Of a DNA stretch of 64,000 nt, positions 1 through 64,000 are shown in pieces. Every line of letters starts with the position of its first letter. The first letter of the stretch is position 1. A program made the translations under genes and the position numbers. The stretch is from contig JANQNU010000036.1 of NCBI GenBank assembly GCA_028279405.1, forward strand, positions 372,001 through 436,000, written 5' to 3'. A model generated the notes under the pieces. That model saw only the letters and a list, made by a program, of their open reading frames with translations. It was not told where the DNA came from and searched no databases. This stretch comes from Phycisphaerae bacterium (lineage in GTDB: Bacteria > Planctomycetota > Phycisphaerae > UBA1845 > Fen-1342).

Positions 1-289
1 GGTCACTGGTAACCGGTTTTGCCCGAGCCGGATCGTCCGCCGGACCGACCCAGACGTTTAGCACGCCGGCGTCCGGCGCCAGGAAGCTGACCCGTTTTCC
101 GTCGGGGCTCACCTGGGCAGCGGCCCGTTCGGGGTTGCCGAAGAGGATCTGGCGCGGGATCAGCGGTTGCGTCGTGTTCATGAGATTCTCGGCGTTCGCG
201 GGTATCGACAAGCCTGTACACCAAGCTGCGGCCAGGTAGACGAGGCCGCGGGCCGGACCGGAGCGCCGGTCCGCTACGTCTGAATTCAT
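1..289 (-). CDS. S9 family peptidase (prolyl oligopeptidase-like), N-terminal fragment
   Basis: Only the first 96 codons are present; the gene runs off the left edge. The frame starts at an ATG preceded by AGGAGAT at good spacing. It begins with a possible export signal (LVYLAAAWCTGLSIPANA) and continues into a segment with the words IPRQILFGNPERAAAQVSPD and NVWV. This is the characteristic opening of the WD40/beta-propeller part of secreted S9 peptidases, which cleave short proline-containing peptides. The propeller blades and the Ser-Asp-His catalytic domain lie outside the window. It is divergent from the MoxR gene. The family call rests on the propeller opening only. Confidence 0.72.
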   Translation of the reverse strand, partial: MNSDVADRRSGPARGLVYLAAAWCTGLSIPANAENLMNTTQPLIPRQILFGNPERAAAQVSPDGKRVSFLAPDAGVLNVWVGPADDPARAKPVTSD

Positions 290-463
290 CCTGATCTCCT
301 TAATCCGGTCGAGATGATGATCGGTCGCGGCCCGGAAAAGTCAAATCCGGCGACCCCCCATTTGTCCGCGATGCCAATGAGAGAGACAACGCTGTCGACG
401 CGAACCTGTCAGAATCGCCGATTGTCACGATCGAACCTCTCGACAGACCTGCCCGCCAGGCCC

Positions 464-473
464 GGGGGGGGGG
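464..473. repeat. G10 homopolymer tract
   Basis: Ten consecutive G on the + strand, about 17 bp upstream of the candidate -35 box of moxR. Long G tracts are prone to slippage in replication and in sequencing. Confidence 0.8.
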
Positions 474-489
474 CGGAGGCCGGCGGTTG

Positions 490-518
490 TTGACAGGCAC
501 GCGGTTTGTGGGTTGTCT
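490..518 (+). promoter_or_regulatory. Candidate sigma-70-like promoter for moxR
   Basis: A perfect TTGACA (490-495) is followed after 17 bp by TTGTCT (513-518), a poor -10 match; GTCTAT at 515-520 is an alternative at 19 bp. It would give a leader of about 70 nt before the chosen ATG at 597. The -35 is strong and the -10 weak. Confidence 0.35.
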
Positions 519-596
519 ATGACGGGGTTGCGTCCGATGATCGTCTTGGATGGTCGCGGGACGGGATCGGTCTTTATTGCAGGCGGAAGGATCAGC

Positions 597-1595
597 ATGG
601 CCGCGACTCATGTGGAAGTGCAGCAGATTGGCGAACTCGTCCGCAGTCAGGCGGAGCATTTCGAGAGGCTCCTGACCGAGATGCGCCGCGTCATCGTTGG
701 GCAGGAGGCGCTACTTCGCAAGCTTCTGATCGGGCTGCTGTCGGACGGGCACATTCTGTTGGAGGGCGTTCCCGGGCTCGCCAAGACGACTGCCGTCGCG
801 ACGTTGGCCCGCGCGATCAAGACCACTTTTCGGCGAATCCAGTTCACGCCCGACCTGCTCCCGGCGGACATCCTCGGAACCCAGATCTTTCAGCCTGCCA
901 CGGCCACATTCAAGGTCAAGCGCGGGCCGGTCTTTGCCAACATCGTGCTCGCGGATGAGATCAACCGAGCACCCGCCAAGGTTCAGAGCGCGATGCTCGA
1001 GGCGATGCAGGAGAGGCAGGTGACGATCGGCGAGGAGACCTTCGCATTGGAGCAGCCGTTCCTGGTGCTCGCGACGCAGAATCCGATCGAGCAGGAGGGC
1101 ACCTACCCGCTCCCGGAGGCGCAGGTCGACCGCTTCATGCTCAAGGTCGTGATCGACTATCCGACGCAGGAAGAGGAGCGACGGATTCTCGATCGGATGG
1201 CCACCGTTCGGCGGGCGCCTGAGATCCAGCCGGTAATCGAGCCCCAGCAGATCCTCGATGCCCGTCGGGTGGTCGACGAGATCTTCATGGACGACAAGGT
1301 CAAGGACTACATCGTCGCGCTCGTGCATGCCACGCGCACGCCGCGCGATCTCGGGCTCGACGTTGCCGACTGGATCGAGTTCGGCGCCTCCCCCCGGGCC
1401 ACGATCTACCTCGCACTTGGAGCGCGGGCAGCGGCGTTCCTGGCCGGTCGCGGCTACGTGACGCCGCAGGACGTGAAGGACATCGCACCCGACGTGCTCC
1501 GTCACCGGGTGATCATCAGCTACGAAGCCGAGGCCATGGAAAAGACCAGCGACGACGTCATACGGCACATCCTGGATCACGTCGAAGTGCCGTAA
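597..1595 (+). CDS. MoxR-family AAA+ ATPase
   Basis: A 332-residue AAA+ protein of the MoxR family, which acts as a chaperone for assembling or activating partner proteins, often VWA-domain proteins. Walker A GVPGLAKT is at about residues 57-64, Walker B IVLADE at about 116-121, and the family sensor-1 region LATQNPIEQEGTYPLPEAQ at about 158-176. The length is typical. The ATG at 597 is chosen because GCGGAAGG lies 6 nt upstream; the frame stays open to 513 but without a ribosome site. The usual partners (DUF58, VWA and membrane proteins) do not follow: the next gene, purF, is convergent only 19 bp away. The gene therefore looks monocistronic here and its target is not evident. Confidence 0.93.
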   Translation: MAATHVEVQQIGELVRSQAEHFERLLTEMRRVIVGQEALLRKLLIGLLSDGHILLEGVPGLAKTTAVATLARAIKTTFRRIQFTPDLLPADILGTQIFQPATATFKVKRGPVFANIVLADEINRAPAKVQSAMLEAMQERQVTIGEETFALEQPFLVLATQNPIEQEGTYPLPEAQVDRFMLKVVIDYPTQEEERRILDRMATVRRAPEIQPVIEPQQILDARRVVDEIFMDDKVKDYIVALVHATRTPRDLGLDVADWIEFGASPRATIYLALGARAAAFLAGRGYVTPQDVKDIAPDVLRHRVIISYEAEAMEKTSDDVIRHILDHVEVP

Positions 1596-1614
1596 TCTGT
1601 CGCCAATACAACGG

Positions 1615-3075
1615 TTATGCCCCGTTCTTGCCGTTGCCGGGCTGCGGTTGCGGCTGCGGTTCGAAGAAGCGCAGCTGATTGCGCTCGAACACGTCCTTCT
1701 GGAACGAGGGGTCGATCGGGATGGGGTACTGACCCGAGAAGCATGCCGTGCAGTAGTGCTCCCGTTTCCCCTGTACACAGGACAGCATTCCATCCTGAGA
1801 CAAATAGGCCAGTGAATCGACACCCAGATACTTACGGATTTCGTCGACCGTGCGTTTGCTGGCGATCAACTCGTCCCGACTGGGAAAATCAATTCCGTAG
1901 TAACAGGGGTGCATGATGGGCGGACTTGCGACCCGCAGGTGAATCTCGCGCGCGCCGGCGCGACGCAAGGCGTCCATTTTCCCACGCGTGGTCGTTCCTC
2001 GGACGACCGAGTCTTCTACCACGACCAGCCGCTTCCCATCGACGCTGCCGCGGATCGGGTTCAGCTTCATGCGGACCGTGAGGTCGCGGATGCTCTGCGA
2101 CGGCTGAATAAACGAACGACCGATGTAGTGATTCGTCGTGAACCCGCGCCCGACCGGGATGCCCGACTCCTCGTGGTACCCGAGCGCTGCGCATCGCGCA
2201 CAGTTGGGAACCGCGATCACCAGGTCGCCTTCGGCCGGTGCTTCGCGCGCCAGCTGTGCGCCGAGTCGACGCCGAACCAGATGCACGTTCTCGCCGAAGA
2301 TGTTGCTCGACGGGTCGGCAAAGTAAATGTGCTCGAAGATGCAATGGGCCCGCCGGCATTGCGGCTCCTCGGCGAACCGTCGCGATCGAAAGCCGTGCTT
2401 CGTGATCGTGACGATCTCGCCGGGCTCGACCTCACGGACGAATTCGGCTCCGATAATGTCGAACGCGCAGGTCTCGCTCGCGACGACGTACGCTCCGTCA
2501 ACAGTACCCAGGGAAAGTGGTCGGTTGCCCGCAGCGTCGCGCACCGCCTCGATCCGGTCCGGGTAGAGCAGCAGCAGGCAGAAGGAGCCGTGCAGCTGTC
2601 GCATGACCGCGGCGAGCGGGTCTGGTTGGTCGGCGAACCGCCGATCGACCAGCATGTGCAGAATCACCTCGGTATCCGAAGTCGTAACGAAGATGCTTCC
2701 GTTGCGTTCGTACTCGGAGCGCGTCGCACTGGCGTTCACCAGGTTGCCGTTGTGGCAGATTGCCACTTCACCGATCGCGCCGGTTACCTTGAACGGCTGA
2801 GTGTTGGTATCAGTCGGTGCGCCCGTCGTTGAGTAACGCGTGTGGCCGATGGCCGTTTCGTTGGCGAGATACTCGAGATCGCCGTCATTGAACGCCTGCG
2901 ACACGAGCCCCTGCCCGGTGCGCCGGCGGATGGTCCGGCCATCCGTGGAGCACATCCCGGCCGCTTCCTGGCCACGATGTTGCTGGGCATAGAGTCCGAG
3001 GTAGGCCATCTGTGCGGCCTGCGGGTGGTGGACGATACCGAACAGGCCACAGTAGTGTCGTACTTCCGGCTGCAT
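1615..3075 (-). CDS. purF: Amidophosphoribosyltransferase
   Basis: Catalyses the first committed step of purine synthesis: PRPP plus glutamine gives phosphoribosylamine. It is 486 residues. An 8-residue propeptide precedes the N-terminal nucleophile Cys9 (HYCGLFGIV), so autoprocessing is expected. The glutaminase (Ntn) domain covers roughly residues 9-235 and the phosphoribosyltransferase domain follows, with the PRPP loop VVVEDSVVRGTTT at 351-363. Cysteines 245, 391, 442 and 445 match the four [4Fe-4S] ligands of Bacillus-type PurF, so this is the iron-sulfur class. The short C-terminal tail is Gln/Pro-rich. The ATG has AGGAG upstream. No other pur gene is adjacent. The PRT region has two extra cysteines (PNCARCAALGY), whose role I cannot judge. 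Confidence 0.96.
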   Translation of the reverse strand: MQPEVRHYCGLFGIVHHPQAAQMAYLGLYAQQHRGQEAAGMCSTDGRTIRRRTGQGLVSQAFNDGDLEYLANETAIGHTRYSTTGAPTDTNTQPFKVTGAIGEVAICHNGNLVNASATRSEYERNGSIFVTTSDTEVILHMLVDRRFADQPDPLAAVMRQLHGSFCLLLLYPDRIEAVRDAAGNRPLSLGTVDGAYVVASETCAFDIIGAEFVREVEPGEIVTITKHGFRSRRFAEEPQCRRAHCIFEHIYFADPSSNIFGENVHLVRRRLGAQLAREAPAEGDLVIAVPNCARCAALGYHEESGIPVGRGFTTNHYIGRSFIQPSQSIRDLTVRMKLNPIRGSVDGKRLVVVEDSVVRGTTTRGKMDALRRAGAREIHLRVASPPIMHPCYYGIDFPSRDELIASKRTVDEIRKYLGVDSLAYLSQDGMLSCVQGKREHYCTACFSGQYPIPIDPSFQKDVFERNQLRFFEPQPQPQPGNGKNGA

Positions 3076-3113
3076 GGGACTCCTGCAATTGTCTCGCCGG
3101 TCAGTGGACCGAC

Positions 3114-3142
3114 ACCATACTCTAGCATACCACGTTTTTCAA
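3114..3142 (-). promoter_or_regulatory. Candidate promoter of purF
   Basis: On the minus strand TTGAAA (3142-3137) is separated by exactly 17 bp from TATGGT (3119-3114). Transcription would begin about 30 nt before the purF ATG at 3075. No purine-responsive element was recognised in this short leader. Confidence 0.5.
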
Positions 3143-3267
3143 AGAACGCCCGCCGCACACCCGCCACTCGCGGACCCGTCACCGTCCGCGCACGGGACGG
3201 GGCCCATTGACCCGCGGGCCGATGACCCGATAATGCGGCCTTGCGATCCCTTCAAGCGAGGACCTGC

Positions 3268-6200
3268 GTGCATCAAAGCAACTCAACGCGATTGCGGCGA
3301 ACACTGCCCCTCGAGCCCGCCTGTGCCGTCCGCACGACCCTCGGGCGGCCCGTATGGTTCCTGGTGGCTGCAATTCTGATCGGGATGCCGATCGGGGTGG
3401 CGCGCGCTCAGGACATTGCGAACGCGGCCACACCACTCGTACCGGAGATGATCAGCGATAGCGACGTCGAGATCAGCGGTCGCTACGTTCGGCAATTCCG
3501 TGAGGATGACGGTACGTTCGTTCTGGTCGTGGAGGGCGCGTTTCGGCTGGACTTTGCCCGGAAGAGGCTCGCCGCGGACAACGGCGTGGTTTGGCTGACG
3601 CCGCGACATGACGAGGCATCTGATCGTCGTTACTTCGAACTGGTGGTCTATCTGACCGGGAACGCCGAGATCGTGGAGCCCGGAGGGACGACCACGGTTG
3701 ACGAGGTGTTGCTGGTCAGCCGATTGCGAAGCGCCGGGCGGGTCACGAAGTCGCACGACGCCCACGACTCGAGCCCAAAGGCCCGCAACGCGCCGCTTTA
3801 CCGGCAGGCGTGGGAGGATCGTCTGCTCATCGAGGATGGTGTTCCGCCGGATGAGCCGATCGCGGCGGTGGCTCGCCCTCGGGCGCCGCGCGTGGCGCGT
3901 CCGCCCAGCGTCGTACGCTACGAAGTCGAGCGATTCGAGCCGGCCAGCACGCCACCAACGCCGAGTGCGCCGAACGGCGAGCGGGTTTACGTTGCCACCG
4001 ACGGCGTCTATTTCTCCCAGGCCGGCGGGCCGAAACAGCCGCTCCTGGAGATTCGCGCACGATCGGCGGTGGTCTTTCCCGTCCCGAACTTCAGTCAACG
4101 CCTGCTCGACGATAGCAACGACGACGCTGGGCAGGGGGGAGAGTCGGCTGCTATTGACCAGCCATCGGCGACACCGGCTGGATCGCCGGGGAGCATGCAG
4201 CCGGTGGACGGCGCGCCGTCGTCGGCGATTGCCACGGCTGATTCCGCACCACGGCCGCCCGCGCCCGCGCCGTCGGGGCCGCTGGCGGTCGGTCCGATCC
4301 AGGGGCGGATTCGCGCGGTCTATCTCGAAGGCGACGTCCAATTGTCATTAGGGGACCGATTCATCCGCGCCAGTCGGTTGTACTACGACTTTGAGCTGCA
4401 GCGCGCGGTGATACTGGACGGTGTGTTCCGCACCGATGTCCCCGATCGTCAGGTCCCCCTGTACGTTCGCGCTGATGAGATCCGGCAGCTATCCGCGACC
4501 GAATTCTCCGCCGAGAACGCCCGGATCACGACCAGCGAATTTTTCACGCCCCATTACCACGTCGGCGTCGAGCAGCTCTATCTCCGTGACGTCACCGCCC
4601 GTGACACCGGCGGTCGAGCAATCGCGCCAGTGGCCGGCGAGTACGAGATGAAGAACGCCACACTCAACGTGGGCGGCAACCCGGTACTCTTCTGGCCCTA
4701 CGCGAAGGGGCGATTGGAGGATAGCGAGACGTTGATCAAGAGCGTCCGCGTGGGCCAGGATGGTGACTTCGGGACCATCGTCCAGACCGACTGGCACCTC
4801 TTCAACCTGCTCGGCGTCACGCCGCCGCCCGGATATGACGCCACGTTGCGACTCGATTACTTTTCCGACCGCGGGCCGGCGGTCGGAATCGATGCCGACT
4901 ACGAGACCGACGATCGATACGGGCTGTTGCGGACCTACCTCATCAGCGACCGCGGCGTCGATACCCAACTCGGCCCACTTCGGCGCCAGGCCTGGGAGCC
5001 GTCTTCCGACACCCGCGGTCGGGCCCTCTGGCGACATCGCGAATACCTGCCCGGCGATTGGCAACTGACACTCGAAGCGAGCTACATCAGTGACCCCAAT
5101 TTCCTCGAGATCTACGATCGCTCCGAGTTCAACGAGGGCAAGGAACAGGAAACGGTCTTCTTCCTGAAGCGCGCACGCGGCACGGAAGCGATCACGTTCC
5201 TAGCCAACTGGCGATTGCTCGACTTCGTCACGCAGACCGAGCACCTGCCGGACCTCGTGTACCGGCGCATCGGGGACACGCTCGACAACACGCCGCTGGT
5301 CTTCTACCACGAATCCCGCCTCGGCGTGGTGCGGTATCGGCCGGACGACCGCTTCGTCTTCGACGATCGCCCTTTCTCCAACCTCGGGCTGACTGATTCG
5401 ACGGCGCGGGTCGACGTTCGTGAAGAAGTAGAGGCGCCGATCAAGCTCGGCTGGATCAACCTCGTGCCGTTCGCCACCGGGCGCGGGACGTACTGGGACG
5501 GGATGGATCTTCACGACGGCGGACTCTGGCGCGGCTTCGGCGCCTACGGCGTGCGTGGCAGTTCCCAGTTCTGGCGGATTTACCCCGACGTGCAGTCGGA
5601 TTTGTGGGATTTGAACGGGATTCGGCACATCGTCAATCCCTACTTCGTGGCCTGGTTCGCGCACAGCAACGTCCGCAGCGACCGTATCACGCCGTTCGAC
5701 GAAGGAATCGAAACGATCGATGACTTCTACGGCGGCAAGCTCGGTGTCCGTCAGATCTGGCAGACCAAGCGCGGCGGCCTCGAGAACGCCCACACCGTTG
5801 ACTGGCTTACCGTCGATCTCGAACTCGGCGCCTTCACCGACGCGCAAGCAAACGAAATCTCAAACGGCTACGTCAACGAGTTTCGGCCTGAAGACAGCCG
5901 GTCGCGCAACTATATTGCTGGCGACGTTGCTTGGCGGGCGGGCGACACGACGACGATTCTCTACGATTTCAACTTCGACATGAGCGACCGCAGCTACGAT
6001 CGCCACAGCGTCGCGCTCGCCGTCGAACGCAACCCGCGCTTCGCGTACATCCTCGGCGCCCGTTATGCCGGCGACATCGATATGAACCTGGTCGGCGGCG
6101 GCTGGAACTATCGGCTGAACGAAAAGCACATCACCGCGTTCCGCTTGTGGCACGATATCGGGCGCGGCGACCTGGGCGAGGTGGCGTTTGCGTACATCCG

Positions 6201-6360
6201 TCGGCTGCCACGCTGGTATGCCGGCCTGTCGTTCGAGTGGGACAACGTCGACAACGACTTCAGCGTCAGCTTCAGCCTCTGGCCAGAGGGCATCCCGGAA
6301 TGGGCCCTCGGCTCCCGCCGCTTCAACGACCTCGCAAACTCGATCGGTCTGCGACCGTGA
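3268..6360 (+). CDS. LptD-like outer-membrane LPS-assembly protein (OstA family)
   Basis: A large (about 1030 aa) exported protein resembling LptD, the beta-barrel that inserts lipopolysaccharide into the outer leaflet. A signal peptide (PVWFLVAAILIGMPIGVARA) is followed by an OstA/LptA-like beta segment at about residues 45-160, a Pro/Ala-rich low-complexity linker at about 270-340, and a second OstA-like segment (GRIRAVYLEGDVQLSLGDRF). A stretch with GNPVLFWPYAKG then corresponds to the LptD signature NAT..G.PV..LPY, and the rest is an aromatic-rich C-terminal barrel. I chose the GTG at 3268 because GAGG lies 6 nt upstream; a TTG at 3241 is possible. The duplicated OstA region and linker are longer than in proteobacterial LptD. 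No lptE or surA is next to it. Confidence 0.8.
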   Translation: MHQSNSTRLRRTLPLEPACAVRTTLGRPVWFLVAAILIGMPIGVARAQDIANAATPLVPEMISDSDVEISGRYVRQFREDDGTFVLVVEGAFRLDFARKRLAADNGVVWLTPRHDEASDRRYFELVVYLTGNAEIVEPGGTTTVDEVLLVSRLRSAGRVTKSHDAHDSSPKARNAPLYRQAWEDRLLIEDGVPPDEPIAAVARPRAPRVARPPSVVRYEVERFEPASTPPTPSAPNGERVYVATDGVYFSQAGGPKQPLLEIRARSAVVFPVPNFSQRLLDDSNDDAGQGGESAAIDQPSATPAGSPGSMQPVDGAPSSAIATADSAPRPPAPAPSGPLAVGPIQGRIRAVYLEGDVQLSLGDRFIRASRLYYDFELQRAVILDGVFRTDVPDRQVPLYVRADEIRQLSATEFSAENARITTSEFFTPHYHVGVEQLYLRDVTARDTGGRAIAPVAGEYEMKNATLNVGGNPVLFWPYAKGRLEDSETLIKSVRVGQDGDFGTIVQTDWHLFNLLGVTPPPGYDATLRLDYFSDRGPAVGIDADYETDDRYGLLRTYLISDRGVDTQLGPLRRQAWEPSSDTRGRALWRHREYLPGDWQLTLEASYISDPNFLEIYDRSEFNEGKEQETVFFLKRARGTEAITFLANWRLLDFVTQTEHLPDLVYRRIGDTLDNTPLVFYHESRLGVVRYRPDDRFVFDDRPFSNLGLTDSTARVDVREEVEAPIKLGWINLVPFATGRGTYWDGMDLHDGGLWRGFGAYGVRGSSQFWRIYPDVQSDLWDLNGIRHIVNPYFVAWFAHSNVRSDRITPFDEGIETIDDFYGGKLGVRQIWQTKRGGLENAHTVDWLTVDLELGAFTDAQANEISNGYVNEFRPEDSRSRNYIAGDVAWRAGDTTTILYDFNFDMSDRSYDRHSVALAVERNPRFAYILGARYAGDIDMNLVGGGWNYRLNEKHITAFRLWHDIGRGDLGEVAFAYIRRLPRWYAGLSFEWDNVDNDFSVSFSLWPEGIPEWALGSRRFNDLANSIGLRP

Positions 6361-6535
6361 GATCGTGGATTGCGTGCGCTACAAACGCATCGCCAGCGAC
6401 AGGTCCGCCACGAATGCACCGGCGAGCCAGCTTTCATCTTCAAGCGATGCGCGCTGGCCCGCGTCGGCTGGGCGACGAACTTCGGAGAAGGTCTTTTTGT
6501 CCAATCGCCTTGTACCAGCGTGCGTGTGATCCTGG

Positions 6536-8752
6536 CTACTTGAACGCGCCGATCGATAGACGATCATGCGGCTGGTACACCGTGCCGGCAAAATCATGGC
6601 GAATTGTGCCGTAGTTCGCGCCGCGAAAGCCCCCAGTCGCGAAGTCGTTCTCGAATTCTTCGTACACGTTGTCAGGACCATCCGGATCCCACGTTCCAAC
6701 GCCGACACACGGACTCGAAAATGAGTCCAGTCGATAGTCGTAGCGGCGCGCGTTGATAAACTGCGGCTTCCGGTCAACGTTGAACTCGCAGAATCTACCG
6801 CCACCCAGCAAGCCCTGTACGCCCTGGAACAGGTCCATGGAGGACTCGTACGAATCGCTGAGCTCTGCAGGGAACTGGAAATAGATGTTGCCAAAATGAC
6901 AGTTATCGTCCATCTGGCAACGACTGTTGGAGATCATCTCCTGTCGACAGATCCTGATGTGATTGGCCACATTCCATTCACCGGTTTCCCAGGCATCTGC
7001 GAAGATGTTGTTCCTTAGATCCAATGGGCTATTCGCGTCCGCTATCTCGGTCGGCATGCACCCATGATCCACGCCCTTCTTGAAGCGATGGAACGTATTG
7101 TTCCAGATCTTCGTTTCCTGCATGGCGCCGACGTTGATACAGGTTCCGAAGTTGTTGGAGCGATCATCGAAACTGTGGATGTCGTGAAACAGGTTTCCGA
7201 CGATCCGGATACGTCGCTCATCACTAAGCGGGAAATCGTGCAGGCCTTCCGGAATGTTGTTCGTTATGCTGATGCCGCGGTGTGCGTCATAGATCTCGTT
7301 GAACAGGATCCACAACGCATCACTGTAGTAGTTGTCCGCCGTATCTGGCACGACTTCGGGCCCGATCGCATCGGGATTGTGAATCGGAATCGCATCGCCC
7401 GCGCTCGATGTGCTGCGCCGGAATCGGTACATCCAGTTTTGCGAGACGACTCCGCGCTTCACCATTTTGATGTCGATAGCATTTTCCCGGCAATGGTGAA
7501 AGTGATTACGTCCGATGTAAATGTCCGCCGATGGTGCCTGATAATCGAGAGCATTGTTCCGTGTCATCGCAGCCGCATCACCCTGGACATGGTGGATGTG
7601 TGAATCCAGCAGCCATCCATAACGGCTGTTGGCGGCAAAGTGCACCCCACCCAGATCGTAGATCTCGGTGGAGTGGATGTTGCCGAAATCATGCACGGCG
7701 ATGTCGTACGCGACCACGAACTGGCTGAGATCGGTGCTGTTGTTGGGTGACACCACTTCGTTGACGTGGGTGACGCCGACGAATATCGCGACGCCTCCAC
7801 CCGAGACATCAGCCGGGTAATCGTGAAAATGGCAATGCCGTATAGCGATATGGTCAAACGTCTCCCAGGCGTTCCCGTGTTTTTCTTCCGCTACAAAGAT
7901 GATATGCCGAAACTCGGGTGCTGCCGGGTCGACGCCACTGCAGTCAAAGTCGATATTCTCGACGATGACGTAGTTGGCGTTGATATCGAACGCTTGTCGA
8001 ACAATGGGTTTGCTGCCTGGATCGGCTCCGCGGAAATAGACAGGTTTCGTCCCCGTCACACCGTTGACGCGAATCGTCAGTGGTGCCATCGTCGTGCTCA
8101 TCACCCCGTGTATTTCGACGATGCTACCGGCATCCACGACCGCGGGAATCGTCTTACGCGGGCGCTGCGGAGTTCCGTATACGTTGTTTCCCGAATCGTC
8201 CCCGTTGGTCAGATCGACGTAGTGCGTGTACGGGTCGCCTGCCGGAGTTGTCGGATACTGCCGTGGAATGCCCCCATTGAAGGAATAGGTGTGGTTTGGA
8301 TCCAAATACATGCGATGCGAATCCAGAATTCCGAACGGTGGTGCCGGGATCCCGAATGGCGGATCATAATCGTCTCGGATACTGATGCGGATCCTGCCTG
8401 AATCGACTTCTCCTGAGTTTCGATCCAGAACTTCAAATGCGAAACTGTCCGAGTCGACCGGATTTCTATCGGTATGGACGTACCATAGGTTGGGAGGGGT
8501 CCCGTACAGCCGGCCATGGTCCGGCACGTCCGTAATCGTCCAGTGGAAGTCGTCCGGGTCGGTCGGTTCGCGATCGGTTCCCATCAGTGTTGCCGATGCG
8601 TAGCGAATGGCGCGCAATCCGATGAAGCGCTGTCGCTTCCGCAGCACGTCGTACGAGTCGTCATAGGCGACCATCTCGGCGATGGCGCAGCTCGTTGATA
8701 CAAAGGCAACTAAGGCGAACGCAATCAAGTGCCGTGTTGGATGACGTGTCAT
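6536..8752 (-). CDS. Secreted right-handed beta-helix protein
   Basis: A 738-residue exported protein. After a signal peptide (IAFALVAFVSTSCAIA) comes a region resembling a cadherin/Ig-like module (DSFAFEVLDRNSGEVDSGRI), then a long parallel beta-helix domain rich in short Asn/Asp/His-containing turns (IVENIDFDCSG, IAIRHCHFHDY, IWNNTFHRF, IRIVGNLFHDI). Such folds are typical of polysaccharide lyases and of adhesion or surface proteins; I see no motif that fixes an activity. The ATG at 8752 is decided by a perfect AAGGAGGA at 5-nt spacing. Base composition is clearly lower in GC (about 50-55% in places) than the neighbours, which may reflect transfer or the Asn/Ile-rich fold. It converges with the LptD-like gene. 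Confidence 0.78.
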   Translation of the reverse strand: MTRHPTRHLIAFALVAFVSTSCAIAEMVAYDDSYDVLRKRQRFIGLRAIRYASATLMGTDREPTDPDDFHWTITDVPDHGRLYGTPPNLWYVHTDRNPVDSDSFAFEVLDRNSGEVDSGRIRISIRDDYDPPFGIPAPPFGILDSHRMYLDPNHTYSFNGGIPRQYPTTPAGDPYTHYVDLTNGDDSGNNVYGTPQRPRKTIPAVVDAGSIVEIHGVMSTTMAPLTIRVNGVTGTKPVYFRGADPGSKPIVRQAFDINANYVIVENIDFDCSGVDPAAPEFRHIIFVAEEKHGNAWETFDHIAIRHCHFHDYPADVSGGGVAIFVGVTHVNEVVSPNNSTDLSQFVVAYDIAVHDFGNIHSTEIYDLGGVHFAANSRYGWLLDSHIHHVQGDAAAMTRNNALDYQAPSADIYIGRNHFHHCRENAIDIKMVKRGVVSQNWMYRFRRSTSSAGDAIPIHNPDAIGPEVVPDTADNYYSDALWILFNEIYDAHRGISITNNIPEGLHDFPLSDERRIRIVGNLFHDIHSFDDRSNNFGTCINVGAMQETKIWNNTFHRFKKGVDHGCMPTEIADANSPLDLRNNIFADAWETGEWNVANHIRICRQEMISNSRCQMDDNCHFGNIYFQFPAELSDSYESSMDLFQGVQGLLGGGRFCEFNVDRKPQFINARRYDYRLDSFSSPCVGVGTWDPDGPDNVYEEFENDFATGGFRGANYGTIRHDFAGTVYQPHDRLSIGAFK

Positions 8753-9138
8753 GAAGTTCCTCCTTCCAGGAGCGCGTGATTCCCACCGTGAGCCTGCAGC
8801 GCGTGCAATGACAAGTCTCATGCAAATCGCACCGAGGGGCGAATCCAAAGGAAATCAGCGCATGACACACGCCGACGATGGCAGTGCACGCGTGCCCCCT
8901 TGGCCTACGGCCTCCGTGAGTCGCGACGTCGCGCCTTCTTCACCTGTATTGACCGGTGGGTCCCCGAATCTCGTGCCTCTGCTGATTTTTCCTTGAAGCG
9001 GATGGCGTTCCGGGGTCGTGCGGTGTGTAAGCTCGACGACAATGCGCACGAGCCCTTCTTGCGGAGCACGTGTGATTCGGGTGGGCAATCTGTGTCGGAC
9101 CAGTCAGGATGGGCGGCGTTTCGCCTGCCTCGTCCCGC
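8753..9138. other. Intergenic region between beta-helix gene and prkA
   Basis: About 386 bp upstream of the beta-helix gene and downstream of prkA. It carries the strong AAGGAGGA of the beta-helix gene at its left end. I see no convincing small gene, no terminator with a U-tract and no clear promoter. Confidence 0.4.
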
Positions 9139-11199
<2,061 letters not shown>

Positions 11200-11296
11200 C
11201 TGCGTTGGCCTCCGTGCGAGCACACGCGTCTAGGCGGTATCGGTCGAATCCGTTGCACAGGGGCGCCCGACAAATCATCGTCGGACACACCAGATG

Positions 11297-11325
11297 ATGC
11301 TAGGACGGTCGATTTTGCGAGTCAA
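11297..11325 (-). promoter_or_regulatory. Candidate promoter of prkA
   Basis: Minus strand: TTGACT (11325-11320), 17-bp spacer, TAGCAT (11302-11297). It would give a leader of about 90 nt before the prkA start. Confidence 0.45.
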
Positions 11326-11408
11326 CGCGTGGAGACCGTCCGCCTTCTTCGTACCATTATCGACACCCTGCGGAAGAATTGTTGGTGTTAATCCGAGAAT
11401 TCGCGAAT

Positions 11409-11837
11409 TCACCGCGCGGGGGCAGCGTTCGCGTTCGTCAGCGGCGAGGCGCCGACTTTCGGGCTGCGGCAATGTGGACAGCGGATGTTCAACTGGCCGA
11501 CCGGCGGCAGGAACTCGCGGTCACAATTCAAACAACGCCATTTGGCATGGCAGCCGCGCTGGCTGCATTCCGGGCAGAGTAGCGGAAACGACTCCTCGAC
11601 GAAGATGTTGCGCTCGCCGGCGTAGCCGCACTCCGAACACTCGAGCAGCGCCGGGTAGCGCCGATCCGCGCCGCCCGATCCCGGCGGTCTCAGACGGACA
11701 TACAGCCAGATCGCGCACGACATCAACCCGATACCCGCGATCGCGATCATGATCCGACGGCGCCGGGCGCGCAGCGCATGCGCGCCGATAGCGACGTCAC
11801 CGGTTGCCTGTAGTGCTGATCGATAGTCCAAGCGCAC
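11409..11837 (-). CDS. Membrane-anchored zinc-ribbon protein
   Basis: A 142-residue protein with one predicted transmembrane helix at about residues 30-48 (MIAIAGIGLMSCAIWLYV) followed by four CxxC pairs: C67/C70, C88/C91, C102/C105 and C120/C123. These would bind two zinc ions as tandem ribbons on one side of the membrane. The start is a GTG 9 bp after the stop of the LolA-like gene, suggesting translational coupling. No enzymatic motif is present; the arrangement suggests a protein-binding or assembly role. The function is unknown. Confidence 0.72.
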   Translation of the reverse strand: MRLDYRSALQATGDVAIGAHALRARRRRIMIAIAGIGLMSCAIWLYVRLRPPGSGGADRRYPALLECSECGYAGERNIFVEESFPLLCPECSQRGCHAKWRCLNCDREFLPPVGQLNIRCPHCRSPKVGASPLTNANAAPAR

Positions 11838-11846
11838 AGCCGCCCG

Positions 11847-12593
11847 TCACACTCCGACCTTCTCGTATCCCTCGGGCACCTTCATCTCGAAGGGATTCTT
11901 CTCGTGTTTCGGGCTGACCTTCAAATCCTCGATCGTGGTCTGCACCGACCCGGCCGGGCCGTTCTCCGTCATCTGAAATCGCTCGACCTTTCGCGGCAGA
12001 AGATCCTCCGTGGCGAACCACCAGGTGGATTCGCTGGCCTCCGGGTCGCTGTACTTGACGTGGATCTCGTAGCATTCCTGATCGCCGACCTTGGTGATCC
12101 CCTTCAGTTTGACGATCGATTTCATCTCGTCGCCGAACGGACGCGAATGCGAGAACTCGCGCATCGCGAGCAACTGCAGGCGTCCCTCAACCGGTCCATA
12201 CACCCGCGAGCTACTGCCCGCGATCACCTTCTTGTCCTTGTGATCGATCATCCAGTACTGATCCCCGCGTTTTCCGATCTCAATCGGCCGCGGCAACGGG
12301 ATCGCCGGCCATTCCACCTTGAGGTGCAGCCGGTCAAACCCACTGTCATCCTCGCCTTGCATGATCACATCAGCGACCATCGGCGGGATGGCACGCTCCA
12401 GTGCGCCGGTACCCTTGAGGCGGCTCTTGTACTGCACCGACTTGACCGCTCCCGTGGCCTTGTCCGCGCGCTTCAGGATTTCCAGCGGATCGCTGAGTTT
12501 CTTCGGGCCCGCGGTCGGCTTCGCAGCCTTCTCCTCTGCCAGCACAAGGCTGCTCACGCAAAGTACCAGCACCGTTGAGAGCAGCTTCTTCAT
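11847..12593 (-). CDS. LolA-like exported protein
   Basis: A 248-residue protein with a clear signal peptide (MKKLLSTVLVLCVSSLVLA) followed by a mature part with the beta-strand pattern of the LolA/LolB/RseB-like fold (VKSVQYKSRLKGTG, YWMIDHKDKKVIAG, STWWFATEDLLPRKVERFQM). The sequence WWFATEDLLPRKVER is typical of planctomycete DUF2092 or lipoprotein-sorting-like proteins. The likely role is binding lipid or a lipoprotein in the periplasm, but this is inferred from fold similarity only. The ATG is preceded by AGGAG; the frame upstream overlaps the dinB end and lacks a signal. The zinc-ribbon gene follows 9 bp downstream. Confidence 0.7.
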   Translation of the reverse strand: MKKLLSTVLVLCVSSLVLAEEKAAKPTAGPKKLSDPLEILKRADKATGAVKSVQYKSRLKGTGALERAIPPMVADVIMQGEDDSGFDRLHLKVEWPAIPLPRPIEIGKRGDQYWMIDHKDKKVIAGSSSRVYGPVEGRLQLLAMREFSHSRPFGDEMKSIVKLKGITKVGDQECYEIHVKYSDPEASESTWWFATEDLLPRKVERFQMTENGPAGSVQTTIEDLKVSPKHEKNPFEMKVPEGYEKVGV

Positions 12594-12672
12594 CACGAAC
12601 TCCTGTCGTTGACCGATTGTTGAATCACCCGCCGGAGAACGACGCCGCACGCCGTCCGCACCGCATGCAATC

Positions 12673-13173
12673 CTATCGCAGAAAAGCCTTGCCGCGCAGT
12701 CGGCGGATCGTTGCGAGTTGGCCGGCATGAAACGCTTCGTGCCGCCCGCAATGCGTCACGGCGCCGAGTTTGTCTCGATAGTGCGGGTGAATTGCCCCAT
12801 CCTTACCAAATGCCGCTTCTGCCAGCAGCGTGTCGTCCATTTCGCGCACGGCCGCCAGCGTCCGCTCATGCACCTCTCGAAGCGTCGTCAGGACCTCCTC
12901 GACAGGCGGGTAATCATGCTCCGCTACCGCCTTGACGGGCACTCCGATCGGAAAATGGGCGGCAAACCGATCGTCCAGGACGCTTTGCCCCAGACAGCGG
13001 ACGTGAATCAGCAGGTCCTGGGCCGCTGCCAGGTGCCCAACCAACCATCGCGCATGTGCCACACCCGCGGCCGGCTGGAAATCCCAGTCGTCCCCATCGA
13101 AGTCCGCCAGCAGCTTGAGCGTCCACTCACGCGTGCCGTCAAGTTGTTGCGCCAAGATCGTTCCGAGAGACAT
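12673..13173 (-). CDS. DinB-family protein (putative metal-dependent thiol transferase or hydrolase)
   Basis: A 166-residue four-helix protein of the DinB/YfiT superfamily. The three metal-binding histidines are visible as H47 (WLVGHLAA) and H145/H149 (HEAFHAGQLATIRR). Members include bacillithiol S-transferases and related detoxification enzymes; the substrate cannot be read here. The ATG at 13173 has GGAGA at 7-nt spacing; an ATG 8 codons upstream is less likely. It lies 69 bp downstream of tatA on the same strand. Confidence 0.85.
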   Translation of the reverse strand: MSLGTILAQQLDGTREWTLKLLADFDGDDWDFQPAAGVAHARWLVGHLAAAQDLLIHVRCLGQSVLDDRFAAHFPIGVPVKAVAEHDYPPVEEVLTTLREVHERTLAAVREMDDTLLAEAAFGKDGAIHPHYRDKLGAVTHCGRHEAFHAGQLATIRRLRGKAFLR

Positions 13174-13242
13174 TTTCCGTTCTCCCGCCGGACACACGCT
13201 GGCTACGACAATCGAACCGGTCCGGCATCGCGGTCGGAATCG

Positions 13243-13503
13243 CTATTCGGCATGCTCCTTCTCGGAGGTCTGCTCGCGATGGTGCTCCTGGCCCTCCGGC
13301 GGTGGACGCAGCCGACTCGACGATCGATCCTGACCGTCCTCGTTCAGCCCGTCTTCAACGTCCTTGAGCCCACGCTTGAACTCGTTCACGGAACGCCCGA
13401 TCGAACGCATGACCTCGGGCAGCCGGTTGCCGAACAGCAGCAGCGCGATGATCAGGATCACCAGGAGATGCATCGGGCTGATTGCATTGAAAAAGGCCAA
13501 CAT
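13243..13503 (-). CDS. tatA: Sec-independent protein translocase TatA/E-type subunit
   Basis: An 86-residue single-span protein: hydrophobic helix at about residues 12-24 (LLVILIIALLLFG), the FG hinge, then the amphipathic helix LPEVMRSIGRSVNEFKRGLKD and a charged tail. This is the standard TatA/E architecture, forming the channel that exports folded twin-arginine proteins. No tatB or tatC is adjacent, so the complex must be completed from elsewhere. The ATG is used; the ribosome site (GAGGG) is modest. Confidence 0.93.
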   Translation of the reverse strand: MLAFFNAISPMHLLVILIIALLLFGNRLPEVMRSIGRSVNEFKRGLKDVEDGLNEDGQDRSSSRLRPPPEGQEHHREQTSEKEHAE

Positions 13504-13612
13504 GTTCCGAACCCTCGATTCCAGTTGAGGTTACGGCCTGCCCCCATCCCATACTGGATTATTATCGGTTGGCCGCGCGAGCGTGTCAAAAAACTTCGTG
13601 AATCACCGCCAA

Positions 13613-14692
13613 TCAGCCCCCAGAGCCCGTCCCAGCCCCCATCCCGTAGATCAGAACGTCCGCTTTTCCACGGTCCGCCGATCGATATGCAAACCCGTCG
13701 TCGCGCGAGATGTAGAGGATCGTCAGCTTGCGGTCGCCCGGCTGTCGGGCCCCAAACGCCTGGACGAGACCACCATCGGACGCAACGTGGAACCCACCCA
13801 CGATATGAAAGACGCGCTGGCTCGCATGCTGCCGACGATGCGTCGCGATCGCGTCCGCCATCGCATTGTCCCATAGCAACTGGGAGCGATAGAACCCGGC
13901 CAGATCGACACCGCCGTGGCCGTGCGAACTCTCGGTAGCACTCGATCCGTCCGCAGCAGCGCTCGGCTCCGCGGTACTCACCGGCTTCATTTCCTGTGGG
14001 GCCGATTGGACGCCACCGGTTTCCGCGTCAGTCGCCGACGCTGCTCCGCCGGACGGACCGTGGCCGCTCATGATCGCGAAGAAACGCTCACGATAGGCAT
14101 CATCCACCTCGATGTAGTCCCGCGGCAACCATCGCTGCTCCTCCGCGGACCGCGACGCTCGAAACCCTTCGTAATCATCGCCGAACTTGCGGAACGCACG
14201 GACCAGCGCCCGTGGTGCGTTCGCCGCGATCACCGGGACCCCGACGACCCGGCACAACTCGATCATCGGCCGATGGCTCGTCGCATACCGCCGACCTGTC
14301 CGTGACCGCTTCCGGAAGGCGCCCTCATCCAGTCGCCTCGCCAGATAAGCACTGAGATCCGGCTGCGTGTCAGCCTCGAAGAACTCCATCGACAGCGACC
14401 AGTGGCCCGACCGCTTCATAAGCTCGGCCAGCAGCTGCGCCTCGAGTTGATTGCACACCACGTCATTGTGTCGCTCGCCAAAGAACACGACGTCACTGCG
14501 ATCACAGCGCGCCGCGACATCTGCGAGCGTCAGTCGGTGGCCCTTGCTGGAGTATGCCTCGTATTGGCGGAAAAGTGCCGCATTACCGCCGTCTTTCGAC
14601 AGCGCTGCCGAAGCTGGCGCCCAAACCGCGCAGCCGGTAGAAGGGAGCAGCAACAGGGCCGTGACAGCCCACGATCGTCGCGCGTGTATCAT
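13613..14692 (-). CDS. ChaN-family lipoprotein
   Basis: A 359-residue protein with a signal sequence and lipobox (LLPSTGC, Cys21), followed by a ChaN-like domain (haem/iron-associated, EreA/ChaN fold). GERHND at about residues 72-77, ANAPRALVRAF in the middle, and VFHIVGGFHV near the end are family landmarks. The Ala/Ser/His-rich insertion before the last third (with ESSHGHGG) is an addition relative to the core fold. The ATG overlaps the surE stop as ATGA, a strong sign of translational coupling. It is probably anchored to a membrane facing the periplasm and involved in haem or iron binding; the substrate is inferred from family only. Confidence 0.82.
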   Translation of the reverse strand: MIHARRSWAVTALLLLPSTGCAVWAPASAALSKDGGNAALFRQYEAYSSKGHRLTLADVAARCDRSDVVFFGERHNDVVCNQLEAQLLAELMKRSGHWSLSMEFFEADTQPDLSAYLARRLDEGAFRKRSRTGRRYATSHRPMIELCRVVGVPVIAANAPRALVRAFRKFGDDYEGFRASRSAEEQRWLPRDYIEVDDAYRERFFAIMSGHGPSGGAASATDAETGGVQSAPQEMKPVSTAEPSAAADGSSATESSHGHGGVDLAGFYRSQLLWDNAMADAIATHRRQHASQRVFHIVGGFHVASDGGLVQAFGARQPGDRKLTILYISRDDGFAYRSADRGKADVLIYGMGAGTGSGG

Positions 14693-15492
14693 CGATCCTG
14701 CCCCGGTGGCGGCGGCAGCGGCGAGTCTTCGAACCCGTCCGGCCAACCCCACTGTTCGACCTGTTTCAACATCCCGCGGTCCGTCAACTCGAACCGCAAT
14801 GGTGTGATCGCCACGTACCGTTGCCGAATCGCATGCAGATCCGTGTCCGGATAGCGGTTCCCGTCCGGAAGCCGACCGTCGAGCCAGTAGAGCTTGCGGC
14901 CGTCTTCGGCATCTTCACTGCGATAAGCGTCTTCCATCACCGTCAGCCCTTGCGGGGTGCAGCGGATCCCGAGCGGCCAGCCGGCATCCAGCGCGGGAAT
15001 GTTGACATTCAGGCACGTCCCAGCCGGCGGTTTGTTCTCGACATAATGCAGGAAAATTCGCCTCGCGATCGCCCCTGCACGCTCGAAGTCGAGCTCGTCC
15101 GACAGCTCCAACGAGAATGCGATCGACGGGATCCCGAAGAAGCACCCTTCCGCCGCTCCGGCGACAGTGCCGCTATACAACACGTTGACCCCCGTGTTGA
15201 CCCCGTGGTTGATGCCGCTCAGCACGAAGTCCGGCTTGTGATCCAGCAACTCCACAATCGCGAGCTTTACGCAATCTGCGGGCCGACCATCCACGCTCCA
15301 CCCGTGAAAGGTTTTGTTCACGTGGACGCGATGGACCAGCATCGGCGTTCGAACCGTGATTGCATGGCCCACCGCCGACTGCGGCGTCTCCGGGGCCACC
15401 ACCTCGACCTCGCCCAGATCGGCAACGGCGCGATAAAGCGCCTCGATCCCCGGCGCCAGGATTCCGTCATCATTTGTTACGAGAATACGCAT
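14689..15492 (-). CDS. surE: 5'/3'-nucleotidase SurE
   Basis: A 267-residue SurE phosphatase that removes phosphate from nucleoside monophosphates, active in stationary phase. The N-terminus MRILVTNDDG carries the metal-binding Asp pair; SGINHGVNTG and YSGTVAGAAEG are the other conserved active-site segments. The ATG at 15492 matches the family N-terminus although no clear Shine-Dalgarno precedes it; a TTG 9 codons upstream adds residues the family lacks. The ChaN gene is coupled at the 3' end. Confidence 0.94.
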   Translation of the reverse strand: MRILVTNDDGILAPGIEALYRAVADLGEVEVVAPETPQSAVGHAITVRTPMLVHRVHVNKTFHGWSVDGRPADCVKLAIVELLDHKPDFVLSGINHGVNTGVNVLYSGTVAGAAEGCFFGIPSIAFSLELSDELDFERAGAIARRIFLHYVENKPPAGTCLNVNIPALDAGWPLGIRCTPQGLTVMEDAYRSEDAEDGRKLYWLDGRLPDGNRYPDTDLHAIRQRYVAITPLRFELTDRGMLKQVEQWGWPDGFEDSPLPPPPGQDR

Positions 15493-15575
15493 GTCGGCGA
15501 TTGTACGGCCAACCCGCAAGACACGGTAGCGCGCAGCGCTGGGAGCCTGCTCTTGAAGTCTACGGTCGGTGGTAT

Positions 15576-15654
15576 GGTGCCCCAGGGTCCTACCCTGGGG
15601 GACACATTGAGTGCCTGACGGAACGCGTCCCCCACCCTGAAAGGGTGGGGCACC
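15576..15654. repeat. Extragenic inverted hairpin doublet
   Basis: Two small hairpins in opposite orientation, 3' of the GT87 gene. The outer arms GGTGCCCC (15576-15583) and GGGGCACC (15647-15654) are exact reverse complements; inside them lie CCCAGGGT/ACCCTGGG and CCCCACCCT/AGGGTGGGG hairpins. The layout is that of a REP-type doublet. It may act as an mRNA 3'-end stabiliser or terminator. Confidence 0.7.
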
Positions 15655-15700
15655 TCGCGCGCGGCGCAGGGTGCTTTCCTTTCAAGGAGCGCACCGAAAC

Positions 15701-17011
15701 CTAGGCTTCCCGCGCACTCAACGGCAGCGACAGGCGCATGACCCTCGCCAACAACGCGCAGAGTGCAATCAGCATCCAAAGATGAACTCCGTAGGCGCGC
15801 ATCGTCGGCCACGCCCAGGCGATCATCCCACTGAGCCATATGAGCAGTGCCAATGGCGCCAGCAGCGTCATGGGCTGGCGATCGTTTCGATCGGGCGCAG
15901 GTAGTCCGGCACAGCCGATCACGACGAGTAGTGGCAGCGTCCATACGAGGTAGTAGGTTCTCGATAGCGGCGCGAAGACGAACATGGCGCTGGCAGTGAT
16001 CGCGGCCTCGCCCCAGCGCTGCCAGGCGTCGAGCGTGGACCAGGGCTTTCGCACGACCCAGAGATACGCCGCCAACAGGAGGAACATCAACGCGATTGCC
16101 GCCCATCGCGCCGTCGTCGCGGCCAACTGGGTCGGCTGGAATGCGACCCGTTGCGGGTTGTCAGGATCGAAGAGGCGCGCGAACACGGCCGGGATCGATT
16201 GGTTTCGACGGTCGGCGAAATGCACCACCATCGGGTCATCGTCGCTGCCGCGCTCGTGGACCGCTTTCCCGGCGATGTTGTGCGCCCACCATTCGCCATG
16301 GTAGCGCACCGTCTGCTCGAACCCGAAACAGAGCGACGTCGGTACCCAGGTGATGACCAGTGTCGCAACGACGAAGGCGCCCAATGCCGCCCAGCGTCGC
16401 TTGATCAGCAGCCAGCCGGCGAAGATAGCCGGCAGAAGCTTCAGGACCGCTGCGCAGGCCAGCAGCGTTCCGGCGCGCACCGCGCGATCCCGATCCAGAG
16501 CCGCGAGTCCGCCGAGGACTAGCGCGAGCGTGAACCAACTCAGTTGGTTGAACTTGATCGCCTCGAGGGTCGCCGGCAGCGAAACCAGCACCACGACCGT
16601 CAACACGAACGGTGCATGTGCGGCGCCGGAGAACCGACGTGCCATCTGATGGAGTCGGTAGAAGCAGTAGCCCATTGCCAGGACCTGCAGGCCGGCCCAT
16701 AGCCAGGACGCGACCGTCGGGCCGCCTGCTGCGAGCGGCGCGAGCGCGAGCGGCACGGTCGGCAGATAGAACGGCAGCTGTCGCGTCGCGTCCGCGTCCT
16801 CTGCGTCGAGAACCGGATTCAACGCTCCATGCGCCCAGACATAGGCGGCGTCCAGATAGAAGTGATGAAAGTCATAGCGCTGGCGCAGCGCTCGGTCGAG
16901 CGAGATCCACCCCGCTACGACAAGTGTTACCAGCAGCACCAGCCGGCCGAAAACGCGCCAGTAGCGCAGGATCCGTGCCTCATCGAGTGGCGCGATCAAC
17001 CGCTCAGACAT
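15701..17011 (-). CDS. GT87-type membrane glycosyltransferase (DUF2029 family), second of pair
   Basis: A 436-residue polytopic membrane protein with about ten hydrophobic segments. DFHHFYLDAAYVWAHGALNP after the first helix and GTLLACAAVLKLLPAIFAGW are landmarks of GT87/DUF2029 GT-C glycosyltransferases, which use polyprenyl-phosphate sugars (mannosyltransferases in actinobacteria). The catalytic Asp would be in the early periplasmic loop. The ATG at 17011 overlaps the upstream gene's TGA by 8 nt, so the two are translationally coupled. The sugar and acceptor are unknown. Confidence 0.75.
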   Translation of the reverse strand: MSERLIAPLDEARILRYWRVFGRLVLLVTLVVAGWISLDRALRQRYDFHHFYLDAAYVWAHGALNPVLDAEDADATRQLPFYLPTVPLALAPLAAGGPTVASWLWAGLQVLAMGYCFYRLHQMARRFSGAAHAPFVLTVVVLVSLPATLEAIKFNQLSWFTLALVLGGLAALDRDRAVRAGTLLACAAVLKLLPAIFAGWLLIKRRWAALGAFVVATLVITWVPTSLCFGFEQTVRYHGEWWAHNIAGKAVHERGSDDDPMVVHFADRRNQSIPAVFARLFDPDNPQRVAFQPTQLAATTARWAAIALMFLLLAAYLWVVRKPWSTLDAWQRWGEAAITASAMFVFAPLSRTYYLVWTLPLLVVIGCAGLPAPDRNDRQPMTLLAPLALLIWLSGMIAWAWPTMRAYGVHLWMLIALCALLARVMRLSLPLSAREA

Positions 17012-18446
17012 GTGCCGCGGTCCCCGGCCCCGATCGGTCGCGCGTGCGGCCGTGGGCGGTCGGCACGTCAGGATCGGCATCGGCCGGTTCGCCGGGCGCG
17101 CCGCGCGTCAGCAGGTTCTCATCACGGACCACGCCGACCCGAGCCGCGACCAGCGGGATCGCGAGTGCAGGCACTACTAACAGCAGCGCACCGCCCGCTT
17201 CGAAAATCGGTTGCACGGAAAGGAGTTGCACTACGACCAGCACAGCGATCGCGCCCAGGGCCAACTGCCCCAGCCGGTGCCGAAAACCCAGATAGTGCAC
17301 GAGCGGCCCGAGCAGCGACACCGCCGGCAGCAGCCAGATCAGGTGGTAACGCCGCATCACCGGCATGAACCAAAGCATAGCCAGCATGAACAAGACGAAT
17401 TCGAAGCGCAGCGCCCATGACGACAGCCGACGCGCCGGCCGCCGACAGAGCAGCGCGAGCAACAACAAACTCCCGGCGTGAACGGCCGTGACCAACTGCG
17501 CGACACGCGTCGTTGGTAGATCCACCACGTTCAGAAACCGCTGCTCGGTCTCGCTCGGCGCCCGCGGCTCATTGTCGAAGTGCGTGTTCCAATTGGTCCG
17601 ATGCAGCCAGCGACTCGCTACCGCGCCGAGACCCTGGTTCCGCCAATCCATCTCACGCTGCTGCAGAATCAACCCGCGGTGCGATCCGCTGGTTACCGCG
17701 CGCTCCAGCCAACTCGAGTAGGCCTCCATTGTGCCTGCCGGCCCGAAGACGAAGAGATCCGAAACCGGTCCCGCCAGCAGCATCGTCGTCAGTGCAACCA
17801 GCACCGTCCGGTATTGTCGCTTGAGCAGGAACCATCCGATCAGCAGCCCAGGCGTCACTTTGAGAAGCGCCGCCAATCCGAGCCAGAAGCCCGCCGTTCC
17901 CGCCCGTCCACGCTCCCACAATGAAAAGCTGGATACCATGAAAAGCAGGGTAAAGATGTTGATCTGGTTCAGCCGAAACTCCCAGGTCCAGAACAACAAG
18001 AGCAGCAGGAACGGTACCAGCTGCGTGACCGGCCAATCGTTCGGCGGGAGTCCGGACAGCGTTCGACCGATGAGACGCAAGGTCGCAATCGTGGCTGCGA
18101 TGTTGAGCAGCAGCCATAGCCCGCCTGCGTTGCGGAACGGCAGGAGCGCAAAGAGCGCCATGATTCGGTGAACGACCGGCCAGTACCAGTCGAGCGTCCC
18201 GCGATACTCGCGTTGGCCGTCCGGCCGGACGTCATAGCCGGCGTCGAAGGTGCCCCGCTCGAGCAGCGCCTGGCCCGCCTTGTAGAAGTACTCGAAATCG
18301 GGCTGGATATGCTCGATCTGCGTCGCAGCTCGTTTCACGAGGGGCAGCAACGAGACCAGAATCAGGGTCAGGGCGAGCCACCGGATCGGACGGGGCGCCT
18401 CCCGGTCGGCACGCTGAGCCGGAAACTGGGGCACGGGTCCACTCAT
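17004..18446 (-). CDS. GT87-type membrane glycosyltransferase (DUF2029 family), first of pair
   Basis: A 480-residue membrane protein of the same family as its downstream neighbour. The first periplasmic loop reads QPDFEYFYKAGQALLERG, with the acidic residue expected at a GT-C active site; FWLGLAALLKVTPGLLIGWF matches the family helix-loop. The C-terminal tail is Asp/Pro/Arg-rich. The ATG is used; the ribosome site is weak. Tandem GT87 genes suggest two sequential sugar additions to a lipid-linked or surface glycan, which is inference from proximity. Confidence 0.75.
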   Translation of the reverse strand: MSGPVPQFPAQRADREAPRPIRWLALTLILVSLLPLVKRAATQIEHIQPDFEYFYKAGQALLERGTFDAGYDVRPDGQREYRGTLDWYWPVVHRIMALFALLPFRNAGGLWLLLNIAATIATLRLIGRTLSGLPPNDWPVTQLVPFLLLLLFWTWEFRLNQINIFTLLFMVSSFSLWERGRAGTAGFWLGLAALLKVTPGLLIGWFLLKRQYRTVLVALTTMLLAGPVSDLFVFGPAGTMEAYSSWLERAVTSGSHRGLILQQREMDWRNQGLGAVASRWLHRTNWNTHFDNEPRAPSETEQRFLNVVDLPTTRVAQLVTAVHAGSLLLLALLCRRPARRLSSWALRFEFVLFMLAMLWFMPVMRRYHLIWLLPAVSLLGPLVHYLGFRHRLGQLALGAIAVLVVVQLLSVQPIFEAGGALLLVVPALAIPLVAARVGVVRDENLLTRGAPGEPADADPDVPTAHGRTRDRSGPGTAAHV

Positions 18447-18564
18447 GATCCCCGTGATTCTAGCAACGCACCCGGCGCGACGCGAGCATCCCGAGAGGCC
18501 CGCAGTTGGCGGCCACGAGCGAGGCAGGAAATCGGGACCGGCGTCGCTTCCAGGTGATTGGCGC

Positions 18565-18592
18565 TTGGCGAAACCGCGCCGGGGAGTAAAAT
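18565..18592 (+). promoter_or_regulatory. Candidate promoter of the PHP gene
   Basis: TTGGCG (18565-18570), 16-bp spacer, TAAAAT (18587-18592). The predicted start is about 18 nt before the gene's GTG, just leaving room for AAGGGA as ribosome site. Confidence 0.45.
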
Positions 18593-18615
18593 ATCGCTCT
18601 TAAGGGAACCCACTC

Positions 18616-19557
18616 GTGAACGAGATTCTGTCACAAGTCCTGGATTATCTCGTCGAGCCGGACGGGTCGTCGTGCACGCCGCGCCCCGGGCGCCGGATCG
18701 ATCTGCACTGCCACTCGACCTTTTCCGACGAGCGTGTTCGGTACGTTCCCGGGCTGGTGTTCCACCCGCTGCTCGAACCGCACGAGATCTATGACCTCGC
18801 GAAGTCGCGCGGGATGGATTTCGTCACCATTACCGACCATGACACGATCGACGGCTGCCTCGACCTGCTGAACCGGCGCGGCGACCTCCCCGACTTCCTG
18901 GTCGGCGAAGAGGTCTCGGTCTCGTTCCCGGAAGACGGAACGACCGTGCACGTCAATGTGTTCGATCATGACGAGGCGCAGCACCGCGAGTTGCAGCGGT
19001 TGCGGGACAATATTTATGACGTCGTGTCGTACCTGCGCTCGATCGACAAGCTCTATGTGCTCAACCACCTTACCTGGACGGCGCAGCACCGTGTCCTGCA
19101 GAACTGGCAAATCGAACGGATGATGGAGTTGTTCCCCGTTTTCGAGGGGCTGAACGGGACGCGCAGCTACGCGCATAACGCGTTCGCGTGTCTTGCCACG
19201 CGCGGGCGCGGGAAAGTCCTGGTTGCGGGCAGCGATTCGCACACCAATCGCATGGGAACCACCTATACGCTCAGCGAGGGTGAGACGCCGGCCGAGTTGA
19301 TCGCGAACATTCGCGCGGGCCAGGCTGCGATGTGCGGCGCCTTTGGCACGCCGGAGAAGCTGCGGGACGATGTCTGGCTGATCCTGCATCGCAACGTCGA
19401 ACGCGAGTTGGAGCGGGAGACCCGCGCCTGGCGCAAGTTCATCTGCCACGCGGTCGAGCAGCTTGGCAAGCGGCTGTCGCCGATCGTCTGCCTCGGCTAC
19501 CACAAACGCCAGGACACGATCATCCGCGGCTTCCTGCACGAACTGGCGCTGGGCTAG
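18616..19557 (+). CDS. PHP-domain metal-dependent phosphoesterase
   Basis: A 313-residue protein of the polymerase/histidinol-phosphatase superfamily. The metal-ligand motifs appear in order: HCHSTFSDE (about residue 31), TITDHDT (about 71-77), the glutamate in VGEEVS, a His in VLNHLTW and GSDSH (about 210). The C-terminal 60 residues are an added helical region. Stand-alone PHP proteins of this size hydrolyse small phosphorylated compounds such as nucleotides; the substrate is unknown. The start is GTG with AAGGGA upstream. Confidence 0.85.
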   Translation: MNEILSQVLDYLVEPDGSSCTPRPGRRIDLHCHSTFSDERVRYVPGLVFHPLLEPHEIYDLAKSRGMDFVTITDHDTIDGCLDLLNRRGDLPDFLVGEEVSVSFPEDGTTVHVNVFDHDEAQHRELQRLRDNIYDVVSYLRSIDKLYVLNHLTWTAQHRVLQNWQIERMMELFPVFEGLNGTRSYAHNAFACLATRGRGKVLVAGSDSHTNRMGTTYTLSEGETPAELIANIRAGQAAMCGAFGTPEKLRDDVWLILHRNVERELERETRAWRKFICHAVEQLGKRLSPIVCLGYHKRQDTIIRGFLHELALG

Positions 19558-19645
19558 CGCGGGGACCACGTAGACCACACGAGCCTCCCAGCGACAGTTG
19601 CGTTGCCGCCGGGAGATTCGGGCCTCCTACCATTCTGAGACGCTG

Positions 19646-20932
19646 TTACCGCTCGTAGATGTTGTTGTTGGAAGTGCCGCCAAGGAAGGCGACCAAGTCG
19701 ACTGCAAGCCCATCAATTGTGATGTTCGAGCTTTCGGCAAACGTCGTAACCGTAACTGCTGTCGGAAAGCCGCTGGTGTTGTTCGGGCTTGGTGTGTATC
19801 CGTAGATGAAATCCAGATCGCACCGGAACAGGCGATCGGCCTCCACGATGGAATAGGGACAGGTGCCGCCCGTGCATGTTCCAAATAGCGTGAATCGATT
19901 GCGCGCAAGGCTCCAACTGTCCATATACGCCGGATAGACGATCGCGCTCTTCTCCGTGACAATCTCGCAGTCCGCGATGTGAATTCGCGGGATGCTACGA
20001 GGGAGTGGGGCGTTCACCAAGATGAAGTGGTCAGCTCTTCCGCCTTCGGAACGGACGCCACGAAATGAGCAGTTGTGCAGCTGGCCCCCACTGCCTGTCG
20101 CCTCCATCAAGATGGTTGTTTCCGCGGGTACGCTACCTTGGCCTGAGAATTCGCTAATGGACATGTTGCCGCCGATGAAGTGAAGGTTACCCATCGTCGT
20201 TCCCTGTTCGCAGTTCCAACGAACAACCGGATCGACGTTTCCGGCTTCTGATGGATACTTGCTGAAGATGCAGGAGTTGAACAAGGCGGTCAACATGGTG
20301 GATGTGCCCAATGGCTCTAACGACTTGATCTGACCGCCGAGGTCGCTGGTCGTGATCAACAGGCAGTTGCCCGCTGCGGCGTGATTCGTGCACTCGACGT
20401 GATCGTAGCTATTGGCTTCGGACGCCACACTAACCAGATTGCCGACTGAAAAGGGCCCGTGAATGTAAACGGTGTCCATTCGATGCGTGCCGGAAGAACC
20501 AGCCGAAGCGAATCGCGCGAACAGCACGCCAATGCCGGCGCCGCCGCTTGCAGCGGCCGATGGTCCATTGTTAATGCGAACGTCGCGAATGGTCATACGC
20601 GTCGCGCCGGTGGCGTCAATCATCGGATAACCAACGTATTGCGGGTCGAAGTCCGCCACGATCTGGCTCCCGTAACCCGCACCTTCGATCGTCAGTCCCC
20701 AGAAACCGCGACAGTCAAGCGGCTCGGTGATCGTGTGCAGTCCCGGAGGAACCACGATCTTGGGCATCTTGATCGAGCGCCGGTCCAGCACCGACAGCGA
20801 TCCCGGCGGCAGACCATTGTCGGACTCGTACTTCGCGATCTCGTCATCAAGTAGTGCCTGAAGATCGATTGCGACTGCTGGCGCCGCAACGCAGATCATC
20901 ATTGTGCAGATGGAAATAACTCGATTCGACAT
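19646..20932 (-). CDS. Secreted beta-helix (pectate-lyase-like fold) protein
   Basis: A 428-residue exported protein: signal peptide (ISICTMMICVAAPAVA), a short region KMPKIVVPPGLHTITEPLDC typical of the entry to a pectate-lyase-like beta-helix, then repeating rungs (LTIEGAGYGSQIVADF, MTIRDVRINNG, FNSCIFSKYPS, HIADCEIVTEKS). Similar folds occur in phage tailspikes and polysaccharide lyases. No catalytic set can be assigned. The ATG at 20932 follows GGGAG; the longer upstream frame lacks a signal peptide at its N-terminus. GC is lower than the surroundings, as in the other beta-helix gene at 6.5-8.7 kb, to which it is not obviously similar. Confidence 0.72.
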   Translation of the reverse strand: MSNRVISICTMMICVAAPAVAIDLQALLDDEIAKYESDNGLPPGSLSVLDRRSIKMPKIVVPPGLHTITEPLDCRGFWGLTIEGAGYGSQIVADFDPQYVGYPMIDATGATRMTIRDVRINNGPSAAASGGAGIGVLFARFASAGSSGTHRMDTVYIHGPFSVGNLVSVASEANSYDHVECTNHAAAGNCLLITTSDLGGQIKSLEPLGTSTMLTALFNSCIFSKYPSEAGNVDPVVRWNCEQGTTMGNLHFIGGNMSISEFSGQGSVPAETTILMEATGSGGQLHNCSFRGVRSEGGRADHFILVNAPLPRSIPRIHIADCEIVTEKSAIVYPAYMDSWSLARNRFTLFGTCTGGTCPYSIVEADRLFRCDLDFIYGYTPSPNNTSGFPTAVTVTTFAESSNITIDGLAVDLVAFLGGTSNNNIYER

Positions 20933-21334
20933 GACACGTCTCCCTACTGATTGCCGGAGCGGATCGCCCGGCGTTTCCCCAAAGCCAACCGTGCGCGCCA
21001 CGTGGCCCGACGGATGTGGCTCCCTGATGGTCGCGAACCTAGCTTGCCCGACCGAGTGTGTGGATATGCGGCTTGATCGCCATGCGCACCCCCCCAAGCG
21101 CAAGACCATAACGCAATTCTTGTCGAAGCGAACGAATTATTAGGGAATGATAAGAAAAAAATTGCGGAGTGAGTAGGTCGGTAATTTGCTAGTGTTGCCG
21201 ACACGTCGGAACGAAGCGAATGCGTCGCGCGGACTACGACAAGGGAGGCGAGCGGGCAGCCGAGGCCGAAACCCAGCTTGCCCCCGCGTGGGGGGCCTGG
21301 GGAGCATGCGATCGGCTGCGGTCGTCAGGTGCCG
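20933..21334. other. Intergenic region between beta-helix gene and kamA
   Basis: About 400 bp. It contains an AT-rich patch at about 21100-21190, in sharp contrast to its surroundings, with promoter-like TAATAAT on the minus strand, probably serving the beta-helix gene. A CCCCC/GGGGG hairpin at 21281-21294 lies downstream of kamA. No small gene with a convincing start was found. Confidence 0.4.
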
Positions 21335-22666
21335 CTAGTACTGCTGACACCCGCCGCGGGTTTGCGTTAGTGGGGTTGTGTGGCCCGCTCCGTTTGCACC
21401 ATTCCGTCCGTGTCCATTGGCGCCGTTACCGTTCCCGGTCGAGCTCTGGCCCGGCGCGTCGGCTGCGAGATGCAGTCGCTCGTCGAGGCCGTAGGGTTTG
21501 CCCCCAAAGCAGTCGAAGCGCACGCCGACCGGGATGTAGGAGCCGGCCGCGGGCTCGAGCTGGTCGAGCCAGAATGCCTCGTCGTTGCGTTTCATGACCA
21601 TGAACTGGCTGCGGTTGTGCGGATCCTTGGCCCGGTGGTATCGCAGGTATATGTGCCGGTCGTCGACGCCGAGGATCTCGACCTTGCCAGTCTCGTGCGA
21701 CATCGAATAGCGCAGCCGGCCGGCGAGGCCCGATTCGCGCGTGACGGCGTCGCGGAAGATCTCCCAACCGCGAACGATCGACACCTCGTACGGCTCGTTA
21801 CCAGCTGTCGGCCGACCCTGGAACAGGTAGTAAGGGTTGCAGCCGACATAGGACAGTTCGCGCCAAAGCGTGCTGAGCGTGTCCGGATCGTCGTTGACGC
21901 CCTTGATCAGCGGGCACTGGTTGACGCAGATAACGCCACACTCGATGAACTTCGCGATCCCCTCGCGCGCCTGAGGTGTCAGCTCGCGCGGATGATCGAA
22001 ATGTGCCATGAGGTAGATTCGGCGTTCGGCGGTGGAGTGCGTCCGCAGGAGATCCTGGAGATCAGGATCGTTGATTCGAAACGGATCGAACGCCGGCATC
22101 TTCGAGCCGAGCCGGATGATCTTGACGTGCTCGATCTCGCGCAGCGCGGTAATGATCTCGCGGAGTCGGCGCGTGCTCATCAGCAGCGGATCTCCGCCGG
22201 TCAGCAGTACGTTGCTGACTTCGGGGTGCTTGCGGATGTACTCGATGCCCGCCGAGACGTCGTTGCTCACCTCGTCGTTGTCGTTCATGAACAGTCGCTT
22301 GCGGAAGCAATAGCGGCAGTAGGCCCCGCATACCTCGTTGCACAAGAGTAGGACAGTATCGTCGTACTTGTGCTGGACCCCGTGATCGACCGTGACCGCA
22401 GCCTCATTGCTGGCGTCGAGTTGGCCCCAGTCGTTCAACTCCTCGACCCGCGGAATGATCAGCTGGCGGATCGGGTCTGCCGGATCATCCCAATCGATCA
22501 GTTCGAGGTAGTAGTCGTTGGCGCGGAATACGTAGACTTCACTCACGCGCTCGAGCTGTTGTCGCACGTCCTCCGGCAAGTTCGGGATCTGGTCGATCTT
22601 GCGGAGATACTTAACGCGCGTTCGGTCAGTCGACGAAGCGACCTGGGGGAGTCTCACACGACTCAT
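21335..22666 (-). CDS. KamA-family radical SAM aminomutase (lysine/glutamate 2,3-aminomutase type)
   Basis: A 443-residue radical SAM enzyme of the KamA family, which moves an amino group from C2 to C3 using S-adenosylmethionine, a [4Fe-4S] cluster and PLP. Cluster cysteines C113, C117 and C120 lie in CNEVCGAYCRYCFRKR; LLTGGDPLL follows. C-terminally MSHETGKVEIL replaces the Gly-rich PLP-lysine segment of classical lysine 2,3-aminomutase, so the substrate may not be lysine. The last 35 residues are a Gly/Asn-rich tail. The ATG has GGGAGG upstream. Beta-lysine made by such enzymes serves as an osmolyte or EF-P modification precursor; no epmA or EF-P gene is adjacent. Confidence 0.85.
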   Translation of the reverse strand: MSRVRLPQVASSTDRTRVKYLRKIDQIPNLPEDVRQQLERVSEVYVFRANDYYLELIDWDDPADPIRQLIIPRVEELNDWGQLDASNEAAVTVDHGVQHKYDDTVLLLCNEVCGAYCRYCFRKRLFMNDNDEVSNDVSAGIEYIRKHPEVSNVLLTGGDPLLMSTRRLREIITALREIEHVKIIRLGSKMPAFDPFRINDPDLQDLLRTHSTAERRIYLMAHFDHPRELTPQAREGIAKFIECGVICVNQCPLIKGVNDDPDTLSTLWRELSYVGCNPYYLFQGRPTAGNEPYEVSIVRGWEIFRDAVTRESGLAGRLRYSMSHETGKVEILGVDDRHIYLRYHRAKDPHNRSQFMVMKRNDEAFWLDQLEPAAGSYIPVGVRFDCFGGKPYGLDERLHLAADAPGQSSTGNGNGANGHGRNGANGAGHTTPLTQTRGGCQQY

Positions 22667-23061
22667 TGTGCCTCCCTTTGGTGCGAAGGTTTAAATTATC
22701 GGACTAAGGGGCGAGCCACGACCTGAGAGCAAGACGACAGGCTGGAATGTGCACGCCCAACGACGCCCATGACACGTTGTTGGTGGAGCAGCCGATGCGG
22801 TCTCGGTCACGAGTCCTTTCGTTCGGGTTCGCCATTCGCGACGACCACTGTGAGGCTGCCCTTCGTGCATCCTACTAGCGATCGGACCCTGACGCAACTT
22901 TCGATTTGGTAAGAGTTTATAACCGCCCGTAACCGTCCGGAAACAACCGACTTAGCGGCACCTCGTCGGGTTTCGCCAAGTGGAGTCCGTCGGAAAATGC
23001 GGAGCACTGTCCAGGATCGGGCCGGAGGGAGGGGCCGCCGAAAGCCCTCACGGACGGCAGC
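22667..23061. other. Intergenic leader region upstream of kamA
   Basis: About 395 bp. It contains the candidate kamA promoter at 22917-22946, which would leave a 5' leader of about 250 nt, and an AT-rich stretch just before the gene. I looked for a lysine-riboswitch-like arrangement and did not recognise one. No small gene is supported. Confidence 0.4.
22917..22946 (-). promoter_or_regulatory. Candidate promoter for kamA
   Basis: Minus strand TTGTTT (22946-22941), 18-bp spacer, TTATAA (22922-22917). It is the most AT-rich promoter-like pair in the region, but 250 bp from the start codon. Confidence 0.3.
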
Positions 23062-24321
23062 TCAGACGCCCGCTTGCGGTCCGAGGTCGATGCTCATGAT
23101 CGACTCGTAATCGCGCAGGTAGAGACGCGTGCCGACCAGGGCCGGCGCCGTCCAGGACTTCTCCTTCAACATTGGCGTGCGACAAAGCACCTCGATTTGG
23201 TTATCGGACGGCTTTGCGAGCGCCAGGATTCCCTGTTCGTCGAGGACGATGAGCTTTGGTCCTGCGGTCATCAGAACGTTGGCCTTTGCGAAGGTGCGGT
23301 TGCGCCATGAGATCTTGCCGGTCTGGGCGTTGAGGGCCATGAGGAAGGCGGGGCCGAAGTCGCCGCTGGAGGCGTAGACGTGCGTGCCGTCGAAGACCAT
23401 GCTGCCGTGATGCACCTTCATTTTTCGGTGGTGCCATAGCTCTTTCACGTCGTAGCCGTCGTCGTTGCGCTGGACTTCGAGAACCCGGGTACCTCCGCCG
23501 TAGGCGGCCGAGAACAGGATTCGACCGTCGCCGACAACGATCGGCGTCGCCATGATCGCGCCCGATTGCTGGTCCACCGAGTGCTCCCAGCGCGTGTCGC
23601 CGGTGGCGGGGTCGAGCCCGATGCGGTCGGGGCCCGTGGCCGCGACAAGGTGGTCTTCTCCGCCGATCTTCGTCAGGATCGGGGAGGAGTAGCCGGGTCG
23701 ACGGGCGCTGCTCTTCCAGACGGTCTCGCCATCCGCCTGACGGAACGCGACGAACCCGACCTCCGGGCTGGCGACGTTCAGGATGATGGTGTCCCGGTAC
23801 GCGATCGGCGATGCGCCGTAGCCACGGTTGACGTGGCTGGCGCTCAACGTCTCCATCAGATCCTGCGACCAGAGGATCTTGCCGGTCTTCTTGTCCAGAC
23901 AGTGCAGCTTCACGGTTGCGCCGACGGTGAAGACGCGGTCGCCGACGATCAGGGGCGTGGCATGCGGTCCGGGGCCGAATTCGAGCCGCATTCCGGGCTT
24001 CATCGGGGCGTCGTAGCGTGTTTCCCACCGTTTCTCGCCTGTGCGGGCGTCGAGCGCCAGGACGGCGTCCTGCTCCTCGCGTCGACACATCGTGATCAGG
24101 GTGTCGCCGTCGACGACGATGCCGGAATGTCCCCCGGTGATCGACTGTTTCCAGAGGATCTTCGGCCCGGACGGACTCCACCGGTCACAGATCGTTACGC
24201 CGCGTGCGCGGAAGTCGCGGTCAGGCCCGCCCCACTGTAGCCATTGCCCGTGTGCCGCAGGCGCGAGGGCAGACACGAGCAGCGGCAGCAGCGTACCGCT
24301 CACGCAACACATCGTTTTCAT
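23062..24321 (-). CDS. Secreted PQQ-like beta-propeller repeat protein
   Basis: A 419-residue exported protein: signal peptide (CCVSGTLLPLLVSALAPAAHG), then repeated blades of the PQQ/quinoprotein propeller type (VLALDARTGEKRWETRY, HCLDKKTGKILWSQDL, IGLDPATGDTRWEHSV, MALNAQTGKISWRNRT). These are abundant in planctomycetes and most lack cofactor and enzyme activity, acting as binding scaffolds. WLQWGGPDRDF at the mature N-terminus is the usual WP/GxxRxG-type opening. The ATG is preceded by GAAGGAG. Monocistronic. The ligand is unknown. Confidence 0.87.
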   Translation of the reverse strand: MKTMCCVSGTLLPLLVSALAPAAHGQWLQWGGPDRDFRARGVTICDRWSPSGPKILWKQSITGGHSGIVVDGDTLITMCRREEQDAVLALDARTGEKRWETRYDAPMKPGMRLEFGPGPHATPLIVGDRVFTVGATVKLHCLDKKTGKILWSQDLMETLSASHVNRGYGASPIAYRDTIILNVASPEVGFVAFRQADGETVWKSSARRPGYSSPILTKIGGEDHLVAATGPDRIGLDPATGDTRWEHSVDQQSGAIMATPIVVGDGRILFSAAYGGGTRVLEVQRNDDGYDVKELWHHRKMKVHHGSMVFDGTHVYASSGDFGPAFLMALNAQTGKISWRNRTFAKANVLMTAGPKLIVLDEQGILALAKPSDNQIEVLCRTPMLKEKSWTAPALVGTRLYLRDYESIMSIDLGPQAGV

Positions 24322-24440
24322 AGGGTGCTCCTTCGCGAGGGGAGACGCTCCTCGCCAAAGGAACCGCTCAGATTCTCGCGCTCTGAAACGAGCGCGAGTA
24401 CCTGCATTCGTGGAATACCCGTACGTGCTGGGCCGCCTGG

Positions 24441-24824
24441 CTAGGCCGGCGGTGCCCCGCCTTCGTCGACGGTGATTTCGAGCCTGGCGATCTTTCCGTC
24501 ACGGATCGTGAACAGGTCGTGACCCTTCATCGGTGCCGGGAACACAGGCGAGGTGCAGGTCCATTCGGCCCGGACGCGGTCGCCGTCAAGATCCACTCGA
24601 TCGATATGGAGCGCGATCTCGGGCGGCGGGTCCTTCCACATTTCCTGGAACGCGGCCGCGACGGCGGGCTTTCCCGTGTGCGTGACCGGTCGTCCCGAGA
24701 AGGGCTCGATCATTACGCCGTCTTCGGCGAACAGTGCCATCATGGTCTCGGCACTGGAGGGGCCGGCTTGCATGGCCTTGAACAGAGATTCGATGATGTC
24801 GCGTTGTTGAGCAGTTACGGACAT
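24441..24824 (-). CDS. SnoaL-like / NTF2-superfamily protein
   Basis: A 127-residue protein with the cone-shaped NTF2/SnoaL fold: an N-terminal helix (MMALFAEDGVMIEPFSGRP) followed by strands ending in HDLFTIRDGKIARLEITVDE, the usual family ending. Members are small-molecule isomerases, dehydratases or binding proteins. No catalytic residue set can be fixed. The ATG has AAAGGAAC upstream. It is transcribed away from the adjacent short LuxR-type regulator, 81 bp apart, so the regulator may control it. Confidence 0.82.
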   Translation of the reverse strand: MSVTAQQRDIIESLFKAMQAGPSSAETMMALFAEDGVMIEPFSGRPVTHTGKPAVAAAFQEMWKDPPPEIALHIDRVDLDGDRVRAEWTCTSPVFPAPMKGHDLFTIRDGKIARLEITVDEGGAPPA

Positions 24825-24905
24825 GCTGGTGAGGTTCCTTTCGTTACAATGAGTTCATCCGAATCGGGCCGATTCGGAGATTTGGAGACTAGACGGGAGT
24901 ATCGG

Positions 24906-25361
24906 ATGTCTGAGACCGTACCGTCGTTGCCAGCGGAGACGTTGCAGGTCTTGCGCCGGCTCATCGGTCGCATACAGGAGCGCGATGGCCGAGCGCTGCC
25001 GATGGCGGACTTGGCGGCGCTCGCGACAGCCGGCCAGGCCGGAGTCGGTCTGACGATCGATTTCGGCGCCGCGCGCGATCTGGGCCACCCGTTGGTGGTT
25101 CTTCGGCTGCCGTCGGACAATGGTGGTGACGGGACGCGCTCGGTCGGTTCGGAATCCGCAGCAATTCGTGCTCGCTTGTCGCCTCGCCAGTGCGAGGTCG
25201 CGGGGTTGATTGCCGAGGGATTGAGCAACAAGCAAATCGCCGCCCGTCTCCATATCTCGCTGGGGACTGTCAAGGATCACGTGCACCATATTCTTTCTGC
25301 GACCGGACTTCCGAACCGGACGGCAGTGGCACTTGCGCTCGGAAGCGCAGCCGCCGACTGA
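24906..25361 (+). CDS. Short LuxR-type helix-turn-helix transcriptional regulator
   Basis: A 151-residue DNA-binding protein. The C-terminal LuxR/GerE HTH covers about residues 91-140 (LSPRQCEVAGLIAEGLSNKQ, then IAARLHISLGTVKDHVHHIL). The N-terminal 80 residues (with GVGLTIDFGAARDLGHPLVV) do not resemble a receiver or autoinducer domain; they may be a small sensing or dimerisation region. The ATG at 24906 is chosen because GGGAG sits 6 nt upstream; the long upstream frame overlaps the SnoaL gene on the other strand. It is divergently arranged with the SnoaL gene, a common regulator-target layout. Confidence 0.85.
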   Translation: MSETVPSLPAETLQVLRRLIGRIQERDGRALPMADLAALATAGQAGVGLTIDFGAARDLGHPLVVLRLPSDNGGDGTRSVGSESAAIRARLSPRQCEVAGLIAEGLSNKQIAARLHISLGTVKDHVHHILSATGLPNRTAVALALGSAAAD

Positions 25362-25455
25362 CGGCCGCTTATCGTCTCGGTTCATGGTGCAGCCTCGGCG
25401 ATCGGCGTTCAATCCATCTTTGGATGGATTTCGGTTCACTGGAGAGCGGTTGTTT

Positions 25456-26499
25456 ATGGTCCCCGAGGCGTTGTCCTATCTGAAGAGTCCGGCGATCCGT
25501 TACACCGTTCGGATCATGTCTGGCTGCCGGGACGAGATCGACCGGCAGATCGAAGTGTACGCGGCGACCGTAACCGGTGACGACCCGCTCTCGCGCGTGA
25601 GCGACCGAGTCTGGTCGGACCGCTACCGGATCGTGCAATGGCTCGACACCATTGATGACGATGCGCCGTTCAAGATGGAAGTCTACGGTCTCTTGCAGCT
25701 ATTGGATCAGTTATCTCAGCGCGACGTAACGCCGGTAGCACGGCCGGGCAAGTACATGGTCGAGGTGCCGTTGGATTGGAGCCGCCTACCGGAGAAGTTG
25801 CACTACCTGACTGAGGATGCAGAGCGCCATCGCGGACACTGGGATGTGGAAGCGGCGATCGGGAAGTTGAGCCAGAGTGAAAAGCAAGAGCTGTTAGCGC
25901 TTCGGGCGAGCATCTATGCAGCCGGTCACGACAGGCTGATACGGAAATGGGATCTTCCCCAGTCCGGGTCCAACGCCGCCACCGCAGCAATCTGGGGGCT
26001 GGTGCACATGCTTGACTGTCTGTTCGACGCGCTCGAAGACGAGGAGGGCTCTTGGGACGCCGACGCCGATGGTGATGACGACGAAGAAGGCGACGATTAT
26101 CAGGATTTCGTCGAACCGGAGCAACGGCAGATCGATCCGTGGCTGCAACCATACGATCCGGCCGGATTACCCGACCCGATCGACGAGATCGAAGCGCTTG
26201 CCGATCTGGCGTGTGCCGGCACAAAACGCTCGGCGGACGCGCTGCTCGTGCTGGGGAACTGCTGTGCCGACGACGCAGCCGAAGCGCGGCGTCTGGTGCG
26301 CTGCCTGCTTCGAGTGGTCGGCATGGAATCGGCGGCCCGCGAGCAGATTGAGCCGATCTGGTGGATAATCTGCGACTTGGTTTCGGAGTACGAATTGATC
26401 AAGGATGCGGGTTTATCAGCCGCACTTGAGGACGAGAACGCGGAGTTCGACCTCGACGCCATGCGCCGAACTGCGCGACAGCTGCTGGCCGTGATGTAA
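25456..26499 (+). CDS. Hypothetical protein with acidic central segment
   Basis: A protein of about 347 residues that I do not recognise. It is predicted soluble, largely helical, with no signal peptide or transmembrane helix. A helical N-terminal half (CRDEIDRQIEVYAA, WDVEAAIGKLSQSEKQELLA) is followed by a very acidic stretch at about residues 195-220 and a helical C-terminal half (ADLACAGTKRSADALLVLGN, LVRCLLRVVGMESAAREQIE) that could form HEAT-like helix pairs. The start is uncertain: the ATG at 25456 has GGAG 11 nt upstream, but an ATG at 25384 or 25333 is possible. It lies downstream of the LuxR gene on the same strand. Confidence 0.6.
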   Translation: MVPEALSYLKSPAIRYTVRIMSGCRDEIDRQIEVYAATVTGDDPLSRVSDRVWSDRYRIVQWLDTIDDDAPFKMEVYGLLQLLDQLSQRDVTPVARPGKYMVEVPLDWSRLPEKLHYLTEDAERHRGHWDVEAAIGKLSQSEKQELLALRASIYAAGHDRLIRKWDLPQSGSNAATAAIWGLVHMLDCLFDALEDEEGSWDADADGDDDEEGDDYQDFVEPEQRQIDPWLQPYDPAGLPDPIDEIEALADLACAGTKRSADALLVLGNCCADDAAEARRLVRCLLRVVGMESAAREQIEPIWWIICDLVSEYELIKDAGLSAALEDENAEFDLDAMRRTARQLLAVM

Positions 26500-26552
26500 A
26501 CGGTAGTTGACGTCGTCGGAGCGGTCGGGCGCTACGCTGGCGTGCGGCGAAG

Positions 26553-26649
26553 GACCGCTCGCTCGCGCTCGCGGCTCGCCGCGCGCGTCGGATGGTCAAT
26601 GCGAGCCGCGAGCGCTAGCGAGCGGTTCATTGGCGGGCGAGACGCCCGG
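26553..26649. repeat. Structured extragenic repeat, copy 1
   Basis: A near-perfect 25-bp inverted repeat (26555-26579 against 26601-26625, one mismatch) followed by a GGCGGGCG-AGA-CGCCCGG hairpin. A second, slightly diverged copy lies at 27546-27636 in the same orientation, on the other side of the DUF2199 gene. Confidence 0.85.
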
Positions 26650-26770
26650 TCCAACCCGAACGCCGGACGGCTCGCAATTGGAGATCATTGGACGCCGGAC
26701 CCGGAGGTCCGGCATTACGGTCGGGTTTTCCTGCCGTTGCAATCGCGCGCACTCGCAAGGGGATTGCACC

Positions 26771-27301
26771 ATGTCAGACGAGGGCTTTTCGTTTCGTTGC
26801 AGCACATGCGACGAGGTGCATGTGGGTACGCCGAGCTTCAGCTACGACGCGCCGATCTATTGGGAGTCGGTGCCGGAGGCCGAGCGCGGGACGATCTCTC
26901 ATCTGACCACGGACACCTGCGTGATTGAGGGGCAGCATTACTTCGTCTGCGCCTGCCTCGAGATCCCGATTCACGGCTACGCCGAGCCGTTCGTGTGGGG
27001 CGTCTGGTCTTCGCTGAGCGCGGAGAGTTTCGGGCGCCTCGCCGCGCTGCGGGAAGCGCCCGTTGACGGCGAGAGTTTTTTCGGCTGGTTCTGCAACCAG
27101 CTGCCGTTCTATCCAGACACGCTGAATCTCAAGGTACGCGTGCACCCGCGCTCCGACGGGCTGCGGCCGTTTCTCGAGCTGGAGCCCACCGACCATCCGT
27201 TGGCCGTGGACTATCGCGAGGGGGTGACCATCGATCGGGCGCGGCAGATTATGGAGGCCGCGTTGCACGCCTGTGTGCCGGACGCGGATCAATCGGACTG
27301 A
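26771..27301 (+). CDS. DUF2199 domain-containing protein
   Basis: A 176-residue cytoplasmic protein matching DUF2199. It opens with a zinc-finger-like FRCSTCDEVHVG, then SYDAPIYWESVPEAER, a mid region GYAEPFVWGVWSSLSAESF and a C-terminal part with HPLAVDYREGVTIDRA, all recognisable family words. The function of the family is unknown. The ATG at 26771 is selected for AAGGGG upstream and because the longer frame would translate the extragenic repeat. The gene sits between two copies of that repeat. Confidence 0.85.
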   Translation: MSDEGFSFRCSTCDEVHVGTPSFSYDAPIYWESVPEAERGTISHLTTDTCVIEGQHYFVCACLEIPIHGYAEPFVWGVWSSLSAESFGRLAALREAPVDGESFFGWFCNQLPFYPDTLNLKVRVHPRSDGLRPFLELEPTDHPLAVDYREGVTIDRARQIMEAALHACVPDADQSD

Positions 27302-27545
27302 CTGCACCCGGGACTTGATTCCAGCGTAACAATGCTAGTGAGCAGCGTGCAGATCGTTGCACGTGTGCGGGGTTGTACCAGTATCGAGGACGCTTGTTGG
27401 AGGCATCACCATGTGGGTATGGATCAAGGTGCGTGTGCGCGCGTCGTTCGAGCTGGTCTCGGAACGCTAGTGTCGGTTCGGGTGGCAACGGGCGGTTCCG
27501 GCACCGGATCATCGGTGGGCGGGCCAGCCGACTGTGGCCACGCTA

Positions 27546-27636
27546 GACCGCTCGTTTGCGCTCGCGGCTCGCTGTGCGCGTGGGATGGTCAATGCGAGCC
27601 GCGAGCAGCGGTCCATTGGCGGGCGAGACGCCCGCC
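27546..27636. repeat. Structured extragenic repeat, copy 2
   Basis: Same layout as 26553-26649: GACCGCTCG... arm, about 20-nt spacer containing GGGATGGTCAATGCGAGCC, return arm, then GGCGGGCG-AGA-CGCCCGCC hairpin (ending 27636). A 6-bp deletion in the return arm distinguishes it from copy 1. Confidence 0.85.
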
Positions 27637-27691
27637 CCACCCAGTAACGCTTGACGTCTCGGTCCGGCGGAACTCGCGAGGTGCTTGTCCG

Positions 27692-27811
27692 GGTGGCACT
27701 GGTAGCTTGCTACCAGTGTTAAGAGGGTGCTTGTACGGCATTCCCTGAATCCACCAACGACCTGATCAAACGCACGTTCCGAACACTGGCGGGCAAGCCG
27801 CCAGTGCCACC
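27692..27811. repeat. Palindromic hairpin doublet (REP/BIME-like) 3' of cydB
   Basis: GGTGGCACTGG at 27692-27702 is the exact reverse complement of CCAGTGCCACC at 27801-27811, and CCAGTGTT at 27713-27720 of AACACTGG at 27782-27789. Each half is itself a hairpin (ACTGGTAGC-TT-GCTACCAGT; CACTGGCGG-gcaag-CCGCCAGTG). Two inverted units 60 bp apart is the classic doublet layout. Confidence 0.8.
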
Positions 27812-27834
27812 TCCAAGGCGTGACACACGGACCG

Positions 27835-28857
27835 CTAGTAGCTCGATTCTCCGAGCGTTACGCGGCCGCGGAACACCCAGTACACGACTGCGGTGTACGA
27901 GAGCACGAACGGCATACCGATGCCGGCGATCACGAGCATGATCTTGAGCGTCTTTTCGGAGGAACACCCATTGAAGATCGTGACGTTCCAGCGCGGGTCG
28001 ATGTCCGAGATGACGAGGTTGGGATACATCGCGGTCGCGAACAGGAACGCGAGCGCGACGATGATTGCGCTGGAACTGAAGAAGGCGTAGCCGGGTGAGC
28101 CGTGTCGCAGCGCGCGTGGAATGTTGGCGATCGCGAGCAGGTTGAGGACCGGGACGATCCAGAACCAGGGGTGTTGCTGAAAGTTGGCGGTCGCGCGGGG
28201 CACGTTCAGCGCGACATAGGCGGTGGTGAGCAGATAAAGCGCGAGAAACGCGAAGTAGCAGCGCCAGGCCCACTTTCGCATTCGTGCTTGCAACTCGGCT
28301 TCGGTCTTGAGCAGGAGGAAGATGGCGCCGTGCATCGCGAAGAGCGCTACCGTCAGCGCGCCGACCAGTAGTGGCAGCGGTGCCAGCCAGTCGGAGAGGT
28401 CCAGCGCCGTGTGCAGGGTTTGGTTCATCGGGATGCCGAGCATGGTGCGTCCGCCGGCCGCTCCCAGGAGAAACGCTGCCAGGAAGCTGCCGCCGAAGAA
28501 GCCGAAATCCCAGAGGCGGCGCCAGCGGACCGCTTTGACCTTGCTGCGAAACTCGAGGCTGACGGCTCGAAAGATCAGCGCGACCAGCAACAGCATGAAG
28601 GGCTCGTAGAAGGCACTGAAGACGGTGGCATACGCGACGGGGAAGGCGGCGAAGAGCGCGCCGCCGAAGGTCACGAGCCAGACTTCGTTGCCGTCCCAAA
28701 GGGGGCCGATAGCGTTCATCAGGATTCGTCGATCACGGTCTGCGGGTGCGAAGGGGTGCAGGATGCCGACCCCGAGGTCGAAGCCGTCGAGCACCACGTA
28801 GCCGATGAGCAGGATACCGAGCAGACCGAACCAGATGACGGCGAGTGTTTCGATCAT
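27835..28857 (-). CDS. cydB: Cytochrome bd-type quinol oxidase subunit II
   Basis: A 340-residue polytopic membrane protein, the usual CydB length. MIETLAVIWFGLLGILLIGY, the motif VVLDGFDLGVGIL and the loop LWDGNEVWLVTFGGALFAAF are CydB signatures. With CydA it forms a terminal oxidase that reduces oxygen with quinol without pumping protons and serves at low oxygen. It starts 1 bp after the cydA stop (TGAgATG), so it is translationally coupled. The hairpin doublet lies in its 3' flank. No cydX-like peptide or cydDC assembly genes are visible here. Confidence 0.96.
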   Translation of the reverse strand: MIETLAVIWFGLLGILLIGYVVLDGFDLGVGILHPFAPADRDRRILMNAIGPLWDGNEVWLVTFGGALFAAFPVAYATVFSAFYEPFMLLLVALIFRAVSLEFRSKVKAVRWRRLWDFGFFGGSFLAAFLLGAAGGRTMLGIPMNQTLHTALDLSDWLAPLPLLVGALTVALFAMHGAIFLLLKTEAELQARMRKWAWRCYFAFLALYLLTTAYVALNVPRATANFQQHPWFWIVPVLNLLAIANIPRALRHGSPGYAFFSSSAIIVALAFLFATAMYPNLVISDIDPRWNVTIFNGCSSEKTLKIMLVIAGIGMPFVLSYTAVVYWVFRGRVTLGESSY

Positions 28858-28858
28858 C

Positions 28859-30343
28859 TCATGCTCCCTCTGTCCGTGAATCGGAATCGAGCAGGTGAGC
28901 GCCGCCTGCGAGTCGGTCCGCCTCTAGCGCGAGCAATCCTTCCGGCGGCGCATCGGGTGTTGGCGGCGTCTGGCGGTGTTGCTCGGGATCGGTCGGTCCG
29001 TGTTGAATCTTCTCGTTGAGCACGTAGATCCAAATGATGAACAGCAGTAGGTAGACGGAGCCGAACAGGATGATCGACCAGAGCACCTGGCTGGCACGGA
29101 CCGATTCGCTGAGCCCTTCGCTGGTACGGAGCCCGCGCATTTCCACGCCGTCCTGGATGCTGGGATAGACGATCCATGGCTGACGGCCGACCTCGGCGGC
29201 GATCCATCCCGCCTGGTTGGCGATGAACGGTCCGACGACCGCGAAGACGAAGATCCACAGCAGCCAGCGCTGACGGTAGACCCGGCCGCGCCACAGCAAC
29301 GGCAGTGTCCCCAACGTCAGGACGATGAAGAACATTCCGAGCCCGACCATCAAATGATACATCTGGAAGGGGAGCCAGACTGGCGGTTGTTGGTCCGCGG
29401 GGATCGCATCGAGTCCGGTCACTGGCTTCTGCGTGTCGTTGTACAGCAGCCAACTGAGCATTCCCGGGACACGGACCGCACCGTGGACGGTCTTCGCGCT
29501 CGCATCGGGCCAGCCGAACAGGTAGAGATCGCCGGGCCCGGTCTCGAAGTGTCCTTCGAACGCGGCCAGCTTGGCGGGCTGCGTCTTGGAGACCGTCTTG
29601 GCTTGGTCGTGTCCACTGACGAGCGCGAGCACGCTAAAGATGGCCGCCACCCAGAGCGCTATCGGAAAGCACCGTTTCGCGAAATCGACGTGGCGGTTGC
29701 GCAACAGGTAGAAGGCGCTGATCGAAAGCACGAAGAACGCTCCCAGGATCATCGCTCCGATCAGCACGTGGGTCAGCCGATCGACGCTCGATGGATTGAA
29801 GACCATCGCCCAGAAGTCGGTGATCTCGGCGCGGTATGCGATGTGATCGTTCAGCGTGTACTCGACGACGTGATAGCCGGCCGGCGTTTGCTGCCAGCTA
29901 TTGGCGACGACGATCCAGACGGCACTGAACATCCCGCCTAGCCAGACCATCAGACTGGAGAAGAAGTGCATCTTCGGGCCGACCCGATCCCACCCGAAGA
30001 CCAGCACGGCGAGAAACCCGGATTCGAGGAAGAACGCGAAGATGCCCTCCGCAGCGAGCGCCGAGCCGAACACGTCGCCGACGAACCGACTGTACGCCGC
30101 CCAGTTCGTTCCGAACTCGAACTCCATCACGATCCCGGTCGCAACGCCGAGCGCGAAATTCAACGCAAAGATCCGCGTCCAGAACCGGGCAGCATGATTC
30201 CAGCCGATGTCGCGCGTGCGCAGCCATTGAAATTCGAGCAGCACCATGATCAAACCGAGACCAATGGTCAACGGCGGAAAGAGATAATGGAACATGATCG
30301 TGCCCGCGAATTGCAGGCGACTGAGCAACTCGACATCCATCAT
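28859..30343 (-). CDS. cydA: Cytochrome bd-type quinol oxidase subunit I
   Basis: A 494-residue membrane subunit carrying hemes b558, b595 and d. Visible residues: His19 (MFHYLFPPL), Glu99 and Glu107 ([12 protein letters not shown]), His192 ([10 protein letters not shown]), the Met of HLMVGLG (about residue 331) and GRQPW. The quinol-binding Q-loop is short, as in the CIO-type enzymes, rather than the long form of E. coli CydA. The C-terminal tail is hydrophilic and Pro/Glu-rich. It starts at tandem ATG codons; the ribosome site is weak. It forms a two-gene operon with cydB. Confidence 0.96.
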
Positions 30344-30570
30344 CGATATGATCCCGTTCGCGCCAGCAGGTGGGTATCAAACGTACTAAGGTGATTGTAG
30401 ACCAGCATGTCCGGTTGTCGTCGATCAGACGCTGCAATTGTCCGCAATTCGTTGAGCACGGATTGAACGAGCAGTCAACCAACGCGGCTGATGACAATCA
30501 GATGACAAAGGGAGGTGGGTTGGCGTGTCGAGCGCATGGATGCCGGTGCGCATTGCTGATCGATGCGGGG

Positions 30571-31350
30571 CTAGGTCAGGTTGCGAACATCCTCGGGTTC
30601 CGCGACGCCTTCCACGAATCGTCGAACGTGGTCGTCGCGCGCCGCGCGCAGTTCGGCGACCGTGCCGTCCGCGATGAACCGTCCGTTCCATAACATGAGG
30701 ATCCGGTCGCCGACGGCCTCGGCACTCTTCATATCATGCGTGACGACCAGACCCGTCACATTGAACTCATTCTGCAGATTCCGAATCAGCCGATTGATGA
30801 CGTCGCTGCGCTGCGGGTCAAGGCCGGCGGTCGGCTCATCATAGAGGATCACCTTTGGCGGCGGATCAATCGCGATCGCGCGCGCCAGCGCGACGCGTTT
30901 CTTTTCACCGCCGGAGAGATCAGCTGGTCGCTTCTCGCCGAACCCTGACAATCCGACCAATTCCAGGCAGTCCTGGACGAGTTTGTCGAGCTTGCGCCGG
31001 TCGAGCCGTCCGCGCGCGTGCTGTACTGTCGGAAAAGCGACGTTCTCCGCCACGCTCATGGAGTCGAACAGGGCGTTGAGTTGAAAGACGAAACTGATCT
31101 GTCGGCGAATCGGCCGCAGCTCCCGCTCGCTGAGCGTGTCCACCCGTTGTCCTTCGAAGTAGACCTCGCCCTCGTCCGGACGAAGCAGCCCCACGATATG
31201 TTTCAGCGTGACACTCTTGCCCGTGCCCGAGCGACCGATGATCACCGTCGTGCGACCGCGTTCGACGCTCAGATCGATCCCCTCGAGCACGCGCTGCTGT
31301 CCGAAGCGCTTGCTGACCTGTCGAAATTCGATGATCGGGTGATCGTCCAC
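30571..31350 (-). CDS. mlaF: ABC transporter ATP-binding protein, MlaF type
   Basis: A 259-residue ABC ATPase. Walker A GRSGTGKS is at residues 39-46, the signature LSGGEKKRVALARA and Walker B VILYDEPTAGLD follow, then the H-loop VVTHDMKSA. LDPQRSDVINRLI and the order with an MlaE permease place it in the Mla/Mce lipid-transport group, which moves phospholipids between inner and outer membrane. The start is GTG, preceded by TAGGAG that overlaps the end of mlaE (stop 31358), so the pair is coupled. The usual MlaD substrate-binding gene does not follow in the same unit. Confidence 0.9.
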   Translation of the reverse strand: MDDHPIIEFRQVSKRFGQQRVLEGIDLSVERGRTTVIIGRSGTGKSVTLKHIVGLLRPDEGEVYFEGQRVDTLSERELRPIRRQISFVFQLNALFDSMSVAENVAFPTVQHARGRLDRRKLDKLVQDCLELVGLSGFGEKRPADLSGGEKKRVALARAIAIDPPPKVILYDEPTAGLDPQRSDVINRLIRNLQNEFNVTGLVVTHDMKSAEAVGDRILMLWNGRFIADGTVAELRAARDDHVRRFVEGVAEPEDVRNLT

Positions 31351-31357
31351 CGTGCTC

Positions 31358-32206
31358 CTACATGATCAGCGAGCGGAAACCGTACCAGACCGTGTACAAC
31401 GTGTTGAGTACGATATTGAGGCAGAAGTCCAGCGCCAGGATCGTGATGAAGCTGGCCACGAACGACTCCGTGCAAGCTTGCCCGACACCCTCGGCGCCCG
31501 CGCGACAGTGGAACCCCTTGTAGCAGCTGATCAGTCCGATGGCGCCGCCGAAGAAGAAGGCCTTGACGATGCCGGTCCCGAGGTCCCACATCTCGACGAC
31601 TTCCGCCGTGTAACGCCAATAGGGTTCAGGGTCGCCGCCCTTGACGAACACATAGACTCCCCAGGCGCCCAACGAGCCCATCAGGTCGGCGTAGCACGTC
31701 AACAACGGGGAAAGCAGCAGGCACGCGAGGAATCGCGGGGTGACCAGGAATCGCACCGGGTCGGCGCCCATCGAGCGCAGCGCGACGATCTGTTCGGTGA
31801 CGTTCATCGTGCCCAGCTCGGCGGTCAGCGCGCCACCGACCCGTCCTGCCAGCATCACGCCGGCCAGGACCGGTCCGAGTTCGGCGGCGACCGAGATATT
31901 GACGATCGCCCCGAGTCGGTCGGCCAAGCCTGAAGCGTCGAACTGTTCCCAGCCCTGAACGACCAGAACCATCCCGACGAACGCCCCAGTGACCAGGATG
32001 ACTGGCACCGATCGAGCGCCGACCAGATAGGCCTGGGGCATCAGTCGCCGCCAGCCACCGGCTGCCAACATCTCAGTCGGTCCGGCCAGGATCGCGTGCC
32101 CCGAGAACACGAAGAATCGACCAAAGCCGTCGATCCAGCCGACGACCGCGCCGCCAATTGCCGCAATCAAGCGAAAAAGGAGATTCTTCCGCGCCATGCT
32201 GCCCAT
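31358..32206 (-). CDS. mlaE: MlaE-family lipid ABC transporter permease
   Basis: A 283-residue membrane permease. Family hallmarks: PVILVTGAFVGMVLVVQG, GPVLAGVMLAGRVGGALTAE, and ELGTMNVTEQIVALRSMGAD. It is the inner-membrane channel of the Mla/Mce phospholipid transporter and pairs with the following ATPase. Two in-frame ATG codons (32206 and 32197) are plausible; neither has a strong Shine-Dalgarno. It is divergent from ftsK. Confidence 0.91.
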   Translation of the reverse strand: MGSMARKNLLFRLIAAIGGAVVGWIDGFGRFFVFSGHAILAGPTEMLAAGGWRRLMPQAYLVGARSVPVILVTGAFVGMVLVVQGWEQFDASGLADRLGAIVNISVAAELGPVLAGVMLAGRVGGALTAELGTMNVTEQIVALRSMGADPVRFLVTPRFLACLLLSPLLTCYADLMGSLGAWGVYVFVKGGDPEPYWRYTAEVVEMWDLGTGIVKAFFFGGAIGLISCYKGFHCRAGAEGVGQACTESFVASFITILALDFCLNIVLNTLYTVWYGFRSLIM

Positions 32207-32344
32207 TTCGCCGTTCGAGCGATTCCTTTCGAGAACGCCGTCTGCGCCAGCGTCGATGCAGCCGCACCGCGCTCGGCCGTACTCTTCCGCGTCACGACCC
32301 ATTTGGGCCGAGGAACCCGATTTTGTCTAGTTAGGGTAGCGACG

Positions 32345-32373
32345 TCGACGTTTTTTGGCGACCATAATATGAT
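32345..32373 (+). promoter_or_regulatory. Candidate promoter of ftsK
   Basis: TCGACG (32345-32350), 17-bp spacer, TATGAT (32368-32373) in an AT-rich pocket. It argues for the ATG at 32411 as the real ftsK start, because an ATG at 32369 would lie inside the -10 element. Confidence 0.45.
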
Positions 32374-32410
32374 TGGTTACTGGACAGGATGTCGCGAGGT
32401 CGTTTCACGG

Positions 32411-34999
32411 ATGAAATCTACCACGCCAGCCGAGCCACGCCGCGCGGCGATACGGTACAGCGTTGCCACCATCGGCGTTGTCTGTTGCCTCTTCGGCTGG
32501 GTCGCACTGCTAAGTTTCGATGTTGCGGACGCACCCGCGACCGTCGTCTGGCCGCGGCCCGCTCACACGCATAACCTCTGCGGACCGGTGGGCGCCGCTC
32601 TGGCGTACCGGCTCTTCTATCACCTCGGCCATGGTGCCTATGCCGCGCTGGGCGTTCTCACGCTCGGGATGATCGCTCTTTCGCGCGGGGCCCTGTGGCG
32701 CGACCTGTGGATTCGGTTCCTTGGCGCAGCGCTCGCAACCAGTACGGTCAGTGCGGCGTCGGGCATGTTCCTGCCGCCGAGCGATACGCTGACGCTGGCC
32801 GGCCCCGGCGGTGTGCTTGGCACCTGGCTCGGAGCGCTGCTGACAAGTCACTTCCAACTGTGGGGTGGCGGCCTGGTGCTGCTGGGCGCGTTACTGATCG
32901 GTCTGCTGCTGGCCTTCGACGAATACGTCATTCGCCTGGCCCGTTGGATGGGCTGGATGAGCCGTAAATCAGGCATCGCATTGCGGGACCACGGCGGGCA
33001 ATTGGCGCAGGCCGGCGCGGGTGCGTTTGCCGCCGCGGGGACGATGGTAGCCAACGGTGTGGCCTCGGTCTCCGGTCGTCTGGCGACCGCAGCCGCCAGC
33101 ACGGCTGGCGGTTCGAGCGCGGCGACGGATGATGCCGCCACAGGGCCGACCAAACCGCGCTCCGCACGACAGCTCGACCTGGCCCTCGCCGACCTCAAGG
33201 CCGCGGCGGACGACGACGACGCAGAAGATTACCGGTACGAGGAAGACGTCGACGACGCAGCGGACGATGTCGAAGACACGGACGAGGAGTGGGAAGAGGA
33301 GGACGAAGACGTCGAGGATGACATCGACGAGGCGGAAGAAGAGGCCGACGAAGAAGAGGGCGATGAAGAGGACGAGGAGGTCGAGTGGCAGGAGGAACCG
33401 GAGGTGCCGGTCACGGCCCGTCGTCCCACGCCGGCGGCGCGGCAGACGCCGTCCGCACCCGCGCGCCGTGAGGACCCGCGACCCAAGTCGACGCTTGAGA
33501 ACTACACGCTACCTCCGTTGAACCTGTTGGAGGAGGCGCCGCCGGTCGACAAACGTGCGATTGAAATGCTCTGTCGCGAGAAGGCCTTCACGCTCGAACA
33601 GACACTCAATGAGTTCCGCCTCGAAGTGCAGGTGGTCTCGATCGAAACCGGACCGGTCATCACCGTTTTCGAGTTGAAGTTGGCGCCGGGCATCAAAGTA
33701 TCGCAGATCGCTTCGCTGACAAACGACATGGCGCGGGCGCTCAAGGCGCCGGCAGTGCGCGTCGTCGCGCCGTTGCCGGGTCGGAACACGGTCGGGATCG
33801 AAGTGCCGAACATCGACAAGGAGAAGGTTCGACTCAAGGACATCATGCAGGGCTTCGGCAAGCGCGCCGATTCGCTGGCGATCCCGCTCTACCTCGGCAA
33901 GGACGCCTCCGGCGCTCCGTTGGTGAGCGACATGACGCGCATGCCGCATATGCTGATCGCCGGGACGACCGGCTCCGGCAAGAGCGTCTGTATATCGAGC
34001 ATCATCCTCTCGATCCTGATGACCCGTTCGCCGGCCGACGTCAAGCTGATCCTGGTCGACCCCAAGGTGGTCGAACTTGCGATGTTCAAGGACATCCCGC
34101 ACCTGATGTGCCCGATCATTACCGAGATGTCCAAGGCGGAGGGCATTCTCGATTGGGCAGCCACGAAGATGGACGAACGCTATGCCCTGCTGGCGGAGGC
34201 CGGCGTCAAGGACATCCGTTCCTACAACCGCCTCGGCATCGAAGGTCTCAAAGAGCGGCTCGCGATCGAGGACGAGAGCGAGATGGCGCACATTCCGGTG
34301 AACCTGCCATACATCGTGATTGTGATCGACGAACTGGCGGACCTGATGATGACCGCTGCGAAGGAGGTCGAGTACCATCTCTGTCGCCTGGCGCAGAAGA
34401 GTCGTGCCGTGGGGATTCACCTGATCGTTTCGACGCAGCGCCCGCAAGCGAACGTCGTGACCGGGTTGATCAAGTCGAACCTTCCCTCGCGGATCGCGTT
34501 CCGCGTTTCGAGTCGGCTCGACTCGCGAATCGTGCTGGATCAGAACGGCGGCGAGGTGCTGATGGGCCAAGGCGACATGCTCTTCCTGCCGCCGGGGCAG
34601 TCCAAGCTGATGCGTGCCCAGGGGACGTTCATCGACGACGATGAACTGCGCGCCATTGTGCGCCAGGCGCGCGCCCAAGGCGAGCCTGAGTATCATCCCG
34701 AGTTGCTGCGGGCACCAAAGTCCGCCTCTTCCGACGTCGATCGTGACGAACTGTTCGATCAGGCAGTCGACATCATCATTCAAACCGGCCGCGGATCGGT
34801 CAGCCTGCTGCAGCGCCGCCTCACCGTGGGATACGGTCGCGCCTCCCGGCTCATCGATCAGATGTACGAGGCGGGGATCGTGGGCGAATACAAGGGCAGC
34901 CAGGCGCGCGAGGTACTCGTTACCGCCGACGAATGGTCCCAGATCCGTCAGACCCGCGATCGCGAAGAGGCCGGCGAAGCCGCCGAGATGTTCGACTGA
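32411..34999 (+). CDS. ftsK: DNA translocase FtsK/SpoIIIE
   Basis: An 862-residue motor that pumps chromosomal DNA through the division septum. Four hydrophobic segments fill the first 175 residues or so. An exceptionally acidic Asp/Glu linker at about residues 260-335 follows, then a Pro-rich stretch, the alpha domain and the RecA-like motor with Walker A AGTTGSGKS (about 516-524) and Walker B VIVIDELADLM. The C-terminal gamma winged helix (GRGSVSLLQRRLTVGYGRAS), which reads the KOPS sequences, is intact. The frame is open far upstream, but the promoter and the lack of an earlier ribosome site favour 32411. Confidence 0.93.
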   Translation: MKSTTPAEPRRAAIRYSVATIGVVCCLFGWVALLSFDVADAPATVVWPRPAHTHNLCGPVGAALAYRLFYHLGHGAYAALGVLTLGMIALSRGALWRDLWIRFLGAALATSTVSAASGMFLPPSDTLTLAGPGGVLGTWLGALLTSHFQLWGGGLVLLGALLIGLLLAFDEYVIRLARWMGWMSRKSGIALRDHGGQLAQAGAGAFAAAGTMVANGVASVSGRLATAAASTAGGSSAATDDAATGPTKPRSARQLDLALADLKAAADDDDAEDYRYEEDVDDAADDVEDTDEEWEEEDEDVEDDIDEAEEEADEEEGDEEDEEVEWQEEPEVPVTARRPTPAARQTPSAPARREDPRPKSTLENYTLPPLNLLEEAPPVDKRAIEMLCREKAFTLEQTLNEFRLEVQVVSIETGPVITVFELKLAPGIKVSQIASLTNDMARALKAPAVRVVAPLPGRNTVGIEVPNIDKEKVRLKDIMQGFGKRADSLAIPLYLGKDASGAPLVSDMTRMPHMLIAGTTGSGKSVCISSIILSILMTRSPADVKLILVDPKVVELAMFKDIPHLMCPIITEMSKAEGILDWAATKMDERYALLAEAGVKDIRSYNRLGIEGLKERLAIEDESEMAHIPVNLPYIVIVIDELADLMMTAAKEVEYHLCRLAQKSRAVGIHLIVSTQRPQANVVTGLIKSNLPSRIAFRVSSRLDSRIVLDQNGGEVLMGQGDMLFLPPGQSKLMRAQGTFIDDDELRAIVRQARAQGEPEYHPELLRAPKSASSDVDRDELFDQAVDIIIQTGRGSVSLLQRRLTVGYGRASRLIDQMYEAGIVGEYKGSQAREVLVTADEWSQIRQTRDREEAGEAAEMFD

Positions 35000-35056
35000 C
35001 GCAACCCAGGGGCTGACAGGTAACGTGACCCTGGGGCGGTTTATCGGAAAGGGGAA

Positions 35057-35129
<73 letters not shown>

Positions 35130-35141
35130 GTCGAATCGACC

Positions 35142-35169
35142 ATTATAGATTGACCGTTCATCGCTGCAA
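35142..35169 (-). promoter_or_regulatory. Promoter of tRNA-Ala
   Basis: Minus strand TTGCAG (35169-35164), 16-bp spacer, perfect TATAAT (35147-35142), 12 bp before the mature tRNA 5' end. The -35 overlaps one arm of a 9-bp inverted repeat (35156-35164 and 35176-35184). Confidence 0.65.
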
Positions 35170-35211
35170 CTGCGCGCGATGAACAATGGCTTGCATCAAC
35201 GCATCACGCCA

Positions 35212-35244
35212 ACAAAACGGCGGCGCGCCCGACAGCGCACCGCC
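35212..35244 (-). terminator. Rho-independent terminator of rpmA
   Basis: Minus strand GGCGGTGCGC (from 35244) pairs with GCGCGCCGCC (to 35219) and is followed by GTTTTG. It lies about 40 bp downstream of the rpmA stop. Confidence 0.7.
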
Positions 35245-35284
35245 TTCCTTTTCGCGCCTGCAGATTTCGATTCGTGATTCCGCG

Positions 35285-35533
35285 TCAGTTGCTCTCGAGC
35301 GGAACCACCGTGACGAAGCGCCCTTTGAAAGCGACGGTTCCTTCGGTGAGTGCGAAGAGCGTGTCATCCTTTCCGCGACCGACGTTCAGGCCGGGCTTGA
35401 ACGGCGTACCGCATTGCCGGACGATGATCGAGCCGGTCTTGGCATGCTGGCCGCCGTAGAGTTTGACACCGCGGTATTGCGGGTTGCTGTCACGCCCGTT
35501 GCGCGACGAACCCTGTCCCTTCTTATGAGCCAT
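35285..35533 (-). CDS. rpmA: Large ribosomal subunit protein bL27
   Basis: An 82-residue bL27 beginning [20 protein letters not shown], with the GS/GR and [20 protein letters not shown] core. bL27 contacts the peptidyl-transferase centre through its N-terminus. Here the N-terminus lacks the cleavable extension seen in Firmicutes. rplU (bL21) and obg, the usual neighbours, are absent; rpmA is instead 60 bp downstream of a secreted-protein gene on the same strand, with its own terminator. Confidence 0.97.
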
Positions 35534-35592
35534 GATTCCGTTCCCTGTTCGATCTCAGGTCAAAACACCCAGGCGTGCCGACACGCACAAAC

Positions 35593-36276
35593 TCACCGCA
35601 TCACCCACCGGGTGACGTAGCGAACGGGCTCCGAAGCGGCCCGGCCCGCGGCCGAACCAGGATGATTGTAGCGGATTTCCAGGGTCTTGCGAAGGGTGAA
35701 GCGCTTCGGATTCACCTCGACCGCGACCGATCGGCCCTGGCGATCGATCTCTCTCGTTTCCGGCTTCTCCGGATCGAACGCCGGGTTCGTTACCAGCATC
35801 GTCTCCCCGCTCAATCCGCCGACGTAAATCTTGAAACGGCTGGAACTTAGGTCGACGTCCCGCCAGATTGCGACCGACTCGATCGCGTTGTCAGCGCCGG
35901 TCCGCAGGTTTCCGATCGCTTTCGACGGATGGATCAGGTCCGGGAACGTGCGGGTGTGCAGCTGCTTGATTGCGTTGAAGACCAGGGGATTGATTCCGAC
36001 ATCCATCTCGACGACCCGGAGGTCGTCCGTTACCACCTGGAATCGGGGATACCATTTGCGCGTTCGTGCGTCCGTGTTCGTCACGGTATACAGCAAATAC
36101 CAGAAGGTGGTGGGCGCGCTGTCGCCGGGCAGGATCACATCGATGCGCCGGGGCGGCGAAACGAAGTCAAACCGGAACTCCCAGGTAATCGGAAACGCCG
36201 CCGGACGCGGCCCGGCGGGTTCTTCGATCGCGGACTGCGCGGAGAACAACAACAGCAGTGGAGCGACGATGTTCAT
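35593..36276 (-). CDS. Hypothetical exported protein
   Basis: A 227-residue protein with a short signal-like N-terminus (MNIVAPLLLLFSAQSAI) and then an all-beta-looking mature part (ITWEFRFDFVSPPRRIDVIL, LYTVTNTDARTRKWYPRF, RFKIYVGGLSGETMLV, RFTLRKTLEIRYNHPG). I do not recognise the family; the strand pattern suggests an Ig-like or lipocalin-sized beta domain. It starts 5 bp after the stop of the HEAT/receiver-like gene and is probably co-transcribed with it. A TTG one codon upstream of the ATG is the alternative start. Confidence 0.65.
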   Translation of the reverse strand: MNIVAPLLLLFSAQSAIEEPAGPRPAAFPITWEFRFDFVSPPRRIDVILPGDSAPTTFWYLLYTVTNTDARTRKWYPRFQVVTDDLRVVEMDVGINPLVFNAIKQLHTRTFPDLIHPSKAIGNLRTGADNAIESVAIWRDVDLSSSRFKIYVGGLSGETMLVTNPAFDPEKPETREIDRQGRSVAVEVNPKRFTLRKTLEIRYNHPGSAAGRAASEPVRYVTRWVMR

Positions 36277-36281
36277 CAAGA

Positions 36282-38726
36282 CTACCCCTGATACCGGCTA
36301 CGGATGATCTCGCTCGCCGGATTGGACGGCAGGTTCAATGCACCGAGCGCCCGTGATGCCGCCTCGCGCAGCTCGGAAGCGGGCTGGTCCTTCACGAACG
36401 AAACCAACTTTGTGATCGTCTCGTCGCTCAACTGGTTCTTGCAATGCTTGCCCGCAATCGCGAGTGCGTCGAACATCGCGATCCGTATGGTCTCGTTCTC
36501 CGCGTCATCGAACGCGACGGCCGCGACCGGCTCCTGCGCTTCGGCGGAGCAGACATACGCCAGCGCCTCCGCCGCCATGATCCGCAGTTCCGCCACGTCC
36601 GTCTTGAGCGCCGCGACGAGCGCTTCACGGGCGCGCGAACGATCGAACAGCGGGTTATCGCGATCGCCGAGTTCGCGCAATACCTGCGCGGCTTGGATCG
36701 CGAGGTCTGTACCCAGCTCGGCCGTGATCATTCCCTTGCCAATGCTCTCGGCGATCCGGTTGATCTCATCCAGCAGCACGCCGGGACCGTCTTCGACCGT
36801 CACCGCCGCCAGCCGATCGCTCGATTCAGCCAGTCGACGCGTGTCCACCTGTTGCCCTTCTTTGGCGAGCAGGATGATGGGGATCGACGCGAACTGGAAC
36901 TCGCCCTGGAGCTGCGACACGGCGCCCGCGACGTTCGGCGATTGGATATCCGATCCGAGTACGATCGCGTCGAGCGTCGGCATCGTCTCCCGCGCCTGAC
37001 GCAGGCCCTCATTTAGGTTGGGGCTGATCTGTACCACGTAGCCGTTCTCGCGAAGCCGGTCGGCAACGCGATTCGCGCTTTCATCGTCGGGGTCCACGAC
37101 CAGCGCTCGCTGCGCGCCCCCGGACAACTGCAACGCCTCGGCCAGGACCGGCATCAAATTCTGACTGTTGGCAAATGCCTGCTTGGGGTTGCCGTTCGCG
37201 AGCGTCAACGCGGCACGGACCCGAACCAGTCGATCGGGGAAAGAGAGCGCCTCCGCCAACGGCAGCGTACCGCTCGCATCGGTCAGCAGGCTCTCGGTTC
37301 CCGCCGTACTCCGCAGCGCTTCGATACAGCCCAGCGCGACCGCCGGCTCGACCCGCTCCACCGCCCGTGCGAGTGCGCCCAGGCAATACTCAGGGCCCGC
37401 CGATTGCGCGTAATACACGCCGGAGCCGAAGTTCTCCGGGCGGGTCGCATCTTCCGTGTCGGCCGGCAATTGGGCTTCCCTGCGAAGGTTCGCCGCGAGC
37501 CACAGGGCCAACGCCGGCTTGTTGTCCGGATTGTGCCGCAACGATTCCTCGCACGCCCGCATGCACATGACCTCATCGAAGATTGGCGTCGGCACCTCGA
37601 TGTTCTGCAGGATCCCGTCGCGCCAGTACCACACGTTGGCGACGTCCTTGCGGGTATCGGCCATGAGCGATTCATCGTTGCGATAGTACATTTCGGCCAA
37701 ACGGAAGAATGCGTCCGCGGCCCCTCCCCAAGCGCTGACTGAAACGCCGTTCTGGGCCAGGACAGACAGTGCCTGATCCACGCGGGATCGTACCTGGCTG
37801 GATGTTTCCTGATCCTCACGCAACGCCAGGAGATAGGGCACCGCCTGGGCATAGCCGATTTGGCCGACTGCATCGATCAAGTACTGGTTGGTGGTGTCGT
37901 CTTTCATCCGCAGCGCCACGACCAGTGGGTTGAGCGCCGGGCGGTCGATCTGCGGCAGCGCCCGCACGATGACGCGCGTAAGTTCGCGTTCTTGCGGATC
38001 TTGCAGATACTGGATCATGAGCGGCGGCGCAAACTCGCCCGAGGCGCGCAGGTTCACGACCGCGTCGTTGTAGACGCGGGGCGGCCCGGCGAGCCGTTCG
38101 ATGTTCTCGCGGATTCGACGCGGGTCGGCAGCCAGGGCCAACTCGCCACGTTCGACGACACGAATCATCCCCCGGATGGACTGTCCAATGACCGGATGGC
38201 TGACCAAACTGCTGAGCACGTGTCGCCGGCGCTTGTCGCGATCAACGAAGGCAAGGACCGCTACAGGATCAGGACTGTGACCGAGCAGCGCCTCGAAGTT
38301 GGCGTTGGCGACGTCGAAACGCCCGATCGATGCGAACCAGAACCCGTCGTCCAGCTCGTTGAGCCGCTCGCGGCCGTTGGTCAGGAGGTCGGCAATCTGC
38401 TGCCCGTTATCGCCGAGGGCGCCATTGGCGGCATCCTGCTCGAAGAGCAGGACGGCCCCGGCCAGCTGCCCGCGTCGGACGGCATGCTCGGCCAGCAGCG
38501 CGGTCCGCAGCGGCGAGGTACCCGCCGTCAGCAACTCGCCGAAAGCCGTTTCGGCAGCCTCGCTGTCGCGGTCGAGGATGGCCTGCAGCGCCGTGCGCCA
38601 GTGTTCCCACTGCGTTTCGGCCTTGCCGCTGAGAAAATCCTGCGCGGTCGCGTGCGCGGCCGTGCCCGCCAGGAAAATTGCGATCGCGACCCGTCGTCCG
38701 GTCCCGGTCCAGGCGGTACTTCGCAC
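36282..38726 (-). CDS. Exported HEAT-repeat protein with a receiver-like domain
   Basis: An 814-residue protein. An N-terminal signal peptide (RRVAIAIFLAGTAAHATA) is followed by helical repeats of TPR/HEAT type over residues 25-500 (GQLAGAVLLFEQDAANGALG, LMIQYLQDPQERELTRVIVR, DAVGQIGYAQAVPYLLALRE). A segment at about 535-640 then looks like a response-regulator receiver fold (RALVVDPDDESANRVADRLR, ENGYVVQISPN, AIVLGSDIQSP, IPIILLAKEG). HEAT repeats resume to the C-terminus. The receiver-like acidic pair and the Lys of LAKEG are recognisable, yet the protein appears exported. The GTG at 38726 is chosen because GGAGG lies 5 nt upstream. It leads a probable unit with the next gene and perhaps rpmA. 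Confidence 0.7.
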   Translation of the reverse strand: MRSTAWTGTGRRVAIAIFLAGTAAHATAQDFLSGKAETQWEHWRTALQAILDRDSEAAETAFGELLTAGTSPLRTALLAEHAVRRGQLAGAVLLFEQDAANGALGDNGQQIADLLTNGRERLNELDDGFWFASIGRFDVANANFEALLGHSPDPVAVLAFVDRDKRRRHVLSSLVSHPVIGQSIRGMIRVVERGELALAADPRRIRENIERLAGPPRVYNDAVVNLRASGEFAPPLMIQYLQDPQERELTRVIVRALPQIDRPALNPLVVALRMKDDTTNQYLIDAVGQIGYAQAVPYLLALREDQETSSQVRSRVDQALSVLAQNGVSVSAWGGAADAFFRLAEMYYRNDESLMADTRKDVANVWYWRDGILQNIEVPTPIFDEVMCMRACEESLRHNPDNKPALALWLAANLRREAQLPADTEDATRPENFGSGVYYAQSAGPEYCLGALARAVERVEPAVALGCIEALRSTAGTESLLTDASGTLPLAEALSFPDRLVRVRAALTLANGNPKQAFANSQNLMPVLAEALQLSGGAQRALVVDPDDESANRVADRLRENGYVVQISPNLNEGLRQARETMPTLDAIVLGSDIQSPNVAGAVSQLQGEFQFASIPIILLAKEGQQVDTRRLAESSDRLAAVTVEDGPGVLLDEINRIAESIGKGMITAELGTDLAIQAAQVLRELGDRDNPLFDRSRAREALVAALKTDVAELRIMAAEALAYVCSAEAQEPVAAVAFDDAENETIRIAMFDALAIAGKHCKNQLSDETITKLVSFVKDQPASELREAASRALGALNLPSNPASEIIRSRYQG

Positions 38727-38817
38727 AACCACCTCCAAAAGTTGTTTCTAAGTGGCTCTTGTCGGTCGTTTCGGTAAGCTACACCGCTCGCCCAAGCGTC
38801 GCAGGGTAGCGGGGATT

Positions 38818-38833
38818 CTACCCCGGGGGGTAG
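38818..38833. repeat. CTACCCC/GGGGTAG hairpin
   Basis: A perfect 7-bp inverted repeat with a 2-nt loop between the divergent HEAT-protein and membrane-protein genes. It could be an operator or a remnant of an extragenic repeat; there is no U-tract. Confidence 0.4.
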
Positions 38834-38927
38834 GGGTGTCAAATATTGTACGGCTTGCACGCATCCCGAATCCACCCCTGTCCCGACACGGTTGACCCGA
38901 GGCGCCGGGCCATGATAGGTTGCGCAC

Positions 38928-39812
38928 ATGAATGCAGCTACAACGACCGAGTCGATCTGGGCGGCCCGGGTGCGGGTGACCCTGGCGCTGTTGCTGGCCT
39001 GGCTGGTGATCGGCGTGGTCGGCTCGGGCTTCGTTTTCTCGGGTTTTGCGCCGCCGCCGGTGTTCGCCGGGGCTCCGGTCTTCGGTGCACTCATTCTGCT
39101 CGCGACGCTGATTCTGCTGACGTACGTCATCGGGCTGACGACGCCACAACAGCAACCATGGCAGCCGCTGATGATCGTGTACGCGGCACTTGCGATCTGG
39201 ATGTTTCCGCTCGGCACCCTGGACCACTGGCTCGTTAATATCAACGAGCAGGTCGGGGCGCCGCGGGCGGCGCCGTACTGGCCGCTATTGGCCGACTTCC
39301 TGCTCATCATCCCCGCAACGTTGGGATGCATCGTCGCCGGTCTGGCAGCCACTGGTAATCTCACCGAATTCCGACAGTACATCTCCAGAATGCGAGACGC
39401 GCGGGCCGATCGGTCAGCAGGCCTGTTGGCGATGGGCACCACGGCGGCGGTCTTTCTTGTGTTGATGGCCGTGTTAACCGGGCCGCCGTTGGGGCAGACG
39501 TTGAAAGGGCAGGTGTACTTCGCAGTCGCGGTGGCGGCGGGCGTCGGTGCCTGGGCTGCGGTTCGTGTGTCGCGGGTTGACCATCCGATCTGGTTGGTCG
39601 GCGGCCTGTTCGTGGCGGGACTTGTCGCAGTCCTGGTCGCCGCGGTGTTTCCGGGACTACGGATCCCGTCAGACTACGAGTTGCTCAACACGTTTCCGGC
39701 GTGGGGGCCCGTCCGGGCGCTGCCGCTCGAGTTGGTATCCGTCGGTGTTGTCGGCGTCCTGTGGTCGCTGCGGCAGATGACGATTGCAGCGAGTGCTTCC
39801 AGCCCGCATTGA
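38928..39812 (+). CDS. Multi-pass membrane protein of unknown function
   Basis: A 294-residue protein with about seven hydrophobic segments (VTLALLLAWLVIGVVGSGFV, ALILLATLILLTYVIGL, MIVYAALAIWMFPLG, LLIIPATLGCIVAGLAA, AVFLVLMAVLTGPPLG, YFAVAVAAGVGAW, LVGGLFVAGLVAVLVAAV). No charged motif suggesting a transporter or enzyme is seen. Possible similarity to planctomycete-specific DUFs cannot be tested here. The ATG at 38928 is used; a weak TAGG lies upstream. Monocistronic by spacing. Confidence 0.62.
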   Translation: MNAATTTESIWAARVRVTLALLLAWLVIGVVGSGFVFSGFAPPPVFAGAPVFGALILLATLILLTYVIGLTTPQQQPWQPLMIVYAALAIWMFPLGTLDHWLVNINEQVGAPRAAPYWPLLADFLLIIPATLGCIVAGLAATGNLTEFRQYISRMRDARADRSAGLLAMGTTAAVFLVLMAVLTGPPLGQTLKGQVYFAVAVAAGVGAWAAVRVSRVDHPIWLVGGLFVAGLVAVLVAAVFPGLRIPSDYELLNTFPAWGPVRALPLELVSVGVVGVLWSLRQMTIAASASSPH

Positions 39813-39901
39813 GTGCGGTCGGCGGTCTGCGACGGTTGATCGTGTTGCCTGGGTGGGGCCGGAATCCGGAGCGCTTTTTCGGCGCCGATTACCATCGAAC
39901 C

Positions 39902-39910
39902 TGCTATAAA
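39902..39910 (+). promoter_or_regulatory. Extended -10 promoter element for the 70-aa gene
   Basis: TGCTATAAA, a TGn-TATAAA extended -10, about 50 bp upstream of the ATG at 39960. No convincing -35 was found, as is usual for extended -10 promoters. Confidence 0.4.
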
Positions 39911-39959
39911 TAGAAGAGTCTCGGTTCGTACTCACATTTCCCGGATTTCGGAAAGGACG

Positions 39960-40172
39960 ATGTTGCGCGGCGGTTTTCGCTGGCTACAAGGTGCCGAGAG
40001 CTACGAAGAGCTCCGTCGACGGATGATCGACGAAACCAACGCGTTCCTGACGGAGTGCGTGCGCAACCCGGAATTGGGCGTCCGTATCCCCGTGGTCCCT
40101 TCGGGGCAGTCGAGCTTTCCGCGTTCCTTCGCGGACGCGTTCTGGGAAGCGCAGTTCGACGAGCAGGGGTAG
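39960..40172 (+). CDS. Small conserved-looking hypothetical protein (70 aa)
   Basis: A soluble 70-residue protein: a charged helix (ESYEELRRRMIDETNAFLTE) followed by RIPVVPSGQSSFPRSFADAF. The Shine-Dalgarno GGAAAGGACG and an extended -10 promoter support it as a real gene. It ends head-to-tail with the convergent fabG stop (40173), leaving no spacer. The function is unknown. Confidence 0.68.
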   Translation: MLRGGFRWLQGAESYEELRRRMIDETNAFLTECVRNPELGVRIPVVPSGQSSFPRSFADAFWEAQFDEQG

Positions 40173-40916
40173 TTACATATACATTCCGCCGTTGATGTTG
40201 ATCACTTGGCCGGTGATGAACGATGCCTGCGGAGCCGCGAGGAAACGCACGGCGCGCGCCACCTCTTCCGGTTTTCCGAGACGTGCCATCGGCGTCAGCT
40301 TGCAGACGACATCCAGTACTTCATCGGGGACATCCGATGTCATGTCGGTTTCGATGAACCCCGGTGCGACGGCGTTGACCGTGACCCCGCGCCGGGCGAC
40401 CTCACGCGCCAGCGTCTTGGTGAACGCAATCAACCCGCCCTTTGCGACTGCGTAGTTCGCCTGCCCGAAGTTGCCCATCTGCGCGACGATCGACGTGATG
40501 TTGATGATCCGCCCCCACTGGCGTTCCACCATCTGGGGCAGCAACGCGCTCGTGATGTTGAACGGCCCGTTCAGGTTGACCAGCAGCACCTCGCTCCATT
40601 GCTCCGGTGTCATCTTCAGAAACGACTTGTCGCGCGTGATGCCGGCGTTGTTCACCAGCACATCGATACGCCCGAATCTCTCCATCATGGCGGCAATCAG
40701 TGCCTTGGCCTGTGCGCGATCGGAAACGTCGGCTCGAAACGCTTGCGCGTCGACACCGAGTTTCTTCAACTGCTCCACGACTTCCTCGGCCGCGGCCTCG
40801 TTGGCGTTGTAGTTGACCCCGACGCTGCAATGCTCTTCCGCCAGGGCCAGACAGGTCGCGCGCCCGATCCCGCGTGAGCCGCCTGTCACCAACGCCACTT
40901 TGCCTTTGAGATCCAT
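40173..40916 (-). CDS. fabG: 3-oxoacyl-ACP / acetoacetyl-CoA reductase (SDR)
   Basis: A 247-residue NADPH-dependent short-chain dehydrogenase. Cofactor site GGSRGIGRATC at about residue 11, NNAG at about 87, and the catalytic Ser-Tyr-Lys set in NITSIVAQMG and NYAVAKGG. The C-terminus QVININGGMYM is close to the FabG/PhaB group. It reduces beta-ketoacyl thioesters in fatty-acid synthesis, or acetoacetyl-CoA if PhaB-like. The ATG has GAGGA upstream. No acpP, fabD or fabF neighbours are present, so a housekeeping FAS role is not proved by context. Confidence 0.88.
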   Translation of the reverse strand: MDLKGKVALVTGGSRGIGRATCLALAEEHCSVGVNYNANEAAAEEVVEQLKKLGVDAQAFRADVSDRAQAKALIAAMMERFGRIDVLVNNAGITRDKSFLKMTPEQWSEVLLVNLNGPFNITSALLPQMVERQWGRIINITSIVAQMGNFGQANYAVAKGGLIAFTKTLAREVARRGVTVNAVAPGFIETDMTSDVPDEVLDVVCKLTPMARLGKPEEVARAVRFLAAPQASFITGQVININGGMYM

Positions 40917-41100
40917 GAAATCCTCTTTCCTCGTCAGGTACAGGAGGCTCGGCAACGCCGAACCGGAAGTGTCTTGCTCAACTGGCGCGTCCCGGTGCGC
41001 GCAAACGAGCCTACCGCATGCGGGACGTGATGTTAAGAAAAATCCCTGTTTGGTCGGAAATGGATGTAGTAAGCAGGCTGCGCTGTCCTACCGGCGCCGC

Positions 41101-41125
41101 GTCCCCACCCCGCCGAGGTGGGGAC
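41101..41125 (-). terminator. GTCCCCACC/GGTGGGGAC hairpin 3' of the tricorn-like gene
   Basis: A perfect 9-bp inverted repeat 27 bp downstream of the protease stop. It lacks a U-tract, so it may be a 3'-end stabiliser or an extragenic repeat rather than an intrinsic terminator. It resembles the hairpin at 15630-15650. Confidence 0.4.
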
Positions 41126-41152
41126 TGCTGGCGTACACGGATGGGTGCGCGA

Positions 41153-44100
41153 TCAATAGTCGCGTTGCGGGATCTTCATGCCCTTGCGATCGGGGTAGCG
41201 CGGCCGTTGAGGCGCCTGGTAGGGCTTGTCGCGCAGCTCGTCGAGCATCAGCTGGATGGCGGCATCGAGTTGCGGGTCGCCGCCGTCGACCATCTTCGCT
41301 GGATCATCGAGCACCTCGATGTCCGGATCGACGCCGTGACCTTCGACGCCCCAGGTCCCGTCGTTCTCGTAGAAGGCGAAGGCCGGCACGGTGATCCCCG
41401 TTCCGTCCAGCAGCGGCGGATTGCCGGTAATACCGACCAGACCGCCCCACGTGCGCATGCCGACTAACTTGCCCAGCCCGGCTTGCCGGAAGTAGTAGGG
41501 GAAGGCATCGCCGCCCGATCCCGAAAGGCCGTTGATCAGCATGCACTTGGGACCCCGATGGGCGTCCGGTGGCCAGACCCAGTCGTGGCCGTCGCGTCGT
41601 GCCCAGTAGTTTGTCACCGGTCGATTCAACAACTCGACGAACCGCGTCGGGATCTGGCCGCCGCCGTTCCAACGCTCGTCGATGATCAGCGCCTGCTTGT
41701 CGCGTTGTCCGTAGAACTGGCGGAACAGGTTGTTCTGGCCGTTCTGCGTCGTGTCGGGCACGTAGATGTACCCGACCCGGCCGTTGGTCTTTTCTGCGAC
41801 GTAAGCGCGCTTCGCCTCGATCCAGCCGCGATAGCGCAGGTTCGTGTCGTTCGACAGCAGCCGGATGACGACGTCACGCGCGTCGTCATCGTGCTCGCTG
41901 CGTTCGCTGACCGTCAGCGTCACGACCTTGCCCGCCAGACCCTGCAAGGCCGCATAGGGCGAGAGCTGCGGGTCGACCGGCCGGCCGTTGACTGCGAGCA
42001 GGTAGTCGCCTTCGTGCACGTCGATTCCCGGCTGGCTCAACGGTCCGCGCGCGTCGGAGTCCCAGGGGGCCCCTTCGTGGATCGTCGCGATCCGGTAGGC
42101 ACCATTGTCGAACGCAAAGTCGCAGCCCAGCGTTCCCACCGACATCCGCGGGCCCGATTCGGATGGTCCCGTCCGGTAGTATGCGTGCCCGACATTGATC
42201 TCGGAGATCAGTTCTCCGATCAGAACCGAGAGATCGTCCTTGCTGTAGCAGTCATCGAGCAGACGTGCGTAGTGATCGTACATCGCGGACCAGTCTACGC
42301 CGTGCATGTTGGGGTCGTAGAACAGGTCACGTTGCAGTCGCCAGGTCTCGCGGAGCATCTGCGCCCACTCCTTGCGCGGATCCACCGTGGTCTGCATGCC
42401 GTCGGTCGGGATGGTCTTCTTGAGCTTCTGATCGGGCTTGGCGTCGACGATCGCGTACTTGCCGTCCTTACCTACGAGCAGCTTCTTGCCATCGCCGGAG
42501 AGCACGAAGAACCCGGACCCGTCAAGAACCGTCTTCTCCTTCTTCTCCTCATCCTCCGGGTCGAAGTACTGAATCGTGCGTTTCGACCGATCGAGGCGCG
42601 AGCCGCGGAAGTAGATTAGCTTGCCATCGTGGGTAACGGTGATCCCACCGAACGAGCCGTTATCTACCGGTAGCGGGATCGCCCGGCGTTCGAACCCGTC
42701 GAGCGCGATCTCGAGCGGCGTTACCTCGTCCTCATCGCTCTCATCTTCATCGTCATCCGCCTCGTCATCACCTTCGGCGTCTTTCCCGTCGTCCGCGTCC
42801 TGCTTGTCCGCATCCGTACTTTCGTCCGACTCGTCGTCCGCCTCGTCTTCCCAGGATTCTTCGTCGCTCTTCGGGAGCCACGGAGACTTGACGTCATCCC
42901 GTAACGGTACGGCCAGCAACACTTGCGTATCGGCGTAGACGAATGTCGTGCCGACGTCTTCGTACCGCGGCGCGCGCCACGCGCGGCGGCTCGTGAAGTA
43001 GAGGAAGTCACCCTTACGATCGAACGTCGGCAGGCCGTCGTCGAACATCCCCGCGGTGACCTGGTGCTTTTCGCTCGTCGGCAGGTGATAGAGCCAGACG
43101 GCACCCTGGACGTTATCGCCGCCGATCGCGTACGCCAGCCAGCGCGAGTCGTGTGACCAGCTCATGGGTACCGGGTTGCCCCATGGGTTGCGATCGACCA
43201 GCCGGACCTTGCCATCGTCGAGCGAGCAGATGTAGAGGTTGCCCGCCTTGTCAGCATAGGAGACGTACTTCGAGTCCGGCGACCAGCCGTTCATGAAGTA
43301 GTAGGTCTTGCTGTTCTTGGTCAGTTTGCGGGGGGTATCCTTGCCGTCGGACTGCATAACGTAGAGTTCGTACTCGCCGGTCTCGTCCGAGAAGTACGCG
43401 ATCCAGCGTCCGTCGGGGCTCCAGGCGGGGTCGCGCTCCGCGACGCCATCCGTTCGCGTCAGATTGCGCGGCGTGCCGTTCACTGCAGGGAGTGTCCAGA
43501 TGTCGCCGCGCGCCTCGGCGACCACTCGCTTGCCGGTGGCCGAGATGTCGAATGCGCGCATGCTCCGTCGAACATCGATCGTCTGCGGGCGAACGGTAGG
43601 TCGATCGCCGGGGATCGTGATCGAAACCTCGTGCAGCTCTTCGTCCTTGAGCGTGAGCCGGTAGAGCTTGCCCGCGTTCTCGAGCACGATCTCGCCGCTG
43701 CCGTCGGAAGCCGGCCCGATCGCCGGCCATTTGACGTCATAGTCGGCAAACCGCGTCACCTGTCGGCGGTTGCTCCCGTCGCGCTCGACCGTCCAGACGT
43801 TCAGGCGATGCTCATCGCCGGCGTCGGACAGGTAATACAGCTTGCCGTTGTGCCACATCGGCTGGGTATCGGTGCCTTCCCAGTCCGTGATCTTGCGGGA
43901 GGCGCTGGTCTTGAGGTTGAAGAGCCAGATATCGGTCGCCATTCCGCCGCGATAGCGCTTCCAGGTCCGGTTGTCGCGGGTGTTGGGTGTGTATGCGAGC
44001 CATTCGCCGTCGGCGCTGATCGCTGCATTCGCCCCGTACGGGACAGGGAGCTTGGCGGCGAGTCCCCCGGTCGGCGCGATCGTGAACAGCTGCACCAGCC

Positions 44101-44527
44101 GTCGTAGCGGGGCATAGGCATTCGTGAAAAAGACCAGTCGGTTGTCTGCGGACCAGTCGCACAGCGTCTCGTTCGCGCCATGGTAGGTGACGCGCGTCGG
44201 TACGCCGCCGCCGAACGGAACGACGTAGAGGTCGCTGTTGCCGTCGTAGTTGCCCACGAACGCGATCTGTTGCCCGTCCGGGCTGAATCGCGGGAACTGC
44301 TCGATTCCGTCCGGGCTTGCGAGCGGGACGGCGACGCCGCCGGTGCGCGGCACGACCCAAAGGTCATTGGCGTAGGAAAAGACAATGTGCGTGCGGCTCA
44401 CGTCCGGCTGGCGCATCATTCCCGCGCTCGGCTTGACGTCGGCCCGAACTGCTTCCGCACCGCTGCCGACCAGCAATAATGCCGCCAGGGCAACGCATGA
44501 TGCAGGCAGACTCCGCTTCTGATTCAT
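41153..44527 (-). CDS. Tricorn-like S41 peptidase, exported
   Basis: A 1124-residue protein with a signal peptide (PASCVALAALLLVGSGAEA). A WD40-like beta-propeller region (FPRFSPDGQQIAFVG, DPAWSPDGRWIAYFSDE, MSWSHDSRWLAYAIGGDN) is followed by an extremely acidic insert at about residues 550-605, a second propeller part, a PDZ-like domain (GIDVHEGDYLLAVNGRPVDP) and a C-terminal S41 domain. The nucleophile Ser lies in GLSGSGGDAF (about residue 1004) and the His in NVGHAYY (about 780). The family degrades short peptides left by larger proteases. The ATG has GGAG upstream. Monocistronic. Confidence 0.92.
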   Translation of the reverse strand: MNQKRSLPASCVALAALLLVGSGAEAVRADVKPSAGMMRQPDVSRTHIVFSYANDLWVVPRTGGVAVPLASPDGIEQFPRFSPDGQQIAFVGNYDGNSDLYVVPFGGGVPTRVTYHGANETLCDWSADNRLVFFTNAYAPLRRLVQLFTIAPTGGLAAKLPVPYGANAAISADGEWLAYTPNTRDNRTWKRYRGGMATDIWLFNLKTSASRKITDWEGTDTQPMWHNGKLYYLSDAGDEHRLNVWTVERDGSNRRQVTRFADYDVKWPAIGPASDGSGEIVLENAGKLYRLTLKDEELHEVSITIPGDRPTVRPQTIDVRRSMRAFDISATGKRVVAEARGDIWTLPAVNGTPRNLTRTDGVAERDPAWSPDGRWIAYFSDETGEYELYVMQSDGKDTPRKLTKNSKTYYFMNGWSPDSKYVSYADKAGNLYICSLDDGKVRLVDRNPWGNPVPMSWSHDSRWLAYAIGGDNVQGAVWLYHLPTSEKHQVTAGMFDDGLPTFDRKGDFLYFTSRRAWRAPRYEDVGTTFVYADTQVLLAVPLRDDVKSPWLPKSDEESWEDEADDESDESTDADKQDADDGKDAEGDDEADDDEDESDEDEVTPLEIALDGFERRAIPLPVDNGSFGGITVTHDGKLIYFRGSRLDRSKRTIQYFDPEDEEKKEKTVLDGSGFFVLSGDGKKLLVGKDGKYAIVDAKPDQKLKKTIPTDGMQTTVDPRKEWAQMLRETWRLQRDLFYDPNMHGVDWSAMYDHYARLLDDCYSKDDLSVLIGELISEINVGHAYYRTGPSESGPRMSVGTLGCDFAFDNGAYRIATIHEGAPWDSDARGPLSQPGIDVHEGDYLLAVNGRPVDPQLSPYAALQGLAGKVVTLTVSERSEHDDDARDVVIRLLSNDTNLRYRGWIEAKRAYVAEKTNGRVGYIYVPDTTQNGQNNLFRQFYGQRDKQALIIDERWNGGGQIPTRFVELLNRPVTNYWARRDGHDWVWPPDAHRGPKCMLINGLSGSGGDAFPYYFRQAGLGKLVGMRTWGGLVGITGNPPLLDGTGITVPAFAFYENDGTWGVEGHGVDPDIEVLDDPAKMVDGGDPQLDAAIQLMLDELRDKPYQAPQRPRYPDRKGMKIPQRDY

Positions 44528-44625
44528 CTCGTGGCTCCGAAATATGACCGGTTAAGAAAACGCCGTTCCTGGTTTGTAGTGGACGCTGGGAACCGCGGCA
44601 ACCTGTCGAAAAACGGAGCCGGCCC

Positions 44626-46227
44626 TCATCGGGCCCGGGACGCCTCTAGCCGTCCGGCCAGGCGCCACCAGGCACACGCCAGCCAGGCCGCCCCCATCAA
44701 CAGCCCGCACCAGCCGACAAGAAGTACACGCCCGAGCAGCACATTGCGGGTGGTATAGTACGCCTTGAACGGGAAGAAATGGACCTGGTGCAGGAGGCGG
44801 ACCGACTCGAGCGGTACCGGCGTCTGGTGCAGTTCCGCGTTCGGGATGGCGGGCGCGGTGGTGCGGATCTCAGGTCGACCCAGCGCGTGCATCGCGATGT
44901 TGTGGAACCGGCAGACGAGCTGCGATTCTGCGGGTCGCCAGACGTACGCGTCGGGCACCAGTCCGTGGCGACGGTCCTGGAAGAACTCGAGCGCATAGCT
45001 GTACACTACCGACGCGATCTGAATTGTCGCACTCAGCAGCGCCAGTCCGATTACCCAGCGGGCAATACGATCCCGCTCGAGCAGCGGCAGCAGCCCGAGC
45101 GAAAGCATCGCTACGCACGACGCAAGGTAACGCACACCCCACGTCAGGTCGCCGGCCCACACTGTAAAGCGCGCGTGCAGCAGCAGTGCAGCACCGGATG
45201 CGAGGAGCACAGTCGTCGCCAACGCGGCATGCTCGCGAAAGAGCCTCGTGACGACGGGGATCGCTGCGAGCAAGATCGGATTGAAGACGAGCAGGCCTTT
45301 TCCTGGGCTCAACAGCATGCTGACGAGGCCATAAGCGAGCGGTGTCTGAAACAGGCTTAGCCCGCCGAGGCGCTCTGCATATACCTGTGCGTATCCCGTC
45401 TCCGCGATGCTCCCGAAGCGCGCATAGTTGTACCCCGCCAGCAGCGCTGCGAGGGGGACGAACCCGGTGAGCAGAGCAACGCCCCAGCGGCGCGCAGCCC
45501 GCGCCCGTTTGTCAGGAGCGCACCGGCGCCAATCGAAGCAGACCGCACTGATCAGAATGGCGCCGGCCGGGAGTGCGGCCGAATATCGAACTGCGATCGC
45601 CGCACCCAGTGCAACACCCGCGAGCCAGCGATAGCGCGTATCGTGGCGCAGCCAGGCGCGCTGAGCCGCCCAAACGCCGACGAGCAGGCCGAGCGCCACC
45701 TGCGATTCGTCGGCGCCACTAATCGTGTGATGCCAGTGCATTGTGGCCAGGCCGGCCAATAGCACGATGCGTCGTGCCGCTCTCTGTGACTGGGCCGCGT
45801 CGATCGCTATTGCATACAGCGCTACGAGGCCAGCCGCGCCCACGGCGGGAAAGAGCATCACCGATGCGAGGAACTGGCCGTACATTGTGGCCGTTCCGGG
45901 CAAGGGAAGCGGCAGCGTCGCGAGCAGCCGACCGCTCCCGACAAACGGAAGCAGAAGCAGCGACTGTGCTGGCGCCCAAATCGGGTAGGCGCGCCCGCAC
46001 CGACCAATCGCGTGGTAATCGACAAGATCAGCATCCGTCGCGAGAGTGGCGTGATCAAGCCAGTATGTCGCGATCTTCCAGCGCATATTGGTATCGGCAG
46101 TAAGGTCGCCGCTGGACGTCGCCGCATACACAAGCCAAAAGAAAACAAAGATTAGAAACGGTTCCCGCGCCCGCCAGTTTGTCCGCGAGGCCGCAGAAAC
46201 CAGCTTCTTCCCTCCCTGCGGTCCCAC
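44626..46227 (-). CDS. GT-C-like polytopic membrane protein
   Basis: A 533-residue membrane protein with about ten or eleven hydrophobic segments. The first loop SSGDLTADTNMRWKIATYWL, after the first helix, has the Asp-rich shape of dolichyl- or polyprenyl-phosphate-dependent GT-C glycosyltransferases (ArnT/PMT-like). RYSAALPAGAILIS and MLLSPGKGLLVFNPILLAAI are typical of bacterial glycosyltransferase-39-like hypothetical proteins. The start is GTG with GGGGAG 6 nt upstream. No sugar-transfer partner is adjacent. The annotation rests on topology and loop shape. Confidence 0.62.
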   Translation of the reverse strand: MGPQGGKKLVSAASRTNWRAREPFLIFVFFWLVYAATSSGDLTADTNMRWKIATYWLDHATLATDADLVDYHAIGRCGRAYPIWAPAQSLLLLPFVGSGRLLATLPLPLPGTATMYGQFLASVMLFPAVGAAGLVALYAIAIDAAQSQRAARRIVLLAGLATMHWHHTISGADESQVALGLLVGVWAAQRAWLRHDTRYRWLAGVALGAAIAVRYSAALPAGAILISAVCFDWRRCAPDKRARAARRWGVALLTGFVPLAALLAGYNYARFGSIAETGYAQVYAERLGGLSLFQTPLAYGLVSMLLSPGKGLLVFNPILLAAIPVVTRLFREHAALATTVLLASGAALLLHARFTVWAGDLTWGVRYLASCVAMLSLGLLPLLERDRIARWVIGLALLSATIQIASVVYSYALEFFQDRRHGLVPDAYVWRPAESQLVCRFHNIAMHALGRPEIRTTAPAIPNAELHQTPVPLESVRLLHQVHFFPFKAYYTTRNVLLGRVLLVGWCGLLMGAAWLACAWWRLAGRLEASRAR

Positions 46228-46541
46228 GAGATGCTCCCCTCACGTCCACCGCCTGGGTGCGTGAACAATGGGCCGCATTGCGCACCCGCCAGCTTCTTCA
46301 TTCAGGCGGCGGTGGGACCGAGTGCCCGACCGAAGAAGTGCTTTCGTTTGGTCACCCTGCTGGAATTATAGCGAGGCGGTTTGGCAGAAAAGCAAGCGCA
46401 CCGGGACCAGAAACTACCTTTTTTCGTTAGAAAGCGTGGAAGACGGTGGTTCAGTCAGCCGACGTCGCGTGCGTTGCGCGACGCGTTCACGCAGCGCTAC
46501 TTTCCGCCTTCCGAGATCGGAAAAGCGTGCCGGTCCGCGGA
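46228..46541. other. Intergenic region between GT-C-like gene and TPR gene
   Basis: About 314 bp, upstream of the GT-C-like gene and downstream of the TPR gene. It contains a minus-strand TATAAT at 46365-46370, a likely -10 for the GT-C-like gene, and an AT-richer patch around it. No gene is supported. Confidence 0.45.
46365..46370 (-). promoter_or_regulatory. -10 element (TATAAT) upstream of the GT-C-like gene
   Basis: A perfect TATAAT on the minus strand, 137 bp before the GTG start. The -35 region (CTTTTC-like) is poor. Confidence 0.4.
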
Positions 46542-47660
46542 CTATTTTCCGCCGCTGGCGGGCATCGTGATGTCGAGAAACTGCTTGCAGTGCTCGTCGC
46601 TCGGGTCGTAGCGCAGTGCCGCCCGAAACGCCTTATGGGCGTCGTCGAACTCCCCGCGCTGGAACTGGAAGAACCCGAGCAAAAACTGAAGGTCGCCGGA
46701 CGGTTTGGCCCCAACGTACTCTTCAAGCGCCTGTACGTGCCGCGTGAAGTCTCGGCTGTTGGCGTAGTGCCGTTCGAGCCGTAGCGGAACAAAGATCAGC
46801 TTCGGTTGCAGCTCCAGTGCACGGCGGATGGCGCGCGCTGCCGCGTCGTAATGGCCGAGTGCCAGGCGGGCCTGCGCCAGATGCACGCGGCTGGCGGGGT
46901 CGCCGTGATTCAGCTCGCTCGCAAGCGTGAACGCCACGACCGACGCCGCGTAGTCGCCACGTCGAAACTGCTCGAGGCCGGAGCGCTGCGCCTTCTCATT
47001 CGCCGACAGCAGCCGTTCTCGTCGGAGTTCCATCTCATTCACGTTGAAGAAGCGTTGTGCTACGTCGATTTCGTACTCCCGTACGGCGATGTAATCCTGA
47101 CCAGGCGAGGACCCGAACGGAGCGCCCTGGCCGAAGCCGGGGCCGTAGCCTGGCGCGAATCCAGGCGCGACACCCGGACCGTACCCATAGCCAGGACCGA
47201 ATGGAGCCGGATGTTGCGGTGGAATCGCCAGTCGGCCCAGAGGCAGCGATGGGTCGTATGGGGGCTCCTCTTCAGCGTCGTCGGACACTTGCGCCGGCTG
47301 TCCTGCAGCCGTCGGCTGCGGGTAAGAGACGGTGTAATCGCCAAGCCGGAAGGACCGCCGCGTCGACGGTTGCGCCGTCAGGATCTCCTCGGCGATCGAG
47401 CGCTCCGAACGGTGTTTCGCTTGCCCGGCAGTGGATTGGGCTGGCGTGGCCGTCAGCGGCCGGGGCCGGCCGACGTACTTCTCGTACGCGGATTGGACGG
47501 GAGCGAGTCCGCCCCGCGATGCGGCCTCGGCGACCTCCAGGACCGGCCACCAGGCCCCGTTGCGGTACACCACAAGCGGCTTCGCATCCGGGTCGGCTGC
47601 CCAGAGCGGGCTCGCGATCACGATCCAGCACCCAACTATCGCCACCAAGGTCCGCCGCAT
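46542..47660 (-). CDS. Exported TPR-repeat protein
   Basis: A 372-residue protein. A signal peptide (RRTLVAIVGCWIVIASPLWA) is followed by a low-complexity Pro/Gly/Tyr-rich section (GYGYGPGVAPGFAPGYGPGF) at about residues 150-180 and then four or more TPR units (GLEQFRRGDYAASVVAFTLA, HLAQARLALGHYDAAARAIR, LLGFFQFQRGEFDDAHKAFR). TPRs are protein-binding scaffolds; this one would act in the periplasm. The ATG at 47660 has GGAGG 8 nt upstream; upstream codons in the longer frame have no signal. Confidence 0.82.
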   Translation of the reverse strand: MRRTLVAIVGCWIVIASPLWAADPDAKPLVVYRNGAWWPVLEVAEAASRGGLAPVQSAYEKYVGRPRPLTATPAQSTAGQAKHRSERSIAEEILTAQPSTRRSFRLGDYTVSYPQPTAAGQPAQVSDDAEEEPPYDPSLPLGRLAIPPQHPAPFGPGYGYGPGVAPGFAPGYGPGFGQGAPFGSSPGQDYIAVREYEIDVAQRFFNVNEMELRRERLLSANEKAQRSGLEQFRRGDYAASVVAFTLASELNHGDPASRVHLAQARLALGHYDAAARAIRRALELQPKLIFVPLRLERHYANSRDFTRHVQALEEYVGAKPSGDLQFLLGFFQFQRGEFDDAHKAFRAALRYDPSDEHCKQFLDITMPASGGK

Positions 47661-47903
47661 GGCCAATCCTCCGCTGTTTGTGGACATTCGATTGTACAAC
47701 GGCCATCCACGCGGGTAGCGAATTTGGCGAATTCCCGCCCCGGATCGTCCATTTTCGACACAATCTGAGCTTGAAGAATGTCCGGGCCCCGCAGTCGGGC
47801 CTGACTGAAGAACCGGACAGCGCCCGGTCGATGAGAACAGAGTCAAGATGCGGGCCATGGGTCCGCTTGTCTGTTGTCGTAGTGGAAATCGCAGGAGGTC
47901 GAG

Positions 47904-47975
47904 ATGTTTTGGGCATTCTTCGCCGCGGTACTGGCCACGCTATTCGGCGGACTATTCGCGTTCGCCGCCCCCTAA
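47904..47975 (+). CDS. 23-residue hydrophobic membrane peptide
   Basis: A very short gene with a strong Shine-Dalgarno (GCAGGAGGTCGAG, AGGAGG at 6-nt spacing) and ATG, encoding a single hydrophobic helix (MFWAFFAAVLATLFGGLFAF plus AAP) and a TAA stop. It sits alone between two convergently placed larger genes. The near-perfect ribosome site and uninterrupted hydrophobic frame argue for expression. It could be a small membrane regulator, a subunit of a membrane complex or a type I toxin; nothing decides between these. Confidence 0.6.
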   Translation: MFWAFFAAVLATLFGGLFAFAAP

Positions 47976-48070
47976 GCTAGCTCGAAACCGCACATCCCCA
48001 TCAGCGCGTTTTCCACGAAACGCGCCCCCGGGCGCAGCCCTGCGGACGGCGCTACGCGCTGAATCCGCGC

Positions 48071-49516
48071 CTAGTCGCCTGTCTTCCGTTTCTTCCGCCC
48101 GTTCTCCCGCTTGCCCTTGGCTCGCGGCGGCCGTTTGCCACTCCGCACGTCCTCCTCGAACGTACGTTTGCGACGAAGGATATGGTGGTAGTGCTGTCCA
48201 AAGCGGTGCGCCTCATCGCGCACCTGCTGTAATAGCCGAAGCGCTTCATGATTCCGAGCAAGCCGGAGCGGTTCGCGCCGGGCCTGCACGTATACCAGCT
48301 CCTCGCGCTTGGCGAGCGACGCGACCATCGGGGGCCGCGCAGCGTGGCCGCGCTCCAATTCGATCGCCTCATACAGCCGTTCGAACGCCTCCAGCGCCGC
48401 GTGTAGTTGGCCAAGCCCGCCATCGATCAACACGACGTCCGGGAACAGCTCCTCCTCATTCGCGGCGTAGCGATACCGCCGTGCGACTACCTCGCGGATC
48501 ATGGCATAGTCATCGATTCCCTCGACGGTCTTGATCTTGAACCGCTTGTAGCCGCTCTTGAACGGACGACCGTCGATGAAGCAGACCAGCGACCCTACCG
48601 AGTCCTCGCCTTGCAACGTCGCAATATCGATCCCCTCGATAATCCTCGGCGTGCGTTCGAGCCCGAGCACGTTGCCCAGCTTTTCCAATCCCACGCTCGG
48701 GTCGATATAGAACACTTCCGGCTGGACGTCCTCATCGACGTCGCCGGAGAGTGAGAGCGATTCGATTGCCTTGATCCGATCACGCAGCACAGCCGCCTCC
48801 TCGAACCGCATCTCGGCCGCGGCGGCTTCCATCTCGGCGTGCAATTGACGCCGAAGCGTGCTTCGTTTCGAGCCCAGAAATCGGCGTAGTCGCTTGATAT
48901 CCTCCGCGTACGCCTCCGGCGAAATCAGGTCCGCACACGGCGCCGTGCACTGATTGATCGCGTGCAGCAAACAAGGCCGGAAGTATCGTCGCTTGGGATC
49001 ATCCGCCAGGATTTCGAGCTCGCACGTCCGGAACTTGAACACCTTCTGTAGCGCCTGGACCGCGTCACGAAGCCCGCCAGCACTCGTAAAAGGGCCGTAC
49101 AGCTTGGTTCCCTTGGCGCGCGGCTGACGCGTGACATACACCCCCGGGAAGTCCTCGCGCGTCGTTATCTCCAGGTATGGAAAAGACTTATCGTCTTTGA
49201 GTCGTTCGTTGAAGGGAGGCTGGGTGTCCTTGATGAGCCGATTTTCGGTCAGCAAGGCGTCGACCTCGGTGTCGCAGTCGAGGAAGTCGATGTCCTGGAC
49301 GAGGGTCGCCATTCGAGCGATTTCGGGGCCCCGGCTGCCGAGCAGGTCGGCGGAGTCCTGGAAGTAGCTGGAGACGCGAGCGCGCAGATCACGGGCCTTT
49401 CCAATGTAAAGCACCCGTCCCTCCCGGTCCTTCATGAGGTACACCCCGGGGGTTTTTGGAAAGTGGCCGATTCTCTCCCGCAGGCGCGAGATCCGTTCGT
49501 CGACAGGATTGGGCAT
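48071..49516 (-). CDS. uvrC: UvrABC excinuclease subunit C, short form without C-terminal HhH
   Basis: A 481-residue UvrC, the dual-incision nuclease of nucleotide excision repair. The N-terminal GIY-YIG nuclease (GVYLMKDREGRVLYIG, residues 24-39), the cysteine cluster CLLHAINQCTAPC, the UvrB-binding UVR helix pair (AEMRFEEAAVLRDRIKAIES) and the RNase H-like nuclease (IEGIDIATLQGED, VVLIDGGLGQ, RDEAHRFGQHYHH) are all present. After HHILRRKRTF the usual tandem helix-hairpin-helix is replaced by a Lys/Arg-rich tail, making it about 120 residues short. The ATG matches the family start; a TATAGT lies just upstream and no Shine-Dalgarno is seen. Confidence 0.92.
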   Translation of the reverse strand: MPNPVDERISRLRERIGHFPKTPGVYLMKDREGRVLYIGKARDLRARVSSYFQDSADLLGSRGPEIARMATLVQDIDFLDCDTEVDALLTENRLIKDTQPPFNERLKDDKSFPYLEITTREDFPGVYVTRQPRAKGTKLYGPFTSAGGLRDAVQALQKVFKFRTCELEILADDPKRRYFRPCLLHAINQCTAPCADLISPEAYAEDIKRLRRFLGSKRSTLRRQLHAEMEAAAAEMRFEEAAVLRDRIKAIESLSLSGDVDEDVQPEVFYIDPSVGLEKLGNVLGLERTPRIIEGIDIATLQGEDSVGSLVCFIDGRPFKSGYKRFKIKTVEGIDDYAMIREVVARRYRYAANEEELFPDVVLIDGGLGQLHAALEAFERLYEAIELERGHAARPPMVASLAKREELVYVQARREPLRLARNHEALRLLQQVRDEAHRFGQHYHHILRRKRTFEEDVRSGKRPPRAKGKRENGRKKRKTGD

Positions 49517-49593
49517 TTCGGGTCTACTATACGCGGGCAGCGTCGCAGGGACAGGTGAACGCCCGGATTTGTCAGTCGTCGTTTCACGACGGC

Positions 49594-49622
49594 TTGAAAA
49601 GTCGCCGGCACTCCGATATGAC
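49594..49622 (+). promoter_or_regulatory. Candidate promoter of the histone-like gene
   Basis: TTGAAA (49594-49599), exactly 17 bp, TATGAC (49617-49622). The predicted transcript starts about 80 nt before the histone-like ATG. Confidence 0.5.
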
Positions 49623-49709
49623 AGGCAGCGTTGGACCGGGTATCTTCTTTCGCAATTGCTTCGAGAACGCAGGTAATTGCGAACCCAATCTCTGCCTGAG
49701 GAGCGGGTC

Positions 49710-49895
49710 ATGCAGGAATACGATCGTTTGCGGGCGTTGGTCGACGAGGTCGCTGAGGATATTCGCAAGGCGGAAGGGGGCAACAAAGCCGCCGGCACGC
49801 GCGTGCGGAAGCTGATGCAGGATATCAAGAATGTGGCCCAGGAGATCCGCAAGAACATCCTCAACATTCGAGACGAAGACAAGCCAAGCTCGTGA
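49710..49895 (+). CDS. Histone H1-like protein (Hc1 family)
   Basis: A 61-residue basic-acidic helical protein. GNKAAGTRVRKLMQDIKNVA followed by QEIRKNIL matches the Hc1-like (chlamydial histone) N-terminal helix-turn-helix domain found widely in Chlamydiae and Planctomycetes. The Lys/Ala-rich DNA-binding tail of full Hc1 is absent, so DNA compaction by this protein is not certain. The ATG at 49710 follows TGAGGAG; a TTG-like earlier start is unlikely. It is divergent from uvrC. Confidence 0.85.
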   Translation: MQEYDRLRALVDEVAEDIRKAEGGNKAAGTRVRKLMQDIKNVAQEIRKNILNIRDEDKPSS

Positions 49896-49967
49896 CACGA
49901 TTCGACTGAATCCTACCCAATTGAAGATCGGCGCCGGTCAACAGCCGGCCCGGCGTGAAAGGTCGCT

Positions 49968-50441
49968 ATGCCGCCTCCGGTGATTCTCGATCCGGCCGGT
50001 CTCGATCTGGACAATGTCGTCGCGGACCAGGAAGAGATCATGCGGTTCAACCCGCAGCGATATGAATTCCTGCTGCTCGACCGTGTCGTGTACTTCGACG
50101 ACGATTCCGGAATCTTTGCCGGATACCACGACATCAAGCCCGATGCGTGGTGGACCCGGGCGCACATTCCGGATCGGCCGCTGTTTCCCGGCGTGCTGAT
50201 GATCGAGTCGGCTGCCCAGCTGAGCAGCTATGCGACGCACCGCGCCGGCTATGGCGGCCGTTTCATCGGCTTTGCCGGCGTGGACGCCGTCAAGTTTCGC
50301 GGAGCGGTCGTTCCGCCTTGTCGGCTCCTGATCGTCGGTCGGGCGACCAAGCTCTCAGCGCGTCGAACCGAGAGTGTCACTCAGGGCTTCGTGGACGGTA
50401 CCATGGTGTTCGAGGCCCAGATTACGGGCATGCCGATCTAA
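49968..50441 (+). CDS. FabZ/FabA-like 3-hydroxyacyl-ACP dehydratase (hotdog fold)
   Basis: A 157-residue hotdog-fold protein. RAHIPDRPLFPGVLMIESAA contains the active-site His66 and Glu80 of FabZ-type dehydratases (HxxGxPxxPGVL..E). RFIGFAGVDAVKFRGAVVPP is the second conserved segment. It would remove water from 3-hydroxyacyl-ACP in fatty-acid elongation, or act on a related thioester. The position of Glu and the N-terminal extension (LDLDNVVADQEEIMRFNPQR) differ from the housekeeping FabZ. The ATG has AAAGG upstream. It is followed after 15 bp by the UvrC-like gene. Confidence 0.87.
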   Translation: MPPPVILDPAGLDLDNVVADQEEIMRFNPQRYEFLLLDRVVYFDDDSGIFAGYHDIKPDAWWTRAHIPDRPLFPGVLMIESAAQLSSYATHRAGYGGRFIGFAGVDAVKFRGAVVPPCRLLIVGRATKLSARRTESVTQGFVDGTMVFEAQITGMPI

Positions 50442-50456
50442 TCCCGAACCCCGCTC

Positions 50457-51635
50457 ATGGTGCATCCGGAGACACTTCACGAGGCGTTGCCGGAGTCGCG
50501 GGCCTGGCCTGCTGCCGTCACGGAAAGCGACCTGGATGGGCTCGGCGCCTATCCTGCGGTCTACCTGCTCGTGGACCAGCGAGACCAGCCGATTCTGCTT
50601 GCCAGCACGCAGAGCTTGCGTCGGGCTGTGAGCGCTCGATTGCTCGAACGACCGGAGGCCTCGGCGCGCGCCGACCTGCGGGCCGTCACCCGCGGGATCC
50701 GTTGGTGCCAGGTCCATTCCCCGTTCGAAGCCCGCTGGTGCTATTACCGTCTCGCTCGTTTATTTTATCCGGACGTTTATCGCAAGCAGGTCGGCTTTGG
50801 CCCGGCGTGGTTTCTCCATGTCGATTCGAGCGCGTCGATCCCCGAGATTCGCGTCACGGAGCGGATTTGGCGTTTGCACGGACAGTTCTTGGGGCCGTTT
50901 CCGACGCGCGCCACGAGTCGGGCGGCACTCGAGGACCTGTGGGACCTGTTTGATCTGTGTCGTTATCCGGAGCAGGTTCGTAAGACGCCGAACGGGCAGC
51001 GGTGCAGCTATGCCGAGATGGGCCGCTGCGACGCGCCGTGTGATGGGAGCGTGCCGCTCTCCTCGTACCGTGATCGCACCGGTTGGGCTTGGCAATTCGC
51101 GGGCGGGGCCGGTTTCCAGGACGGGCCGAATCGATCCGCCGACGCGTGGATCGCGGGCATCGAGACCCGTATGAAGCAGGCTTCGTCGGAAATGGCGTTC
51201 GAGCGGGCGGGACTGCTGAAACGGCAACTCGAGACGGCGCGGCAATGGCGGGCCAAGTACGCCGAGCTGGTGCAGGATGAATCGATGCGGTGGCTCGTGA
51301 TCCTGCCGGTGACGCGTCGCAAGGCCTGGAAGCCGTTCTGGTTCGATCGGGGGGTGCTGGAGGCGGGAGACATCCTGGCGGAGAAAAAAACGCCGACGGG
51401 GGTGCTGGAGTGGCTCGCAGACGTTTGGAGTCGCCCGAGCGCTCGTGTTGCCGACGAGGTGCGGATGGAGCAGACATGGTTGCTGTTCCACCTTCTGAGC
51501 CGGGTCGAGCGGGAGCGTGCGGTCGTCGTTCAGGTCGGAGACGTTGGCACTGCGCCTGACCCCGCTGTACTCGCCGACTTGATCACACAGGCGCGATCGC
51601 GCAAAACCGACCCGTCAGCTCCTGATTCTGTATAG
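50457..51635 (+). CDS. UvrC-like paralogue with degenerate GIY-YIG domain
   Basis: A 392-residue protein that aligns by eye with the UvrC N-terminal half. AYPAVYLLVDQRDQPILLAS stands where UvrC has GVYLMKDREGRVLYIG, so the second GIY-YIG motif (YIG) is lost. A Cys pair MGRCDAPCDG parallels the UvrC cluster, and TRMKQASSEMAFERAGLLKR resembles the UVR helix pair. No RNase H-like domain or HhH follows; the C-terminus (WLVILPVTRRKAWKPFWFDR) is unfamiliar. It is probably catalytically inactive as a nuclease and may bind UvrB or UvrC. No Shine-Dalgarno is clear, and it lies 15 bp after the dehydratase gene. Confidence 0.72.
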   Translation: MVHPETLHEALPESRAWPAAVTESDLDGLGAYPAVYLLVDQRDQPILLASTQSLRRAVSARLLERPEASARADLRAVTRGIRWCQVHSPFEARWCYYRLARLFYPDVYRKQVGFGPAWFLHVDSSASIPEIRVTERIWRLHGQFLGPFPTRATSRAALEDLWDLFDLCRYPEQVRKTPNGQRCSYAEMGRCDAPCDGSVPLSSYRDRTGWAWQFAGGAGFQDGPNRSADAWIAGIETRMKQASSEMAFERAGLLKRQLETARQWRAKYAELVQDESMRWLVILPVTRRKAWKPFWFDRGVLEAGDILAEKKTPTGVLEWLADVWSRPSARVADEVRMEQTWLLFHLLSRVERERAVVVQVGDVGTAPDPAVLADLITQARSRKTDPSAPDSV

Positions 51636-51921
51636 ACGGCGTGTCGCGTCTTTGGGTGCGGTGCCGGGGAATTTCTCGAATGACGTGGACGTCGACCGGC
51701 GTCGTCGATTCGCATTCGACACGGGCTCGCCGGGATCGATAGGCCCTGGCGCATCGTGGCCTAATGGCGTGCGGTGTCCAACGATGGGTTATCGGCGACG
51801 ATCTTCGGGCGGTGATGTCGGCCGTCGACGGAGGGCCAATCGCGGGCCTTACGGAAGTCGTCTCGGGTGATGGCCGATCCTTCTGATAACGAAGCACCGG
51901 ATTCCGCAGGAGGATCATTGG

Positions 51922-53205
51922 ATGGCGACCAAGCGTCTGCAGATCATTCTCGCCGGCCAGGACGCACCGGAGGCCCTGACCAGGGCTGTCCAACGTGTGG
52001 GGGCGCAGGCATCGTACTGGCCGCTCAAGCGGGCGCTGCAGGCCGAGGATCATGCCGCTGCCGACGCGATCGTCATCGTCGTTCCGCGCGATGCGCGCAA
52101 GCAGAGCCACGCGTTGCGGGTCTTGTTCGACCGCATCGCGGAGGATCCCCGCGCCACGCTCGTGCTGAAGCCCGAAGGCGAATGCGTGACCAAGGTCAGT
52201 CATCCGCCCAGCGTTCCCGTCTCGTTCGCGTGCGATCTGGACGACGCAGACCTGGCGGTCCGGCTGCAGACGATGTTCGAGATGCGCAGTTCGTTGCGAA
52301 CGTTGCATCGCGGTGCCGTCGATCGCGGCCGCGAGAAGGCCGAAGTCATGCGGCGCTACCAGAACCAGATGCGGATCGCCCAGCAGGTCCAACGCGAGCT
52401 GATGACGGAGCCGCTGGCGGGCGTCGGTGCCTTGCGGTTCTCGACGGTATCCCGTTCGGTGGACTACGTCTCAGGAGATATTCTCGACGTTGCCCACATC
52501 GACGATGAGCATGTCGGTATCGCGGTCGTCGACGCCACTGGACATGGTTTGCCGGCAGCGTTGCTGACCGTTTTCATCAAGCGCGCCTTGCGTGGCGTTC
52601 GGGAAAACGGAGCTGCGCCGAACTGGTCGCCGGCCGATGTGCTGACGCGTCTGAACGCCGAGCTGTTTGAGGCCGAACTGTCCGACTGCCCCTTCGTCGC
52701 GGCGACCTACGCCGTCGTCAACGTCAACGAAGGGACCGTGCAGCTGGCTCGCGGCGGCGCACCCTACCCAATCATTCGTCGCGCGAACGGATCTCTCGAG
52801 CAAATCCGGACGGACGGCATGGTGGTAGGCGTCGTCCCCGACGCGACGTACGAAGTGGCGACGTTGTCCCTGGAGGCCGACGACGAGTTGGTGCTCTATA
52901 CCGACGGGTTGGATCACATCGCGCTCACCAACGGCGCGCTACCGGCCCCGACGAATGGCGCAACGACCAGCGAGGTAATGGCGGCAACCCTCGGCGATGC
53001 AGACAATGCCTCGACCGCCTTGTTGACCGAAACCGCCACGCTCGATGCCCAAGCCGCACAATCGCCATGGTTTAAGACCCTGCGGGCAGACGGCGGCGCC
53101 GCGGCGCTGGAGTACGCTGCAGCGCGATTCGATACGCTTCGGCGAATGGGAAGCGAAGTGGATGACCTGACGCTCGTTGCGGCGCGGTTCCGGCCCGCGG
53201 GCTAG
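51922..53205 (+). CDS. SpoIIE/RsbU-type PP2C serine phosphatase
   Basis: A 427-residue regulatory phosphatase. The N-terminal 110 residues (IILAGQDAPEALTRAVQRVG, ADAIVIVVPRDAR) look like a degenerate receiver domain without the phosphoacceptor context. A helical linker (YQNQMRIAQQVQRELM) follows, and then the PP2C core with VSGDILDVAHID, VDATGHGLPAAL and LYTDGLDHIAL. Such proteins dephosphorylate anti-sigma-factor antagonists. No partner STAS or anti-sigma gene is adjacent. The ATG has AGGAGG at 8-nt spacing. Its stop overlaps the convergent coiled-coil gene's stop in a shared CTAG. Confidence 0.87.
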   Translation: MATKRLQIILAGQDAPEALTRAVQRVGAQASYWPLKRALQAEDHAAADAIVIVVPRDARKQSHALRVLFDRIAEDPRATLVLKPEGECVTKVSHPPSVPVSFACDLDDADLAVRLQTMFEMRSSLRTLHRGAVDRGREKAEVMRRYQNQMRIAQQVQRELMTEPLAGVGALRFSTVSRSVDYVSGDILDVAHIDDEHVGIAVVDATGHGLPAALLTVFIKRALRGVRENGAAPNWSPADVLTRLNAELFEAELSDCPFVAATYAVVNVNEGTVQLARGGAPYPIIRRANGSLEQIRTDGMVVGVVPDATYEVATLSLEADDELVLYTDGLDHIALTNGALPAPTNGATTSEVMAATLGDADNASTALLTETATLDAQAAQSPWFKTLRADGGAAALEYAAARFDTLRRMGSEVDDLTLVAARFRPAG

Positions 53206-55148
53206 CCGCCCTCGCCAAAGAGGTCGTCGTCTTTGTCGTCATCGAACAGGTCGTCGCCCGAAGGCTGCTCACCGGCTCCCGGTGCGGCCGGGGCCGACTC
53301 GACGCCGCTGAAGTGCTGCTGAAAGGCGACCAGCGGTCGTAGCAGCGGGCTCTTTTCACGCCCCGTCAGCGCCGTGTTCATCAGTTCGATTGCCCGCGAG
53401 CGCATCGCGCCCGCCTGCTCCTGATCGATCCGCGCGAGCAGTTGGTACACGCCCGCGGCGGAGGATTGCGGCACCCACTGCACAGCCGCGGGCAGCTTGC
53501 TGACGAGATCTTCCTCGAAACGCTGTCGGGCACTATCCAGCGCCGTGCGACCCTCTTCGCGGGCGGTGTCGAGGGCTGCCGCGAAAGGAGTCCGCTCGAA
53601 CTGGAAGTCCGTGCGAATGCCGGAAAGCACGTCCGTCACTCCCAACAGTGACTCGATCGCCTCGACGCGCAGCAGGTGCACACGGCCAAGCAACACTTGA
53701 GCCGCTGCCTGTGAAGCCACTGCGTACGCTTCGAAGTACGGTTCGTTGGCAATTCGTTTCAGCCGGTCGTTCTTGCCCGCCGAATCGAACTGCGATCGCA
53801 TCTGCGACGCCCGCGAGCGCCACCGCTGCGCCGCACTTGCCGCCTGCTGGTAGGCGTTCGATGCCTTCGTTGCCGCATTGATAGCTCGATCTTCGACCTT
53901 GAACGCGGCTTCGGCCAGTTCGCCGAGCCGGCTCGTGAGCCCATCCTGGGCCTGCTCGAGCGCGGCGATCCGCTTGCGAATCTCATCCATCACTGCCTGA
54001 TTGCGGTCATCCGTCTCGCGCACGGTCTCGAGGGCGCTCCGATCGCTATCGAGATAACCAGTCAACGCGGCTGACCGAGCCTGAGCAGCCTGTAGCCGCT
54101 CTCGGACCTCGTCCAGGCCGGGGATCAGCACATTCCCATCCACCGTGACCGCGGACGCGTCCTCGGTACCACGATTGTCGCCCAGTCGATAGCCTTCGCG
54201 CAGCGCGTGCTCCTGATGATGCAGCTCCTTCAAGCGCGCAGCGATCTCGCGATACTCCCGCTGGTACGTCGAGAAACTCGAGTCGTTGCCCGGCTGAAAA
54301 CCGCGTTCCTCGAGTTGGACCAGCGCCGACTTGGCCCCGGCCAGTGCGGTCGCGAGATTGGCAAGACCCGCCTCGCGCTCGCGGATCACCGCCTCCAGCG
54401 ATTCGATTTCCTGATTGGTCTCCGCGAGCATCGCTTGCTTTTCAGTCCGGCGTTCTTCAATGTCAGCCGTGACGCCGGCGCTATCGTAGCCGCGCGCCTG
54501 ATCGAGCCGGTTCTGCTGGTTCTTCCAGTCGACAGCCGATTGCAGGAGCTGCGATTGGATCTCCTGCATCTGTGTTCGCAACTCGGACGCCTCGGCAAGC
54601 GACTCGGCGGCGCGAACATAGTCGATGATGCCTGCGGCGTGCCCGGTGCCCACATTGTTCGTGCCGGCATCCCGCGCCAGAGCGGCGGCCGCATCGAGCC
54701 GGTCGGCGTTGTCCCGAGAGAATGTCGCAAATTGCTGCGCCGTGCCCTTGAGCCGGGCCGCGTCTGCCTGAAGCGGCGGGATCGGCGACCCATCCAGCCC
54801 GGCATCCGTGTCGACCGCCCTGACTCGCTTCTCAGTCTTCTGGATCTGTTGATTGAGCGCCGCGACATACTCCGAGATCGAGACCGGCTCGCCATCGGCG
54901 CCGAAGATCGGGAACGCGAGCAACGTATCGAGCTGGTCCGCATCCGTAGCGGCGATCGCCTCGTCCTCACCGAGCAGCGTTGCCCGACCGAGTCCTACGT
55001 CGTAGCGTTCCAGCGAGACGAGCGCTTCGCGGGCCTTGGCATGGGCCGAGAGCCCGGCCGTCCCTGGTCCGGCCACTCGCGGCACAAACCACACTCCGGC
55101 CAACAATGCGATAGCGATGACGGCCCCCGAAACTACCTGCGGTTTCAC
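53202..55148 (-). CDS. Exported or membrane-anchored coiled-coil protein
   Basis: A 648-residue protein with one N-terminal hydrophobic helix (VVSGAVIAIALLAGVWFVP) and a body rich in Ala/Glu/Gln/Arg coiled coils (IEERRTEKQAMLAETNQEIE, MDEIRKRIAALEQAQDGLTS). The C-terminus is very acidic (GDDLFDDDKDDDLFGEGG). It resembles the long coiled-coil membrane-associated proteins of planctomycetes, but no family can be assigned. The start GTG has no good ribosome site and is uncertain. Confidence 0.68.
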   Translation of the reverse strand: MKPQVVSGAVIAIALLAGVWFVPRVAGPGTAGLSAHAKAREALVSLERYDVGLGRATLLGEDEAIAATDADQLDTLLAFPIFGADGEPVSISEYVAALNQQIQKTEKRVRAVDTDAGLDGSPIPPLQADAARLKGTAQQFATFSRDNADRLDAAAALARDAGTNNVGTGHAAGIIDYVRAAESLAEASELRTQMQEIQSQLLQSAVDWKNQQNRLDQARGYDSAGVTADIEERRTEKQAMLAETNQEIESLEAVIREREAGLANLATALAGAKSALVQLEERGFQPGNDSSFSTYQREYREIAARLKELHHQEHALREGYRLGDNRGTEDASAVTVDGNVLIPGLDEVRERLQAAQARSAALTGYLDSDRSALETVRETDDRNQAVMDEIRKRIAALEQAQDGLTSRLGELAEAAFKVEDRAINAATKASNAYQQAASAAQRWRSRASQMRSQFDSAGKNDRLKRIANEPYFEAYAVASQAAAQVLLGRVHLLRVEAIESLLGVTDVLSGIRTDFQFERTPFAAALDTAREEGRTALDSARQRFEEDLVSKLPAAVQWVPQSSAAGVYQLLARIDQEQAGAMRSRAIELMNTALTGREKSPLLRPLVAFQQHFSGVESAPAAPGAGEQPSGDDLFDDDKDDDLFGEGG

Positions 55149-55272
55149 GATGGAGTCACTCCGATTAACGCCCTGGAGGTCAGACGCCCATTCGTCTCAT
55201 CCTGCCGCACAGTATAGGCGATCCCATGCAGCCGTGTCGAACCAGCCTCCGTCCACGAACGGGTCGAGGGGG

Positions 55273-56358
55273 CTACGACGGTCGGGTGGTCGGCGGAGCG
55301 TCCGCGGGTCGGGCACCGGCAAGGCAACGTGTGGCGAGTCGTAGCGCGCCGGCGGGATCGTCCGCAGTGCCAACCAGCCGGCCGGCGCGGTCGATGCCGA
55401 TGACGAACGGAATCGTCCGGATGCCCCATGTGCGCAGAAAGGCGTGACCGTAGCCCAGCCCGTCGTTGTACTGTTTCCACGGGAGTTCCAGCTCGGTCGC
55501 CGCGCGCGCCGTTTGCCGGGGGTCGGCGTCAATCGCGATGCCCAACACAAGCGTATCGGGGTGCTGCTCCTGAAACGTCCTCAGCGCCGCCGCCGTATCC
55601 CGGGCCGGGCCGTGAAACGCCGCCCACACGACGACCAGTACCGGCCGACCACGCCAGCGCCACGTATCGAACGAGTCCGCTTCGTGCGTAAACGTCAGTC
55701 GAAAGGGTTCACCGACCCGCTCGACCAGCTTCCTCCGGGCAGCCAAGGCTATCGTGATTGGATGTCGACGGGCGTTTTTCTCCAGCAGGTCGGTGAGCCG
55801 GGCCAAGGCGGCGCGGTCGTCGTTTTCGATCGCATCGGTGAACAGCAGTTGGCACAGTCGCGGCGCGTATCGGCTGCGCGGAAAGCGCACGACGTACTCG
55901 TTCAGGACCGCACGCTGGTGGTCGGTGAGTGTGCTGACCGCGGTGTCGATCGGCGCCGGGCGTTCGGCGCGTACTCCCGCCAGTACCAATTGCCAGTAGG
56001 CCACGATCGCCTCGAGCCGCCGACTTGGCGGCCGTGCGCGGAGGGCATCGAGGCGGCGGGACATGGTGCTGAAGTCACCCGACCGAAGCGCGCCCAGCTC
56101 GAATCGCAACCGCAATTCGAGTTCGATGACATCATCGCGACGAGCGCCGCCGGGATAGCTGGTCAGATACTGCCCGATGGTTCGCAGCGTTGCCTCGTGG
56201 CGCGCGCTCGTGTCCTCGAACCAGCGCTCCGGGGCGGAAACGGGGCGTACTTCGGCGTCCGCGACGATCGCTTCGTACAATGCCTGCTCAGGGGTCCCGG
56301 TTTCGTCCGCGCCCGCGATCCCGGCCAGGATGATGATCAGCACGGCGTGTCTTGCCAT
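55273..56358 (-). CDS. Exported thioredoxin-fold protein lacking the CxxC motif
   Basis: A 361-residue protein: hydrophobic N-terminus (HAVLIIILAGIAGA), a helical TPR-like middle (LGALRSGDFSTMSRRLDALR, RLCQLLFTDAIENDD) and a C-terminal TlpA/thioredoxin-like domain (FRLTFTHEADSFDTWRWRGR, LVLGIAIDADPRQTARAA, WGIRTIPFVIGIDRAGRL). Where a redox enzyme has WCGPC, this has WAAFHGPARD, so both catalytic cysteines are absent. It probably binds a partner rather than reducing disulfides. The ATG overlaps the CPBP stop (TAATG), indicating translational coupling. A planctomycete exported-protein role is likely, but the substrate is unknown. Confidence 0.78.
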   Translation of the reverse strand: MARHAVLIIILAGIAGADETGTPEQALYEAIVADAEVRPVSAPERWFEDTSARHEATLRTIGQYLTSYPGGARRDDVIELELRLRFELGALRSGDFSTMSRRLDALRARPPSRRLEAIVAYWQLVLAGVRAERPAPIDTAVSTLTDHQRAVLNEYVVRFPRSRYAPRLCQLLFTDAIENDDRAALARLTDLLEKNARRHPITIALAARRKLVERVGEPFRLTFTHEADSFDTWRWRGRPVLVVVWAAFHGPARDTAAALRTFQEQHPDTLVLGIAIDADPRQTARAATELELPWKQYNDGLGYGHAFLRTWGIRTIPFVIGIDRAGRLVGTADDPAGALRLATRCLAGARPADAPPTTRPS

Positions 56359-57095
56359 TACCAGAATGACCAGTCGCCGACGCGTACGACGTAGTAGTAC
56401 AGCAGCAGGTTGGTGACGCCGTGGACGATGATCAGGCACCAGATACTACGCGTCCAGATGAAGAGCGCATTGAAGAAGAACCAGCACGGAATGCTCACCG
56501 CCCAGTTGTCCGGGTGCTGCACGGTCGAGAGCAGCGCCGTGCCGACGAACGAGAACCAGGTGAACGCGCCGAGCGGAACGCGCTCGAAGCGGTTCCAATT
56601 GATCATGGCGCGCAGCAGGAACGCGCGCCAGAACAGCTCCTCGACGACAGGCACGGCCGTGCAGGCGACGACGATCCGCAGAATGCTGGTAGTCCAGAAG
56701 AGCTTATAGGCGCCGAGGACCGCTCGTGGATCCTCAACGACCTTTTCGCCGGGGAAGCCAGGCAATCGTCCGCCGAGTCCGATCGACTCGAAGTAGTAGT
56801 CTCCTACGATCCAACCCCAGGCCGCGAAGGCCCCAGCGGGGACCGCGATCCAAATATAGGGTTTTCCCCACGACGGCATGTGCGGCAGGAAGAGCCATGC
56901 CACGAACAGCGACCCGACGCCCCGCAGAACGATTGCGACCCATTCCAACTGCGGCGGGAAGAAGCCAACCAGCGCCAAAAGCAGCAGGTAGCTCATGTAG
57001 GGCGCCATCAGCACTACATCCGGCCGCTCGCGGCCGATGTTTTCAAAGCGGGCCCGAATCCCACCTTGTGCTGCCCAATGCTGTTCGTCGGTCAT
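56358..57095 (-). CDS. CPBP-family intramembrane metalloprotease (CAAX-protease-like)
   Basis: A 245-residue membrane protein with about seven hydrophobic segments. PVVEELFWRAFLL is the EExxxR motif of CPBP (Abi) proteases; further conserved residues appear as STVQHPDNW and LIIVHGVTNLLL. Such enzymes cleave within membranes and are linked to protein maturation or bacteriocin immunity. The gene leads a coupled pair with the thioredoxin-fold gene. Confidence 0.86.
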   Translation of the reverse strand: MTDEQHWAAQGGIRARFENIGRERPDVVLMAPYMSYLLLLALVGFFPPQLEWVAIVLRGVGSLFVAWLFLPHMPSWGKPYIWIAVPAGAFAAWGWIVGDYYFESIGLGGRLPGFPGEKVVEDPRAVLGAYKLFWTTSILRIVVACTAVPVVEELFWRAFLLRAMINWNRFERVPLGAFTWFSFVGTALLSTVQHPDNWAVSIPCWFFFNALFIWTRSIWCLIIVHGVTNLLLYYYVVRVGDWSFW

Positions 57096-57175
57096 ACCGC
57101 TCGCTTTCGAAGCACTCGGAATCGAAGCGGGTACTATACACGTGTGGTCCCGAGGCGCGTACCGGCCGGATACGA

Positions 57176-57181
57176 TACAAT
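57176..57181 (+). promoter_or_regulatory. -10 element immediately upstream of the secreted-protein gene
   Basis: TACAAT in GATACAAT ends 8 bp before the ATG at 57190, with no Shine-Dalgarno between. If used, the transcript would be leaderless or nearly so. No -35 is evident. Confidence 0.3.
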
Positions 57182-57189
57182 CCCCAACA

Positions 57190-58539
57190 ATGAAACGGTC
57201 ATCTTCCAGCGCCGCCGCTAGCCGCCGATGTCAGGTCGGCTGCTTGTTTGCCGGTCTCGCTTTGATCGCGGGGGCGAGCGCCGCCGAACCCCTGCCGCCG
57301 GAGCAGCGCGCCGGCCTGGAACGCGTGGCACTGGCGCGCGCCCGGGCCGCCTTGCTCGACACGCTCAACGGTCTGCCTGCCGGCGGTCGTGAAACGGTCG
57401 GGACACTTATCGGTCGCGACGTTCGGCTCGATCGCGCCTGGCGCTTGTGGGTGCGAACGCGCCCGGTCTTCGGCGGCTATCGGCTCTTCAGCGACCAGAC
57501 CTGCGATGCCGATGTACGCGCCGCGCCAGATGAGGTGCTGACGGCGCTCCTGCAGATCGCAGACGAAGTCTCCCCAGCCATCGTCGAACCGACGGTACGG
57601 AAGCGACTCAAGGCGGCCGCGGGCGATTGGCCATTATGTTACGGTACCGGCACGGCCGAACGGAAGGACGTGGCGAACGTGCGGAAGCCGGCCGGATGGG
57701 CCGACGTTTCAATCGAAGGGATCGAGGTGACCCGTCGTGCCGCGAGCGCCGACGCGATTCGCGCCCTGCTCGGGTCCACGGCCACGATCAAGGTCACAAA
57801 CGCGCGTCAGCTGAGCGATCTCGTCGAGCACTCGGTGAGCGTGCGCGATGCGTTTCGGGTGCGGTTGGCCGAGGGGGCGAAGGTCGAGGTGCGCTTCGCA
57901 GCGGACCAGGTCGCGACCGCGACGGCGGAGATTCGGCTCGCCGACCTCATCCGCGTCACGATGGCCATCCACGAGGATCTGCTGGCCAATGAACCGGTGT
58001 TTGGCGCCCGCGATTTCTCCGAGATGGTCATGATCCATGGGAGCGCCGAACGGGTCGTGCGTGCCACCGGGATCGCAACGCCTCCGGCATCCGCGATCAC
58101 GCATCCAACGTACTCCCGGGTCGAACTCGATCGGCCGGCGTGGGCGGCGCGGAAACTGACAGCGACCGGGACGTTTACGCCGGAGGATGGCCCGTCACAG
58201 CCGTTGGAGCAGGCGCTCGCGCGCGACGTTGCGCGCCTTCATGGCATTGATTCGCTTCGCGAACAGGTGCTCGAATTGCCGCTTGGTGGTTCGGCGACAG
58301 TCGCCGCCCTGATCGATCTGCGTCCAGAGCTGAAGGACGATATCGTCACCGGCTTGCATGCGGCGCGTCCCGTGCGGACGACGGTCGGGCCTCGGGACGG
58401 GGCGGTCACGGTCACGCTCGAACTGCCGCTGGAACGGCTATGGTGGATTGTTCGGCGCGGAATGGACCGCGTGGACGTCTTTCCGACGGATGCGCCGGCG
58501 CCTGTGATTCCGCAGCCAGCGACCGCAGAGGAAGAGTAG
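57190..58539 (+). CDS. Exported protein of unknown function, coupled to MIT-AAA ATPase
   Basis: A 449-residue protein with a signal peptide (RRCQVGCLFAGLALIAGASA) and a mature part of mixed helices and strands (RAALLDTLNGLPAGGRETVG, VFGGYRLFSDQTCDADVRAA, WADVSIEGIEVTRRAAS, PTYSRVELDRPAWAARKLTA). I do not recognise the family with confidence; the region is reminiscent of planctomycete LPP20-like repeats. It ends 10 bp before the AAA ATPase start, and the two are in one unit. The ATG at 57190 gives the signal peptide; the longer frame upstream lacks one. Confidence 0.68.
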   Translation: MKRSSSSAAASRRCQVGCLFAGLALIAGASAAEPLPPEQRAGLERVALARARAALLDTLNGLPAGGRETVGTLIGRDVRLDRAWRLWVRTRPVFGGYRLFSDQTCDADVRAAPDEVLTALLQIADEVSPAIVEPTVRKRLKAAAGDWPLCYGTGTAERKDVANVRKPAGWADVSIEGIEVTRRAASADAIRALLGSTATIKVTNARQLSDLVEHSVSVRDAFRVRLAEGAKVEVRFAADQVATATAEIRLADLIRVTMAIHEDLLANEPVFGARDFSEMVMIHGSAERVVRATGIATPPASAITHPTYSRVELDRPAWAARKLTATGTFTPEDGPSQPLEQALARDVARLHGIDSLREQVLELPLGGSATVAALIDLRPELKDDIVTGLHAARPVRTTVGPRDGAVTVTLELPLERLWWIVRRGMDRVDVFPTDAPAPVIPQPATAEEE

Positions 58540-58549
58540 AAGGGGACGG

Positions 58550-59677
58550 ATGGCAACGTTCGCGACATTCAAGCGGCTCAAGGACAAGGGCGTGGCAGCC
58601 ATGCAAGGTGGTGACTACGTCACGGCGCGACCGTATCTGATCCAGGCCGCAGAGTGCATGATCGAACTTGCGGAGGAAAACGACGACCCCAAGATGCGCG
58701 GCGAGCAGGAAGACTACGCGCGCGAGTTGATCGAGCTGGCCAAGAATTGCGAGCAACGGGCTGCTAAAGGTGGGGGGCGCGGCGGCGGTCGCGGCGATCG
58801 GGCCCGCGATGATGCGGACGAGTCCGGTACCGATCCCGACGACTGGATCGTTCGTGACAAGCCGAACATTCGATTTGACGACATCGCGGGGCTCGACGAC
58901 GTGAAACAGGAGATCATGCTGAAGATGATCTACCCGTTTCAACATCCCGAGGCGGCGCAGAAATACGGGATCGACGTCGGGGGTGGAATGTTGCTCTTCG
59001 GTCCGCCGGGTACCGGAAAGACGATGTTCGCCAAAGCGATCGCGTGTGAGTTGGATGCGACGATGTTCGTACTCTCGCCGGCGCAGGTTCTGAGCAAATG
59101 GGTCGGCGAGGCGGAAAAAAACATCCGTGCCTTGTTTGACGCGGCCAAGCAGGAAGATAAGGCCGTCATTTTCATGGATGAGGTGGAGGCGCTGGTACCG
59201 TCTCGCCGCGGTCAGTCATCGACGGTGATGCAGCGCGTCGTCCCGCAGATTCTACAGGAGCTGGAAGGCTTCGATCGCAAGTCCGGGCGTGCGCTGATGT
59301 TTCTGGGAGCGACCAACGAACCATGGGCGCTCGACGCCGCCATGATGCGCCCCGGGCGTCTCGACGTGAAGGTCTACGTGCCGTTGCCCGACCCGGAGGC
59401 GCGTTTTCGGCTGTTCGAGATCTACCTCAAGGGCCGGCCGCTCGACGATGACGTGAACTTCGCCGAGTTGGTGAGCCGGTCGGACGGGTATAGCGGGGCC
59501 GACATCAAGGCGGTTTGCGCGCGGTCGGCGAGCCTGCCGTTCCTCGAGACCGTCTCCGGCGGCGTCGCGCGCAACATCGGGATGGCCGACCTGCTCAGCA
59601 CGCTCGAATCGTTACCGCCGTCCGTCTCCAAGAAGGACTGCGACAAGTACGACCGTTGGGCCGAGCAGGTGTCCTGA
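58550..59677 (+). CDS. Vps4/katanin-type AAA ATPase with MIT-like N-terminal domain
   Basis: A 375-residue single-AAA protein. The N-terminal 70 residues (FKRLKDKGVAAMQGGDYVTA, IQAAECMIELAEENDDPKMR, DYARELIELAKNCEQ) have the three-helix pattern of a MIT domain. A Gly/Arg linker follows, then an AAA domain with Walker A GPPGTGKT (151-158), a pore loop LSKWVGEAEKN with an aromatic Trp (181-191), Walker B AVIFMDEVEAL (205-215), sensor GATNEP and arginine finger MRPGRLD. In eukaryotes this architecture remodels ESCRT-III or severs microtubules. GGGGA precedes the ATG. The partner here may be the upstream exported protein or a membrane protein elsewhere. Confidence 0.85.
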   Translation: MATFATFKRLKDKGVAAMQGGDYVTARPYLIQAAECMIELAEENDDPKMRGEQEDYARELIELAKNCEQRAAKGGGRGGGRGDRARDDADESGTDPDDWIVRDKPNIRFDDIAGLDDVKQEIMLKMIYPFQHPEAAQKYGIDVGGGMLLFGPPGTGKTMFAKAIACELDATMFVLSPAQVLSKWVGEAEKNIRALFDAAKQEDKAVIFMDEVEALVPSRRGQSSTVMQRVVPQILQELEGFDRKSGRALMFLGATNEPWALDAAMMRPGRLDVKVYVPLPDPEARFRLFEIYLKGRPLDDDVNFAELVSRSDGYSGADIKAVCARSASLPFLETVSGGVARNIGMADLLSTLESLPPSVSKKDCDKYDRWAEQVS

Positions 59678-59748
59678 CGCCGTCACCGTGGCGCAGAATG
59701 CGCGAGGTGGACGGAGCCTTCGTACACCCCGCGTGCGCACCCGCGGGA

Positions 59749-60000
59749 CTAGCCGCCGGTTCCGCCGTCGCCGGTTCCGGTATCAGCGCCGTCCATCTCA
59801 GGATCGAAGACCGCGAACAGGCCGTCCACGAGCCCGTCGAGGATGGCGTTGACCCCGGCCTGCAACGACTGCGCCGACGCGGTCCGGAACTCATCGCGGA
59901 CGTCGTCCTGGCAGTCGGCGCCGACGAGCAGCGTCATCAGGACCAGTGTGCCGAGAATTGCGCGGATTCGACCGGCTTTGCGCGTCAATAATGCGTACAT
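59749..60000 (-). CDS. Small exported protein of a planctomycete-type family
   Basis: An 83-residue protein: basic N-terminus, one hydrophobic signal helix (AILGTLVLMTLLVGA), then DCQDDVRDEFRTASAQSLQA and GVNAILDGLVDGLFAVFDPE and an Asp/Gly/Thr-rich tail. I recall similar short proteins with an AxSLQxGVNxILDGLVDG core in planctomycetes, but I cannot verify it here. The AGGAGG at 7-nt spacing before the ATG makes it a convincing gene; the longer frame upstream is not. The Cys after the hydrophobic stretch does not fit a lipobox. Confidence 0.75.
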   Translation of the reverse strand: MYALLTRKAGRIRAILGTLVLMTLLVGADCQDDVRDEFRTASAQSLQAGVNAILDGLVDGLFAVFDPEMDGADTGTGDGGTGG

Positions 60001-60306
60001 CCAACAACCTCCTGCATCGTTCCCTGCGTAAGCTCCGCCTACACGCGGTTTCAGATCCACATCTCGTCCGTGAGATGGGGTCGCAGGATCGGTTATGCAA
60101 AGGCCGTGCCAGTTGCGCCGAAGGCGATCCACGTGCGTGCGACACCAGTATCGAAGCCGAGGATTCTGGTCATCGCGGGGTTCACGTCGGCGTGCGAAAA
60201 CAGGGAAGGGGGCGCGGGGCGCTGATTTGGCCGCGCAGGTGTTGCGCTCGCAAACGTGCCGCTGCGCGATATGATAGAGAGGACCTATCAGGGAAAGGAT
60301 GATCTC
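60001..60306. other. Intergenic region between small exported gene and amphi-Trp gene
   Basis: About 306 bp between divergent genes. It holds AGGAGG for the small exported gene, a + strand TATGAT at 60270-60275 that may be the amphi-Trp gene's -10, and a ribosome site AAAGGA. No additional gene is supported. Confidence 0.4.
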
Positions 60307-60609
60307 ATGCGCGCGAAAGAGCAGGAAATCCGTCTCGAGAACCAGATGGAGATCGATCAGGCAATCGGCTACCTCGAAGAGCTCGTCAAGAGCCTGCGGG
60401 CGCGGCGGATCGCAATGACGCACGGCGAAGAAAGCGTGACTCTCACGCCACCCGATGACGTCAAGTTCAAGATGAAGGCCAGCGGCAAGGGTTCGAAGGA
60501 ATCGGTGGCACTCAAAATCAGCTGGAAGATCGCAGCGCCCGCCGTCGAGCGCAACGGCGAGGCCGAAGCGCCCGATCTGACCATTACCTCCACCGCCGGT
60601 AGCGCCTAG
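60307..60609 (+). CDS. amphi-Trp domain-containing protein
   Basis: A 100-residue soluble protein. It begins with a charged helix (LENQMEIDQAIGYLEELVKS) and continues with the beta segment ESVTLTPPDDVKFKMKASG and KESVALKISWK, the amphi-Trp domain pattern with its central Trp. Members occur widely in bacteria and archaea; the function is not established. The ATG at 60307 is selected for AAAGGA 7 nt upstream; GTG at 60256 and ATG at 60271 are alternatives. Monocistronic. Confidence 0.8.
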   Translation: MRAKEQEIRLENQMEIDQAIGYLEELVKSLRARRIAMTHGEESVTLTPPDDVKFKMKASGKGSKESVALKISWKIAAPAVERNGEAEAPDLTITSTAGSA

Positions 60610-60778
60610 CACCGCGAGCTGACCAGCTCGTGCAGCCGGTCAAACACGCTACGACCAATCAGGTGCGGGCGCCGTTGAGGTGCCCGGCCTCCACACGTCT
60701 CAGCCGGCAAGTGGTCCGCACGCTTCGTGCGCGATGCGGCTTGTGAGCGGTTCGTTCCCGACAGTCTGTGATGAATTA

Positions 60779-60812
60779 CAAAAAAAGGACTGCACGCGAG
60801 GTGCAGCCCTTG
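60779..60812 (-). terminator. Rho-independent terminator of fusA
   Basis: Minus strand AAGGGCTGCAC (from 60811) pairs with GTGCAGTCCTT (to 60785) with one G-U pair and a 5-nt loop, followed by a U-run. The hairpin begins about 28 bp downstream of the fusA stop. Confidence 0.85.
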
Positions 60813-60839
60813 TATATCCAATCGCAGTTCGTTGGACGA

Positions 60840-62942
60840 TTACTTCTTGGCGCCGGCGTTCTGCGGCTCCTTGGCCTTGGCGATGACGTCGGACTGCACG
60901 TCGCGCGGAGCGACCTTGTACGACCCGAACTCCATCGAAAACGTGCCGCGACCCTGCGTCATGGAACGGATGTCGGTGGCGTAGCCGAACATATTCGCCA
61001 GCGGTACCTGTGCGACGACCGTAGTGGCGTCGGCCTTGGCCTCCGTGTTCATGATCATGCCTCGCCGACTGGTCAGGTCACCGACGACCGGCCCCTGATT
61101 CTCGGCAGGAATCTCGACCTCGACGACCATGATCGGCTCGAGGATCGCGGGCTTGGCCTTCAGATAGGCCTCTTTGAAAGCCTCGCGGGCCGCGACCTGA
61201 TACGCGATGTCCGACGAGTCGACCGAGTGCGACGTGCCATCCTCGAGCGTGATCTTGACGCCGACGACCTCATAGCCTGCGAGCGGACCGTTCATCCGCG
61301 CGGCCTGGAAGCCCTTGTCGCAAGACGGGATGTATTCGCTCGGAATACGACCGCCGTAGACCTTGTTCTCGAAGACATAGTCGCTCTCGCGCTCCTCGGG
61401 AAGCGGTTCGAGCGTCCCGATTACGTGTCCGTACTGGCCGGAGCCGCCGGTCTGCTTCTTGTGCTTATAGTCGAACGGAGCGTTGGCAGTCGGCGCTTCC
61501 TTGTAGTTGACCTTTGGAGCACCCGTTTCGACCTCGACGCCGTACTCGCGACGAATGCGCTCGATGTAGACTTCGAGCTGCAGTTCGCCGACGCCGGCGA
61601 TGACGGTCTCGCGCGTGTCGGGATCCGTTCGGACGTGGAACGTCGGATCCTCACGGACGAAACGCTGCAACGCCTTGGCCAGTCGGTCGCGGTCGCCACC
61701 CTTCTTGACGTCGATCGCGAGCGAAATGACCGGCTCGGGGGCGTGGATGTTCTCCAGCGCGTAGTTCAGACGATCGGCACAGAAGGTGTCACCCGATGCG
61801 CAGTCGACGCCGATGAAAGCGACGATGTCGCCGGCGTGGGCTTCCGTGACGTCTTCGCGGTCGTTGGCATGCATGCGGACCATGCGTCCGATGCGAGCGG
61901 TTTGCCGGGTTCGCGTGTTCACCAGTTGGTCGCCTTTGCGAACCGTTCCCTGGTAGATCCGCGTGTACGTCAGCTGTCCGAACTGTTCGTCGACCAGCTT
62001 GAAGGCCATCGCGACGACCGGAGCGTCATGATCACAGGTGATCGCGACTTCGGCGCTATCGTTATCGAGGTCCTTGGCGTAGTACATCTGGTCGAGCGGC
62101 GACGGAAGGTAGCGGGTAATGGCGTCCAGAAGCGGCTGAACGCCGCGGTTCTTGAACGCCGACCCCATCATGACCGGGACGATGTCGCGAGCGATCGTCA
62201 GTCGACGAATGATATCGTGGACCTTGTCGACCTCCGGCTCGTGGCCTTCCAGCAACTGCTCCATCAGCTCGTCATCGTAGAGCGAGAGGGTTTCGAACAA
62301 TGCGTTGCGGGCCTTGGCGGCCTGATCCTGGTACTCGGCCGGGATCTCCTTGCGGACAACCTTCTCGCCGCGACTTCCCTCGAAGTAGACGCCTTCCATC
62401 GTGATCAGGTCGATCACCCCGTCGAGGCTGGCTTCGAGGCCGATCGGCAGCTGGAGCGGGACCGCCGTCAGGCCCAGCTTCTCTTCGATCTCAGTGATGA
62501 CGCGGGCCGGGTCGGCACCGACGCGGTCGAGCTTGTTGATGAACGCGATCCGCGGAACGCCGTAGCGTTTCATCTGCCGATCGACCGTCAGAGACTGGCT
62601 CTGGACGCCGCCGACGCCGCACAGCACCAGGATCGCCCCGTCCAGCACGCGAAGCGATCGCTCGACTTCGATGGTGAAGTCGACGTGCCCAGGCGTGTCG
62701 ATGACGTTGATTTCCTGGTCTTCCCAGCTCACAGTCGTGGCGGCGGACGTAATGGTGATGCCGCGTTCCTTCTCGAGGTCCATGTGGTCCATGGTGGCGC
62801 CATCGCCTTTGACTTCCCCGACCTTATGGATACGGCCGGAGTAGTACAGAATCCGCTCCGTCAGTGTTGTCTTGCCGGAGTCGATGTGCGCCGAGATACC
62901 GATGTTTCGAATCTTGTGTGGAGTGTGCATGGCATCAACCAT
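60840..62942 (-). CDS. fusA: Elongation factor G, spd/mitochondrial-like subtype
   Basis: A 700-residue translational GTPase. G1 AHIDSGKTTLTER (from residue 18), G2-region ERGITITSAATTVSW, G3 DTPGHVDFT and G4 NKLDRVG are clear; domains II-V continue to full length with the usual GELQLEVYIERIRREYGVE and GRIPSEYIPSCDKGF segments. AHIDSGKTTLTER is the form of mitochondrial EFG1 and the spd group, whereas common EF-G1 has AHIDAGKTT. It translocates tRNA/mRNA or works in ribosome recycling, depending on subtype. The start is uncertain (62942 or 62930): there is no Shine-Dalgarno and the upstream stretch is AT-rich. rpsL, rpsG and tuf are not adjacent. Confidence 0.94.
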   Translation of the reverse strand: MVDAMHTPHKIRNIGISAHIDSGKTTLTERILYYSGRIHKVGEVKGDGATMDHMDLEKERGITITSAATTVSWEDQEINVIDTPGHVDFTIEVERSLRVLDGAILVLCGVGGVQSQSLTVDRQMKRYGVPRIAFINKLDRVGADPARVITEIEEKLGLTAVPLQLPIGLEASLDGVIDLITMEGVYFEGSRGEKVVRKEIPAEYQDQAAKARNALFETLSLYDDELMEQLLEGHEPEVDKVHDIIRRLTIARDIVPVMMGSAFKNRGVQPLLDAITRYLPSPLDQMYYAKDLDNDSAEVAITCDHDAPVVAMAFKLVDEQFGQLTYTRIYQGTVRKGDQLVNTRTRQTARIGRMVRMHANDREDVTEAHAGDIVAFIGVDCASGDTFCADRLNYALENIHAPEPVISLAIDVKKGGDRDRLAKALQRFVREDPTFHVRTDPDTRETVIAGVGELQLEVYIERIRREYGVEVETGAPKVNYKEAPTANAPFDYKHKKQTGGSGQYGHVIGTLEPLPEERESDYVFENKVYGGRIPSEYIPSCDKGFQAARMNGPLAGYEVVGVKITLEDGTSHSVDSSDIAYQVAAREAFKEAYLKAKPAILEPIMVVEVEIPAENQGPVVGDLTSRRGMIMNTEAKADATTVVAQVPLANMFGYATDIRSMTQGRGTFSMEFGSYKVAPRDVQSDVIAKAKEPQNAGAKK

Positions 62943-63473
62943 AAATACTTATTTTAAAGAGAGTTACAGAAACTCAAATTCAAGCGGGCACGCGCCCGGT
63001 TGTACGCTACACTGGCCCGCATACGCGGCGGGTTGAATGAGAAACACCAAACTCAAACAGGGATGAGTTTCGAGCCGAGTCAGCCGAAACTGCTGCAATC
63101 CTGTCGCCCCCACGGACTCGGTCCGACCGAAGGCAATCCAACTCCCTTATCGGATTGCCATGCGACCAGCCTCAGCAGCGAGCACGGCAAAGTCCTGAAA
63201 AACGGGCGCGAACAACACCTACCCGAAGGCCAGGCCTCCCGAAATCGTTTCAAGACAATAGCCCGTCGACGATTCGAATTCAAGCCGATCTTCCAAAATC
63301 AACGAGAGTTCAAACGTATCTTAATTGTTTGGAAACGCGTATTTTATGAGCCGCCCTGTCACTCCCTCTGCGTCTGCCTTATGATCGCCGACTGCGCTCG
63401 GAGAGATGCGGACGGCGACGGGGCCAGGGGTGTTCCGCTGGCAGCCGCGGGGTGCCTGACCAGGAACGGAATC
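62943..63473. other. Intergenic region between fusA and HlyD-type adaptor
   Basis: About 530 bp between divergent genes. Next to fusA it has an AT-rich stretch with TAAAAT at 62951-62956 (minus strand) 8 nt before the ATG and a GAGTT/AACTC mini-hairpin. Around 63240-63350 there is another AT-rich section that may carry the adaptor's promoter. No gene is supported. Confidence 0.45.
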
Positions 63474-64000
63474 ATGCGTACATTCACCAAACTCGTGGTC
63501 GTCATGGCCGTGCTCATGGCTACCCGCTTAGCGGTCGCGCAGCGGGGGCCGATGAATGTCGCGGTGTGCCCGGTCCTGGAGGACAACCTCCCGCCCACCG
63601 TCCGGCTGGTCGGCGATGTGCTGGCCGATCGGCGTTCTGTGGTCGCGTCCGAGGTGGCCGGGATCGTTTCGGCGTTCGATCCTCGGGAAGGACGATTCCT
63701 CAAGGCCGGTGAACTGATCTGCCAGTTGGACGCGGGTGTCGTGCAACTGCAACTCGACGAGGCCCGCGCGCGACTCGATGCGCTGACCGAGGCGCTTCGC
63801 GAGTTGGAGGCCGGCGAGCGCGCCGAGGAAATTCGTCGATTGGAGGCGGTCGAGTCCGAGTCGCAAGCGATCTTCGACAAATGGGCCTTCGAGCGCGAAC
63901 GAATCGATCGGCTGTTCAAGAAGAACCAGGCCAGCGACAAAGAGATGCACGATACGGATATGGAGTTCCTCGCCGCCAAACTCCGCTTGGCTCAGGGCAA
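63474..64000 (+). CDS. RND/HlyD-type efflux periplasmic adaptor, N-terminal fragment
   Basis: The first 175 residues of a periplasmic adaptor subunit, cut by the window edge. After a signal peptide (LVVVMAVLMATRLAVA) come VRLVGDVLADRRSVVASEVA (the start of the barrel-sandwich hybrid), GIVSAFDPREGRFLKAGELI (lipoyl-type half), and a long coiled coil (LDEARARLDALTEALRELEA, WAFERERIDRLFKKNQASDK). Adaptors connect an inner-membrane pump to an outer-membrane channel. The ATG follows AGGAACGGA. The pump genes would lie beyond the window. Confidence 0.88.
   Translation, partial: MRTFTKLVVVMAVLMATRLAVAQRGPMNVAVCPVLEDNLPPTVRLVGDVLADRRSVVASEVAGIVSAFDPREGRFLKAGELICQLDAGVVQLQLDEARARLDALTEALRELEAGERAEEIRRLEAVESESQAIFDKWAFERERIDRLFKKNQASDKEMHDTDMEFLAAKLRLAQG

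Follow-up and report, generated by a model that had tools for sequence, protein, structure and literature searches.

We report here a AAA ATPase of a Phycisphaerae bacterium that very probably works in a bacterial ESCRT-III/Vps4-like system. Its gene occupies positions 58550–59677 (plus strand) of the window, by which we mean the whole 64,000-nucleotide stretch of DNA analysed, and specifies a 375-residue protein, termed AAA1 type here, that is the putative motor of the system. Separated from it by 10 bp and on the same strand (57190–58539) is an open reading frame for a 449-residue exported protein of unknown family, which has a signal-peptide-like start and no match in Pfam or NCBIfam, and which we judge to lie outside the system. 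An earlier note on this DNA had described both reading frames and their spacing as we find them and had proposed a bacterial remodelling module; that idea holds, but with the products of an ESCRT-III-like operon elsewhere in the genome as the probable partners.

The anatomy of the ATPase is that expected of Vps4 (MIT-AAA, ESCRT-IV), and its three-helix N-terminus, Gly/Arg linker and aromatic pore loop, all previously read from the sequence, are borne out. AlphaFold2 predicts N-terminal helices at residues 4–19, 23–43 and 47–74 (pLDDT about 88–96), making up an MIT-like domain (residues 1–74; 58550–58771, plus strand as for all features of this gene), followed by the whole of the motor and, at residues 361–374, a helix that ends the protein's ordered fold at the C-terminus. 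The intervening Gly/Arg-rich linker (residues 75–98; 58772–58843) is predicted to be disordered, with pLDDT below 50 at residues 75–93. The motor matches the Pfam families AAA (PF00004, E 2.6e-38) and AAA_lid_3 (E 2.6e-9) and contains a Walker A motif (GPPGTGKT, residues 151–158; 59000–59023), the pore loop SKWVGEAEKN (residues 182–191; 59093–59122), and a Walker B motif (VIFMDE, residues 206–211; 59165–59182). In an alignment of 37 sequences (A3), Walker A is invariant except at one residue; the pore loop positions SKWVGEAE and N191 are invariant throughout, as are I207, F208, D210, and E211 of Walker B. A Vps4_C-type segment (PSVSxxD...KY, residues 341–373; 59570–59668) lies at the C-terminus, and scores 21.8 bits against PF09336, just above the cut-off of 21.3; the same family is matched by 20 of 23 distant homologues of the ATPase, counting E-values up to 1 (best 3.1e-7).

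The N-terminal domain had been called MIT-like, and this stands by a two-step route through a second ATPase family, but not by a direct family match. Taken alone, the domain has no significant match to any MIT family in Pfam or PDB profile searches, and its direct HHalign alignment with the VPS4 MIT domain is weak (E 0.008). The intermediate is AAA2, a second planctomycete ATPase family found at loci of other classes. N-domains of the window type align with those of AAA2 at E 4e-8 (reversed control 0.004), and the AAA2 N-domain aligns with the MIT domains of human VPS4A/B at E 6e-6 over 69 columns (reversed control 0.12, shuffles 0.016 or worse), the reference MIT sequences having been checked against PDB. 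This chain, together with the high-pLDDT helices, argues that the window N-domain is homologous to MIT. The non-significant PDB matches of the domain include TPR-like proteins and also 2mpk (chitin synthase 1, E 0.2), which we take to be an MIT domain and treat as a lead only. A fold search with the whole ATPase is uninformative on this domain, motor matches having filled the list.

The motor is best described as Vps4-like, without being established as a Vps4 orthologue. In an FtsH-rooted tree of AAA motors (LG+G4), with reference sequences for p97, katanin, FtsH, PAN, and the VPS4A motor entered by hand and those for archaeal Vps4 and spastin taken from PDB, AAA2 branches with the human Vps4, katanin, and spastin sequences (support 98) and with archaeal Vps4 (74). 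AAA1, together with a planctomycete family of about 460 residues, is sister to that group and thus sits beside, not within, the Vps4/meiotic clade (87); p97 D2 comes next, with PAN and Cdc48 D1 further away. The Vps4/katanin-type assignment made earlier is therefore right as to the Vps4_C segment and the side of the tree, away from FtsH, PAN, and Cdc48 D1, but the tree places the protein as a sister of the clade. Among the motors listed in the fold search, archaeal Vps4 has the lowest rmsd (1.7–1.8 Å) and the highest identity (38%), with the scores of all listed motors nearly tied. The NCBIfam equivalog for CdvC (NF041006) gives 212 bits, short of its curated cut-off of 650, and the ATPase is accordingly not filed as CdvC itself. 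We also note that the 460-residue family (L231, L232, and L234) is 37–41% identical to the window motor, in an alignment that spans the motor only.

In most relatives, the ATPase gene lies within a conserved operon. Clustering of the open reading frames at the loci of 40 relatives gives the order C7-C4-C3-C5-C6-AAA-C0, with C4, C3, C5, C6, AAA, and C0 on one strand at 30 of the 40 loci and C0 downstream of the ATPase at 39 (median gap 117 bp). C7 is a membrane (TM) protein of about 135 residues, C4 a Ser/Thr kinase with a double zinc ribbon (Pkinase E 1e-38), C5 and C6 small helical proteins of about 202 residues each, and C0 a protein of about 590 residues that is propeller-like at best. C3 (about 480 residues) combines a winged helix (wH)-like region with a coiled-coil half; its PDB matches are weak (best E 0.06) and include many wH proteins, which is suggestive of a winged helix. 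In the window's genome contig C39 carries C7, C4, C3, C5, and C6 but lacks the ATPase, and C0 is represented by weak halves at the end of contig C57, about 43 kb past the ATPase, and at the start of contig C44. The ATPase gene is thus separated from its operon in this genome and stands by chance behind the gene for the exported protein, and the operon was not visible to the earlier note because it is on another contig. An anti-phage defence function was considered and rejected, PADLOC matching only the generic AAA and kinase. At one locus (L071:5657-6437), C6 and the ATPase are interrupted by a gene for a HEPN-domain protein (PF05168, E 9e-25) with an open reading frame of about 128 residues ahead of it; L060, L082, and L087 also have the HEPN cluster.

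Comparisons of profiles and predicted structures identify C6 as an ESCRT-III protein. Pfam Snf7 (PF03357) is matched by 18 of 20 distant C6 members with E-values up to 1 (best 2.7e-6), the first of them scoring 24.1 bits against a cut-off of 27.3; none of the own-order members scanned in Pfam matches Snf7, and direct PDB profile searches with C6 and C5 return nothing significant. The own-order alignment alone matches CHMPs weakly in HHalign (E 0.003), and these searches are weak because the family is so uniform within the order. When the distant members are included, C6 aligns with CHMP2A/1B/3 over 160 columns (probability 92, E 6.5e-7), compared with 0.14 for the reversed control, 0.014 for the best of 100 column shuffles, and 0.02 or worse for the other operon families; the CHMP1B, CHMP3, and most of the CHMP2A references are PDB sequences, with the CHMP2A ends entered by hand. 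The predicted structure of C6, which is of middling confidence (pLDDT 71), has helices at residues 7–49, 52–110, 115–156, and 160–199, which are of ESCRT-III lengths and include the alpha1-alpha2/3 hairpin and further helices. Foldseek places CdvB, CHMP2A (probability 1.00), CHMP3 (0.98), and CdvB2 at ranks 1, 2, 3, 5, 6, and 8, with E-values of 0.14 or worse for every match. By VIA, whose scores do not tell helical proteins apart, C6 superimposes in collinear register on CHMP1B (1.7 Å over 103 residues) and CHMP2A (1.3 Å over 84), and the listed ESCRT-III entries are collinear over 84–110 residues at 1.3–3.0 Å, most other rows being at 4 Å or more. In the otherwise variable C6 tail, L185, R186, E188, and K193 are invariant (alignment A1) and belong to a LRxELxxLK-type motif, which presumably resembles MIM1; in distant members the tail motif differs. 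C5 and C3b are related to each other (HHalign E 6e-10), with no relation to ESCRT-III detectable by HHalign against the CHMPs.

Two further readings of the ATPase and its operon can be weighed against this evidence. The best raw sequence matches of the ATPase are to Cdc48 D2, its arginine fingers are Cdc48-like (RPGR), and the TPR-like proteins noted above are among the weak matches of its N-domain, all of which would suit a generic Cdc48/FtsH-like unfoldase with a TPR-like helical N-domain as adaptor, the helical proteins of the operon being unrelated coiled coils. We consider this improbable, in that Vps4_C exceeds its cut-off, Snf7 is recovered in nearly all distant C6 members, the C6–CHMP alignment is backed by reversed and shuffled controls, and AAA2 of the same operons is placed with Vps4, katanin, and spastin. 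Somewhat less probable again is a stress system of PspA/Vipp1 type that has recruited a AAA ATPase. Vipp1 does appear among the weaker Foldseek matches of C6, but the Pfam family matched by distant C6 members is Snf7, PspA_IM30 (PF04012) is outside the 25 families that they match most often, and MIT and Vps4_C are features of Vps4. PspA was also rejected, since no PspA_IM30 match in the window's genome is better than E 0.13.

We give hardly any credence to the coupling originally proposed, in which the ATPase acts together with the exported product of the gene 10 bp before it, because beyond the shared strand and close spacing in the window, and a homologue 6–8 kb from the ATPase on one contig in two relatives, a survey of 61 genomes finds the two genes adjacent only in the window's own, and the compartments of the two proteins differ. 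The families themselves are both widespread: full-length or nearly full-length ATPase orthologues (59–77% identity) occur in 50 of the 61 genomes and homologues of the exported protein in 49. In the single-contig genome G023 one lies at 3.51 Mb and the other at 0.83 Mb, and in the remaining relatives they are on separate contigs or megabases apart. On synteny we thus reject the pair as a module, and take the exported protein to be a chance, lineage-specific neighbour of the ATPase. Its planctomycete family has neighbouring paralogues in some relatives, with homologues in G007, G016, G026, G045, and G048. Also near the pair are genes for a CAAX-type (Rce1-like, PF02517) membrane protease just upstream on the minus strand (56358–57095) and a small Amphi-Trp domain protein (PF20068, E 6.5e-9; 60256–60609).

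C6 and the ATPase, by comparison, stay together even where they are unlinked. Both are present in 48 of the 61 genomes and both absent from 10, with 2 + 1 discordant genomes that are all fragmented MAGs (Fisher p 8e-9, in a test that ignores shared ancestry). Phylum-wide, C6 occurs in 55 of 392 Planctomycetota genomes, and in other classes there are loci with two MIT-AAA ATPases, C6, C5, C3, C0, C7, and C4, the AAA2 of these fuller loci being clearly MIT-bearing and of Vps4 type. There are at least three versions of the system: AAA1 only, in the window's order; both ATPases together; and a third, at the variant loci L222, L223, L224, and L226, where AAA2 and C6 are present and neither an AAA1 in the vicinity nor a C5 was detected. 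When 84,980 species genomes were scanned for order-typical peptides, patterns that could not reach distant phyla, 93 loci came up; among the matches listed (80 of the 93) nearly all are labelled planctomycetes, and some are complete chromosomes. The named genomes found are metagenome-assembled. One C6 locus (L152) is recorded in an 'Alphaproteobacteria bacterium' MAG that is probably mislabelled. None of 38 C6-bearing genomes examined from other classes has FtsZ, and across the order and the C6-bearing genomes tested it is lacking apart from a single match, in a MAG with 8% contamination. We rejected FtsZ loss as a specific tie to division, as nine of ten C6-less genomes of the same class likewise lack FtsZ, although, with FtsZ lacking and no PspA in the window's genome, the system may conceivably serve division or repair.

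The system resembles several that are known and differs from each of them. As in archaeal Cdv/ESCRT (CdvB, CdvC/Vps4; wH loci, PMC10936438), an ESCRT-III gene stands in one operon with a MIT-AAA ATPase bearing Vps4_C and a wH-like protein, but the host is bacterial, the AAA1 motor falls outside the meiotic clade in the tree, kinase, TM, and propeller-like genes are conserved, and other planctomycete classes often have a second MIT-AAA ATPase. Eukaryotic ESCRT-III/Vps4 (CHMP2A, CHMP3, CHMP1B; VPS4A/B) shares the C6–CHMP alignment, a putatively MIM1-like tail motif and the order MIT, AAA, Vps4_C, although the C6 motif has E in place of the consensus R (LxxELxxLK). PspA/Vipp1/IM30 proteins are also ESCRT-III superfamily members in bacteria, but distant C6 members match Snf7, and PspA is described as working without Vps4 (PMC7615534). 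Isolated Vps4-like AAA+ ATPases acquired by bacteria through transfer (Ravi 2024, PMC11237479; e.g. ACB74714.1) reportedly have snf7 displaced by an unrelated TPR/6TM gene, whereas an ESCRT-III gene is kept here; the same study describes bacterial PspA/Snf7 occasionally with AAA+ genes, and planctomycetes are unmentioned in its main text. Systems of Vps4 with ESCRT-III have been considered confined to archaea and eukaryotes (Makarova 2024, PMC10936438), and bacteria to be without a clear Vps4 (PMC7615534). We found no earlier report of a planctomycete ESCRT-III/MIT-AAA system in open-access papers, preprints and subscription papers being outside the search.

A plausible mechanism is that C6, probably along with its divergent neighbours C5 and C3b, would form polymers on a membrane, at its cytoplasmic face, and that its conserved MIM-like tail would be the binding site for the MIT-like domain of the ATPase. 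By drawing subunits through its aromatic pore loop, a hexameric motor could then dismantle the polymer, and this disassembly would bend, sever, or repair the membrane. C3, through its wH-like part, may be an adaptor, the kinase a regulator, the TM protein an anchor, and the propeller-like protein a scaffold. All of these steps, from polymerisation and MIT–MIM binding to the assembly of hexamers and the threading of subunits, we infer by analogy with archaea and eukaryotes, as we do any cellular role. A broader reading, which we put forward tentatively and at rather less than even chances, is that many Planctomycetota have a complete ESCRT machine, controlled by a Ser/Thr kinase and comprising several ESCRT-III subunits, a wH adaptor, and either one MIT-AAA ATPase or two, that carries out membrane scission in FtsZ-less cells and bears on an origin of ESCRT before or outside the archaea.

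A conserved ESCRT-III and MIT-AAA operon in a bacterial phylum that lacks FtsZ and has unusual membranes would revise the published view that such systems belong to archaea and eukaryotes only, and would add a bacterial branch to the debate on ESCRT origins. It would also make the question of how planctomycetes divide or remodel their membranes a testable one.
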